NCBI GenBank assembly: GCA_002104985.1
Contig: MCGO01000059.1
Span: 186,001 to 250,000 of the forward strand
Direction: 5' to 3'
Source of the DNA: Rhizoclosmatium globosum
Taxonomy: Eukaryota > Chytridiomycota > Chytridiomycetes > Chytridiales > Chytriomycetaceae
DNA: 64,000 nucleotides
A program made the position numbers and the translations under genes. Position 1 is the first letter of the stretch. Each line of letters opens with the position of its first letter. Shown one piece after another: positions 1-64,000 of the stretch. The notes beneath the pieces are model-generated. The model saw only the letters and a list, made by a program, of their open reading frames with translations, was not told the origin of the DNA and did not search any database.

Positions 1-118
1 TCGGATGCTTGGTTATAACCTGAAACACCACTTCCATAACTCAACCCCACACGCATCCCCCTTTACAAAAGAAGTCAAGCAACACCCCAACTGAACTAAA
101 ACCCCTCCTTTTTTTTAG

Positions 119-3100
119 ACTTGATGAAATACGGTACTGCAATCACAGGCGACAAAGTAAAACACCGTCTCCAAGAAATCCTGCACAAACTCGACACAGA
201 ACAGAAAGTCAAAACTGGTACCGAGAACCTCCTACACGCCATGATGAACCTCAACTCCGCCGCGTCCGTCGACCAACGCGTTGCCGTCGAGTTGCGTGAT
301 AAAATGGCAGAAAGTAATGCAAAGATTGGGGTGTTGGAGAAGGCGAAGCATCGGTACAGTGCCTTGTATGTTGCGCCTGTTGGAGAGGAGGAAGAGGATA
401 CGTTGATTGGTGAGTTTTGTTTTTTTGGTTTTTTGAGTGGTGTCTGTGTGATTAATTGGGTTTGATTTGTAGATATCAGACGGAAGTGTTCTGGTCGGTT
501 AAAGTTGAAACTTATCGGGGCTTCGAATCTCGTTGGACGGACGGCGGCGCAGAACGAAATTATTGCGACTGTGTCTGTGGATGGGAACTTGAAGTATACT
601 TCTCGTCGGTCTTCTACACGGTGGGATGAGACTCTTGATACGCAAGTAGATCGGGCGCAGGAGGTTGAGATTTGTGTGTATAGTCATCCAGGCGGGATGC
701 TTCTGGGTCTTGTTTGGTTCAAGCTGGGTGATTTGGAGGATGACTTGCGGGCACGGTACCCAAATGGCGTTCCCTCAAATGTGAATGACGTAGAAGACAC
801 TTGGTTAGATTTGGAACACGCTGGACAGATTTTGATTCGTGTTAGTTTCGGTGAGTCTGTCATTTTAATCGTGCACCTTCCCCCCTCAAAATTCTAAACC
901 ACAAACATACAGTTGGAATGGTCAAAACAAAAACCGCCCGCGACCAAGTCTTCCGTCGAGAAGCCGTCCAAAAGGCCTTCCCCCGAAACGGCCACAAATT
1001 CTACGCAATCCAATCCCTCCTCTACCAATGTGCCGTCTGTAACGAATTCTCCGGCTCCGGCACGCAATGGTACCAATGCCAAGGATGTCTATACACCTGC
1101 CACGCGAAATGTTACCCCAACGTAATCACGAAATGTATCACTCCCCAAGAAATCCGAAACGCGAAACCGGATCAGGACCTGAACACGGGTCAGCTCTTGA
1201 GTTACCGAATCCCGCACAGATTCCAACCGAAGACCATTTTGTTGTCGTCGTGGTGCGCTCACTGTGGAAGTATGATGGGTCCTGGAGCGAGGATTGAAAA
1301 GTGTGCAGAGTGTGGGAAATGCGCACATACAAGTTGTAAACCGATGGTTCCGAATTTCTGTCAGTTGAAGCCTGAGATGGCTATTCAACTTGTTGCTGCG
1401 TTTGAAGATGCGGAGAGGAAGAAGCATGCTAAGGAAATGGAGGAAGCGGAGAAGGCTGAGAAGGTTCGACGAGAGCATGATGCTGCTGTTGCGTCTGCTT
1501 TGGCGACGACTGTCAACGCTGCGGACTTGTTTAGAGGTTTGTCTTTGCCTTTTTACGGACGTTGTAGTATGCTTACGATATGGTTTAGACAAAGAACCTG
1601 AGGGCGAGACCTATCTTCGTGACAAGTTGCTGGAAAACGCAAAGCAATTGGAGTTGTTACATTTGCAGCAACAAAGAGAACAACAAGATGCTCAACAACA
1701 GCGTGCCGCTGAAGAAGAAAGAAGACGAAGACAAGCTGAAGATGATGAACGTAGGAAGCAGTTTGAGTTGCAGCAGAGACGGTTGTTGGAGGAGAGGAGA
1801 CGACAGGCCGAGCTCGAGGAGCAGCGACGACAACAACAGCAGCAAGTTGGATTTGCTTCCAGAAATGTCAAGCTGGAAGACTTTGACTTCTTGGCTGTGT
1901 TGGGTAGAGGTGCTTTCGGAAAGGTTGGACATCCAATTTGTCTTCACTAGATCTAATACTCTTGTGATAGGTTATGTTGATTGAAGAAAAGTCCACCAAA
2001 CAGCTCTACGCCATGAAAGCGCTTAAGAAAGAATTCATTATCCAAAGCGACGATGTGGCGAGTGCTATGTTGGAAAAGCGAATCTTCCAAAAGGCAACTC
2101 AATCACAACACCCTTTCCTTGTCAACCTGCACTCCTGCTTCCAATCCGACACTCGCTTGTACTTTGTTATGGAATACATATCTGGAGGTGACTTGATGTG
2201 TCACATTCAAGAAAAGAAACGTTTCAGTCAAGTCAGAGCCAAGTTTTACGCATGTGAAGTCTTGTTGGCGCTTGACTTCTTCCACAAAAACAACATTATT
2301 TACCGGTTTGTGGTTTATCTCTTCGATGGGTGTTGTGCTGATTTCCTTGTTTCAGTGACTTGAAGCTTGATAACATCGTCATGTGTCCAGATGGTCACAT
2401 TAAGGTTATTGATTACGGTATCTGTAAGGAAAATATGCCATATGGACAGCTTACAAGAGTGAGTTGTCTCAATTAATTAACTTGTCCTATCTAAACACTG
2501 CTTTAGACCTACTGTGGTACACCTGACTACATGGCTCCTGAAATCTTGAACCAGAGCAAATACAGTCGTGCTGTTGATTGGTGGAGTTTCGGTGTCCTTA
2601 TCTATGTTATGCTTGTTGGAAGAGTTAAGTGTTTGAAGATTCCAAGTTTCATCACTAACAATATTCTGAAACAGTACCCCTTCCATGGAGATGATGAAAG
2701 TGATATCCTTGAGGCGATTGTGTCCGATGCGATTGAATACCCTAGCAACATGCCGAAAGAGACCCTTGGTCTGATTCAAGGAGTGAGTCAACTCATTCCG
2801 TAAGCTGGACGTTTATACTGACTTGATTTCTGTGTATAGCTACTGAAGAAGGATCCAAGAAGTCGTCTTGGAGGAGGTAAATTGGACGCTGAAGAAGTCA
2901 AACGTCATCCATACTTTGCTGGAGTTGACTGGGACTTGTTTATGGAGAAGAAAGTTGCTCCTCCATGGAAACCTGTGATTGTGAGTACATATGTTTGTTG
3001 TTAATTGGTCTGACATCGTCGTTCTTAAACAAGAAATCCGAGAGGGATGTATCCAACTTTGACGCTGAGTTCACTAAAGAGAAACCGATCTTGACACCTG

Positions 3101-3186
3101 TTAACACAGTCCTGAGTGCTGTCCACCAGGCTGAATTTAAAGAGTTTGACTTTACTGCCGAATGGGCTGGCCAACTACATCACTAA
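119..3186 (+). CDS. PKC1: Protein kinase C, fungal Pkc1 type (5' partial)
   Basis: Serine/threonine kinase of the cell-wall-integrity pathway, normally downstream of Rho1. Ten exons fit in phase: 119-409, 473-850, 913-1536, 1589-1923, 1971-2305, 2356-2458, 2507-2623, 2675-2782, 2840-2980, 3034-3186. Domains in order: an HR1 repeat (exon 1), a C2-like domain (exon 2), two C1 zinc fingers (exon 3, HxxC and CxxC pairs), a Q/E/R-rich coiled coil (exon 4), the kinase domain starting at GRGAFGKV, and the AGC C-terminal tail. Catalytic elements seen are AMKAL (lysine), RDLKLDN across the exon 5/6 junction, and [10 protein letters not shown]. The DFG motif reads DYG, as in fungal Pkc1. The start lies upstream, since the exon begins right after a T-rich acceptor at 117-118; a first HR1 is probably missing. 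Family assignment is secure; exon borders are inferred. Confidence 0.93.
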
Positions 3187-3395
3187 TCCGATGATCGGGT
3201 TGAGAAGTCCGTGTTTCTTTTTTCATTCTTGTCATTTTTTTTCTATATCGTTTGTTCTTATGTGTTTGAGTTTTGCGGGAGGTCATTGACCTTTTATAAG
3301 TGAGTAAAAGAACATTTCTACTTAACTTACTTTGTTATTTGTTGTTTTCTGTGGGTTTCCCTTCGTTGCTTCAGACTTCTGACAATTTTTAGAAA

Positions 3396-5116
3396 ATGAA
3401 TAAAACACCACGACGAACTCGAGTTTTAAAGCTCTATACAATAGGGCTAATTCTATGCATAATCACATATATCTCGACATGTTATTGGATCCACTGGCGG
3501 CATTCATCAGCAATCAACGTCAACAATGATTTCATGGACTACTCAAAATCAAAACGACAACCAGAAAAGGGTACGCTCCTCAAGCTCACGGAAATGTCCG
3601 ACTGGATACCTCCTAATAATGCGAATCAAACATTTCCTCCACGAACTAAACTTCGACTGAATTTGAGCCCATTATGTCCTCCAACCCCACCTCATCTGGC
3701 CATGATCGCCATATTCACCATACCTGAATACGAAAACACCGCACGAAGGACATATTTGCGATTTCAATATAATCAGCAAAATAAGCTTCTCGTAGCGAAT
3801 GACCAAATCCACTTCAAATATTTTTTTGGTAAAGGTTTCTCACCAGACATTGCGTACCAGATTTCATTGGAGCAGCAAATGTATCCCAGTGATACAGTCG
3901 TAACAGAACGATATGAAGATCGTGATGATGGAAAGATATTGGATTGGTTTCGATATGCTCGAAGCGAACTCTATTATGAAGTTGAAGATGGAGAATGGTG
4001 TTCACGTTATAAGTTCATAGGGAAGGGCGATGATGATGGCGTTATTCACGTTGGACGATTGTCATCAATGTTGAAAGGAATCCCTGATCATGAAAGTAGC
4101 TATATTGGTCGTTTAAGCTACCCAAACGTCCGAGGACAGCATATGACTGGAATGCTAAGCTTAGTCACACCAGATATTGTCGAGTGGATCAATGAAAGTC
4201 CGTTTCCGGCGGAAAATAAGGACGGTGTAGAAGACATGGTGTTAGGAACATGGTTTTGGGATATGAACTTAGAAATCAAACTAGTCAAGATTGAGAATGA
4301 GTTTCACAATTTGCCTGATGGCCCTTACTTTCAAAAGCGAATCTCAAATGAGAGTGTCGTGGTTCACTTTTGCAAGAATAATTATCAGTTTTTCCAATGC
4401 ATGCGTGGGCTTTACAAGTGAGTATCTACAACAATCATGAGGAGTCGTCTTAATATTTCCATAGCCCCATCGAAGAACGGATTGACTCATCGCATTATTT
4501 GGTTCACCCAGAAATTATAGATTACAGAGTGAAATATCAATTTGGTCTGAACATCACAAACGACACAGTTGAAGATATTTACGCTCAATTGTATTATACA
4601 ACGAAAAACTCTACAATAAGCCTTCAAGAGTACGACGATATTTTACTAGATACTTCAATAGACACGGCCTTTGATCAGCTTCGATTGAAGGAAGTCGGAA
4701 AGGACAACGAATTTCGTTCGCAGGTTTCATATCGCTTGCGAGAGGCGTCATACGATAGTTGGCTCTTGGGAGCCGACACATTACAGTTGATAATAGAAAC
4801 TTTCCTGAGACGCCGTTTGAACGAAATGGGGCTCACCGAAATAGAGCACATCATGTTTTCTTCAAGTAGAATGGTAACTCTGGTGTCATGGGTGAAACAG
4901 GATCCAGAACGGGCGATGTCTGTGATTGATTTTGTAGTTCTGAAAGACTACATCATTACAAGGGCACAGGCACGAAAGAAGCTCTTCCTTACAGAAGATG
5001 CTTCAGCAAATATCGCACAATCATTGTTGAAACTCATTAATGATGAAGAACATGTCAACGAGGCCATTGTTGACGAAGAAATTATGAGGTTCATGCCAAA
5101 TAAAAGTTCATCCTGA
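3396..5116 (+). CDS. GT31-like glycosyltransferase, type II membrane protein
   Basis: Two exons (3396-4417, 4465-5116) give 557 aa. A short basic N-terminus precedes one hydrophobic signal anchor (about residues 10-30), typical of a Golgi type II enzyme. The middle part resembles beta-1,3-galactosyltransferase-type GT31 enzymes: an RRTYLRFQY stretch, a KGDDD metal-binding motif near residue 210, and an EDMVLGTWF acidic motif near residue 280. Several N-x-S/T sites suggest lumenal glycosylation. The C-terminal 200 residues, helical and charged, match nothing I recognise and make the protein longer than most family members. It probably extends O- or N-glycans or wall polysaccharide; acceptor and sugar cannot be told from sequence. 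The gene starts about 210 bp after the PKC stop. Confidence 0.72.
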
Positions 5117-5249
5117 TTTAGTTGTCGTGATTGTTGTTTGTGTAACCTTGTAGAGTTTTGCCTTTTGTTGTTCAATCATTGGGTTCTGCATCACAGATCT
5201 TAAAAACCAAATCGGGTTTCACCAGGACTCAATTATTGAAACACTAACA

Positions 5250-6030
5250 ATGAAATTTACTATCGCCTCTGTTCTTATCAGCTCCATTGGTGTGCTAAAC
5301 TCCTTCACACTTGCCGCCAATCAACTTCCAAATGGGATGCTGGACCTGCCAAGCTGTTCCACCAACTGTATTAGCCAACAACTTGGACCTTATAATGCTA
5401 CTTCGTGGGCCAACTCTCTTTGCACAAAGACATTTGTCGAAAAGAAGTATTCAGATTGTATCAAAACCAATTGCCGACCGGGAAGCCAATCCTGCTGTAG
5501 CCTTTCTCAAGAAGCGGAAATCCTATTGTGACGCTTTGACAAATGGTAAACCAGCGAAAACAGGTGTGAAACCTTCAAAAACCCACACTGCCAAGGCTGG
5601 CAAGACTGTTGCTCATCCAAAAAAGACAAACACGGCCGCCAAAGTTAAGCCATCTAAAACTGGTTCCAAGGGGAAACCAACGAAAACTGCAACGAAGAAG
5701 ACTAATTCCACAGCCAAACCACCAACAAAGAAGCAGTACCAGAATCTCATCGCCAAACTCCCGATCTGTTCCTTTGGCTGTATCAGCAAGCAATTGGGTT
5801 CTTTTGACTATGCCACGGTGTCCAACTCAGTGTGCAAGGCTGGATTTGATGAAATGGCTTCAAGTTGTGTTAAGGTAAACTGTAAGAACCAAAACGATGT
5901 TAAAAGTGCATCCAACTTCCTGATGGCACGAAAGGGATATTGTTTCTTTGCGAGTGTTATGGGTAAGGATGGGAAGCAAGGCGGTTCAAACGCGACAGCC
6001 GGCATTACGCATATTGGGGTTCGAGCCTGA
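5250..6030 (+). pseudogene. Secreted protein with two Cys-rich domains, broken by a frameshift
   Basis: The first reading frame (from the ATG at 5250) starts with a signal peptide of about 22 residues ending at SFTLAANQ. A Cys-rich domain follows with spacing P-x-C-x3-C-x17-C-x11-C-x4-C. Near 5480 the frame must change: the second frame carries the end of domain one (conserved YC), a Lys/Thr/Pro-rich linker, and a second copy of the same domain (about 5740-5960) to the TGA at 6028-6030. Comparing the two domain copies shows that roughly one or two bases are lost around the CCGGG at 5479-5483. The Cys pattern recalls CFEM domains but lacks their C-x-C step, so I do not assign CFEM. Either a sequencing error or a real break; no intron with GT-AG ends fits. 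Confidence 0.6.
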
Positions 6031-6457
6031 CATTCGACTCGACCCTTGACTGAAGGCTAGACTGGAGACTAGACTGGAAGGCGACTTGACAGCGAGTGAA
6101 AGGTCGGTTGATATCGAGCCGAATTCCAGTCATCATCGAACGGACATCGAGCATTTGTTCGGTAGGCATCCGGTAGAAAGATGTTCAATAACTAGTAGCG
6201 ACTGCTTTATCATTTGATCACGGGGCATCGGGATTGCATGGCTACAAACATTAAATCGGCAGCAATGTTGGGCATTAGTGCTTTGTACACTTTGAGACGC
6301 TGTTTCAAATACATTGTAGATCAAATTGGCGTGGTTGTGAGCCTTTTGTTATCTGATATTCTAGAACGTATTCAAGCAATCCATAAAGAACAGTTTTTTA
6401 CCAATATTGAGATACCAGCACTTCAAAAGCTGTTAAGTCTTGTTAATACAGTGTGCA
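6031..6457. other. Intergenic stretch up to the retrotransposon
   Basis: I see no supported gene in these 427 bases. Just after the secreted-protein stop lies a short degenerate repeat with two copies of CTAGACTGGA and neighbouring GACTCGA/GACTTGA words. An open frame from about 6238 runs into the left LTR without a stop but matches nothing and has no clear splice to the sequence beyond the element. It could be an upstream exon of the acidic ORF at 13.5-14.2 kb. Confidence 0.5.
6453..6457. repeat. Target-site duplication, left copy
   Basis: GTGCA directly before the left LTR equals GTGCA directly after the right LTR (13436-13440). Five bases is the usual length for copia-type integrases. Confidence 0.93.
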
Positions 6458-6756
6458 TGTTACGACGGAGAAGTCTTCTCCGAGTGATCTGTCGACAGGT
6501 TAGTCCGCACCCACTCCCTCACCATTCCACTACAGAACCGACTAACTTACCCAAGCAGGAGGTACGTAGTTGGAAGTGTGATAAGCGACATCAAGGTGAG
6601 CGTGTCGGGGTTGCGTGGAGATTCCGGACCGGGACTGAACGGAACTACGCTTCCGACCACTCCCGTCCGTCCGTGGATTGCACACGTGATCCCGGTTCTT
6701 CGCTTTTTCACAACAAACACTTCCAGTGCCTGCCACACAAGTCGCCCGTCCTAACA
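6458..6756 (+). repeat. Left LTR (299 bp)
   Basis: Begins TGTTACGACGG and ends CCGTCCTAACA, with TGTTA/TAACA as terminal inverted repeat. I found no difference from the copy at 13137-13435. It should hold the promoter; the Gag-Pol ATG follows its end by only 14 bases. Confidence 0.97.
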
Positions 6757-6770
6757 CAACTACGCCGTTA

Positions 6771-9700
6771 ATGACTGGGTCAAGCAAGTCTACTGTAAAC
6801 ACTACCGACGTCCACCGCCCCAAGCCTGTGGATGCTTTCGCTCCACACATGGTGTCCACGTCGCTTGATGAGAACGAGGCCTACATCAGGCAACTCTACC
6901 CGTCTCTCGTCAATCCCGACCTCCAATCCACGCTTGTGCTCGCTTCCTACGAAATCTTCGCTCCCACAACCGCTCCCAAACCTATTATGGTGAAAAAGAC
7001 GGTCACCTCCGAGAATGGTGGGCAGCCTTACGAAGTAACCGTGGAGAGCGACAAGCCGTCGGATCTGGCTGTTTTCCAGACGAATCAACTCAATCACAAC
7101 GCATTAGTTGATGCCGCTCTGAAACACCAAAAGGAAGTCGATGACATCAACAACAAGCGAAAGGAACAACATCGCAAGTTTATTGATGGTCAAGCCGCTG
7201 CCCTCCGTGACTACTCCCAGCAGTTCTCTTCCATCAAGTGGAAAGAGATTCAGGAGGACCCAACGTTCAAGGCCAACCCAACTCTTTTGAATGCATTCGC
7301 TGCTGCGCGATCTGTTTTCCAACAAGACGACCGGGTTGGGGTGAGTGACTATTTTACGTCTTCCCCTTTTGCCTTATCCATTTCAAATTCGACTTTGTAA
7401 TGATGACTAATCGACTTTTCATCATATAGATGAACTTCACCACGTTCTTGAACAACCTCATGCAGTCTGGACTGTCGAAGGAGCATCGGAACAGTTTGGA
7501 GAAGTGGGAAGCTTTCGTCGAAAAGCTCAAGAAGTCTTCCCAAGGTCTGCAGCAAATCAAGGCTGTTTTCCAGCATTTCCAGTTCAATGACACTGATGCG
7601 GAAAAGGCTGCCGATATCTTCTCTCTTGTCCTCACTCTGGCCCTTGTCCACAAGAACATGCCAGATCCAAGTTCGGTCCTTGGAAGCCGCTTCATTGGAA
7701 TCCGACTTGATATCGAGAAAGACGGTTACAAGTTGTTTCCAAATATGGAAGCTCTTATCACCAAGTTGACAAGCACTTTGACCAATGCTCGCAACCTTTC
7801 TGACCCATCTGACAAGTCTGACAAGAATATCAGAGCAAATGCTGTAAGTCATCATTATCTCCAACTATTGGTTTTGATAAATAACTAACATCAAACCATA
7901 GGGGAGAACCGAATCTTCACCAACGGTGTCAAAGTTCAAGGAGCTTGAGACTTGGCTTTCGAACAACGGATACAAAGCCAATCTCAACAATACGTGTCGC
8001 CTCCATCAATCAACCAGAGGTCCAACACATCTCCTTCGCCATTGTCGTTTTGCTGCCAGTCTGATTGAAAAAGGAGAGGCTGTTGATCTGACCCAACGCT
8101 TAGAGAAATCTAAGACCACCCAGTCTTCCCCTACCTCAAACTCTGGTCCTTCTTCAAGTTCCCAAGACCGTGACAGAAGAAAAACTGACAAGCGCCACCG
8201 TTCTGCTCGCGACGCTTCTGACTCTGACCGAAACAACCGTCGCAAGAAGCGTGCGAATGCTGCTGACACTGAGTATGAAACAGACTACTACTCCGACAGT
8301 GCCAGTGATGACGAGAAAGACGTCAAGATTGACAAGAAGGCTCTCAGATCGATTCTGAAGGTGAGTGAAAATGCCGATTTGGTCGATTCCTCCCCCTCCG
8401 ATTCTGATTTTGATATGCCTGCTCTTGCTGAATCCTCCAGTGACTCTGAGTCCATGGATGAATATGATTCCGACGATGGTTCTTACACTTCATTGCCCAG
8501 ACTTCAAAATCTAACAAGGACGTTGAGAAGCAAGTCCGTAAGCTCGCGGGCAAGTAGAATCCAGAGAGGCTCAACGCTTCTTCAAGTCGATGAAGTTGAC
8601 AAGTGGCACGATTTTAATGAGTTGTCAAAGCGGATTTTTGTTACACGTGGATTGAATGTTTTCAATAAACGTATCCGTTCTTTGATTGATTCTGGTGCTT
8701 CCTTGATTATGACTCCCTGTTTAGAACACTTTGTTCCTGGGACCTACCAGCCAGTTGAAGATGAATTCGTATATATGGCCAACGAAAACAAGATCCCAAT
8801 AGTCGGTACTGGTACCATCCGAATGTTCAGTAACCCTGAGAGACTGATTGAAGGCGCTCTTCATGTCCCTCAGCTTACAGACATGCTTGTGTCAATTTCA
8901 CACTTGTTACGTGACTCAAAAGATACCATTGAGTTCACTCAGAACAAGGTACGCTTGAAGCTCAATCAAACGCGTCAAGTCTTGGAAATTGGAGCACGAG
9001 TCGGCGATCTTTACTACATTGACCTTGGTTATGACGAATCCAAATTTGCTGCACCTGCAAAGTCTATTCCTGCTCTAGATCGCAAAACTTGGTTAGAATG
9101 GCACCAAGTCCTTGCCCACTGCAACGACCGTACTATGCGTCAAACATTGGACTCTGCAGGTATCACCTACAACTTTGAGCGAGACAAGAAAATCTGTCCT
9201 GCTTGTCCTGCCGTAGCACACAGGAAACGAACCACCCGTAAGCTTGATGGCCCATCAGACAGGCCAATTCACATGTTAAGCCACATATACGAAGACCTTT
9301 ATCCAATTGGTTTTCGCACTATTCGTGGTTACAGGTATATAGCATTCATCCAATGCCGATACACCAAATATATGTGGATTCTACCGCTCAAGTCAAAAGC
9401 AGAGTTTACCATCCGATTCACTCGTTTTCTGAACACTTTAGAGCTCAAGTATGGGTATCAGATTCTTGTAATTGGAGGCGACAGAGGTGAACTTGATACC
9501 AAGTGGATGGAAACTTGGTGCCTCTCCCATTCTGATGTTGAAGTGGAGCTCCGACTTGCACCAGCTTACACTCAAGAATTTAGTTTGGTCGAACGCCCTC
9601 TTGGAATCTACCGCGACAGAGCTGAATTGGAATTGCTGACATCCTTGTTCCCAAAGGATTTCTACTGCTTTGCAATTCAACTTGCAGTCTTTGTCATTAA

Positions 9701-12700
9701 TTCACTCGTAACCGCCGCTCCTAAAAATGGAGTACGCGCGAAGTCACCGTATGAACGTATCACCAAGGTACAACCATACTACAAGTGAGTCTTTCAAACA
9801 TTCTTTATACTCAATTCTGGAGAGTAACAACTATTTACAGTTACTTCATTTCCATGGGTACGTTGGGATATACGCCAGTTGAAAAGAAACTACGGACCAA
9901 ACGCGTTGGTAGAATGATCAAAGCAGAGCCCGTTGCCTTTCTTGCATACAAGTCGCGTACTATCATGATTGTTTGGAACTATCGCCTTCAAAAGCCAGTT
10001 GAAGTATTTCACGTTCGCTGGTGCCCCACCATCTTTCTTGGAAAGACCTTTGATCCAACAGTGGTAAATCCGTTTGTCAAGGCCCATGCTGATGCCATGC
10101 AGACATCAATGCCAGTGACTCCGGTTGAAGATGAAGTTTTCGACTACTTCATTGACATACCAGATGATGGTTTCAAGGTACCTGAAGCACTTGTTGACTC
10201 CGAATCTGACACTCCAGAGTCTGGTTGGGACACTGATGCTACTACACTTTCCAAGTCTGAGATGACATATAAAGGTGACGTTGAGGCAGTTTCTTTGGAA
10301 GATGAAGGTGAATAGCCGTACACTATCATAAATCCTTCAAATTCTTATTTAACAATCATACAAATCTTTAGATGATACTATCATGACTGACGATGAGGCA
10401 AGTCTTGAAAAGCTATTCTCTAAAGTCCAGCCTGTTGGCGAATCTATGGCCCATGGTTAGTATTCCTCAATACGCCAAGCAAAATGTAACATTCTTTATG
10501 TTTTCCTATAGATTCTGCTGACAGTACCAGCCCATTATTTTCGGGACCTTTAATCGATGGCCCTCGCCTTGCCAGAGAACGTGAGGATATTTCTCGTCTC
10601 CTCCAAGAGCCTGGTCGAAGCCTGCGAAAGCGACCACGTAGCCGCGAGTCTTCGAGTGAACCTCCACAAAAGCCACGTCGTCTCCGAGCAAAGGTTTCCA
10701 AGTCGTCTATTTCCCTTGGTACCAGTGATTTAGATGAATTCATATCTTATATGCAACACCTTTTCAAGGAAGGTCAAGTCCTTATGTCAGACTCAGATTC
10801 AGCATCTGACTCTGAAGCCTCAAGCCCTGGCACCAAACCTGCTAAGTCCAACGATGAAGCAGAGCCAGCAACCCTATCTGATCCAGACTTTGAAGCTGCA
10901 TTGAGCCGCCGCGCACTCGAAGCTATAACTACTGTGGTTCGTGCAAGTACTACATACATTAGGCTTCAACACCGAGTTGAACGTGCTGCCAAATCAACTG
11001 GCAAGAAATTCAGTAAACTCCGCCGCCGCGCCGAACATGCTCGTGTCGAAATGGATAGCTTTATGAGTTCCCAGATGGAAGAGTTGGAGAAAGAAAGATC
11101 TCGCATCAACGCTGCCCGCCGACCAGAACTTCACTTTGATTGGTCCAAGGCTGCTCCCTCTGATGTACCAACTGAACGTATTCATGTTTCCAATGCTCCA
11201 CCTGTTCCTAAGTCAGTTCGTGAAGCTATGGAAGGACGCTTTGCTGCTTACTTTCAACGTGCAATGCTTTGTGAAATTGAGAGTCTAATGAACCGCGAAG
11301 TTTACACCACTTCTCTTTTGCCTGAAGGTCGCAAACCCATCAAATCAAAGTGGGTTTACGCATACAAGACTGATCCTGAAGGATTCATCACTCGCTTCAA
11401 AGCTCGTCTTGTTGCAGTCGGCTGTGGTCAAACCCCTTATGATGACTTTGACGAAACTCATTCGCCAACAGTCAAGATCAAGGCAATCCGTGTTCTCATC
11501 GCGTTAAGCGCCGCATTTAACCTCAACATTTCGCAACTTGATATCAAGACTGCATTTTTGTATGGTGACTTGGACCATCCAAACTACATGCATCTTCCCC
11601 CAGGGTTCACTGAAAAAGACTCTGAAGGTAGACCTCTCTTTGCCGAGCTCAAGAAAGCACTCTATGGTCTTCGCCAAGCTGGACGCCAATGGTATAAGAG
11701 ACTACGCGATTTCTTTGTGAAAATTGGTTTCCAACAGTTGAAAACTGATTCCTGTGTCTTCATGAAGATTGATCCAACTACTGGTCAACTTGTCATCATT
11801 CTATTCTATGTTGATGATATCCTCATTGCTTGTAAGGACCAAGCTGTGATTGACCAAATCAAGGAGCTTATTAAGTCTGAGTTTGAGATTTCTGACCTTG
11901 GCCAAGCCAAATGGATTCTCAAGATCCAAGTTGAACGCACCAAAGCGGGAATATGGATAGGACAACCTCAATATGCTCATGCTCTGCTGAAAGAATACGA
12001 TATTTGGGATCTGGACTCCAACAATTGGGCCGATACTCCAATGGCCACCACTTGGAATCATGACCCAAGTAGCCCTCCCGTTTCTGCAGAAGGACAACGC
12101 AAATACTGTTCAATTATTGCCAAGTTGATTTATTTGAGTTGTATGACCAGACCAGACCTCATATGCGCTGTGAACACTCTGGCTCAGTTTCAACGTTCCT
12201 CCACCACTCAGCATGATTATGATGCGCTGATTCGAGTTCTACGCTATCTTCGTAGAACTTATGATTGGGGAATTCTTTTCAAGGCAAGTGCTTCTGGTGA
12301 CCTCACTGTCTACTCTTCTGAAGAGTCTCGAGTAAGGACTGACCGACCACTTGATATGGAACTGCCAGAAGGATTGGCTCCACATGCTGCTGCTGATTCA
12401 AGTTTTGCACAAGAGACTGATCGTAAGTCTCGCTCTGCGTATGTGATGATGGCTTTCGGAGGTCCAGTTGCCTGGTACTCCAAGAAGCAGTCAACTACTG
12501 CTTTGTCTTCTACTGAATCCGAGCTCTATGCCCTCGTTGAAGCAGTTAAAGAAGCTCTTTGGATGCGTCTATTCTTGCAAGAACTTGGTTTCAAGTTGCC
12601 TGGTTCTACAGTAATTGATCAAGACAATCAGTCTACAATTGCTATTGCATCCAACCCCATCAACCATGCCCGTGTTAAACACATGGAGGTCAAGGCTCAT

Positions 12701-12907
12701 TTTGTACGTGAACATATTGAAAACAGCAATGTTTCTCTGGTTTACTGCCCCACTGAGTTGATGGTTGCTGATGTACTTACTAAGGCTCTGCCTGCTCCCC
12801 AACACTACAGGTTATGTGGTATGATGGGAATGTGTAAGTTATCTGATGTTGACCCTGATTATAAGTTTAAAGCACTTAGAGTCAGATACACAAGGTTTAG
12901 TGATTAA
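6771..12907 (+). CDS. Copia Gag-Pol polyprotein, six exons
   Basis: Exons 6771-7340, 7430-7843, 7902-9784, 9841-10307, 10372-10455, 10512-12907 total 5,814 nt, a multiple of three (1,937 aa). Introns are 89, 58, 56, 64 and 56 nt, all GT-AG, most with a CTAAT/CTAAC or TAAC branch word. Four of the five contain or create a stop if retained. Gag has a C-x2-H-x7-H-x4-C possible zinc motif. Protease has DSGAS (about 8689). A GAG-pre-integrase HHCC finger is near 9107-9230. The integrase core keeps D (YED), D (GGDRGE) and E (LVER); its C-terminal domain is continuous only after removing 9785-9840. Reverse transcriptase has FYVDDI near 11805, and RNase H has STESEL and DNQST. No inactivating stop remains, so the element may be active. 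Confidence 0.9.
8361..8500 (+). promoter_or_regulatory. Optional intron that could end Gag
   Basis: A strong donor (AAG|GTGAGT) at 8361 lies inside the open Gag-Pol frame. Splicing to the acceptor CATTGCCCAG (ends 8500) joins a frame of 18 codons, lysine-rich, ending at TAG 8555-8557. A nearby alternative acceptor is AACAAG at 8518. The intron is 140 nt, so splicing shifts the frame. Unspliced RNA continues through protease and the rest of Pol. Splicing would thus make Gag alone, much as Drosophila copia makes Gag from a spliced RNA. Inference only; the retained sequence is also coding-like (acidic, Ser-rich). Confidence 0.4.
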
Positions 12908-13136
12908 ATAAACATTTATGAAGTTCAATTCTTCAAGCTCGCACTCTATTCTGGTGAATTAAATGTTTAGCCTTATGCTTGTAAAAAGCTTCTGTGTCTC
13001 CAGTATAGTCTCGTCACAGGGGGGACGCGTGTCACGCGCGTGCCGGCACCTCTGGGCTTATTATACGCACTCAATCTAGTCCGACACTCTTATCACTTCA
13101 CACGTGACTGCAACCTACCCTGTCGTCACAGGGGGG
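12908..13136 (+). other. 3' untranslated part of the element with duplicated polypurine tract
   Basis: Between the Pol stop and the right LTR. The 14-mer TCGTCACAGGGGGG occurs exactly twice, at 13011-13024 and 13123-13136. The second copy abuts the right LTR and is the expected plus-strand primer (polypurine tract). The first lies 112 bp upstream. The spacer is GC-rich with CACGCGCGTG palindromic words. Confidence 0.75.
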
Positions 13137-13435
13137 TGTTACGACGGAGAAGTCTTCTCCGAGTGATCTGTCGACAGGTTAGTCCGCACCCACTCCCTCA
13201 CCATTCCACTACAGAACCGACTAACTTACCCAAGCAGGAGGTACGTAGTTGGAAGTGTGATAAGCGACATCAAGGTGAGCGTGTCGGGGTTGCGTGGAGA
13301 TTCCGGACCGGGACTGAACGGAACTACGCTTCCGACCACTCCCGTCCGTCCGTGGATTGCACACGTGATCCCGGTTCTTCGCTTTTTCACAACAAACACT
13401 TCCAGTGCCTGCCACACAAGTCGCCCGTCCTAACA
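13137..13435 (+). repeat. Right LTR (299 bp)
   Basis: Same sequence as 6458-6756 by direct comparison. It ends TAACA and is followed by the target duplicate GTGCA. It should supply the polyadenylation signal of the element. Confidence 0.97.
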
Positions 13436-13440
13436 GTGCA
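13436..13440. repeat. Target-site duplication, right copy
   Basis: GTGCA, the partner of 6453-6457. Confidence 0.93.
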
Positions 13441-13490
13441 TAGTTGTTCTCGTTCTTTGGTAGACTTGCCTCCGTCAAACACATCTTTGA

Positions 13491-14204
13491 TTGGAATCAA
13501 GGGGGTTGAAGCTGTTGTCTTTAGTGGAAAGAGGTGTTCAAATTAAAGCTGCCGTGTCAGTCAATATTATCTGGATTGATGCACAAAATCAGAAGGAAAT
13601 GTTGAAGTATTATATTACTTGTAACAAATCAGGAGTACAGTCAAAAGTTACTCGAAGTACGTTCGCCATTCACCCAACCTTGAGTGAGGTTCAATTCGAC
13701 ATCCCAGTCGACCTCGAGTCAGGGTTCCAGTCGTATGCCAGACTCGAACCCTTAACTCGCATTACGAGGCTTCAGCATGATGTCACCAAAACTACGAAAG
13801 CTGTCTTGGTTGCTCAACCCACAGCTACTCAAATTGTCAAAGATGCGACTCAATTGAATTCCGAGGCTGCAGATAAAAATCAAGATGCCACAGCTACGGA
13901 AGTTGAGGAAGCTGAAGATGAAGAAGATGAAGAAGATGCTGATGGTGGTGACGATGATGACGAAAATGATGGAGATAATGACGCTGATGAAGATGATACT
14001 GAGGAAGACAGCGAAGATAACGCAGAGGGAGAAGAAGACAATACAAATGAAGAAGCAGATGAATATTTGCCCACAGCGGGGGCGACTGCAGAATCATTGG
14101 GTGCGGCAAGAAACGTGATTCCGAACGACATCAAATCTACCTCCGGTTCGGTTATTTTGAGTGTTGGAATTCTATCTTTTACCATCATTTTTATGTCCCT
14201 TTAG
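13491..14204 (+). CDS. Acidic orphan protein with hydrophobic C-terminus, 5' end unresolved
   Basis: Open frame of 237 codons without an early in-frame ATG; the first methionine is near 13599. An acceptor CTTTAG ends at 13524, so this may be a 3' exon. The first part is ordinary globular-looking sequence. It is followed by a D/E-rich stretch of about 60 residues (13900-14070) and a C-terminal hydrophobic tail, preceded by small residues, resembling a GPI-attachment signal or tail anchor. I do not recognise the family. The copia element lies directly upstream, 50 bp from the frame, so the gene may have lost its 5' part or may carry the element in an intron. Confidence 0.5.
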   Translation: MESRGLKLLSLVERGVQIKAAVSVNIIWIDAQNQKEMLKYYITCNKSGVQSKVTRSTFAIHPTLSEVQFDIPVDLESGFQSYARLEPLTRITRLQHDVTKTTKAVLVAQPTATQIVKDATQLNSEAADKNQDATATEVEEAEDEEDEEDADGGDDDDENDGDNDADEDDTEEDSEDNAEGEEDNTNEEADEYLPTAGATAESLGAARNVIPNDIKSTSGSVILSVGILSFTIIFMSL

Positions 14205-14436
14205 TCATGATATAAACAGTAAATTGATTTATATTTATTCTCTTCCATAAATTCGATTTCTATTCAATCGGTGTTGCAGAATATGTGTGTCGGAGATGGC
14301 GGAGATGCTCGGGAAACAACAACGAAACCATTCGAAATTCAAGGTGGAGATTGGAAAGGAAAGCAATTCCGGAAAATTTTATCTCGTTACGCAAGGTCTT
14401 GCTACCCCCTCACAATTACTAATTAAAGAGAGCACA

Positions 14437-15491
14437 TCAAAGGAAGCGATGAAGAGGACGAAGTGTAGGTCGACCGGAGAACCAGTCGTCATTAAAATCA
14501 CTCCATTTCCGTTTACCCAATCCCCCACAAGGACAAGCGTTATTAAGGGTATTATGGTGGCTGTGTTGTTGATATGAGGGTCGTGCTGAGAGAGCTAAAG
14601 ATTGTTGAATTGGAGGCAGTGGTGATGGCTGCTGATGATGGTGAGAAGGAGCATTTGAGGTCTGAGAGAGCTGTTGCTCAAGCCTTTGTCTGAACCGCGG
14701 AGAATACTTTATGAGGTTAGGGAATTGCGATGGAGTCTTGAGCGGTTCAACTTGAATATCCAAGCGATCATGCCGCTTGAGGTTGACAGGGGTATCGTCT
14801 GATTCCTCGTCGTCGCCATACAAATGGGCAATGTCCTTTGGATAAAAGTAGGATATGACTCTGTAGTTCTGGCCGTTGCTTCCTTGGACCGAGATAGTAC
14901 GTTTCGCAAAGCCGTGTGGGACAAGGCGGGTGTTTGGGCGTGGAACGGGGGTATTGAAGCGGGTGGATTCTTCTACGATTGCGGTACTTGGCGGCTTCTT
15001 TGTGCTTTCAACTTCGCGGTAAAGAAGGAATTGGCCGTTGACTCGTGATGGTGACCAGCGGCATCCATCCCGCCAACGCATCATTTGTGTGTGCGACGTG
15101 CTCTCTGCAGCACAGTTCAGTTAGTATTTAAGTAGTATTAACTGCCAGCCAAGTGCTTACCGGCAAAGACAATGATTGTTCCGCTCTGCAGCCTCATTGC
15201 GGACAGATCTACCGGAATGACATTGAGCGGGAACAGATAGCCGGCAACGCAAGCTTCAACAAGGATCTGGGCATCGTGCTTGTTCTTGCAGAACCTGGTA
15301 GGAAACCAAGTATGGCGAGATAGTGAGTGAGTGTTCGTTGAATGAAGGGAGATTGAGGCTAACCCTCTAAATGTTTCAAAGTATTTTGGTGGAGCCTCGG
15401 CAGTTTGAGGAGTCGTCTTTGGCGGTCGTTCGTATCTGTCCAGCTGACTAGTTGCGTGGTGACTGCTCACAAGTGCCATTTGCGTTTGCAT
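14437..15491 (-). CDS. Gti1/Pac2 family transcription factor (WOPR domain)
   Basis: Three minus-strand exons (15491-15364, 15294-15161, 15104-14437) give 309 aa. The WOPR DNA-binding domain is split over them. Exons 1-2 supply the N-terminal block (ETFRGF, then DAQILVEAC) and GTIIVF. Exon 3 supplies the hallmark MRWRDGCRWSPSR and FLLYRE, followed by a YFYP segment. The two introns remove frame changes inside the domain, which supports them. The C-terminal half is Gln/Pro/His-rich and probably disordered. WOPR proteins (Wor1, Ryp1, Gti1, Pac2) are fungus-specific regulators of morphological switching and nutrient responses. Its targets here are unknown. Confidence 0.88.
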
Positions 15492-15887
15492 TTTTGAGTT
15501 GTTTTCTCAATCGCAAATCCAGTGGTTCCGTTCCGCTCCAATTTTTGGATGGTGATGTCATGAGGGCCTTTGCCATCACCACCTCCACCATATCACAACA
15601 AAGTCAAGATTGTGACCTTGTGGTAGACTCTGTTTAAGTGCCATGATTTCCCGCATCTTTAACTGTAGGAATCAGTGGTCCTTGAGAGGGATCTCACTCT
15701 AAAAATTGTATCACTCATCATTGAGAAAGAGATAAGGAACAAATGTACTTCTGAAAATCCACTGATATTAATAGATAGATAAAAGAAAGTGCAATTATAT
15801 TCTCACTTTTGGAAACAAATGAAGAGGAAGACAGAATGTGGGGAAGCAAAAAAAAAAATGGATTATCGGTAAGACGTTCTTTTAAAT
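15492..15887. other. Spacer between the WOPR gene and the ABCA gene
   Basis: 396 bases. It should hold the WOPR promoter and the ABCA 3' UTR, both on the minus strand. An A-run (15849-15858) lies about 40 bp beyond the ABCA stop. No open frame worth calling. Confidence 0.5.
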
Positions 15888-18800
15888 CTAATCAGCATTT
15901 GCATCATCATCACTAATGATACGCAAGAATACTTCCTCAAGAGTCGTTTGACTGATACCCCACTGCAAGATACCATGCTTCTCCTTCTCCTTCTCAATCT
16001 TCTCAAACAAGATTGGAATAGCATTCGAAGCAGCTGGGAATTCGTACGCAGTGTTGGTTGAGAAGGCATCAATCTTTTTGAATCCAGTTGGCAAGATACT
16101 CTCCACAAACGTGCACGCACGAGCGGTATCCTCAGCCTGAGAGTAGAAGTTGAGCTTGAATCCGGTTCCATAGAGTTCCTTGAGTCGCAATGGGTTTGCA
16201 ATACAGCGAAGAGATCCCTTGGCCATGATTCCGATTCTTTGACAGAGCGCCTCGGCCTCTTCCATGGAGTGGGTTGTCAAAATGATGGTCTTGTTGTCAC
16301 GAGCATCTTGGATAATGTTCCAAATGAGACGACGGACTTCAGGGTCAAGACCGGTAGTAGGTTCGTCCAAGAACACGACAGATGGGTTTCCAACAAGTGC
16401 AATAGCGATAGAAAGACGTCTCTTTTCACCTCCGGAGAGTCTCTTGCTCAATCGGCTTCTCAAGGCTTCCAGGGAAACCTGCTTCAAAGAGGCCTCGACG
16501 GCTTCCTTCTCTCTGCCACCGGCAACACCCTTGAGACGGGCATAGAAGTACAAGTGCTCCTCAACAGTCAAATCTTCCCACAAGATGTCGAATTGAGGAC
16601 AGACACCAATTGAGTTGTAGACAAGACTGGTTTGAGTCTTGATGTCATATCCAGCAAGACGAGCAACACCGCCAGAGCTTTCGTAAAGACCGGTCAAGAT
16701 ACTGATCAAAGTGGTTTTACCTATTCATTTCCAAAAGTTTAGAGTTGTTCGATTGCATTCAAAAATTCAACATACCAGCTCCGTTGGGTCCCAACAATCC
16801 AAAGATAACACCAGCCTCTTCCGCAAAGGTAACATTTCGCACACCGACCTTAGGTCCAAGTCCCTTACGACTTGGGTAAACCTTCTTCATGTGGCTCATA
16901 ACAATCGGCGCAGTGTCACTGTACTTTCCAGCATCAACTCTAGCACGCTCTTCTCGAACATCATCGTCTTCACGTGGATCAAGCTCTCCAGTCGCCGCAA
17001 TCGCCTGCTGCTCCTCAGAGAGATTATCAACACCACCGTTCGCCTTCTTTCTCTGCGACGACTTGGCCTTCGCAAAGAGATCGGTGACAGGGAAGTGCCA
17101 TGGACGAACGATACCGAATTCAGAGGGAATGACTTGGTTCAAGTACAACGCGAGACCGCCGTATACAAAGATTTCACCAAACAGGAATACACAGATGCTT
17201 CTGAACTCGGTTCCGCTTGAGAACTGTTCGGTTCCGAAGGGGAGGGCGCCTGGTGTGAATGCGGCGGTGTTCATGAGGGAGAGGCCGCGGTAGAAGGCGA
17301 AGGGGGGCCAGATGTTCAGGAGAGGTGCTTGTGTCGAGTTTTTGAAGAGGTTTGTGAGGACGAGGGAAATAACGACTCCGACGAGGACAATGAGGAAAGT
17401 GAGGACGAGAGCGATACGCGACTTGGAGAAGAGGGTCGCAATGACAAAGGCGAGGACGATTTGGACGTTACCCCAGAGGAAGAAGAGGACAATCAAGACG
17501 GCTGGGCTTGTCTTGGTGAACAATTCCAATTTGGCGCCTTTTCCAACGACCATAAAGACGAGAGTGGAGATAAAGAAGAGGAGGAAGAAGGTGACGTAGT
17601 GGGAGACGTAGTAAGCCCAAGCCTTGACTCCGTTCATCTTCATCATAATGTAACTGTTGCATATCACACACATTAGTGGCCTGAATCTTTCCAACGCAAA
17701 GCAAAGAAACTCACATTCGATCCTCCTTCTCCTTCACCAGCATAATAACGAAAATCGGGAGCAAGAACGATACACCAAATGGATACAAAATACGTCCAAT
17801 CAATCCACCAAAGGGGTAGGAAAACCCAGTGTTCTGGATGTTAGGGAACGCACGGATACCCTGTGTAACAGTCGCTCTCGCGATCGTCTCGTTTCCAGCT
17901 CCAGTCGCTCTCAACAATGACTGTCCCAACTGAGCAACAGTCTCCAAAAGACGGAATCCTTGGGATGGGAAAGTGGATGACGATGCAACACGCTTATCGG
18001 TTCCGTAGTGGAGCACAAGCTTCGCGGCCTTGGCATCAGCGTCGAATGCATCCAAAAAGATTCCTCCGTATGGCATTTGGGCTGTGATTGCGTCTGCAGA
18101 GAGTTGGAACGCTTGCAATGCGGCGATCGTCTGTTTATCTTTGTTGAGGAGGAGAACGGACTTGTTGAGTCCTGCAAGGCCAGTAATGATATTGTTAAGA
18201 TTGTTAGAGAGGATGTTGTCAATGTCGTCTGTAGTTGAGATTGACTTGTTGGCAGAGAAGTAAGGGACAAGGAGGAAGTTGGAGAGATCGTACGGGGAAT
18301 TTGTGTTGTTGGTAACAGTGAAGTTGATGAACAAGCGCTGGGCGATGGAACCAAGAATTCCCGAAGAAGATTGGTAGTGTGGGGCAAGGAAGGAGGAAGC
18401 GTTGGCAGTGAGTGCCAAGCCTTGGTTCAAGGAAAGTGGACCAGCGTTTGGAAGGGCTCCCAACGCATTTTCGAGGCCTGGACGAGCTCCGACAACGGCC
18501 CATGAGGCTTGCTGGAAACGAGTAAAGTACTGGAACGATTCAAAGTCAAAGTTTTGAGGATCCGTTGCGAGTTTGGTGAGTTGGGCAATCCATCCTCCTT
18601 GTGGTGGTGGAACGAAGGTTGAGTCCACTTTGGCGGCGCCAGTGAGGTTTCCGTATTTTTCGTAGATTGGAGAGTTGGATGGGTATTCATCACCAAACCA
18701 GTAGACACCTGTGTTTCATAAATAGGTTTAGCTCACAGCCACACTCAATGCCGGAAGGAAGAAATATCCATGATCCATTATCCCGATTCCTCAATAAAAT

Positions 18801-19427
18801 AGGCTGTAATATTCCAGCATCCACACCGAATCACTGGCAGCAGGTATACTCTGAAACAGACAAACACTCACAAGGTTTGTTGGCATTCAACAGCACAGCA
18901 CCGGGAGGACCGTCAATGTCATTCAAGTTGACAAAGGACATGTAGTTGACCGACTTCCCATTTGGAGTGTTAGCGCCGTAGATGCGGGGATCGGAGTAGT
19001 TGAATACAGGCCATCCAGTTGCCGTGAGCGATGCATTGTTTCCACAGTAGAGAATGTCTTCAGCAACAAACGACTTTGCAATCAGAGAATTGATGAGTGT
19101 TCCAAGACCGGCTGAGATGATGACCATCATGAGGGGACACAGGCTAGGCAGCGGCAGCATTAGATCGAGGTAGTGATCCGATTGAATGGGTACTTACCAG
19201 ATACAACAGATGTTGGTAAACATTTGACGTTGCTGGAAGGAGATTGTTTTGCGGGAGAGCGCCTTCAGCTGGTTAGGCTTGCGGGGCTCGTTGCCAGGAG
19301 AAGACATCTTTTGAATGGCAGTTGAATGAGGTTGTTGTTGTTGACGGTGAGGTTGGGGTTGAGGAGGCGGGGCAAGATCAGCAACAATGAAGTTATTGGC
19401 AGTGGATGATGGAGATGCAGATGTCAT
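15888..19427 (-). CDS. ABCA-type half transporter 1
   Basis: Minus-strand exons 19427-19198, 19143-18872, 18708-17715, 17653-16776 and 16720-15888 fit in phase (1,068 aa). A Gln/Pro-rich cytoplasmic N-terminus leads to a first membrane helix, a large extracytoplasmic loop with several N-glycosylation sites, five or six more helices, then one nucleotide-binding domain. Its motifs are GPNGAGKTT (Walker A, rebuilt across the last intron), LSGGEKRR (signature) and VVFLDEPTTGLDP (Walker B), plus the TTHSMEEAE switch. One TMD-NBD unit makes it a half transporter that must dimerise. ABCA proteins move lipids. A second methionine near 19304 could be the start. It is divergent from the related gene at 19772. 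Confidence 0.92.
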
Positions 19428-19771
19428 AGTGGTGGAAGTAGTGAGTAGTCAGTAGTGGCAGTAAAGGTAATGATAGGTAGTAATTGGTAGTGTTGATTGA
19501 GGCAGGTACTTTAGTATCACAGTTGATTGGTGGAGGCTGAAAGTGAAAGCAAGTGCTACAAGTACCTTTCGTGGGAATTTGATTCAAAATCAGCTCAAAA
19601 TTCAGTTGAAACCGAGTTCGATTTTACAATTTGAAAGGCGTGCACAAGTGATTTCGAAGCACTGATTGACAATCAAAGCCAATTTTGCTGAATTGAATTT
19701 CGTAATTCACAAGTCACCGTTTTCTTTCGCACTCAAGTTTCAACGTCAAAGATCCCTCACAACAACCGAAA
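19428..19771. promoter_or_regulatory. Shared divergent promoter of two ABCA genes
   Basis: 344 bases separate the two start codons. CCAAT boxes point each way: ATTGG at 19526-19530 (about 100 bp before the minus-strand ATG) and CCAAT at 19679-19683 (about 90 bp before the plus-strand ATG). No clear TATA box. Co-regulation of the two half transporters is inferred. Confidence 0.45.
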
Positions 19772-22700
19772 ATGGGCACCGACAATGACCAGATCGGCCT
19801 GGAGGAGCTCCAAACCACGCCAAAGCTGATGCCCAAACAGTCCTTTATCAAGGCTTTTGGGTCCCAGATGTGGATCATGCTCAAGCGGAATGCTGTGCTT
19901 CAGGTAATACAGCCTTAATTGGACATTGATGCTTGGGTACTAGGCCACCACTAACTAAGTTTCATATGAATAGTGGAGATACAAGGCTTCGACCCTGGCC
20001 CAGACTGTCATAGCTCCACTCATCTTCCACCTTGTCTTGTTTGTTCTGCAACAGGCTGACTACTCGAACCAGCGCCTGTCGAACCCTCACCCTCCCGTTG
20101 GAGCCTTGGACGGTGAGGCCCTCTCTTTTTGACAGCCCTCTTTCAAAGGACCACCTACCTACCTACCACTGTGAATGACTGACAAACTTGATCAAATATC
20201 ATCCACCCAACCCCCCTTCCCTTCCCCAATAATCATCATACTTACACTAACTACATATCAATACAGGCATCAAACCATGCACCTCGTACACTGGAAACTG
20301 CCTCCTCATGATGTACTACCCCGCAACCGCAGAGACTACTCAATACATGAAGAACTTTGCCACTGCAAACAACGCCCGTGCCGGAACTTCACTTTCTGTC
20401 GCCACAACCACTCTCTCTGATGCAAACTACTCTCCAGTCTCTGCGGATTCCTCCCTCATTTACCCTGTCACCTCCCAGGACTACATTTACAACTATGCCT
20501 TGAACCACCCTAATGTCACCCGATGGGCTGTCACCTTCGATACTGTTACGACTCCATACTTGAATGTTCGGTACCAGGTCTGGTACAATGCCTCGTTGAG
20601 TGCGAATGGAAGTGATATCTTTGGACGTGAGCTTGTTTCTGTTGTTCGTGGATTGGACGAAGCGATCAGTGAGTCTAATGTCTTTTTGAGGGGTTGATGT
20701 TGATGGAGGAGAATGGAGGGGGGGAAGAGAATACGATTCGACTTACTGACCACAACCCTCCACGAATAACCAGTTACCCACTTGAATGGAAACACAAAGA
20801 CTGCCAACCTGGATTACCAATTGAAGGACTGGCCCTTGATTCCCGCTGTTACTCTCTCCGACACGATTGTTCAGTCCCTCGGTTCATGCTTCTTCTTCTG
20901 CTCCGTCATGGTCATTTTCATTTCCGTCCTCAACCAAATTGTTGGAGAGAAGGAAGCCCATTTGCGTCATGGAATGGAAATGATGGGACTGTACCCATCC
21001 GTCTACTGGATTTCAAACTACTTGTCCGTGTCTGTTCTCGTGCTCGTCAACTCTCTCCTCACGGTCTTGTTTGGTCTTGCTTTCCAGTTTGAGGCATTCA
21101 AGAACGCAAACTTCTTGGCCATGTGGATTACATTCTTTTTGTTTGGAGAGTCAATGGTTATGCTTGCGTTCATGCTCACCTGTTTCGTGAGACAAGCCAG
21201 AGCGGCCGTGTTGCTCGGAATCTTTATTTTCGTTATTGGATTGTTGTTTGAGTCGTTCGTCTTCTCCAGTGGACAATTGGGATACATTTGGTGGGTTCCC
21301 ACATTGATTCCAAACTTTGTTCCAGGAAGTAAGTCTTCAATCAGTACGCTCTCTCTATTGACACCGAACTAAGTCTTTATTCTCTTTTAGTCCTTGCTCT
21401 CATCCCCTTCTTCAACTTTGGTCGCATGTTCCTCGACATTTCAACCTTCACTACCGGTCGTCTCGATCAACTCACATCCACATACATCCCAGGCCCAGGT
21501 TTCCCATGGTCAAACTTGTACAACCCTGTCCCACAGAACCTCCTTCCTAACTACCAAGCCGATGGATATCCACAGCTCCCCAACCCCGTTCAGGCGTGGA
21601 ACTATATGATCATGGATGTTGCTGTTTACGCTGTATTGACGTGGTACTTTGATGCCATTATTCCTGATGAGTATGGAACGGCTCAGCCATTCTATTTCCC
21701 ATTCTTGCCAAGCTACTGGGGTTATGAGAAGGTTCGAGGAGAGATGGATGTGAAGGATTGGGTGTTGAAGAATGGTGCTGTTGGAAAGGGCGATTTGCCA
21801 ATTGGAAAGGAGGAGGAGGATGTCGCGGTTGAGAGACAGAAGGCCTTGTCTGCTGGTGAGTAGCTTTCGTGGCTCATTTCGAACGCCTTTCTAATTTATT
21901 TACTTTGTAGATGATGACTCTGCAGTCAAGATTGTTCGTTTGAGAAAGACATACCAAAAGAGCCCCTTCTGGACTTCCTCTTTGGACAAACACGCCGTTA
22001 GAAACTCCTCATTCACTCTCGCTGAAGGAAAGTTGCTCGCTCTCTTGGGACAGGTCAGTTAACACTTAAAATCGAACCCTATTACGAACCCTCTTCCTCA
22101 TCATTTCTCTCCTTCAAAATACAAAACAGAATGGTGCCGGTAAATCAACCACCATGTCCATGCTCGCTGGTCTCACTCCACCAACTTCCGGAGACGCTTT
22201 GATCTGCGGTCTCTCTGTCCGCACCCAAATGTCCCAAATCCGTCGCATGCTCGGTGTCTGCCCCCAACACGACATTCTCTTTGAAGACCTCACAGCTCGT
22301 GAACACATTGAACTCTACGCCGGCCTCAAAGGCGTCCCCAAATCCGAGTGGGGCGTTCTCTTTGAAGAACGTCTCAAAGCCGTGAAGCTCTGGACCGTCA
22401 AGGACGTTCGCGCAGGAACTTACTCTGGAGGTATGAAGCGTCGTCTTTCGCTTGTGATTGCTACGATTGGAGATCCTCGTGTTATTTTCATGGATGAGCC
22501 GACTACGGGAATGGACCCTGTGAACCGAAGACACGTTTGGTCGTTTATTGAAAAGTTTAAGAAGGATCGTGTTATTATCTTGACGACACATTCTATGGAG
22601 GAGGCTGATGTTTTGGGTGATCGTATTGCTATTATGGCTCACGGACAGCTTTGTGCTATTGGTACGTATTGTCGTCTTCTGCAGAGCTGGTATTCTGACT

Positions 22701-23086
22701 CACCGTAAATTTGTAGGAAACTCCATCTCGCTCAAAAACAAGTTCGGTGCTGGATACAGAATTTCTGTAATCACATCCAACCCGGAAGCCATGAAAGCCA
22801 AGGTTGCCTCTTCTGTTCCAAACGCTAATCTCGAAGACGACTCTGCAGGTGCCCTCATTTATCAGTTCCCTATTTCATCGACACCTTCTATTCCAAGCTT
22901 TGTCAAGTGGTTGGAGGAGAACAAGGAAGGAATGGTCAAGAGTTGGGGTATCTCACAAACTACACTCGAGGAGGTGTTTTTGAAATTGTGAGTCCCATTT
23001 TCACTGTTTTATCCCATACTTATCTGTGTTAAATTAGGATCCGAGATGCCAACCCAGGAGGTTATGTTGCGACCAAGACGAGCTAG
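19772..23086 (+). CDS. ABCA-type half transporter 2
   Basis: Nine exons fit in phase: 19772-19903, 19974-20112, 20267-20668, 20774-21328, 21391-21855, 21911-22053, 22130-22661, 22717-22987, 23038-23086 (895 aa). Membrane part: one N-terminal helix, an extracytoplasmic loop, and a helix block (20840-21640). NBD: GQNGAGKST is formed across the intron at 22054-22129, signature YSGGMKRR, Walker B VIFMDEPTTGMDP, then TTHSMEEAD. The C-terminal KSWGISQTTLEEVF block is shared almost word for word with the divergent neighbour. The pair probably arose by inverted duplication and may form a heterodimer (inference). Confidence 0.92.
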
Positions 23087-23221
23087 AGCTGATTTCTTTT
23101 GTTTTGCTACCCCATCATTTTCTTTGCGTTCTTATCTCTAATGAGACAAAATAAAGTCCATTGCACGTAATCTTAGTCAAAGCAATTCTCGCGTGAGTAA
23201 GGAACAATCATCTTAGAAACA

Positions 23222-24856
23222 ATGCCATTCCAAGATACTACAACTGTCTATGGTGAGATACCCCTCTTTCTTGAGATACCCCTCTTTCTCTTACGAAGCT
23301 GAAGAAAAAGAAAATAGATCAACTGAAGCCGTTTATTGACCAAGAAGCCTATGCAAAAGACTGTGAATCCTCCATTGTCATTCTGAAATATTTGACAGGA
23401 TACCACAGCCCAATCCTTCAAATCTTACATATCTGGAAACCACTTCTCCACGCAACTACATCCATCATGACACCTTTTCGTGGTGCGCCAGCATGTGACT
23501 TTGGGTTTACTCCCATCGATGCTGCCCTTCGAACAAAAGTAATCACTCTTACGTCCCTCGTCGCAGAATGCCCATCCTGTTCAGCTTTAAATTGCCGGAT
23601 AGGGAAACTTGGAAAGGCGCGTATCCACTGAAACCGATCGTGTTGACTCCAAGTATGATTTCGGAACGTGAACAAGTTGCGTTGAATGCGGTTGTGGGGG
23701 CGACTGTGATTCCTGCTGCGAGATCTGAACGAACGCGAAAAAAGGTTGTTGAACGGTTTGGGGAGAAGGGATTACAGCTTTTAGGGACATTTATTGCATC
23801 GATGGGTTTGTGTTGACGGAATATGTTTAACAACTAATTGTAATATCAGCTTTAACAAATACCATAACGTCTTTAGTGTGTGTGGATATTGAGGCAGATG
23901 TTCAAAAAGATATGGAAGTGGCATTGGCAGGAACTGGTTGGAAGATGGGACGTCATAAGACAGCTTCAACCACTATGAACGCAAACGACAATCAACAACC
24001 GACTTCATTAACTATATTCAAGCATATTCTGAAGGTTCTGAAAGAAGCGAAAATTACAATGTCATCTTTTCCGTCTAAACCAGCAGATCTGACTAATTGG
24101 ATTCAATCAAAGTTTGGATTTCAACCACGATACCTATCGAAAATGATTTCATTTGAGTCTAAAAAAGCAATGTGTTTCAACCTGCATCTGTCCCTATTCA
24201 CGTCTTCAACAACCCATTCTCCCGATCTTCAGCAACATCCATATTCAATGCCTTTCAAAGATAAACTGATGGTTTCGTTTGTCTACTCTATCGCGATTCC
24301 AAACACGTACCTTGCTTCTCATTTTGCGTTTCTTGCTCATCAACATGGAATATCAGCTGAGTCGCTTCTCGAAGCCGAAAAGCAATCCAAACAACCTTTA
24401 TCAGAAATATCGGAGTCGACAGATTTTATGACGCTTGTGTTAATGGTAACGTCAAGGATAGCCGTTCGAAACTCAGAGTTCTACGATGTTGCGCCATTAC
24501 TATTTCCAGCGACAGGGAATCCAAAGAGTCTACTCGAAATGTTATCACTTCTAGGATCACTTTCTATGCTTCATAGATATACTGCAATGTGGGATGACGA
24601 AGCAGGACTTGAGGCGGACCTTGTTCCTGTGATAAAAGGAGAGTTTGGGAAAGCTGTGGGATTGAGTGAAAGCGAGTATTCTGCCAATTGCTCGAATGGC
24701 AGTACTGTTGGTTTGAGCAACATTGGGGGAATTTCGTACGCAGGATCTAGCGCTCAACGAATGACAGTGCCTGTAGCCACTGCAGTCAGAGATATGAAGC
24801 AGACCCTTAGTCCCGATTCTGCACTGCCATGGGGTGGAGGAGTAACTTATGCGTGA
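23222..24856 (+). pseudogene. AhpD-like protein, copy 1, one-base frame break
   Basis: Exons 23222-23252, 23318-23805 and 23850-24856. The fold is suggested by two blocks typical of AhpD/carboxymuconolactone decarboxylase-like proteins: LRTKVITLTSL followed by ECPSCSA (a CxxC, possible redox pair), and SEREQVALNAV followed by a FGEKGLQLLG helix. The C-terminal half is family-specific and ends in a conserved GGGVTYA tail. At 23613-23615 copy 1 has GGAAAGG where copy 2 has GGAAAAGG, shifting the frame in exon 2; downstream sequence is intact in the other frame. It is either a recent pseudogene or a sequencing error. The substrate is unknown. Confidence 0.6.
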
Positions 24857-25171
24857 AAGATAACGCGTGAATAAATGGCTTTAAGTAATTGTTATGCAAC
24901 GTGAACGAATGATTGAATGCCACGCAAAAGAATTGAACAATCTTGAGAAGGTGTTATTAAAATTGTTGTTTTGCGTTCCTTGCTGTAACTCAGGATACTC
25001 AGTGTTGCCACAAATTCAAGCTAGACTGGCATTCTTTTTTGTTATTTCTGCGACATTGTTTTCTTTCCGTTTTTGTCTCAGATGAGACAAAATACATCCG
25101 ATTGCACAAATTCTTTGTTGTTAATCGTAAATCTTACGAAACGGAATAACGGAACAATCAGCATCGAAACA

Positions 25172-26812
25172 ATGTCAATATCACAAGAAGCTGTCACTAT
25201 CCACCGTGAGACTTCACAACCCATTTTGTACCATTATTATTAAGATAAATTAATAAGATCAATTGGCCCCATTTGTCAACCAAGAAGCGTACGCAAAAGA
25301 CTGCGATTCCCTCATCGTCATTATGAGGTATTTGACAGGATACCGCAGTCCAGCCCTTCAGATTGCACACATCTGGAAACCAGCTCTTCACTCAGCTACG
25401 CTCATTATGACGCCTTTTCGTGGTGCGCCAGCATGTGACTTTGGGTTTTCCCCCATCGATGCTGCTCTTCGAACAAAAGTAATCACGCTTACGTCTCTCG
25501 TTGCTGAATGCCCAGCCTGTTCAGCTTTAAATTGCCGGATAGGTAAACTTGGAAAAGGCGCGTATCCACTGAAACCGATCGTGTTGACTCCAAGTATGAT
25601 TTCGGAACGTGAACAAGTTGCGCTGAATGCGGTTGTGGGGGCGACTGTGATTCCTGCTGCGAGATCTGAACGAACGCGAAAGAAGGTTGTTGAACGGTTT
25701 GGGGAGAAGGGGTTACAGCTTTTGGGAACGTTCATTGCGTTGATGGGTATGTAGCCAACGAACACAGTATTTTGTCTTGGAATACTAACTTGGAATAACA
25801 GCGTTAACAAATACAATGACATCTTTGGCGTGTTTGGATATTGATGCTGATATACAAAAAGATATGGAAGTTGTTTTGAAGGGAACTGGCTGGAATATGG
25901 GACGTCATAAGACAGTGTCAACCACCATGAACGTTAGCGATTTTCGCCAACCGTCTACATTTACAGTATTGAGGCATGTTCTAAAGGGTATCAAAAAAGC
26001 AAAAATTACAATGTCGTCGCTACCATCAAAACCGGCAGAGTTAAACATGTGGATTCAATCCAAGTTTGGATTTCAACCACGATACCTATCAAAATGATTT
26101 CGTTTGAGTCTAAAAGAGCAATGTGTTTCAACCTGCATCTGTCCCTATTCACATCTTCAACAACCCATTCTTCCGATCTTCAGCAATATCCATATTCAAT
26201 GCCTTTCAAAGACAAGCTCACGGTTGCGTTTGTCTACTGTACTGCGATTCCAAACACGTACCTTGCTTCACATTTTGCGTTCCTTGCTCATCAAAATGAA
26301 TTATCGGCCGAGTCTCTTCTCGACGCCGAAAAGAAGTCGAAGCTGTCTTTATCAGAATATCGGAGTCCACAGATCTTATGACGCTAATGTTAATGGTAAC
26401 ATCAAGGATAGCTGTTCGCAACTCTGAGTTTTACGACGTTGCGCCGTTGCTATTTCCAGCCACGGGGAATAATCCAAAGAGTCTTCTAGAAATACTGTCG
26501 CTTATTGGATCGCTTTCTATGCTTCATAGATATACTGCAATGTGGGATGACGAAGCTGGACTTGAGGCGGACCTTGTTCCTGTCATAAAGGGAGAGTTTG
26601 GGAAAGCCTTGGGATTGAGTGAAAGCGAGTATTCTGCCAATTGTTCGACTGGTAGTACTGCTGGTTTGAGTAACATTGGAGGAACTTCGTTCGGAGGATC
26701 CAGTACCCAAAGAAAGACAGTTGCGGTTGCATCTGCTGTTAGTAGGGAAAAACAGCAGAGCCTCAGTCCCGATGCTGCACTGCCATGGGGCGGAGGAGTA
26801 ACTTATGCTTAA
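25172..26812 (+). pseudogene. AhpD-like protein, copy 2, two one-base frame breaks
   Basis: Tandem paralog of the preceding gene with the same exon plan: 25172-25205, 25258-25746, 25802-26812, with a TACTAAC branch site in intron 2. CxxC (ECPACSA) and SEREQVALNAV are intact. Two breaks occur relative to copy 1: TATCAAAATG at 26088-26097 (copy 1 TATCGAAAATG) and CAGAATAT at 26353-26360 (copy 1 CAGAAATAT). Each copy is intact where the other is broken, so the ancestral frame is clear. Coding similarity is kept through both breaks, which argues for very recent loss or base-calling error. Confidence 0.6.
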
Positions 26813-26931
26813 ACGAATACGCATATCAGAATAAAAGTCTCTTATTAATTAATCGGAAAGAGTCCCAAAGCAGAGAGAATGAAGGGGAATTGACAGCCAA
26901 GCAAAAAGAATTCAACCAAAAACCCCAACGA

Positions 26932-27774
26932 ATGGGCAGCACAACAACAGTCCTTCCTCCAGCTTTCTCGAAATGGTCTGCACCACCAAAGAAACCCGAT
27001 CCAACTCCACCGCCTCCGCCGCCGCCACCAGGGCTCTTGAGTGCGATTCCACAGGCTTTGAAGGAGGGAAAGAATACATACAACGATGTGCTAAGCTGCC
27101 CTTCACTATCTATTCCCCGGTGTACTAACGCTTCTTGCATAGCTCAATAAGAACCTTGCCGAAGCTCCTATCATCATGGAACTGGCACATCTCACAAAAA
27201 TGCCACACGCGAATGTCCTGATTTACCTGATTGTTTCAGCCTTGTACGTGATTCTTGTGGCATGTGGATTCTATGCCGGTTTCTTGACGTTCGCGTTGGC
27301 GTATGCGTGGCCGATGGTGCAAAGTTTAAGGGCAGCCGAATCGCTGAAGAAAGAGGATGTACAGTCATGGTAACAGAATACCCGTTTGTCTGTTTGGAGT
27401 TGTAATTAGTCTTATTTTATCATAGGCTGTCATATTGGGTCATTATTTCGTCTCAAACACTGTTCGAATATGGCGGAAAGGTTGGAGTGAGTGTGAAATG
27501 CATAGCGAGTATTCATATTCGATCCATCAGAGCTTATTGAACCTGCTGCCGTTCTATTACTTTTTCAAGATGGTGTTTATTCTTTGGCTGATTATTCCGT
27601 ACTCGAATGTGAGTATCATGTTTTTGAACGAGTCCTCGATTTTTAACCTCATCGACAAAAGGGGTCTTTCGTCATGTATAATCTCTTTCTCAAAACCTCC
27701 TTCCACCGATCAAGAAGCCTGATCCACCTCCGGCGAAGAAAGAGGAGCCGTCGAAATGGGCATACAAGAAGTGA
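26932..27774 (+). pseudogene. REEP/Yop1-like (TB2/DP1/HVA22) membrane protein, copy 1, frame break
   Basis: Exons 26932-27087, 27143-27369, 27426-27486, 27531-27608 and 27662-27774. REEP/Yop1 proteins bend ER tubules with hairpin membrane segments. Seen here: a Pro-rich N-terminus with eight prolines in a row, paired hydrophobic stretches, and the family block around QSLRAAES...VQSWLSYWV, then LLNLLPFYYFFK and IIPYSN. The last exon changes frame at an A-run (27692-27695): one extra A would join LFLK to the LPPIK and KWAYKK tail seen in copy 2. The donor at 27088 (GTGCTA) is weak but matches the intron position in copy 2 and has a TACTAAC branch. Copy 1 has an intron at 27370-27425 that copy 2 lacks. 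Confidence 0.7.
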
Positions 27775-28078
27775 ACTTTATAATCCAATAAACAAGATTA
27801 ATTTTATTCCAGTAATCTATACAATCATCAATCTAAGGAAGGAGGGTTCAACGCAATATATATTGCCAAGAGTTTTAAGGAGTGTTGTTGTTGGGGAAGC
27901 TTGTGTGGCACAGCATTGCTTGGTGTCGTTGACATTTTCCCACCCCCCTCGTTCATTCAAACGCCGATATAAGAACCAGTCAAACCACAATTGTTTTCAA
28001 GAGTGCCGAAAGGTATTTCATGATCAGCACTGGCGATTCCCAGACATCATAAAATCTCAACTAACAGCTAACAACAGA

Positions 28079-28930
28079 ATGACTACAATCACAGAAACTT
28101 ACACTAAATGGAGAGATCCACCAAAGCCTGGAGACCCAGTTAAATTCGATCCATTCAAAAAGTGGAGAGATCCTTCAAAGACAGCTGAGCAAATCAAGGA
28201 AGACGAAGCTAAGGCCGCAGCGCCACCGGGACTCTTGACAACTATCCCACAACTCTGGAAAGACGGTACGGAGCAGTACGGACTGGTAAATACCCACTTC
28301 TTTCTTGCTTTTTATGCAATTATTTAACGATTGGGGTATTAGTTGGACAAGAACTTGGAAGGTGCCTTTTTGATTGCGGAGCTCGCATTCATCACGAAGC
28401 TTCCACATGCACAAGTGCTTATGTACCTGATTGCTGCCGTTTTATATGTTATATTGGTTGCTGCGGATGTATATGGAGGCTTCTTGACGTACATTCTTGC
28501 AATTGGATGGCCTGTTATGCAAAGTCTTAGAGCGGTGGAAGCAAAAGAGGCGAAGGATTTGAAATTGGAATGCGTTCAGCAGTGGGTTTCGTATTGGATT
28601 ATCTTGGCACTCTTGTCGTTGATGGAGCATGGAGGAAAGGTGAGGTTTTGGGTGGAAGGTGGGTTGTTGACACGTTTCTTGGCAGAGCTTACTCAACTTG
28701 ATTCCGTTCTACTACGCGTTCAAATTGGTGTTTTTATTGTGGTTAATGATTCCTTACAGTAACGTACGTATTTTCCTTTTGGTGTGCACAAGGGTTAACG
28801 AATATGACAGGGAGCCTATGTAATCTATTCACTGGTTCTAAAAAACATCCTGCCGCCAATCAAAACGGAAGAAACTCCTTCAAAGAAAGAGGAACCAGTT
28901 GAAGTTAGCAAATGGGCTTATTTCAAGTAA
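28079..28930 (+). CDS. REEP/Yop1-like (TB2/DP1/HVA22) membrane protein, copy 2
   Basis: Exons 28079-28285, 28343-28639, 28686-28763 and 28811-28930 give 233 aa in one continuous frame. Same plan as copy 1: an N-terminal soluble stretch with two KWRDP repeats, hydrophobic hairpins around VLMYLIAAVLYVILV, the family block QSLRAVEA...QQWVSYWIIL, then LLNLIPFYYAFK and a Lys/Glu-rich tail ending KWAYFK. The expected role is shaping tubular ER. Intron positions match copy 1 except for one missing intron. 300 bp separate the two genes. Confidence 0.82.
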
Positions 28931-29007
28931 TTCTCGTCACCAAACAAGAAATGCATTTCAATAACATTCTATTCTATTTTCGTACCAATAAACTCTATCA
29001 AAAGTCG

Positions 29008-30112
29008 CTATTCTTCGTCACTTAGACCATCAAGTATACTAGCATGCACCCAACCTTCTGCGCCACGACCAATCCTGCCTCGACACCAACCACTTGCGTC
29101 AGGTAATGAAGTTACAACGATGTTCATTCCGGATCTGACAGTCAGTTGTCCCTCTTGCATCGGATCATAGTCTGCAATCGCGCTGTACATGGCTGGAATC
29201 CTTGCAATATGCGGGTACTGGTTATATCGCTGACGCGGTGAATAAACAGACAAAGAAGTGGATCCAGAGGGGCCCTCAGAAGGAGAGATGGAGGTGAGTC
29301 AGGCAAGATTCGTCGTTTGGTATCCTGGTATGCGTTAGACTCTCCGCGAGGTCTATAGGCGTGGGAAATCTCTGTTTGTTGGCGTGCAATCGTTTGTTGT
29401 CGTTCAAGTCCATTAAAGAGGTTTTGGGAGGGGTCGAGTCGGACTTGTATCTTGGAGGTTGCGTTGAGGCGGGTGAGGGGTAATTCGATGGGACTTGGTG
29501 AGTTGTCGAAGGGAATATATGGGGGTGGTTGTTCGTCGGCGTCATCTGGGTATGTTTGTTTGAGGAGTACTGGTGTGTTTTGTTTGGGTTTCTTGGTTGT
29601 GTAGCAGTAGATGCCGATAAGCAGAATAATTAGGAGGAGAACTCCACCGGATATTCCTGCAATTAAAGGGATGGATGAGGTTGAGGTCGGAAACGTGGCA
29701 GTGCTGTTCATTGGAAATTGGGTGATGGAGATGGTGGGCTGGACAGTGATGCCGTTGATATTGGAAGTGGAGGATATAGCGTTACTAGTCCCAACGGTGA
29801 TGGATTGATTGATTGCTGCAGAAGGAGGTGGAGGAAGAGGAGCTGGTGCATCTGTGGTGGTTACAGGTGAATCAACAGGAAGGGGAGCAGGAGAAGGCGG
29901 AGGAGGAATAGCATCGTCCAATGCCTTCTGACAGACACTTGTTTGTGCTTCCAACGTGAAACAGTCCTGGTCAAGTGTGTCTTTGTCCCATTGACAGTCA
30001 GTTTTCTTGCTACAATATGTCTTAACAGAACACCGATCAAATGCATCTGCATTATCGAATCCACAAAAGTGAAGGCTTCCGGTGGCGAATGCACTTTTGG
30101 GAGGTCTGCCAT
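29008..30112 (-). pseudogene. Single-pass membrane protein with Cys-rich module and C-terminal SH3, frame breaks
   Basis: Minus strand. The parts in order are: an FCG-type Cys-rich module (30070-29930), a Pro/Ser/Thr-rich stalk, one membrane helix (about residues SGGVLLLIILLIGIYCY) followed by basic residues, a cytoplasmic linker, and an SH3 domain (AIADYDP...GWCRG...GWVHAS) to the stop at 29008. The architecture recalls fungal surface signalling proteins such as Fus1, without sequence evidence of orthology. Two frame changes are needed: at the T-run 30095-30098 (one base short, separating the ATG at 30112 from the module) and near 29282, where an extra GA (plus strand) separates linker from SH3. 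No signal peptide is visible after the ATG. Confidence 0.62.
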
Positions 30113-30228
30113 CGTGAGAGAAAGGAACGGAAGATTACGGGGAAAAAGTGAAGAGGGAGTGGCTTGTCCTTCACAACGGCACACAGATCAAAAACACGTT
30201 TTTGTATTGGTATTATTCATGGAGTAAA

Positions 30229-31053
30229 TTATTTTAGATACAATGGGGCGAAGTCAAAGGAGCTAGTTAATCCAGCATTATCCACAGCATTCATCATTTG
30301 CAACTCCTTTAAGCCACATATCTCTATCGGGACTGGTCCCTGAAAGCAATTATCATTTAAATCAAACACTTTAAGTTGTTTCAGCAGCCCCAGCTCTTTC
30401 GGCAAGACCCCCGTCAGTCTGTTGCAGTCAATCGAGAGTGTAACCAACTTCTCCAGATTTCCAACATCAGGCGACAGCACATCCGTGAGCAAGTTATTAC
30501 TGAGCACTAATCGCTTCAAATTCACGAGAGTATATAATTCCGATGGGATAGCTCCAGAGAAAGAGTTGTACCGAAACACAATCACTTCGAGAGCCTTCAA
30601 CAGCCCAATTTCAGAAGGTATTCGACCACAAAAGCTAGAATTTGTGAGAGACAGAGTTGTAAGCAAGGTACAGCTTCCAATAGCGCCTGGAAGTGGAACA
30701 ATGAAGGGAACTCTTGTCCTCACAAACGACACTTCTTTGCCCAAACACCGTCTTGCAATTGCCCGTTGGAACAAAGGTGGAGCATTGAAGAAGAGACTGT
30801 CGATGTTGGATTGATTGTGAGAGCCATTGTGTTCAATGAGGGACACTGTCGAGGCTGCAAAGGATGTCGATGTCAAGACTGAATTGAATCGGTGGGAGAG
30901 CCTTCGCAGCCTGAATACTTGTGCTACATCAACATGTACGAGAATTTGGATGAGAAGCTCAATTGGAAGTGAACTGAGTTTATCAGATTGAGTTTGACAG
31001 GTGGCAGGAAGGGTTTCAGAGGGACTTGATAGCAACTTCCACAACCATTCCAT
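30229..31053 (-). CDS. F-box protein with plant-type leucine-rich repeats
   Basis: Single exon, 274 aa. An F-box-like segment lies at about residues 28-65 (LSSLPIELLIQILVHVD...LRRLSHRFNSV). It is followed by five or six LRRs of the form G-x-IP-x-E-(I/L)-x-x-L-x-x-L, e.g. GRIPSEIGLLKALEV and GVLPKELGLLKQLKV. F-box proteins recruit substrates to SCF ubiquitin ligases; the LRRs would bind the substrate. The plant-type (receptor-kinase-like) LRR consensus is less common in fungi than the RI- or CC-type. It lies between two related membrane-protein genes on the same strand and ends 117 bp before the start of the SH3 protein. Confidence 0.75.
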   Translation of the reverse strand: MEWLWKLLSSPSETLPATCQTQSDKLSSLPIELLIQILVHVDVAQVFRLRRLSHRFNSVLTSTSFAASTVSLIEHNGSHNQSNIDSLFFNAPPLFQRAIARRCLGKEVSFVRTRVPFIVPLPGAIGSCTLLTTLSLTNSSFCGRIPSEIGLLKALEVIVFRYNSFSGAIPSELYTLVNLKRLVLSNNLLTDVLSPDVGNLEKLVTLSIDCNRLTGVLPKELGLLKQLKVFDLNDNCFQGPVPIEICGLKELQMMNAVDNAGLTSSFDFAPLYLK

Positions 31054-31140
31054 TTTCGCATTACTAATTTACTAATGTCAAAAAACGAAATCTATTATTA
31101 CAAAAGTTCTAAAGTCGATAAATGAGATACATCTAAAAAA

Positions 31141-33107
31141 TCATAAAAGCAAACGGCCCGTCAACCCTTCCACAGTCTCTTGATTCCCCCTCGTCACGCA
31201 AATCGAATAGTCCTCTTCTGAAACTAAAACAACAGGAACGCCGCCGACATCTTCACGTGTCTCAATCTCCCCAATCGTCATTACATCATACATCACAGGA
31301 ACAAGCTTCGACCCGGCAACCTCACGCCATCGTTCAAGACCCTTCCGTTCACTTGCATCGGAATTCTTGCTGAGAACGAGTATGATCCAATCTATTCGCG
31401 ACATGTCTGGCACAGAACTGTCTACACTTGTTTTATGTGTCCAAACGGGAAGTGAAGTTCCCACGCGATCGATGATTGCGGATTTGATTGCGGATTCGAG
31501 GTTTCTTGTTATGGGATCTGACGGCGTGGTAGAAGTGGCGGTGGATGTGTTGTGGAGGAATAAGAGTGTGAGGGAAGTTCTTTGGTTTGCAGTTGGTTTC
31601 TTGGTATCCATGTCGTATACGGTGGTGGTTTGTGCAGCTGCAGAGTTTATCGCCGAGAAAACGTTTGGTTGAGATGAGGAATCGTGATTGGGACTCTTTT
31701 TGTCGGGAGATGATGGAGTGGATTCGTGGCGAGGTGCAGAGACGTTGGAAGGTGGACCGCGTGGGAGACGGCCTGAGTTTGTTCGTGATGGGAGGTTGTC
31801 TTCTTTAGTTGGTGTGGTACCAGTGCCCAGTTTGTAAATTTCTGAAGGGGTTCGTGGGAGTGCTTCTGTGGGAACTGGGACTTCGCTGTATACTGGAGGT
31901 GCTTGTTCGAATTCAGAGTCATGAAGTATAGTTGGTGTGGTGGTAATGGCAGGTCCATATAAATCAAAGATGCCGTTGTTCTTGACTGGAACTTCCGAGA
32001 GGAATCCAGTTGGTCTCCTCGCAACCACATTATAACTCGCAAAAGTATCCATTCGTTGTATTCCCGTGTTATACGTAGCCGATGTTTCCATGCGTTGTAA
32101 AGGCGGTTGCAAAGTGTCTTCAGCTTGAGCCTCAACTTTTAGTGCCACAACTTCAAACAAATCAAATCAACTCACATTCCGCGACGGATTTAGCTCTAAG
32201 AATGAGTTCCTCTTCTTCCTGCTGTTGCTTCTTCCGCTTACTTTTATACATGAACCATCCTACAACGATAAGACTGAAAAGTCCCACAAGCCCAACCCCA
32301 ACACCGATAATAAGAGCCATAGAAGTCCCACTGCTTTCCTTCTGCTGTCCGACAGGTACCGCCACCGTGACTGTAACGACCTTATCGACTAATTGAACAA
32401 CTGGTGTTCCATCAATCACGGTTGTCACAGCAACTTTTGTCACTTGTGTTTCAGCCACGATTGTCATTTGAGGGGTATTATCGTTTGTTGGATTCACGTT
32501 TGCAGCTGGATCTGGGTTTTGGTTGTTGTTTGTTGGCGAGCCTATTTGAAGTGGTGTGGTTATTTCATTTGCTTTCCCTGCTTTCCCCGCCTGCTCCTCC
32601 ACTCAATCGATTATTATGTGAAGTCGATGTGTACCTTGGTTTCCTGGACTTCCGCCGTTGTTGCCGCCCGTGTTACTGTTCGAGCCTCCGTTTGAAGGAC
32701 CGCCGTTATTGACTGGTGGAGGAGGTGCAATTGCAGCGGTGGTTGAAGGTGCAGCTGGAACTGGCTGTGGAGGAGGTGGTGCCGCAGAAGTAGGGACAGT
32801 GGGAGATGGTGCAATAGTGGTACGTCCAAGTGCGGCAGTGGTAGTTGCAACAGGTGGCAGAGGTGGTGGTGGTTGTGGATGGTCTGTGATGACACCTCCA
32901 TTTGGATCGCATCGAAATGGCAGTGGATTCAGGGTTATGCATTGTCCCCGTCCAGTGCATTCAGGCTGTGAGTAGCAGATAGTGTCCCATGAGCAGTTGG
33001 ATAATGCGTCTTGAGCACTGGTTCCACAAAACTATCGAGTATGTGTTACATTAGATGGTTGTCGTGAAGGAATGGAGACGAGGGGACTTGGTAGTGCTTA
33101 CACTCAT
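31141..33107 (-). CDS. Single-pass membrane protein with FCG Cys-rich module
   Basis: Minus strand. A two-codon first exon (33107-33102, Met-Ser) with a GTAAGC donor joins in phase to 33031-32635, then 32601-32176, then a last exon starting at 32135 (or slightly later; several in-phase acceptors) to 31141. Parts: an FCG...NC...C...EC...QC...RC module, a long Pro/Ala/Thr-rich stalk, one membrane helix (ALIIGVGVGLVGLFSLIVV) with a KSKRKK stop-transfer, and a cytoplasmic tail of about 340 residues that I do not recognise. It is a paralog in layout of the SH3 protein two genes away but lacks SH3. The lack of a signal peptide and the six-base exon make the start uncertain; an upstream exon would have to overlap the glycosyltransferase gene. 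Confidence 0.6.
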
Positions 33108-33235
33108 CCTGAAGAAAAGGGAAGGAGATTGGATCGAATTTAAATGGATGGAAAGACAGAATCTCCACTTTCTCAACGTCACTCTTATCATACCATTTTA
33201 TTGCAATAACTTTATTTCCCAACATATACATTTCG

Positions 33236-35368
33236 TTACACTTCCTTGTACTTGTAATACTCGAGGAACCAGTTGACTCCACTGTACCCGTTCCCAGGTG
33301 CATGTACAATCAAGTCACCCGGTTTATACATTCCCGGTTCCTAAATACAAATAAAAAAAAGATTAGAAACAAACACTTGTATACAAAAACAATAAAGATT
33401 TCGGAATCGATTACCATCGTAACAGCATTAATTAAATTCTGCCGCTCTTGCTCTATTTCCACCAAATGATCCTTAGTTCCTGTTATGTTCTTTTGATGCA
33501 TATGAATAATAGCCCACTGCTCCTGCCAAACATGTTCTCGATGTTCCTCCTCTGTATGGTTTGCATATGATTTCCATGTGGGTAGGAACTCCGTTCGTGT
33601 CCAGTGGCTGTTACGGATAAAGAAGGAACCGGCGTTCATGGCATGTTTGTCGTGGGCTATTATAATATCGGTTTTTGGTTGAAGTATGGGTGGACGTGCG
33701 AGAATGAAGGAGGCCATGATGGCGCGGAGTTCTGCGTCGCCGTTCACTGTTATGGTATATTATTTAGTTGGGATGTTTGAGGGATTCTTAGCAGTCCCGT
33801 CGTCTCTCAGTCACTCACTCTCTCACTCACTCACACTCAAACATTTGTAAAAAACAAAATACTCAACTGATCATAGCATCCCGCCCATCCAAAAGCCAAA
33901 TCCAATCCACCTTCTTCTTCCCCTTACTCTCCTCCCCCAAAATCAAATCCTCAACACTCCACGCCTTCTGCCACACCGCATTCCTCGCAACAACATCCTG
34001 CACAAGCACATGCGAGACCTCCGGATGCAATTTACAAAACCTCGCACGGTTCCCCATCGTCCTGTTCAAGATTTTGGCGTCCGAGTCTCGCGACATGATG
34101 GTCAAGATTGCGAACGTGTGTGTGAATGTGTTTGCACGGACCATGAGGGAGAGGTCTTTGAATGAGGAAGGGATTGGGGCGAGGGTTGTGTATGGGAGGT
34201 GTTTGGATTGGTAGGTGTAGAGAGAATAGATTTGTGATTTCCAGTATGTGTGGATGGGTGCTAAGGGGGAGAGGGGGCTTGTTTCTGTTGTCCAGAAAGA
34301 GTGTGGGATTATGAATGAGGATTTTGAGAGGGCGTGGGGGCGGATTGTTGCATGTTGGAGGTTGTAGGAGTCTGGGAGGGGTGTGTATGGGATGGGGGAA
34401 GATGAAGAGCAGGGGATGGTGGAGAAGTAGGATGTGAGGAAGGATTGATCTCTGTAGTAGTCTGTGAGGTGATTGGGTGTGAGGGAGTTCAAGATCCAGT
34501 TCATACGGTTTGTGGATGGATTGAAGAGGAGAACGGATGAGTCGAGGAACGATTTCCCGAGACCAAAAGAGGGAACAGCACCAAAAAAGCCTGGATCTTG
34601 ACTCGCCAGGTCAAAGAGGGCTGAAGCATTAAACAGAGGAGATACGACGACTGACGGATCCAAGTACAGAATCGAATCGAAAATAGAGTCCAGGCCAAAC
34701 AGGAACAACTTTGACCAGCACACATGATTTGGACACGGTTTATGCGAATCCTCGTCTTGCTCCAAGTTTGATGAATTGAGTGTTGATGAATTGAGTGTTG
34801 ATGAATTTGATGAATGTGAATGCAATGATGGCACTGGCAGAAAAGCTGAGATTGGCGGCAAAGAGAGAAGGCGAGCGCCGACATCTTCGAATGCTTTCTT
34901 TTGCATCTGATTTAAAGGGTTCACGTGGGCAACAATAACCTCGACCTTCTTTTGAGAAGGAGACAGAGACGACCTTGAATTGAATGAATAAGCAAGCAGA
35001 AGAGCATCGGCAAGGTGTGTATCGAATGCATCAAGCTGAGCTGTCTCTGGATCAAAGAGGGTAATAACAGCATCCTTCGATCGCAGGGGTCTCAGCTCGA
35101 GCGATGGACTCAGTTGCACCTTCAAAGTAAACTCTGTTTCTTGGTTTGGCAGTAGTTGTGGTAGTGGTGGTGGTGGCCGGTCAAGATCACACCCAACTTT
35201 GAATGCACTTGTACCACTTGTTGTTGATGTTCCAGTTGAATCAGAAGCAGTTGTCTCGTGGATCTTGTCTTTGGAGCTCAGAATTCCAAGTTCAACAAAC
35301 AAAAGACAAAGTGCCAGAATTGTCACTGCGACTACAATCTGAAATGTGCGTTGGTTCGTTGGATTCAT
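33236..35368 (-). CDS. Two-domain glycosyltransferase: GT8-like plus GT34
   Basis: Minus-strand exons 35368-33868, 33746-33415 and 33340-33236 give 645 aa. An N-terminal signal anchor (about residues 10-30) marks a Golgi type II protein. Residues about 70-330 resemble glycogenin/GT8 folds (AVITLF...ADALLLAYS, LFLFGLDSIFDSILYLD, SSVLLFNPS), but the expected D-x-D after YLD is DPS. The C-terminal part is GT34 (galactomannan or alpha-1,6-mannosyl type): DAMIMNGD, AMNAGSFFIRNS, WQEQWAI, MYKPGDLIVHAPG. Its D-x-D reads D-G-R-D. I know of no standard family with this order. The GT8-like half may be a non-catalytic helper. Both introns are supported by the continuous GT34 domain. Confidence 0.75.
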
Positions 35369-35839
35369 CGCTCTGACTTGAAACTCAATTCACAGAGAGT
35401 CTAAAAATAGATGCCAAAAAAGTACAAGGGGCTTATCCCATGCTTTAATTGAAAAAGAAGAGAACTCCGTCTCTTTTTCTATCATTTCTATCTTTACTAT
35501 TAATTATCGTAACTTGAATTGCAGTACATGACTTCCACCCCTGTTTTTTTCTTTCCAAGCTGTTGCAAACCTGCTTTGTTGTTTATTGGGAACCCTCCTA
35601 TATGTCATGCAAATCACAAAGGAGAGGTCAAGTTTCTGGGAGAGTGTGGTCAAGTTGAGCCAAGCCCAAAATGGTGGCGATATCACTGTCTCTTTGTTTT
35701 TTGGGGAAATCTGAAAAAGATCTTCTGAAACGTGGAATGGACGTTCGGGTTACTGCTACTGTGCTGGCAGCGTGTCTGTCTGCATTTGTATTGAGTCTAT
35801 TATTGAAGGGCAAATCATCGAGAAGAAGTACTGCACGAA
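35369..35839. promoter_or_regulatory. Divergent intergenic region, GT8-GT34 gene and ABCC gene
   Basis: 471 bases between two divergent start codons. An alternative ATG at 35737 opens a short frame with one hydrophobic helix (AACLSAFVLSLLL), but it is in another frame from the ABCC gene and I find no intron of usable length to join them. Otherwise no feature beyond T-rich tracts. Confidence 0.4.
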
Positions 35840-38800
35840 ATGGTAGAGTGTTTGTTTGACAGCATTACCAATCAACCGCTGACCATTCTGTTAGACGAAA
35901 CCTCGCCCCTTCTTCCTTCAACCGAGACTAATGAACCGACCGAATCTGAAACTACTACTACCACCAATCCTTGGCTTACCAACAGTCTGCTTGGACTTGC
36001 CTGTGCAGTGCAAGCAGGCCAACTGATAGCGCTGTCAACAACCTCCAAGACCCCCCTCTTGGACCTTCTACCAATCATATTTGAGCTAGTAGCACTCTTC
36101 GGAGCCCTACTGGCCCCGAAAGTGCCACTTATTTTTGGTTGTTTCCTTGTCCCAGTTGACTTGATTGTGTCAGCCACAATGCCCATCACACCAACACGTG
36201 CCCTGTCCCTCCTCGCATCCCTCGCCCTCCTCTCAACCCTTTTCTACTCGCACTTCACTTTCCTCGACGTGTCAATCCAATCCACAAACGACGCAACACG
36301 CACCCGCGGAGCCATGATTCCTCCCCCAGAACCAGAATCCGCATTCAAGGGCGGGAAGTTCTTTGAAGTCCTGTACTTCACGTGGATGAATCCGCTTATG
36401 CGTGAAGGTTCCAGACGGCCGTTGAAGCTTGAAGACCTGCCTGCACTGCCGGACCCGGAACGCGCTAGCACTGCCGTGCACCGATTTAAGGAGTTTAAAC
36501 AACGGTACTCGAAACTGTGGCTTGCACTTCTTGCCTCGGAGTCCAGTGCTTTTTCTGTTCAGTTTGTGATTGCTACGGCGTCAACGCTGTTTGGTCTTGC
36601 CGGGCCGTACTTTTTATACAGAATCACGGGGTATATCCAGGATCCTGTTCCTGGCGTGCCTGTCTTTCTGTTTGCTATTGCGTTTGGTGCGGTTACGGGA
36701 CTGAGAGCATTATGTGATAACCATGCATGGCATATGGCCCGAAAGATGTCGATTAGAATCAAGGCTGTCCTTGTGAATGAGATTTATTGTAAATCTTTGA
36801 AGCGAATTCCGAGTGGCGGTGCTGCTGATTCGGGGGAGAAGAAGGAGAATGAAGGAAAGGAGGGGGAGGATGAAGAAGATGATGCGAGTGTTGGAAAGAT
36901 TGTTTCGTTGATGAGTACCGATGCGGAAACGATTCGTGACTCGTTGCCTGAGTTGTATGATATTGTGTTGATGCCGCTTCATATTGCGTCGGCTGTTGCT
37001 GGTTTGTTGTACGTTGTTGGCTGGCCTGCACTTGCTGGATTAGCTGTCATGGTGTTTTCGTTGCCATTGACTTACTGGAATTCGAAATGGAATATTCGAG
37101 TCTATGAAAAGTTGATGGCTGCTAAAGATGGACGTACAAATGTCGTGAATGAAGTGTTGCAAGGAATTCGTATCATCAAGGTAATGATTTACTCCTCTTT
37201 CCGCTTTGTTTTACTTATATGTTTTACTTATATCCTTTGTAGTACTTTGCTTGGGAAAAGAAGTTCCTCGAGAAAATAAATCAAGCACGAGACAAGGAAA
37301 TGCGTACCTTGATTGAAATGTACCTCAACGGTGCAGCAAACACTTTCATCTGGCTCATGACTCCTCTCATTGTCTCCTTCGTCACCCTAACAACCCTCAC
37401 GAAAGTCGCTGGAAAAGAACTCGACGCCCAACTTGCTTTCACATGTCTCTCCCTCTTCAACAGCTTACGTATCCCACTTATGGTGTTGCCATACATCATC
37501 AGCGACGTGTTCCAGTTGAAGGTTGCGTTCCGCCGTATTACAAAGTTTTTGGATCAGGAAGAGTTGGAAAAGTATGTTGATGTTGAAGGAAAGAAGCAGG
37601 CGGATTCGGAGGGTGACGTTGCGATTGGGTTTAAAGCGGGTTGGTATAAATGGTATTCTGGAGATGAAAAGACTGTTAAGGTGGAAGAAGCTACCGAACG
37701 GACTCCTTTGCTGGCTGCGAGTGCTTCGAGCGCTTCTTTGTCGACTATGACTGCACCTGTTTCTGCTGTCAACACTGCTTTCACGCTTCGGGATTTGAAT
37801 GTAAACTTTCCTGTTGGCGCTTTGAGTGTCATTGTAGGCCCAACTGGTGAGAACTCTGCTATACAAATCTTTCTCCACTTTCTTTACTTACAAGATTTAT
37901 AGGATCCGGAAAATCGTCTCTCCTCCAAGCCCTCCTCGGTGAAATGAAACGTCTCCAAGGATCCTCGCACCTCCCTGCAAGTGTCGCCTACGTTGCCCAA
38001 ACCTCATGGCTCCAAAACGAAACCATCCGAAACAATATCCTCTTTGGCGAACCATACGACGCTGTTCGATACGACCAAGTCATCAAAGCATGTGCTCTCG
38101 TCAAAGACTTGGAGACGCTTGAAGCCGGAGATTTGACTGAGATTGGAGAGAAGGGAATTAACCTCTCTGGAGGACAGAAGCAACGTGTCAGTCTTGCTCG
38201 TGCTGTTTATTCCTCAGCCAGTGTTATTCTGTTGGATGACCCACTTTCTGCTGTTGACGCTCCAACTGCAAAGTGGCTGTTTGAGAAGGCGATTTGTGGA
38301 CCGCTTTTGAAGGGACGTACGAGAGTTCTCGTCACGCATGCGACTGGGTTGGTGTTGAGAGGGAAGCAGGTGAAGTACATGGTGGCTGTGTCGAGTGGAT
38401 CGTTGCTTGGTGCTGGACCTGTGAGAGATGTTGTTCGGATTCCCGGTGTTGCTGCTGTTGTTGGTGTTGAATCTGGTGATGGAAGTGGAGAGTTGGAGAA
38501 GAAGGCGAGTAGTAGCTCGTTGAACACTGTGTTTGCGCATGACTCTGATTCGAGTGATGAAGAGGAGAGTGACGTTATGGAGGAAGTGGATGTTGCTGCA
38601 TTGAAGGATTATGCGAATGGAAAGACTGCTGAGAGTGCGAAACTTATTGATACAGAGGCGAACGCTACCGGAGCTACGAAGCTTAAGTATTATGCTTTGT
38701 ATCTGGGTCGTGCTGGTGGTATTATCTTCCTGGGACTGTTGATGCTTTTCAACGCTTCTGACCGTGGAATCATGATTTTCAACGATTACTGGCTCAAGTT

Positions 38801-40798
38801 GTGGGCTGATGCATATGAAGCTGTTAAGGGTAATGGAACCACAACTCTTGGTGGCGGAGCTATGTTTGGTTCTTTGGCTATGAACCAGGGTGTTGGTTGG
38901 ACTGATGCTTTGGTTTCTTCAAAGAGTATGTTTGGAGTTTTGCAGGCATCTGTTCAAACTAGTGCCATTAATGTCTTGAATGTTGGCGAAACTGGTGTCG
39001 ATGTGGACTATTACATTCGCATCTATGCTTTGATTAGTTGCGTTTGGGTCTGTGCTTTCTTAACTGGTGAGTTTTGAATATCTACTCTGAGGTGTTTTGT
39101 AAGTCTTACCTTTGGTTTACAGCTTTCGCCGTTCGATCTTGGGGATCTTACCGTGCATCCAAGAAGTTCCACTCTGTCTTGATTGAGAGAATTATTTATG
39201 CCCCAATGCGTTTCTTCGACACTACACCTATTGGTCGTATTCTCAACAGGTTTGTGCTATCAAGGGTGTTAAAAGGTGTCAAACTAACTTCCACATGCAG
39301 GGCCACCAAGGATATCTCTGTCATTGACAACGGAGTCATGCGCAACTTTGAAGAGTTTATTGGAACAATCTTTGACGCACTCGCTGTCTTATCCGTCGTT
39401 GTTGCCGTCACTCCTACATTCCTCATTACCCTCTTCCCTATCCTCTTCATCTACTACTCAGTCTCTTCCAAATTCCTCGCAACCCAGCGAGAAATCAAGA
39501 GACTCGATTCATCAACCCGAAGCCCCATTTACTCCATGTTCAGTGAAACCCTTGTTGGTGTATCCACCATCCGTGCATACGGATCCGAACAACGCTTCAT
39601 GACTGAAAACTTGGACCGTGTCGACACCAACCACCGCGCCTTCTTCTACATGTGGGCCGCAAACCGTTGGTTCGGAACCCGTATCTCCACAATCGCAAGT
39701 TTGGTCATCCTGATTTCCGCTGTGGGTACAGTCGCCATGCGCGATGTAATTGGTGCTGGACTTGCAGGGCTGAGTTTGACGTGGACGTTGAGTTTGACGG
39801 ACTATTTGGTCTGGATTGTGCGTATCCAGGCGCAGCTTGAAATGAACATGAATGCTGTGGAGAGAGTCGCGGAGTATAGTGAAATTGAGCAGGAGAGGCC
39901 AGCTGTGATTGAAGGAAGCAGGCCACCATCAAACTGGCCTTCAAAGGGAAGCTTGTCTGTGCAAGGGTTGGAGATGAGGTATGCGCCAGACCAGCCTGCT
40001 GTTTTGTCGGATGTTTCGTTCCAAGTTCAAGGTGGAGAGAAGGTTGGAATTGTTGGACGTACTGGAGCTGGAAAGTCTTCTTTGTCTCTGTCGTTGTTCC
40101 GTATCGTCGAACCAAGCCAGGGAACTATTTCTATCGATGGCATTGATATCTCCACATTGGGATTGTTTGATTTGCGGTCCAAGATTACAATGATTCCGCA
40201 AGACCCAATCCTCTTTGCTGGAACCATTCGATCCAACCTGGATCCATTCAATGAGTACGATGATGCTACACTTTGGACGTCGTTGAAGCAGGTTCGCTTC
40301 TTGGAGAGTATGCAGTCTCTATCATCAAAGGAGACTAGTGGTGGAAAGATGGAAAAGAGCAACAGCGAGGCAACACTTGACGAAACAGCCTCTGAAATGT
40401 CTGAGTCTACAAGAACTGGAGTTACTCTGGAAGCAGCTGTAGCAGAAGGAGGAAACAACTTTTCTCAAGGACAACGACAGCTATTGTGTCTTGCCCGTGC
40501 TCTTTTGAAGTCCAGTACTTTGACTGTCTTTGACGAAGCTACTGCGTCTGTGGATAACGAGACTGATGCGAATATTCAGTTGGCAATGCGAGGACCTTCG
40601 TTTGCTGGCAAGACGCTCTTGGTCATTGCACACCGTTTGAGAACTGTATGTGATTATGATAAAATCTTGGTGTTGGAGAAGGGACGCGTTGCCCAGTTTG
40701 GTACGCCGCTGGAGTTGATGCAACAGGAAGGAATCTTCCAAAACATGTGTAAGGATTCTGGAGAGTATGATTATTTGATGGAAATGGCTCGTAAATAG
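35840..40798 (+). CDS. ABC transporter, ABCC/MRP family, full length
   Basis: Exons 35840-37180, 37243-37846, 37903-39066, 39123-39249 and 39301-40798 give 1,577 aa. N-terminal hydrophobic segments (about 36000-36260) precede TMD1, NBD1, TMD2 and NBD2. NBD1: GPTGSGKSS completed across the intron at 37847-37902, signature LSGGQKQR, Walker B VILLDDPLSAVD. NBD2: GRTGAGKSS, a signature of FSQGQRQ in place of LSGGQ, Walker B LTVFDEATASVD. The family exports conjugates, metals and drugs, often to the vacuole. NBD2 carries an acidic/Ser-rich insertion (40320-40440) between the helical part and the signature, and TMD1 has a Lys/Glu-rich loop near 36830-36890. Confidence 0.93.
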
Positions 40799-40913
40799 GG
40801 TCCCCCCCCCCATAATTGGCATAGAAACTTTTAAAATAAAGTTTTGATTTTTAAAACGATTTCTTTTAAGTTCTTCTTTTATCTTCTTGTGAAAATAAAT
40901 AAATAACGTTAAA

Positions 40914-42527
40914 ATGCAAGGATTGAACCACACCCAGTCACAGTCTCTTCTGTCTCAAATCGCTGAACAGAATGATTTAATTGCGGCCCAGAAAGCGCAA
41001 ATTGAAGCACTTCTTGGACTGTATACAAGTACAGTTGGTGATGCATTGGCTACCAGGCACACATCATCTGATTCGCCTGAACCTGTAGACTTTGAACATG
41101 AACATGAACTTAGACTTGAACTTGATAACAAAGTAGTCCAAGAAGATATGTGTGATCAAATACACTCATTCGAGGGCCAGTCTGATCAAACAAGTTCAAC
41201 AAACACTCTTTGGTCTCCTTCTTCTCCTTCTTCTCCTTCTTCAACAACTAGAAAGCGACAACGATCTGCTTCGATTTCGTATTCAGACGATGAAAAGGAT
41301 CAATTCAATCCATGGCGCACTTGTTCGCATTTAACCTCAAATGCCTACGAAAGCGATCAAGAAACTACTACACTAAAAGGAACCTCGTTCAGTAACTGTT
41401 ACAGATCTAGTTTTGGCTCTGCTTTCGATTCGCATCTTCAAAACAGATCTGTTGAATTGGAGGACAATCATGAACAACAGTCTTCCGAATCTGATTTCGA
41501 AGGAGGGCGATGCTGTATAGACTGGAATCAAGATCATATCGATAACGTTACTCAAGCAGCCGCGTCAAAATTGTTGGAATACGGAGCAGTGTACATTGAA
41601 AACGTTCTCACAGCTCGAGAATGCCTTGTCTTGCAAGAAATGATGCAACCTGCAACGAAACGCTCAACAGCAGAAAAGATCCAAGGCAACACAACTCAAT
41701 CCACCATCAACAAACGAGCCGCTGGATGTCGCACGCTCTTCTCTGCCATTGAAAACGTGCTGGAACGTGTATCTCAATCTGCATTTCCAGACAAGAATAT
41801 GCAGGTCCACAAGGACGCTGCATTACTCTCGAAACCAACACATGACAAGACGAAACAAGCGTGGCACTGTGACGCCCTCTTCAGCACAAGTGTACGCGCA
41901 CTATTCAATGTAGGAGACCTTTGCAGTTCGACAGAGTTCCTGCCTCGCTCGGTACTAGGCCCGCCTTTCACGCAGGACTTGAGGAAATCGGATTACCTCT
42001 CCGATGAGCAACTTCGAAATCCGGAAACGAGGGAAAAGATTGAAGCGAAATTCAAGTTTCTTTTGATGGATCAAGACCGGTTTTCGTATGCGTCGTTGGA
42101 ACACTTGGCGCGTCCGATGAAAAGTACGGGTGAGAAGTGTTTTCTGTACCAATTGGCAAACGTCTGAATTGCGAATACAGGTCTTAAGCCTGGTTCTATG
42201 ATTATATTCCTGGGCGATCAGCCTCACCGTGGACCTGCTGGCTATTTCAACACGTTGTCGCCCTCGGCAATACAACAACCACAACCGCAAAAGCGAAACT
42301 TGATTTTCATGACCGCCAACCCAGAGGGTGTGAATCCCGAAAGTAAACTTCAGTTCCACGCATTACAGGTCGCGCTTATGCTGTACGGGAACAGCAAGAA
42401 ACGCGCTGATTCCATGATTTTCCCGTTATTGAAGAGGTATGAAGAAGCAAAGCTGTCTCCGAGTTTGGAGTCTCATGGGCCTAAGGAGTTGAAATGGCGG
42501 TATAATCTTTGGCGAAGAATCAATTGA
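40914..42527 (+). CDS. Fe(II)/2-oxoglutarate dioxygenase-like protein
   Basis: Two exons (40914-42129, 42181-42527) give 520 aa. The first 200 residues are a coiled coil then Ser/Glu/Asp-rich disorder with S-P-S-S repeats. The C-terminal half looks like a double-stranded beta-helix oxygenase: WHCD near residue 325 (HxD iron ligands), a distal H in QPHRGPAGYFN, then RNLIFMT as the closing strand. Dioxygenases of this type hydroxylate small molecules, proteins or nucleic acids; the substrate is not evident. The intron lies between the HxD and distal-His motifs, and splicing restores the frame. Assignment rests on the motif layout only. Confidence 0.6.
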
Positions 42528-42643
42528 TCTCGATGTGGGACTTTACTTCTTTTCCTTTTTCAGTAAACGATTGTCGAAGGAAGCAAAGTCGTTTTTTAGG
42601 CGGGTGGCTCAAAAAAAAAAGCACCCCTTTCAAAAAAGAACAG

Positions 42644-43621
42644 ATGCCTTGGATCAACGGTGTATTCGTACAGAAGTATTTTGAGGGAGCAATCCCGGCG
42701 TCAAGTTCCACGGATGCACTGTCCCCGTGGAACGTAATAATGCACGAAAGCAAGGAGTATCAGTATAACATCAACGAAGCCGAAGGAGGTGGAGCACTGC
42801 CGTACAAACTCAACGTGGCAAAGGACGGCTACAAGTGCATCCCGCACGCCAAAGACACGTCGCCATTCACGTACGAACCATCGACAAAAACAGTCACCTT
42901 TGGGACGCAGGCGTACGCAACCGCCGCAAAGTTGAAGGCCGGGCTCCTGAGCGAAGGCATCGACGACGGCTTAATTCAGTTCAAGGACCCGCCGCAGTCG
43001 CCGCCAATGTGGATTGTCCTGAGCGACGAGTCTGACCTGACTCAAAAATTAAACCAAGAACACAGACACGTCAGCTTGGCAACGGCGGGAACAATGTTCG
43101 AGGACTTCAGTGTCTTTGAAGGAATACTCGTCAAGGGCGCCGTGATGGAGTATCGGGAATGTGTGGGGAAGCTGCCCAAGAACAGAGAGAATCAGAATAT
43201 CTATGGCAGGGATTATCTGTCCGTTGGAATCCCGGAAGATATCGGTAATGCTGTCAGGGACTTCATTATGCATGTCCATGGATTGTCCATCAACGATAAG
43301 AGCTTTGGAACCTTGCACCAGGGCTTCTACTGGCAGTCAAACAACGCTGACTATGACAAGGTTCCGTGCATTGCAATGAATGAGAGACAGGATGTCAAGA
43401 TTCTTACTCCCGCACATGCACTTGAAGCAGTTGGAAAGAATCTCATGGGTGACGCTCACTTTATCATCAAGACTGTCAGAGGTAGTCCATTTGATGATCC
43501 TGACAGAGAACCGCCTGCCAAGGTCACCTTTACACTCGCTTTGTTCCAGATTGAGAGGACCACTACCTTTGGACCTCCTCCTTTTCGTATCTCAAAGTCT
43601 AAACACCTTCTCTATTTGTAA
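42644..43621 (+). CDS. Uncharacterised protein, single exon
   Basis: 325 aa from the ATG at 42644; the open frame extends upstream but through low-complexity A-rich sequence, so I choose this start. It seems soluble, with mixed alpha/beta character, no signal peptide or membrane helix. The C-terminus contains a THALEAVG-like helix and a VTFTLALFQIE strand. I do not recognise any domain. It follows the dioxygenase-like gene by 116 bp on the same strand. Confidence 0.65.
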   Translation: MPWINGVFVQKYFEGAIPASSSTDALSPWNVIMHESKEYQYNINEAEGGGALPYKLNVAKDGYKCIPHAKDTSPFTYEPSTKTVTFGTQAYATAAKLKAGLLSEGIDDGLIQFKDPPQSPPMWIVLSDESDLTQKLNQEHRHVSLATAGTMFEDFSVFEGILVKGAVMEYRECVGKLPKNRENQNIYGRDYLSVGIPEDIGNAVRDFIMHVHGLSINDKSFGTLHQGFYWQSNNADYDKVPCIAMNERQDVKILTPAHALEAVGKNLMGDAHFIIKTVRGSPFDDPDREPPAKVTFTLALFQIERTTTFGPPPFRISKSKHLLYL

Positions 43622-43793
43622 ATAAAGTGTCATTACTATACCCTCTCAAATGAAGGATCTCAGTTGTTTAGAGTGTGGCGGTTTTAGCTTCCATTCCACA
43701 TTATCTGAGATTTACGTGGTGCTTCATAAAGGGATGTCCGGTACCCTACAATGAAGGGGAAAATCCTCTTTCAAACGAATTCACATTCACAAT

Positions 43794-44636
43794 ATGGACC
43801 CTTTCCTGTACGTCGTCATGCACACATCACTGCTCTGGATCTCTCTCTTCTTGCAACTGTTTTTGACGCTCTCCAAACAAAATGATAAGAAGACTCCAAC
43901 GATATACATTATTCACATCCACAACTGGTCCTTCATTGCCCAAATGGTTGTGACCCTGATTCAATGTACATCAGCAAAGGATATTATTTCGTGTTGGATA
44001 ATGTCGATTGTGAACGTGGAAGGAGCCATGTTGCAAATGATTTGCTCCAATATTTATATTGCCTCTGCGTTGATTATGTTGATGGGGACAAAGGGAAACA
44101 CGCTTTGGAATGCGATACTTGTTTGTATTCCATCTATGGGATGTGTACTACGCATTTTGCATATCGATGTCGCTGTTGATGAAACGCAATTGCCTGTTTT
44201 CAATGTTTGCGATTTTACTTTGTCTTGGAATGGAATCTACATCTCCGACGCTATACTCTGTTTCTATTCGTTGGCGTTTCTGGTTGCCTTGACGGTTTTG
44301 TCTAACCGTGAACCAGAGATGTCGGCTGAAGTCAAGGCACAGATTCCAGCCAAAGTTCGTATTTTCAAGTTGATGATCAAGATACGCTTATGGATTCTTC
44401 CCATGATTAGCGTCGTAAAAGGTGTGTGCGATATTCTATTGCGTAGATGGCCAACTTCCAGGCTTCTCGTGCTTAATTTGTGTCTCTTTCTGGATTTTTT
44501 GCTGCTAAACGTTGAGATTTTGGCTGTTCAGTCTCAAGGGCCCAGAATATCCACAGTCATAACGAGAACAATTGATAGACAAGACGGGAGTATGAAACGT
44601 TCCATGCAGACGTCCCGAGATCAATCAAATATCTAA
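43794..44636 (+). CDS. Multi-pass (about seven TM) membrane protein, paralog A
   Basis: Single exon, 280 aa, with six to seven hydrophobic segments spread over the chain, starting at MDPFLYV. Conserved between this and paralog B (46077): TPTIYIIH, HNWSFIAQM, NVEG, CSNIYIA, FNVCDFT and QIPAKVRIFK. The N-terminus faces a short loop and the C-terminus is hydrophilic with many Ser and basic residues. The layout is like a small receptor, but I see no GPCR family signature and do not assign one. The pair brackets the CFAP300 gene. Confidence 0.72.
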   Translation: MDPFLYVVMHTSLLWISLFLQLFLTLSKQNDKKTPTIYIIHIHNWSFIAQMVVTLIQCTSAKDIISCWIMSIVNVEGAMLQMICSNIYIASALIMLMGTKGNTLWNAILVCIPSMGCVLRILHIDVAVDETQLPVFNVCDFTLSWNGIYISDAILCFYSLAFLVALTVLSNREPEMSAEVKAQIPAKVRIFKLMIKIRLWILPMISVVKGVCDILLRRWPTSRLLVLNLCLFLDFLLLNVEILAVQSQGPRISTVITRTIDRQDGSMKRSMQTSRDQSNI

Positions 44637-44730
44637 GTCACTATTATTATTTTTTTAAAGACTTGAATTTTCTATTTGTTCGGCTTTTATAAATGGTTTC
44701 AAAATTCAATTAAAGATTTGTCAAAAAACG

Positions 44731-45961
44731 ATGGCATTCAACACAACAAACAACGACACTACTTCCCCCGAAATCGAAGAGCTTCCCACCCTCCTCCAAA
44801 CAGAATCTTCAAAAGCTGCAGCCGCATCACACCTCGCTCACCCCCATGTCACGCGCAAACCCCTCATCATAGACCTGTCAAAAGAAGCCGAGGACGAAAA
44901 ACAAAGCACTGCTGCAGCTGCTGAACAAGTCCACACTGCGTTCGAGTTTTTGAATGTAAACGAACCGAGGTTTAAGTTCAGTTGGATGGAAAAGGCGCGA
45001 TTGACTGGGTGGGAGGATAAAGACGTCCAAGCACATTTATTCAAATGGTAATACAAAGGCTTCGCGTAGAAGAACGGCGTTGGATTAACTCATTTTTATG
45101 GATATCATAGGGGTATGCAAGAACACTGCTATTTGAAGCGCTTTACATTTGATCGGAATCTTGGACCGTATGAAGTAGATGGGTTCTTGTTGGACTTTTT
45201 CAACGATGCGGAGGTTCAGAAGCAGTTGAAGGTTGAATTCTTTTTTTTTTTGGTCTCTTGATTTTATATTGACGCGAGGTATGAAAGGTTCAATGTACGA
45301 TGGACCGGTGGGGGAATTTGGGACGCGTGAGTAAGGTTGAGAAGGAGGAGACTATGCATACTGTCACGAGTTTGACGTTCTTTGATCGCTTGACAACGAA
45401 AGCTGGTGAGAGTGATTTTTTTGTTGGTGGAACAGTGGGGTAAACAACGTTTATTTGCTAGACATCATCAGAGTTGACGGATCCATCCGAAAATGCATGG
45501 ACGAGTACACTGATGGAGGCTTTCTTGTAGCAGACGAGCTTCGTAAATGCTTGTTGATGCCTGAAGCCGAGACGTATCCGGTGTTTAGCGAAGCTGATAG
45601 ACGCGAGTTTGTGTTTCATGTGTTCAAAGCTGTTTGTCTTGGAGGAAGGCTTTGTCAATATGAAGATGAAATTGGGCCCTATTTGGATGCGACGAAGAAG
45701 ATTTATAAGGACTTGATTAGGTATGTTGTTTTAGTTTGATGTGATAAGAAATATTTAATTTTGGGGAATAGTGTGACAAAAGACAGAGAAACCGGAAAGT
45801 TAGCGGTTTCGTCGCATGTGTTTCAAATTAAGAGTCTGGAAAGTAGTGTGTCCCCACTGTTTCCAATCCAGCATCCCCAAAACTTTTGTTACATCAGTGT
45901 TGACCCCGTAAAGAGATACGTAAACGTGTTTTATCACGCAAGCGATGTTTATTACAATTAG
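44731..45961 (+). CDS. CFAP300: Cilia- and flagella-associated protein 300
   Basis: Exons 44731-45047, 45111-45231, 45288-45405, 45462-45720 and 45772-45961 give 334 aa in phase. Matches the CFAP300 family (human C11orf70): FKFSWMEKARL...DVQAHLFKWGMQ, a FLLDFFND segment, SLTFFDRL, CMDEYTDGGFLVADELRK, LGGRLCQYEDEIGPYLD, and the closing VDPVKRYVNVFYH. CFAP300 acts with axonemal dynein assembly and transport in other organisms. It shows that the organism builds motile flagella, as expected for chytrid zoospores. The first 50 residues are Ala/Ser-rich and variable. Confidence 0.92.
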
Positions 45962-46076
45962 ATTTGAATTAAATCCCTCTTCCTGTTTCTTTTTTCATGA
46001 TAACACGTACTTCACCAGATTTTCATTTTGGCAACGAAAACAAGTCCCACAACAACCGTCAACACTTGCGCTGAAA

Positions 46077-46991
46077 ATGGACCCATTTTTGTACGTTTTC
46101 ATGCACACATCGCTTCTTTGGATAGCGATATTCCTTCAGATTCATATTGTGGTCTTGTCGAAACAACGTGACCGAAAGACACCAACGATTTACATAATCC
46201 ACTTGCATAACTGGTCCTTTATTGCGCAAATGATTGTAACTCTCGCGCAATGTACACTTGCGCAAAATTGGATCTCATGTTGGGCTATGGTGATTATAAA
46301 TGTTGAAGGGGGAATTCTGCAAATGGTTTGCTCAAATATTTACATTGCTGCAGCGTTGCTTGTTATTATGGGCAACAAGAGTAATACAGTTTGGAAAGGT
46401 TTCCTTGTTTGTATTCCGGTATTTGGGGCTGCATTGAGGTGCTGGCAAATAACCATATCTGTCGATGAATCACAAGTTTCAGAGTTTAATGTTTGCGATT
46501 TTACAGTATCATGGATTGGAATATATGTTTCAAACGCGATACTGTGTTTGTATTCCATTGGATTCTTGATTATGCTGTCAATATTCTCAGTACGAGAATC
46601 AGAGCTGCCAAGTGACGTCAAGTCGCAGATTCCAGCAAAAGTTCGCATATTTAAGACGTTATTGAAATGGAGATTGTGGGTTTTGCCACTAATAAGCGTG
46701 ATCAAAGCCGTTTGTGATACTTTATTGCGTCCGTTACCAACGGTGAGGTTACTCGCCATTAATGCGTGTCTATTTCTGGATGTTTTGCTCTTGAATCTCG
46801 AAGTCCTGATGGTACAGTATCATGGGTCTAGAATGTCAACCGCACTTGGAGGACGCACGGAAAGAACCCCAGAGTCAATGGCTGAGAAAAATGGTTCCGC
46901 TGATAAACCAATAGAACGACCCGATAATGGGATGATTGTGTCCGCAAAACGATCTATTCTTTCGTCACGCGACCCATCATTTATAGCTTAA
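46077..46991 (+). CDS. Multi-pass (about seven TM) membrane protein, paralog B
   Basis: Single exon, 304 aa; a clear paralog of 43794-44636 along its whole length, with a longer Ser/Thr/Lys-rich C-terminal tail ending in SILSSRDPSF, close to the QTSRDQS end of A. Membrane segments line up between the two. Function unknown. It starts 116 bp after the CFAP300 stop and ends 15 bp before the XRRA1-like start, so the three genes are tightly packed. Confidence 0.72.
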   Translation: MDPFLYVFMHTSLLWIAIFLQIHIVVLSKQRDRKTPTIYIIHLHNWSFIAQMIVTLAQCTLAQNWISCWAMVIINVEGGILQMVCSNIYIAAALLVIMGNKSNTVWKGFLVCIPVFGAALRCWQITISVDESQVSEFNVCDFTVSWIGIYVSNAILCLYSIGFLIMLSIFSVRESELPSDVKSQIPAKVRIFKTLLKWRLWVLPLISVIKAVCDTLLRPLPTVRLLAINACLFLDVLLLNLEVLMVQYHGSRMSTALGGRTERTPESMAEKNGSADKPIERPDNGMIVSAKRSILSSRDPSFIA

Positions 46992-47006
46992 TAAATTGTT
47001 GAAAAA

Positions 47007-50000
47007 ATGGAGCCGATTCGAGAGGCGTCCCCACTTCCCCCAGCTGCACCGTCAAACAAACGAAAAAGCCTATCGTTCTTGCTTGAGAACGTGGAGCAAG
47101 ATCTCCCTGCTCCTGGCCAAGCCCATACTGGAAAGAAACTCCCGCCAATCAACAACAATCCTACTTCAAAACCCGTCGAAACTGTATCGAACCCAAAGGC
47201 AAAGAAAGCAATCCGACCACACGAGTTTGTTCTTGGAGCCAAAGACGGACGCGCTCGGACACCAAAAACGAAACATGAACAATCCGATGTGGGGGAATCC
47301 GACTTGATTGCTACAAACAATGCACGATCTCTGTTAGAGGCGTCTTCAACAGCCGATGAGCGAGTTAAGCGTTTGATGAGACGCGCATCAAAGAACTTGG
47401 TCGTTCCTCATGTGCTTGATGGAGTGGCAATGGTTTGTTCCCTTATCAAGCCCAAAAATCACTGTTATTGACTGATTGTGAAATAGCTAGCTAAAGCCAA
47501 CGTAATCCACCCGGCTGATGTTTATGTTCTCAATGTCGCTAATAGTCAACTTCGTTTTGTCGTGCCTGAAGATCTGTCACTCTTTGAGAATGTTCACACT
47601 TTCCACGGAGGAGAGAATTTATTGCCGTTCGCTAAGTTGGGTGCTCTTCCGAGCTTGAGGAGACTCAGCTTACCATTTAATGAGATTTCGGATTTGGATT
47701 TGGAAGTGGATGGCTTATTCCCATTGTTGGAGGTATTAGCAGAGTTATTACGATTGTAACATTAATGAATATTTTAGCAATTGGATCTTTCGTACAATCA
47801 TACATCCCCCGCAGCTGTTATTGTTCTGGCCACGCTACCTTCCCTGAAATCACTTGATCTCACTTCAAACCATATCACATCATTACCCATCCAGCTCATC
47901 ACAAGTATGCCTCAATGGCGAGAAAAAGTTATCGAGTTATTGCTTCCAAATCAAGTAGCCTTCCTCGACGCGACTTTGTTTAGCCGAGGAATGGACTTTC
48001 CCCTGAACTCTTTACACTTCAACCTCCAGCTGGCCCTCCCACCGGATTTTCACGATCAAAACCTCTCTCCCCATCTGCTCCATTAGTTCATGATGCTTTC
48101 AAACCGATCCTCGAAGCAACTGCAAAAGAGGAATTTGAAGTTCCTACTGCTCCTCCTCCAACCACACCTGGCCCCCCGCCCCCACAACCTCCGCCCACAG
48201 CGAATCCAGACTTAATTAAAGTTCCTGCTGCGGAAGCTTTACCTCCTCCTGTCACCAAAAATACTAATGATGCAATCCAAGATGATGATAACGAAGTTGT
48301 CAACATGGCATTCAGTGAAGACGCTGTACGCGTGCATACTGTCAAGAACAATGAAATCAAGTCGGAAGTTCTTGTTGAACCTACGATTGCGGCTTTAATT
48401 GACGCGGGGGCACTTCCTTTAGAGCCTCCTGTGACACGAGTTGCTAGTTCACATGCGTTGATTGTGCAGACGCCTGCTGAAGACAGGGAATTAAATATGA
48501 TGTCGCGGCCGGTTGAAGGGTTAGTTGCGTTTGCTGTTCTTGAAAGTCTGGTTTTGGAGCGGAATGGTCTTTCAAGTGAAGACTCGTTAAGGATTTTGGG
48601 ACACTTGCCAAAGTAAGGCTTGATACAAGTTTAGTTATTTTTAATAATGTGTGAAACAGTTTGAAGAAACTCAACTTGAATTACAACAAGTATCGGACGC
48701 TGTTTTTCCTTGCGATGCATCAGCAAACGGATGAAGATGAGAGTCCTCCACTTCCGTTCCAGATGGTCAAATATGATGGATTTCATAAGTTGCAGGAACT
48801 TCGGATTGCGTTCAATCGGATTGATTCAACACAGGGACTGCTGGCTTTGATTCATTTGCCCGTATTGAAATACATTTGGATAGAAGGGAACCCTGTACTT
48901 GCTAGATTTGGTAAAGAGCAAGTTTCTCATGCGAATGCAGTTGGGGCTGGAACTGAAGGTAAAAACTCAGAGTTTTCGAAAACAAAATGACATCCAACTC
49001 ATCTTCACTCAATCAGTTCCAGATCAGCCAACAAACTTCAAACACTGCGATCCACTCAAACTCTTTCCTCGGATTTACGGTATTGAAATCCTGGACTTGA
49101 TTTATCAAGCACCTCCATCAGTGCTCGAGGACACGTATTATGCGCTTGCACCTGTTCGTGCAACAGGCGCAGTCGCGCTTCGACGAATTGTTCGTCCACC
49201 TCCTCATGATGATGACTGGAATCCTGTTCTTGTAACTGCAACGGAGCCTGCAAAACCAGGAGCCCTTCCTCATACTGTTGGAGAAGCTGTGAAAGTTACG
49301 CTGGAGGAATTGCAAACACGTCGAAGGGACATTAAGTTGACGGATGAGGAGGTGAAAGAGACTGTCCGCGCTGGACGAGTATTGACGCTCAAGGAATTGA
49401 AGCGGATCCGAAAACGTGAAGAAAAGGAAGTCCAAAAAGCAGAGGAGCGGAAACGGGAGGAGGAAAAGAGAATGTATGAAGAAGAGTTGGAGAAGGAGCG
49501 GAAAAAGATTGAGGAATTACAGGCTGAGAAACTGCGAGAGGAAGAGGAAGAAGCAGCCCAAAACAACCCAGTGGAAATCAATGTGGATGAAGGGGAGATT
49601 GATGACGTTGCCCCAATCATGCTTCCTACAGTGGTTAATCCCGATGGAACCGAAATGGTGTATGACCCCGATGCAGAAGACGGGACTTTCTTGACTGGAG
49701 TCCATATCACTGGCGGTGCAGGAGACTCTGCATCCCAACCGCAACCCCAATCTGAAACCGACGACTCCAACCAAGTCGGCGAAATCCCCACAGACTCCTC
49801 CGCCCCCTTCCAAGACCCACCAACAACAAACCCCGCCCTCCCAGAAACAGATTCATCCTCCCAACTAGACTCCACCTCCACATCCCTCTCAACCTCCACC
49901 TTCGACAACCCAAACGACCCCCTCTACCCACCCCACGTCCTCCGCCGCCTCCACAACACCACAAACCCAAAACCCCACCAAAAACCCCCCGCAGCCGCCC

Positions 50001-50666
50001 GCGCCGCCGAACAACGCCGCGAAATGGCCCGCATCCATCAATTCCCAAACACAATCCAAGCATCCCTCCGCGCCCTCCGTCACGCGCTCACGAACCCGAT
50101 CTCGTATTGGAGGCTGATGGAGGATTCGTATGCGAAGCCGACGTTCGCACATACGGTCCGCGTGCGGGATGCGGCTGCGGAGGCGGAGGAGGTGAGGAGG
50201 ATGAAGGTTCTGAATGGGGGTGGTGTTTATGTGAGTCCTGCGGAGAGGGAGGAGGTTTTGAGGAGGGAGTATCAGGCTGAGATGGAGGCGAAGGTTGGGG
50301 GTGTGAAAAGGGAGGAAGGTGTGGGTGGTGGTGGTGGGGAAGGGGGTGTTGGTAGAGCTGTGAGTTCGACGGGGAGGAGTGAGAGTAGTTCGAATGCGGA
50401 TGCCATGGTTGGACCGGAGTCTGGAAATGTTTCACCTGCGAATTCCATGTGGTGAGTTATTTGATATTACATTGATGCCGGAATGTAGGGGGGCTAACCA
50501 TGTCGCGCTTTCCAGGACAACAATCGCAATCAAAACACAAGCAGAACGCGAAGCCGCAATCGTAGCCGCAACCCGAGCCGCCAAAAACGTCAACACCACA
50601 GCCAAAATCGGTACTTTACCTCCCACGCCCTCATTCCAACCCCTTCCTAAACTTAAACTAAACCTC

Positions 50667-50697
<31 letters not shown>

Positions 50698-51585
50698 AAA
50701 AAAAAAAAAAATAGCCGGCGACGGAAAAGCAGCCAAAGCAATAACATCCCACCTCCAAATCCAAGTCCCCAAACTCAAAGGCCTCTTCCTCGAAGAAGAC
50801 GCCCTCCACCTCGCCCAACAACTCGCGCAAGAACAACTCTCCAAGCAAATCAAGAGCATCAATGAAGAGAACGATGACGATGCTGCGGGTGGTGATAAGG
50901 ACGCGAATAGCGGCGGCGGAGTTGGGGATGACCTTGTTTCCGTGAATTTATTTGGAGGCGGGGTTGTTGGGGTGAGTGATGGGAGTCGGAGTACGAAGGA
51001 GACGGGGTCTGATGTTGCTGGAGCGGGGAAGAGTGCTGTTGTGTTGCGGCTTGAACGGGAGAGGGAGGAGGAACGGGAACGGGAGCGGCTTGTGCAAGAG
51101 GCGGCGGAACGGGCGAGGGTAGAGGCTGAGGATGAGGATGATGAGGAGGAAGATTATTCGTCCCCTCAGCGTAGGTTGACTCCTAATGAAGCGGCGGTGC
51201 TGGCGGAGAAACGCGCTGCAGAGTATAAAAGGAGGATGTTGGAGAATAAGAAAGTAAGCGACGCGAAACGACGGTTTGGGGCTAGGAAGTTGAGGTATAA
51301 GGATGAGTTTGAGGAAATGGGGGCGATGATGAGTGCTGTGGATGAAAAGCTTGAGGCTATTGAAACTAATTTGGGTGAGTTTCCTTGTTTGAATTACATT
51401 GATTAGTAACTCCTGTTGTCGCGTGAATATCAGCCTCCATTCTGAATAGTAGCATCATGCACAAACACGTCCCACAGTCCCGTAAACTCATAACGGAGGT
51501 ACAGTCCGAATATAAACGGATTGAGAAAATGTACAATGAATCCGCTTTGGCCGCCATTGAAGCGAGTAAAATGAAAGCCAAATAG
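47007..51585 (+). CDS. XRRA1: XRRA1-like leucine-rich-repeat protein
   Basis: Exons 47007-47432, 47487-47732, 47778-47904, 48030-48612, 48660-48958, 49017-50451, 50516-50610, 50715-51374 and 51434-51585 sum to 4,023 nt (1,340 aa). Family features: HPADVYVLNVANSQL...EDLSLFENV before the LRRs, LSLPFNEISDL, LDLSYNHTSP, LESLVLERNGLSSED, LNLNYNKY, ELRIAFNRIDSTQGLLAL and a YIWIEGNP cap. A long E/K/R coiled coil (49370-49560) and Pro- and acid-rich regions follow. The intron 47905-48029 is the only GT-AG pair I found that restores the frame there; it is the weakest join. XRRA1 was named from radiation-response screens; its molecular role is poorly defined. Confidence 0.8.
50611..50714 (+). repeat. 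C20-A24 homopolymer block inside an XRRA1-like intron
   Basis: Intron of 104 nt containing 20 C (50668-50687) directly followed by 24 A (50688-50711) and the acceptor TAG. The C-run takes the place of the polypyrimidine tract; the A-run separates it from the AG. Confidence 0.85.
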
Positions 51586-51770
51586 TAATGGTTCTCGATG
51601 GATGCTTGACATTCACGCTTGACACCGAGTAAAAAAAGTAATAATAATAGTTATAATAGTGTTTTAGTTTGTGTACCTTTTCGGTTGTGTACCCCATGAA
51701 ATGTAAAGATTGTATGCCAACAGCAAAAAACAGCATCCCCCAATTCCCAATTGAAACAAATCAACAAGTT

Positions 51771-52624
51771 TCAACACAATGCCCAAATCTTGAGTGGAGC
51801 CATAATCCGATCCCGCATAGCAGAATCGCCATTCACCCACACCTCCACGCGTCGACCCAACACCGCCACCGCATCCACCTTTTCAGTAAACCCAATCAAA
51901 CTCACTTGAGACTGAGACTTTGAAGGAGACTGAATCTGAGGACAATCAAGAACAAGCATGTAGAGCATCTCAATCAACGCTGCAGCATTCTGAACACGGG
52001 TTTCGTCAGTGGAGTCTACAGGGATCACGTAAAACGCTGCATTCAAGAGTTGAGAAAGGGTCAAGAACGAGGAACGAGGGAATTGGCGTTCGTGGATCCA
52101 TTCGGGTGCGTTGTTTAGGTCTGTTAGGAGGAGGGTCGTGCGGAAAGCGGGTGTAGAGTGGATGGCACGGTAGAATGAGAGACGGGATGGGAGGGAGTAG
52201 GAGCGTAGGTGTGTCCAAGTTTCATCTTCCAATGTTTCGAGGGAGATTCGGGATGTGTTTTGAGGAGGGGATGTTTGAATGAATGTTGTGATCTGGATTG
52301 TTGTTTTTCAGTGAGGGAATAACGTCATGGGGATTACGTACAAGGTTGACAAGCTGAACACCGACTTCGCGGTCAAGAGTCTTGTTCAGTTTTGAAGGTG
52401 AATCTGGGGTGGGTGCATCATTCGTGATAAGATGCAGGAACGTCTCGATAATTCTGTATTCGTGGTTCCTGAGCCAAGTTGAAAATGACCATCGTTTGAG
52501 AGAGTGAAAGAGGATTGAGTCGTAAAAGTCTGGTGTTTTCAACAGATCCATTTGGAGAAAACTGATTAGCCACGCGAGAATAAGCCTCTTATTTGAATTC
52601 CGAGTGGTAGTCGTCGTAGCACTC

Positions 52625-52664
<40 letters not shown>

Positions 52665-53186
52665 CAGTTGTCGCCAGTTGGGCAATCAGAAGCATTGGAT
52701 CGTGGATGGTTCTATTCACATCATTTGACAAGTCCTTTTGCGACTGGAGAAAGAAAGAGCGAAAGACCGTTGACGAGTGTGTGTGCAAGATTGAATTGAG
52801 AATTGAGGCCAAGTGCAGGAACAAGTCCGAGTTAACCCTAGGGTTATCCTTCTTCTCCTTCTCCTTCTTCTGAGTGATAGTCTGAGTCTGAGTGAGAGTG
52901 AGACACCAGGGCAGTGTCGTTGAAAGCAGCAGGGCAATGTCCGTGCTAAAGTAGGAAAGTAGGAAAGTAGGAAAGTAGTTGAAGTTAGGGTAGTTTAGTT
53001 CGAGTTAGGGTAACTTATCAGAAAGAGAAACAAACTCAACTCGTTCGGAGTCCACACCGAATTCGAAAACAGATTCGATGCCCACGAAAGCACCGATTCG
53101 CACTCGCCATCATCGGACACATTCGAAAAGATGAGCGAGGCAACCCGAGGAAGCGTCGTTGGTTTGATTGGTGGTTGGGACAGCAT
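51771..53186 (-). CDS. Uncharacterised minus-strand protein with poly-Thr tract, N-terminus unresolved
   Basis: Two exons are well supported: 52945-52342 and 52292-51771, joined by a 49-nt intron with a GTACGT donor. The protein is helical and Leu-rich, with a run of Thr encoded by a GTA/TAC repeat (plus strand 52625-52664), and ends near PLKIWAL. A probable first exon begins at ATG 53186 (LSQPPIKP...), but its only donor (52.99-53.00 kb) is out of phase by one base with the acceptor at 52946. The N-terminus is therefore uncertain, or one base is missing. I do not recognise the family. Some 180 bp separate its end from the convergent XRRA1-like gene. Confidence 0.5.
52625..52664. repeat. GTA trinucleotide microsatellite (coding poly-Thr on minus)
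   Basis: About 13 GTA units. On the minus strand it reads ACT codons and gives a Thr run in the uncharacterised protein; length variation would stay in frame. Confidence 0.9.
52947..52978. repeat. Tandem AAAGTAGG repeat acting as 3' splice tract (minus)
   Basis: Four near-perfect 8-9 bp units. On the minus strand they read CTACTTTC and end in CTTTAG, directly before the exon at 52945, so the repeat forms the pyrimidine tract of that acceptor. Confidence 0.7.
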
Positions 53187-53399
53187 CTTCTTTTGTTTGT
53201 TTGCTTTTCCGAGTCAATGCACTCGCTTTTCGGACAACTTTGAGCAGTTGTAATAGGTTGTAATAAGGAAAGGAAAGAGAAACCATAAATTCATTCGTAA
53301 ACATGTTTATTTTGTTTTGTTTTCATTTCGTGTAATCACATTCATACACCAATACACCATACACATACCTACAGAAACGACAGAGTTAGAGATTCAATC

Positions 53400-53966
53400 A
53401 TGGTAAATGATAGAGAGAGAGAGGAAACAAGGAAAACGAATCAGACAACCCCGTAAACGAGGAATGTTTTCGCCCTCAAAAAAGCCAAGAGACCCAGGTG
53501 GGTTCCCTTCTTGCCATAAAGACTCGAAGTCCCAGGCACTCAAGGCGGCGATAAAATGAGGATATGTTTGTTCATCATATTCAATTTCGCTCTTGTTTTT
53601 TGTTTTGATCGAGGAGGTTGATGTTTACCTTGATCAACGGTGCCTTTTTGCAGTTTGGTTGGAGACTGGCTACTCCTTGATCCAGGTGCGATGCCTTCTG
53701 ATGTCTAGTGTAGCTGAAGGAAGGGGTTAGATCATAGGTCTTTCAGGTTTACAATGAACTAGAGGGACAGAGAGAGACGGAAGAAAGGGTGCTCAGTAGG
53801 AAGGCAGGATGTTATTGTTCAACATAATGAGATTAAGACGTTTGGTTCACATCTATTTTGGGTGATCATCGACGCACTCCTTTTCTGCTGTCATAGAGAG
53901 AGAGAGAGAGAGAGAAGGGACTGCGGGGGGTGGAACACGTACCATCTGAGTCTGGGTTGATGCCAT
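53400..53966 (-). CDS. Possible small multi-exon gene
   Basis: An ATG at 53966 opens eight codons (Met-Ala-Ser-Thr-Gln-Thr-Gln-Met) ending at a strong GTACGT donor (53942). About 240 nt further on the minus strand a CTTCAG/ACTAG acceptor pair precedes an open stretch (near 53620-53710) that ends at a GTAAAC donor, and a further open exon can follow to about 53400. The frames do not settle on a single product: at least two acceptor choices give different proteins. It could instead be a non-coding transcript. No family recognised. Confidence 0.25.
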
Positions 53967-54426
53967 TGTTGTGGATTAGGACTGCCGCCCAGAGTCGTAC
54001 GGCATCATCAGGTCAGGATGGACATAGTTTTTGGTGAAGAGTTGTGTAGCCCAAAAAAGAAAAATTGAGGAGGTCCATACTCATCAAAAACTGAAATGAC
54101 CCGAGTTTGTTGGAAACTGATGGAAATGTCTCGTACATTCCATGTTAGGACATTAAACTGAACCGTGTCGTAGGCCTTCCGAATGACTGGAGACGGCATC
54201 CTTAGAAAACTAAACGTCACGTCACAGGAAGTGACTTTTCATCACGTAATAGTGAACGGGACGACTCTAAATGTAAGCCACACCATCTTTTATCATTACA
54301 CACCAAGAACTAAATCAGGTAACACGTCAATAAACAAACATTTATTCGATGTAAGTCGATAGTGCTAAAACAATCACTGGGGGTTGACGGGGTGAAAATA
54401 ACAAAATGTGGGTGCGATTAACCACT
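53967..54426. other. Spacer downstream of RPL7
   Basis: 460 bases with no gene I can support. A short minus-strand frame (54008-54220) matches nothing. A (GA)n microsatellite (53895-53915) lies just beyond, at the left edge of this spacer. The stretch nearest 54426 is the RPL7 3' UTR. Confidence 0.45.
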
Positions 54427-56091
54427 TTAGTTCATTCTCTGGACGAGCTCGTTGATCTTGTCCTCACGGTTTCCAGACTCACCACCCTCAATGAAGTGGG
54501 TAGACTTCTTACCCTTGAATCCACCAGTTGGGTTGGAGAGAGCGAATGGCCACAAGAAGTTGTTGACCTGCTTGAAGTTTGGTCCAACAGTGAAGATCTC
54601 GTGGATAACGTCCTCCATACAGATGACTCCGTACTTTCCAAGAGCAGCCTCAATAACAGAGTTGTCGTGGATTGGGATTCTCTGACGGTTGACCTTGGCG
54701 AACGCACGCTTGTAGATGAGCTCACGGGTAGTCTTGAGGTTAGGGTAACCCCAGGCAATGTATGGAGCAACCCACTGGAGCATCTGGAGGGTGGCCTTGT
54801 TGAGCTTCACGAAAGTTCCAGAGTTGATCTTGGTGAGACGGAGGAGCTGGAGAATCTTTCTTGGCTTTGGGGCGAGCTTGTTGATACCCTTGATACGGAC
54901 AACGAAGGCGAGCTTGGCCTCGGATGGGACGTAGAAGGAGTTGTTGGCCTTGGCGGCACGCTTGAGACGGATCTCGTCACGCTCCTTGGCACGGTACTCC
55001 TTGACGTACTGCTCGGCACGCTTGAAGATGACCTGACGCTTGGCCTTGTTGGCCTAAATGAATGAGGGGAGTTAGAGATTTGTTTATGGTAGTGGGGCAT
55101 GAGAATGAGAGGACAGTTTGAAGTAGTACATCAGTCCCGAAAGATGGTTAACGTGAAACAGCATCGCGTGCAAGCTAGTTCCAACAGAATAAAGTCATCA
55201 CATGTAGTAGTTGTGGTTCCAGGATCCAGCAAAAAGGGAGAGGTAATGAGAAGAATGCATACCTTCTTGGTCTCAGCAGCCGTGACGGCACGGTCAGCGT
55301 TAAGCTTCTCGACGGCCTTTCTCTTCTTGAGGATAGACTCTGGGACAGTGTTCTTGGAGCGGGTAACTCTATAAATGATAAAAAACGCAATGCCGGCCAT
55401 AGGTAAGTAAATCGATCACAACCACCCACAAAACCAAACGAAACACGGGAGTTTTCAAGGGTTTAACGGCGTTGCCATAGAATCGAACAAACGAAAGAGC
55501 CAAGGTAATACTTTTTGACGGTAGAGCCAAGGCAGGGGCCGGATGTGTTTGATCAGAGTCCCTCTCAGTGAAGAGAAAGACAAACTGACAAGTCCTCGAG
55601 CATCGTCTTCTTAACCCAACCTTCCCACAAAAGAGGGGGAAAGGAAGGGGAAAGAGGAGCGATGAAGAGAGAAGGCAGGATTAAATGAACAGATTTAAGG
55701 ACAAGGCTGAAACACACAACTTCCGGATCCAAGTACCCAATCAGTATTCGCAACTTCAACTGTGAATGAGCACGTGCCAGGTGCATCAAACAAGTCTACT
55801 AAATCACGCAAAGAAGAATGTTGTGGTTTCGCCTACGTCCCAAGTCCCGCTGTTTTAAGTTCCCAAATCGCAGTTGAATCAGCTCTCCACCTTGATCATC
55901 CAATGCATCGCAACAATGTGCAGCAGTGCCCCCTTCCAGCCCCCCCACCCTCGAAGAAGAGAGTAACGAGACTGTACCAGGGAAGGCAACTACGCACGCA
56001 ACCGGAGACAGAAAGGAAAGAGAGCTGATCACCAACGAACAGGGACAGCAGAGGTGTGAAGATGTTGTTGTGGTAATACGTACGGAGCCAT
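54427..56091 (-). CDS. RPL7: 60S ribosomal protein uL30 (RPL7)
   Basis: Minus-strand exons: 56091-56084 (Met-Ala-Pro), 55368-55263, 55053-54427; 246 aa. Strong matches to eukaryotic RPL7: [76 protein letters not shown] and [12 protein letters not shown]. The first exon is only eight bases plus UTR and is followed by a 715-nt intron, a common plan for fungal ribosomal protein genes. The second intron (55262-55054) carries a box C/D snoRNA. The protein sits in the large subunit near the 5S RNP. Confidence 0.97.
55127..55206 (-). ncRNA. Box C/D snoRNA in RPL7 intron 2 (snR39/snR59 class)
   Basis: On the minus strand: a 4-bp terminal stem (TACA/TGTA), C box TGATGA (55200-55195), a body of about 60 nt, and D box CTGA (55134-55131). 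Directly upstream of D is a 13-nt stretch whose plus-strand complement, CCCGAAAGATGGT (55136-55148), is a conserved 25S/28S rRNA segment. By the D-box +5 rule the target is the G of CCCG. Yeast snR39 and snR59, which guide methylation two bases away, are also in RPL7 introns; the predicted base fits yeast snR39b or vertebrate U32. Numbering of the target is from memory. Confidence 0.75.
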
Positions 56092-56564
56092 TTTTAGGTG
56101 GGAGTTTCTGTGAAAGAAAAAAGAAAGGATGAGGACGGTCTTTGGTTTGGTTCGGGGATTTTTTTGGGGTGAGTGAGGACACGAAAGAATATGTCCATCA
56201 CTGCCCTTGGAGCCATCGTATGAGGTGGGAACTTTGTAGCAGTGTTAAGTAGGGGGTTTAGTATTATTAGGAGGAGTTTGGAGGGTGTGGAACGCGTGGG
56301 GAGGGTGGGATGGACGGGGGAAGGTGTATTCCAGTGTGCTATTAATAGATTGGAAATCCTCCGATGGATAGAGGTTGAACAAATAATAATAGACAAAAGG
56401 AAAGAGAGAAGAAGAGACAGACTGGTTTTATTTGGAATATTTGGATTTGACTTGATGTGACTGGCTGGTTGCGTAGGATTTACAGATTCAGAAATCTGGA
56501 CCCGCACGCGTTTTCCCTTTGTTTCAGATTTTGATCAAGATATACCTCTTGAGAATAATATAAG

Positions 56565-57351
56565 ATGGGTTGTGGTCCGTCCAAGAGTACTGCACAAACT
56601 GCCGCGAATACTACTGTTGCGGCAGCTGCTGCCAAGCCAGCGGAAATTGCTAAACAAGCTTCAACCGTACCCGCGATTGCCCAACCCCCTGAAGTTTCAA
56701 AGCAAGCTTCCGCGGTTCCAGTCATTGCGCCACACACTGCTGAAGTCTCGAAACAACCATCTGCAGTCCCAATCGTGACTCCAACCCCAGCGGAATTATC
56801 AAAGCAACCATCAGAAATCCCGCAACCAGCTGCCGCCATCTCCAAACAACCTTCTGCCGTGGTTGAAGAACAATCCCCAGTTGAACGAACCCTCGCGCTT
56901 ATTAAACCAGACGTCTATCCAGCAAAGAAAGACGAAATCATGGAGAAAATCCGTGCAGATGGTTTCACTGTTGTCGTTGAACGTGAAGTCCATTTCGATA
57001 AAGACAAGGCAGCCGAGTTTTATAAAGAGCATTTGGGGAAAGGGTTTTACGAGGAACTGACTACGTGGATGAGCAGGTATATTTTTATTGTTGCTCATTG
57101 CGTTTTTTTGATGGAGTTGTAGTGCGCCGATTTACGCTATTGTGTTGGAGAAGGAAGGTGCGATCAAGGCGTGGAGGGCTCTTGCGGGTCCGACAAACTC
57201 AAACAAGGCGAGAGAAGAGCATCCACAGAGCATTCGTGCATTGTTTGGGACGGACGGGTCGTTGAATGCTGTTCATGGATCGGATTCACCTGCTTCAGCG
57301 GAAAGAGAAATTGGTGTTGTTTTTGGAGCTGAGGTTTCATCGCATCCTTAG
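56565..57351 (+). CDS. MGCG-anchored protein with SKQxSA repeats and NDK domain
   Basis: Two exons (56565-57076, 57123-57351), 246 aa. The N-terminus MGCGPSK fits N-myristoylation of Gly2 plus palmitoylation of Cys3. Residues about 25-105 hold five copies of a repeat like (E)-(V/I)-SKQ-x-SA-V-P. A nucleoside diphosphate kinase domain follows: LIKPD (Lys), an insertion GPTNSNKAREEHPQSIRALFG of the axonemal NME5/RSP23 style, and NAVHGSDS with the catalytic His. The active-site residues I can see are kept. It is probably a membrane-attached NDK, perhaps flagellar (inference). The repeat recurs in the protein at 60581. Confidence 0.85.
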
Positions 57352-57594
57352 GAACTGTTCGGATTGGAGTTGGTTTTTAGCGAGGACTGGTATTGGGTTT
57401 GTTGAATGACAAATACAACTTTTAGGTATTTGAAATGCATCACTAATAAGATATCTCCTCCACAATCTGATTTGATTTTCTCGGCTGGGGGATTTGATTT
57501 GATACGAGGTCACGTGACTTGCCATATAAAAACGACAACAAAGTTTGAAACTGTTCACAACAACTCAAGAAAACCACAAATCAACCAAAACAAA

Positions 57595-58793
57595 ATGTCT
57601 GCATCTGCCGTCTTTGCTATCGGAGTCACTGAGGAGAACAAAAACCTCCACTTGATTGAGATCCCCCGTCGTGCTGTTGGTCCAAACGACGTCCACATTG
57701 ACATTGAGTACTGTGGAATGTGTCACTCGGACCTTCACCACTGTCGTCAAGAATGGGGAGAGACCAAGAAGCCTTCTGTTCCAGGCCATGAAATCGTTGG
57801 ACGTGTGACTGCTGTTGGAAGCGCTGTGACAAAGTTCAAGGTTGGCGATGCTGCTGGAGTTGGATGTTTTGTGGATTCATGCAGAACTTGTGCGGAGTGT
57901 AAGGATGATTTGATTCAGTACTGTGAAAAAGGAGTTATCGGTATGTTTTTTTGAAGCTTTTTGTAGTATTTGTGGACTGGTTGCTTACATTTGACGCTAG
58001 GAACTTACGGAAATAAGACTGCTGATGCTCCTGGACACACCCTGGGTGGTTACTCTCAGGCCATTGTTGTTGACCAGGACTACGTTTTGAGAATTCCAGA
58101 CAACTTGGATTTGGCTGCTGCCGCTCCACTTCTCTGTGCTGGTATCACCGTTTGGTCCCCAATGAAGCACTACGGTGTTAAGGCTGGCAGCAAGGTTGCC
58201 GTTCTTGGTCTTGGAGGCTTGGGTCACATGGGTGAGTTTGTGTTTGTCGGAAAACTTTGGCACACTTTTGCTTACGAGTATCTCACAAATCAGCTGTCAA
58301 GTTTGCTAAGGCCTTTGGAGCCCACGTTACTGTTCTTTCTCGCTCTCCATCCAAGTCAAAGGAAGCTTTGGACCTTGGTGCTGAGAATGTCCTGATCACT
58401 TCTGATGACGCTGCATTCAAGGCCGCTGCACGCTCATTTGACTTTATTGTGGACACCGTCTCTGCTGAACACGACTTGGCTGCATACCTCTCATTGCTGA
58501 AAACTGATGGTACCCACATTCTTGTTGGAGGATCTCCTGTGCCATTTGACCTTCCAGCATTTGCTCTCATTATGAAGAGAATCAAGGTTGGAGGATCATT
58601 GGTTGGAGGTATCAAGGAGACTCAGGAAATGCTTGATTTCTGTGGACAAACCGGGATTGTTAGTGAAATCGAGCTTGTGAAGGCTGGATACGCAGAGAAG
58701 GCCTGGGAGCGAATGCTCAAGAGTGATGTTAAGTTCCGATTTGTCTTGGATATCAAGGGATCATTGAACAAGGAGACTGTTGTTGATATCTAA
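57595..58793 (+). CDS. Zinc-dependent alcohol dehydrogenase, copy 1
   Basis: Exons 57595-57940, 58001-58231 and 58294-58793 give 358 aa. A medium-chain dehydrogenase of the cinnamyl-alcohol/ADH7-like group. Catalytic zinc ligands lie in CGMCHSD and GHEIVG; the structural zinc site is CRTCAEC...YC; the Rossmann loop is GLGGLGHM, interrupted by the second intron. The group reduces aldehydes with NADP(H); substrate preference cannot be read. The promoter lies in the roughly 240 bp after the NDK gene. It is nearly collinear with copy 2, 130 bp downstream. Confidence 0.93.
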
Positions 58794-58925
58794 AATGGTT
58801 ATTTTTGATTTGTCGTGAGCTTGAATACATTACATTTTGCATTTGTCATGATTTGAAATTCTTGATAGTGGGGAACAAAGACCTGGTTTGAAACTAATCA
58901 CACTGGCGAAAAAGAACCTTCAAAA

Positions 58926-60193
58926 ATGTCCACCACTGTCTACGCTATCGGAGTCACCGAAGAGAACAAGAACTTGCACTTGATCCAAATTCCACGTCGT
59001 GCCGTTGGACCAAACGATGTGCACATTGCGATTGAGTACTGTGGAATGTGTCACAGGTATGCATCACCTGTCAACTACCCCGCGTACACCAGTCATGTAA
59101 CCAGTACCTCTAAACTACCTTCTACCACAGTGACCTCCACCACTGCCGTCAAGAATGGGGCGAGACAAAGAAGCCATCTGTCCCAGGCCACGAAATCGTT
59201 GGAAAGGTGACAGCCGTTGGTTCCAGCGTGAACAAATTCAAGATTGGCGATGCGGTTGGTGTCGGTTGTTTCGTGGATTCTTGCAGAACTTGTCCCGAGT
59301 GCAAGGACCACTTGATTCAGTACTGCGCGAACGGTGTTGTTGGTGGGTTTTTTAGTGAACCCTGGTTGTTAGTTTTGTCACATGACTCAAATCTTTTATG
59401 AAATTAAAAAGGTACCTATGGAGCAAAGACTGCTGATGCTCCTGGTCACACTCTTGGTGGTTACTCGCAGTCTATTGTTGTTGACCAGAACTACGTCCTC
59501 AGTATCCCTTCCAACTTGAGCTTGGATGCCGCTGCTCCACTTCTCTGTGCTGGTATCACTGTTTGGTCTCCAATGAAGCACTACGGTGTTAAAGCTGGCA
59601 GCAAGGTTGCCGTTCTCGGTCTTGGGGGTTTGGGCCACATGGGTAAGGAGCCAATTCGAAATTATTTGACGCGTTCTAATGTCTGATTCTTAGCTGTCAA
59701 GTTTGCTAAGGCTTTTGGAGCTCATGTTACTGTCCTGTCTCGTTCTCCATCCAAGTCGAAGGAGGCTTTGGACCTTGGTGCTGAAAACGTCTTGATTACC
59801 TCTGACGCCACTGCGTTCAAGGCTGCCGCACGTTCCTTTGACTTCATTGTTGATACAGTTTCCGCTGAACACGACTTGGCTTCCTACTTGTCGTTGTTGA
59901 GAACCGATGGTACCCACATTCTTGTTGGTGGTTCCCCAGACCCATTCAAGCTCCCTGCTTTCGCTTTGATTCCAAAGAGAATCAAGGTTGGAGGATCATT
60001 GGTTGGAGGCATTAAGGAGACTCAGGAGATGCTTGACTTCTGTGGAAAGAACAATATTGTCAGTGAGATTGAGTTGGTTAAGGCTGGATACGCTGAAAAG
60101 GCTTGGGAGAGAATGCTCAAGAGTGATGTCAAGTTCCGTTTTGTGGTTGATATCAAGGGATCTTTGGGCAAAGATACCGTTGTTGATGTTTAA
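58926..60193 (+). CDS. Zinc-dependent alcohol dehydrogenase, copy 2
   Basis: Exons 58926-59056, 59131-59342, 59412-59642 and 59694-60193 give 357 aa. A tandem duplicate of the preceding gene with the same zinc-site and Rossmann motifs and nearly the same C-terminus (KSDVKFRFV). It has one extra intron, 59057-59130, which splits the CGMCHSD motif between His and Ser; copy 1 reads through uninterrupted. The other two introns are at identical positions. Conservative changes are spread along the chain, so both copies look functional. Confidence 0.93.
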
Positions 60194-60580
60194 TCAGTTT
60201 TATTTCCATTCGTTTTCCCTTCTCCTCTGCTTAAAGAATGCTCAATATATTCCCCTCCTTTGAAAAACTTCTATATGCTGTCGATTGATCAATGGGATTT
60301 ACAAGGCCGGAATAGACAAAGGAATTTTCTGACGGCCCAGAGTAGCAACTCTCCTCCTCTCCCTCCTGTACGTCCAACTCCGCGCCAATCCAACCACTTA
60401 GTAATCCTCTCTCTTCTCATATCACCAAATCAGGTCACGTCACTTAGATATCTCGAGGATCGTTAGAAACCATAACTGAGTGAGAACCTATCTCCCTCTT
60501 CCTTCGATTTCAAAAAATGACTAAGACCCTATCAATCAGAAACCAATTTACATCAAATCTATTCTATTCTAACATAAGAA

Positions 60581-63500
60581 ATGGGTTGTGGAGCCTCAAA
60601 GAACACAACGAAGACTACGACCACTACGACTCCTGTCAAGCCTGTGGGGGGTCCAACGAAAGGTAACGAAATCGCGAAAACTGCGGCTATAAACAGCAAA
60701 GCTGGTATGTAGCTTTGGACATCTTGAAGTTTGATTCGATGGAATTGGAGGGCGAGATGAAGGAGGGTATGGAGGAGAGGTGTGTAAATCAGTGAAGTTG
60801 GTCGCGTTTTCATGACGGAGTTTCGTGGGCTTTGGAATCTTTTTAAATTACGGCGAAGCTCTTTCTTTCTCGCGGAGCAGTCGGGACTGTTTGCTGATAA
60901 TCTATTCATACATAGATGCGACCAATATGAAATCAATCGCCCAACCGGCGGCTTCAGTGGCAGCAACTAAACCTGTTACGCCTATTCCAGCTGGAGCAGC
61001 TGTAGCTGCACCGGCGATTGTGTCCAGTGTTGCACCTGAAGGTTAGGATTTTATCTTGGCAAAACCTGGAAACTCACTTCCATAAACTCAAAAAAAGTTT
61101 CTAAACAAGCCTCAGCTATTGCTGTTGCACCGGCTGCTGCAATCTCCAAACAAGTGTCTGCTGTACCCATTCCTGAAATTTCAAAGCAGGCTTCTGCTAT
61201 CCCCGTTGTTACAGCAGATATTTCGAAACAAGTGTCCGCAGTGCCTATTGTAGCACCGCCTGACATCTCGAAACAAGTCTCAGCCGTTGGAGCCGATATT
61301 TCAAAACAGGTTTCTGCGGTCCCCATCATTGCGGCTGATATCTCTAAGCAAGCGTCTGCTGCTATTGTTGCTGCAAACGCAGCAGTGGGAGATTTGTCTA
61401 AACAAGCTTCCAATGCAGCTAATATTGCTGGTGATATTACGAAACAGGCATCTGCGGTTGCTGTAGCTGGAGCTGCTGATATTTCGAAGCAGGCTTCTGC
61501 GTTGATTAATGCACCGGGTGATCTTGCGAAACAGGCATCAGCTATTGCGGCTCCTGAAATTTCAAAGGCTGCGTCGGCGGTTTCTGTTGCAAAAGATGCG
61601 GCTGCTGCTGCCCAGGCTGATGTTGCTGGACACCTTGCGAGTGCTCACAGTGCAGCTGCAGACGCGTCTAGAGCTGTTTCTGCGGCAGCGAGTACTGCAG
61701 CCGGTCATGTTGCTGATGCCGCTGGTTCTACGGCTGCAGCTGTGGGAGAGAGTGTTGGAGTTGTTGCGGGGGCGGCGGTTGTTGCTGGGGCTGCTGTAGC
61801 ACATGATCACAGCGAACAATCACACGATGCTCCTTTACCTGCTAAATCTGAAGCTGCTGCTGTGCATAAGTCAAACCTCTCTATTGCCGCTCCTGTCATT
61901 GCTGCTTCAACTCCAGAAGGCGAAACTGTAGAACACAAAGATATGGCTTACCAAGGAACCGGAAGTCACGATGCGTTTGATGCTTCTGGACCCTCTGCAG
62001 ATGAAGATATCGAGCCACAGGAATGGACTATTCTCCCACCTGGAGAAATCCCCCCTGAAGTAGACCCATCAGAAATCAAAAAGGAATACTTGGTTGAGGA
62101 AATTGAAAAAAAGATTGCTGAAGAGGAAGCTCAGAAAGAGAAAGAGAGACACCAAGCTGAAGAGGAGCTGAATCGCCGACTTACCGCCGTTGATGTGGAG
62201 CAAGAATTAGACAGTATGTTGGATTCTATTATCATGAATAGTCGAAAGACAAAGAAGCAGCACTCATCCGAGGGAGCAGATAACGCTAATACTGAGGCTG
62301 GTGCCGCGAACACGGGTGCGGCGGGTGCATCTGCTGAACCTACTGGTGACGAACTCGCTGCCCAAATTGCCGCCGTTGCTTCTGGTACTGGATCAGCCAT
62401 TGGATCAAAAGCAAACTTGGCTGCGGCCGAAGGAACAACCAATCCGGATCATAAGACTGTTGAGGCTACCGCAGTACAAGCTGGAGCCATTCTTGACGGA
62501 AGCAAAAAAGCCTCTGTGGCTGAATTGGGACACGCCGATGGTAATTATAAGCCTTGAGTTGTCAAAAGGTCATTAATCGTGATACGTTCTGTAGACCTTG
62601 CTGCCGCTGCCGCTGCTCCTCTTCCACTCAGTACCAAAGGTTCAACTTCCAACATCCTGAACAGCAAACAAGGATCAGCCGGAAACCTCATCCACGGCGA
62701 CGCGCCACTGATTTCAGGAGCGAAAGGTTCTGCCGCCAATTTACTGCATGGTGAATCTCCATTGAGCCACGAAACTACTCTTGACGATGAAACTGCTGTA
62801 GCCGCCGCTGCTGCCGTTGGCGCTGTCGCTGCTGTTGCTGCGTCTGAGGTAGCCGCAAGTCAAAAGGGATCAAAGGCAAACTTGTTGGGTGATGCACAAG
62901 CTTCTGGTAGCAAGGCTGCATCGAAGGTTCCATCCAATGCAAACCTTGAAGAAGCTGCTGCAGCGTCTGGAAGCAAAGCTGCCTCCAAGGCTCCGTCCAG
63001 TGGTAACTTGCTTGGCGATGCTGCTGCTTCTGGAAGTAAGGCTGCGTCAAAGGTGCCCTCTAATGCTAATCTTGGTGATGCCGCTGAAACTGGAGCTGCT
63101 CCAGAAGCCGCCAAAGCTGCTTCAAGCGCCAACCTTGTCGAATCTACTGAGGCGAAAGCTGCATCAAAGGCACCTTCTAACGCTAACTTGCTTGGTGACG
63201 CTGCAGCCGCTGGTAGTAAAGCTGCATCTAAGGCTCCTTCTGCCGCCAATTTGGGAGAAGCTGCTGCTGTTGCTGGAGCTGTTGCCGCCGAATCTGAAGC
63301 TCATGCTGCCGCAAGCAAGGCTGCATCTAAGGCTCCATCAAATGCTAATTTATTAGGTGATGCCCCAGCTGCAGGTAGCAAAGCAGCTTCAAAAGCTCCT
63401 TCCAACGCCAACCTTGGAGAAGCTGCCGCCGAACCAGCTAAAGCCGCCTCCGCTGCAAACTTGGTTGCTGAATCCGCAGCCCCAGCAGCTGTTGCAAGTA

Positions 63501-64000
63501 CAAAGGGATCATCTGCCAATATTCTTGCCGCCGAATATGCTGAATCTGAGGCCGCCAAAGCCGCATCCAAAGCCCCATCAAATGCAAACTTACTCGGTGA
63601 AGCACCTGCTGCTGGAAGCAAAGCCGCATCCAAAGCACCCTCAAACGCGAACTTGGGAGAAGCAGCCCCTGCACAAGCTGAACACCACTCCAAAGCCCCT
63701 TCCGCTTCCAACTTACTCGCCGAATCAGCTGCTCCAGCTGCAGCAAGCGTAAAAGGATCCGCAGCAAACATCCCCGCCGCTGCTGCCCATGAAGACCACG
63801 CACCCGCCCCAGTCGCCGCAAGTGTGAAAGCATCCACATCCAACTTGAAATCCTCCTCCAAAAACAACCTCGCCGAAGGAGGAAAAGCGTCCACAAGTAA
63901 CCTCAAATCCTCGTCAAAAAACAACCTTGCCGCAAGTGTGAAAGCGTCAACGTCAAATGTTGCTGCAGCTCACGAGGAACACGGAAACAAGAGCGTTAAA
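60581..64000 (+). CDS. Long MGCG-anchored Ala/Ser repeat protein (3' partial)
   Basis: Exons 60581-60704, 60916-61041, 61098-62540 and 62595 to beyond 64000, all in phase; the last exon has no stop within the window. MGCGASK at the start suggests myristoylation and palmitoylation, as in the NDK protein. Exon 3 opens with about a dozen (I/L)-(S/A)-KQ-(A/V)-SA repeats (61098-61580), then an Ala-rich amphipathic stretch (61590-61800) and an acidic Glu/Lys coiled coil (62040-62260). Exon 4 is a tandem array built on GSKAASKAPSNANL and LLGDA/LGEAA units (62870-63700), then shorter VKASTSNLKSSSKNNL units. More than 1,030 aa. No enzyme domain seen. It may be a structural or membrane-skeleton protein. 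Confidence 0.8.
62870..63960 (+). repeat. Coding tandem repeat array (GSKAASKAPSNANL units)
   Basis: Degenerate repeats of about 60-130 bp. Each codes for GSKAASKAPS(N/A)ANL followed by LGDA or GEAA. Unit DNA differs mostly at third codon positions, so protein sequence is under selection. The array changes to shorter units near 63800 and continues past the window edge. Confidence 0.8.

Follow-up and report, generated by a model that had tools for sequence, protein, structure and literature searches.

The window analyzed here, a stretch of 64,000 nucleotides from Rhizoclosmatium globosum, contains a recently active Ty1/copia LTR retrotransposon. The initial annotation had placed the element at 6771..12907, which is too short, as the whole element spans 6458-13435. 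Its features, with five candidate introns (I1 to I5), are as follows.

6453-6457 and 13436-13440, + strand: two copies of the target-site duplication gtgca
6458-6756, + strand: 5′ LTR, 299 nt, TG...CA, identical to the 3′ LTR
6771-7340, + strand: exon 1, N-terminal part of gag, ATG at 6771
7341-7429, + strand: I1, 89 nt, phase 0, GTGAGT...CTAAT...TAG
7430-7843, + strand: exon 2, gag
7844-7901, + strand: I2, 58 nt, phase 0, GTAAGT...CTAAC...TAG
7902-9784, + strand: exon 3, end of gag, protease (DSGA), Pol_BBD, gag-pre-integrase, integrase core
9785-9840, + strand: I3, 56 nt, phase 2
9841-10307, + strand: exon 4, C-terminal part of integrase (tblastn to families C and F, see below)
10308-10371, + strand: I4, 64 nt, phase 1, splits codon G/AT
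10372-10455, + strand: exon 5, 84 nt
10456-10511, + strand: I5, 56 nt, phase 1
10512-12907, + strand: exon 6, linker, reverse transcriptase RVT_2, RNase H (by eye), stop
13130-13136, + strand: polypurine tract AGGGGGG (by eye)
13137-13435, + strand: 3′ LTR, identical to the 5′ LTR

As proposed at first reading, the two LTRs of this copy are identical, showing no mismatches across the 297 nt aligned (the terminal CA was read by eye), and the LTR lies 14 nt from the ATG. Both the ends of the element (TG..CA LTRs and a 5-bp target duplication) and its domains (Pol_BBD and an RVT_2-type reverse transcriptase [RT] located downstream of integrase) place it in Ty1/copia (Pseudoviridae). Pfam detected Pol_BBD in exon 3 (1.2e-11) followed by RVT_2 in exon 6 (1.7e-57), which is the Ty1/copia order. 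The gag-pre-integrase domain of exon 3 was below the cut-off (0.027). No rve match to exon 3 appeared with the E-value limit set to 1, and rve was below the cut-off in families C and F. The integrase D-D-E and HHCC motifs, the protease DSGA motif, and RNase H were all identified by eye. Rfam and tRNA scans of the window returned no matches. In a viral-contig scan with exon 6 as the query, none of the 6 pattern matches proved to be a relative; the set scanned may omit records near the source genome.

The initial annotation held that gag-pol becomes one continuous frame upon removal of five GT-AG segments, and we found all five at the proposed coordinates: the six exons (570 + 414 + 1883 + 467 + 84 + 2396) add up to 5814 nt, and the phases 0, 0, 2, 1, and 1 close. 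The open frames of the element (6771-7400, 7430-7888, 7902-9788, 9755-10315, and 10490-12907) do not form one common frame, and each intron, if retained, brings in an in-frame stop (at 7398, 7886, 9786, 10313, and 10458). Exon 5, with a length divisible by three, could be skipped with the frame kept. GT-AG ends, a branch-like word, and a restored frame, as expected of spliceosomal introns, were all found. Frame-compatible pairs were then ranked with a simple splice score combining donor, branch, and acceptor. I1, I2, and I4 came first among 26, 15, and 20 pairs, respectively. I3 tied for first among 28 with a rival pair that uses the same donor and an acceptor ending at 9912; the score recognized no CTAAY-type branch word in it, and only a TAAC was noticed by eye. 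Its boundaries are nevertheless settled by an insertion found on contigs C394 and C34, which lacks exactly 9785-9840. I5 ranked third of 20, making its acceptor the least certain boundary, and I4 (GTGAAT) and I5 (GTTAGT) have weaker donors than I1 to I3. For seven host-gene junctions tried in the window, the best candidate was 47-62 nt long at five, with GTGAGT, GTGAGA, or GTAAGT as the donor; the best candidate at ABC i1 was 164 nt with nothing convincing, and at ADH i2 a 60-nt pair came third behind pairs of 159 and 177 nt.

We next searched the 56.9-Mb assembly (420 contigs) with DNA queries spanning each intron and found the element at 13 places or more, this count being a lower bound. The C394/C34 and C372/C109 pairs have common flanks, so each represents one insertion seen twice, leaving 11 insertions; these pairs are either duplicated segments or haplotypes assembled separately. 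I4 and I5 are present at all 13 places (I4 with a 7-nt deletion at C377), I2 is whole at 12 and falls within a larger deletion at C377, and I1 is whole at 11, a deletion having taken its donor end at C372 and C109. I3 is also whole at 11 places, being absent from C394 and C34. LTR pairs could be compared for 10 copies: seven had no mismatches, C377 had three, and C394 and C34 had four each. The seven copies with identical LTRs are flanked by seven different 5-bp target-site duplications and keep all five introns. At least seven recent insertions therefore carried the five introns, in agreement with the earlier proposal that the element moved recently with its introns in place, and unspliced RNA must be the usual template. 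One further locus, C124:180857-192194, contains partial LTRs and repeated 3′ RT pieces, suggesting a tandem array derived from one copy.

Retrotransposition is the textbook route of intron loss, and the C394/C34 insertion probably offers a natural example. It is without exactly 9785-9840 while I1, I2, I4, and I5 are kept, and its sequence is in frame over the junction, reading QPYYNYFIS as predicted. The other 10 insertions, including the most diverged, have I3, so its absence from C394/C34 is a loss. The simplest cause would be the reverse transcription of an RNA spliced of I3 alone. A random 56-nt deletion could in principle give the same result, given that this is a single event in an insertion that has otherwise decayed (one nonsense codon and a nested insert in exon 6). 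However, both ends of the deletion hit the predicted GT and AG to the base, its end letters differ so that it shows no microhomology and is not shiftable by one base, and no further deletion of more than 2 nt was found in the 5.6 kb compared before the nested insert. We thus regard a chance deletion as extremely improbable. This precise removal, observed at the DNA level, concerns I3 alone (1 of 11 insertions); I1, I2, I4, and I5 have no such independent case.

To evaluate coding constraint, substitutions were counted over nine rows (the window, L031-L036, L040, and L043), leaving out L044, a duplicate of L043, and the decayed L037, L038, and L039. Of the unique changes in the exons, 103 are silent and 40 replacing (including one nonsense change), over 1312 silent and 4493 replacement sites, for a pN/pS of 0.11 over the six exons. 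Silent changes outnumber replacing ones in every exon, with silent/replacing counts of 11/4 in exon 1, 7/0 in exon 2, 36/9 in exon 3 (including the nonsense change), 8/4 in exon 4, 2/0 in exon 5 (27 codons), and 39/23 in exon 6. Exon 6 of L032 lacks one base, and L043 contains the nonsense codon; the remaining seven rows are open in all exons. The five segments might also be taken for decay indels or translational recoding sites in a dead copy, a reading whose sole argument is the in-frame stops that appear when the window copy is considered alone. This reading is very improbable and was rejected, as the same breaks are common to the seven young copies, silent changes dominate in all exons, and the exact loss of I3 already refutes it for that segment. 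The search for related copies thus favored the initial view that these segments are not insertions in a single decayed copy. The introns vary at 8 of 323 sites, below the silent sites (103 of 1312; Fisher p 2.8e-4), which hints at constraint on splicing. This is a hint rather than proof, since the LTRs and 3′ UTR also change slowly and related copies are not independent.

A protein search with exon 3 gave three matches, one of which is a Rhizoclosmatium hyalinum protein (P0242, 526 aa). By eye, its start resembles exon 1, and it joins DRVG to MNF (I1) and RANA to GRT (I2) at exactly the proposed points. The P0242 gene model, itself a prediction, thus appears to agree with I1 and I2. It is patchy, with further stretches of exons 2, 3, 4, and 6 missing; it differs at I4, and it joins the I5 donor to another acceptor.

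Other copia elements of the genome were then compared with this one (family A). An RT search gave 94 matches, and four further families, B, C, F, and G, were examined. RT identity of family A to B, F, and G is 52-55% (45-48% diverged). Family C (contigs C52 and C301, with a frameshifted copy on C223) is the closest intron-free family, at 50% RT identity and with the same domain order. Unlike family A, it is a single uninterrupted frame (1958 codons); tblastn aligned it collinearly with exons 2, 3, 4, and 6 and gave no match for exon 1. In contrast, families B (C224), F (C4), and G (C129, a decayed copy) are broken by GT-AG segments that are predicted introns. The same gag glycine codon is interrupted in A (DRVG/MNFTTF), B (EGS-G/LQFHHW), F (ETG-G/HAFHNF), and G (DKS-G/LQFMNW), by the phase-0 intron I1 in A and by predicted phase-1 introns in the other three, and family C reads DKSGTQASEFF unbroken. 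The gag-site pair took first place among 13 pairs in B and among 24 in G. In family F, the gag intron is an in-frame, stop-free stretch of 48 nt (L053 718-765), identified by eye and unscored, on either side of which tblastn of the two B frames halts and resumes; given a length divisible by three and no stops, the frame would be open there in spliced and unspliced RNA alike.

The linker between integrase and RT contains at least two predicted phase-1 introns in each of A, B, F, and G. The first splits G/AT in A, B, and F and G/AA in G. Linker pairs ranked first of 18 and first of 15 in F, and first of 9 and second of 11 in G. In B, the first tied for first of 36, and the second was outside the top two of 8, so that its acceptor stays a candidate. 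A third predicted linker intron of F tied for first of 41. I4 thus has a phase-1 predicted counterpart at the matching place in B, F, and G, and its putative homology rests on order, phase, and split codon within a poorly conserved linker. The homology of I5 is uncertain, since its distance from RT in A exceeds that in B and F by about 100 residues (by eye). No counterpart of I2 was seen by eye in B and F, and the breaks of B in late gag and at gag/protease are poor intron candidates (top scores 4.4 and 3.2). At the place of I3, an SH3-like stretch runs unbroken in B, C, and F, each below the Pfam cut-off, from which we infer that I3 probably splits the integrase C-terminal domain in A. An RT phylogeny covering 27 proteins recovered a clade of A, B, F, G, and three metagenome proteins (0.937); its sister comprises family C and one metagenome protein (0.977 for the whole). 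Among more distant copia families of this genome, several are single frames of 1500-1749 codons, and others have frames of 408-888 codons, their upstream parts lying outside the comparison. In the simplest history, introns would have arisen at the root of the A/B/F/G clade, followed by private gains or losses and long persistence; alternatively, family C may have lost its introns by reverse transcription. Family G also has a 57-nt in-frame GT...AG stretch within the RT core (GLHQ/ASREW, L063 ~5456-5512) with the look of a private intron.

Passage through RNA would be no puzzle if the introns were mobile, introner-like sequences that inserted recently and were regained repeatedly. A 57-nt piece of I1 does match contig C405 outside the element (84%), and some introns are private to a family (I2 and I3 in A, the predicted extra linker intron in F). 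However, stand-alone searches of the genome with I1 and I4 returned almost exclusively the element itself, with 13 of 13 places for I4 and 13 of 14 for I1 being element copies. Moreover, the gag site is common to four families 45-48% diverged in RT, and the seven young copies hold the same intron sequences. An introner-like origin was thus rejected as the main cause on these genome searches with I1 and I4 and is, overall, very unlikely. The C405 match itself (C405:11600-13600, L064, ~987-1032, reverse strand) covers 46-57 nt at 84-87% identity to the middle of I1, in a region outside element copies and with no clear long frame.

Judging from these sequence comparisons, we consider it very probable that the window holds a recently active Ty1/copia element with five spliceosomal introns, whose unspliced RNA would be copied and whose spliced RNA would be translated. 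Given the stop in each retained intron, unspliced RNA would yield only a 209-residue Gag fragment. Any longer Gag depends on spliced RNA, and the RNA that ends up as DNA is intron-bearing; two RNAs must therefore be in use, an arrangement that may amount to a retrovirus-like division between translated and packaged RNA. In such a scheme, the LTR promoter would make full-length RNA, part of which would be spliced and translated into Gag and Gag-Pol, and another part would be packaged unspliced and reverse transcribed by the proteins made from spliced RNA. Partly spliced RNA would occasionally be packaged, producing copies such as C394/C34. The unspliced RNA could be kept apart by slow splicing, by a start site of its own as in BARE, or by a packaging signal. 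If I3 were retained, translation would stop directly behind the integrase core, and splicing may in this way determine the Gag:RT ratio as well.

Whether any dedicated sorting takes part is evenly balanced in our view. In one version of the same explanation, the introns would be real with no special sorting: splicing would be incomplete, enough spliced RNA would be translated, and unspliced RNA would be packaged by default. The weaker donors of I4 and I5 speak for this version, as do Cryptococcus transposon transcripts, which are reportedly poorly spliced (PMC5851062), and the one copy that kept four introns and lost one fits piecemeal splicing. However, the signals of I1 and I2 are strong, host-like, and at the top of all alternatives, with I3 tied, and the low intron variation hints at constraint, even if the LTRs and 3′ UTR are slow too. 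Conversely, a more ambitious version of the two-RNA scheme would extend it to a chytrid copia clade in which the spliceosome acts as a switch between genome and messenger. Only spliced RNA would give Gag-Pol and only unspliced RNA would normally be copied, stepwise retention (with a stop at the I3 donor, before RT) would set Gag:Pol, and the introns, acquired at the root of the clade, would have persisted. We put this forward tentatively, as a possible but rather doubtful extension.

Intron-bearing retroelements are already known, as is splicing for Gag in copia and BARE. Penelope-like retroelements, which are not copia-type LTR elements, reportedly keep spliceosomal introns through transposition, a finding attributed to Arkhipova in 2003. 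The initial annotation knew of no such retrovirus-like division of labor in Ty1/copia elements at this scale, and this stands only in part. BARE has separate RNA pools for translation and replication with a spliced Gag RNA, and its authors wrote in 2013 that, apart from copia, no other such case had been shown in the Copia superfamily (PMC3735527). BARE1 of barley thus resembles the chytrid element in its superfamily, its spliced RNA, and its separate pools. It differs in that it has one open frame, in which removal of a 104-nt alternative intron stops Pol and gives Gag only (PMC3735527), whereas the unspliced RNA of the chytrid element cannot yield full Gag or Pol. Copia of Drosophila also uses splicing for Gag, but through a single 2950-nt splice that deletes nearly all of pol, as described there (PMC3735527), whereas the chytrid element must lose several short introns before Gag-Pol is readable. 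The polarity is therefore reversed with respect to BARE and copia, as the chytrid element needs splicing for any full Gag and Pol. Cryptococcus likewise has fungal transposon transcripts with introns; these are poorly spliced and feed RNAi (SCANR, siRNA), and the accessible part of that account, told for RNAi defence, describes no shared copia intron sites or natural loss of one intron (PMC5851062). A literature search by titles and abstract starts found no copia element with several gag-pol introns, which is weak evidence because subscription papers were mostly outside it. Nor did this search turn up splicing as a requirement for Gag-Pol with intron sites common to several copia families.

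With several introns kept, apparently in four families, this copia lineage must separate the RNA that is copied from the RNA that is spliced. It thus offers a simple natural setting in which to ask how unspliced genomes are preserved by retroelements and retroviruses, with intact and one-intron-less copies forming a natural record of how often this separation fails.

The window has other contents besides the element. A ribosomal protein L7 piece is 97% identical to its counterpart in Siphonaria sp. JEL0065, a member of the Chytridiales, and 92% identical to that in Chytriomyces hyalinus, which suggests a chytrid host close to this order. Two adjoining similar frames at 23831-26812 have the look of a tandem duplication, as do, by eye, two adjoining zinc-type alcohol dehydrogenase-like frames at 57406-60193. 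Finally, a frame at 61040-62557 is rich in KQASA or KQVSA repeats.
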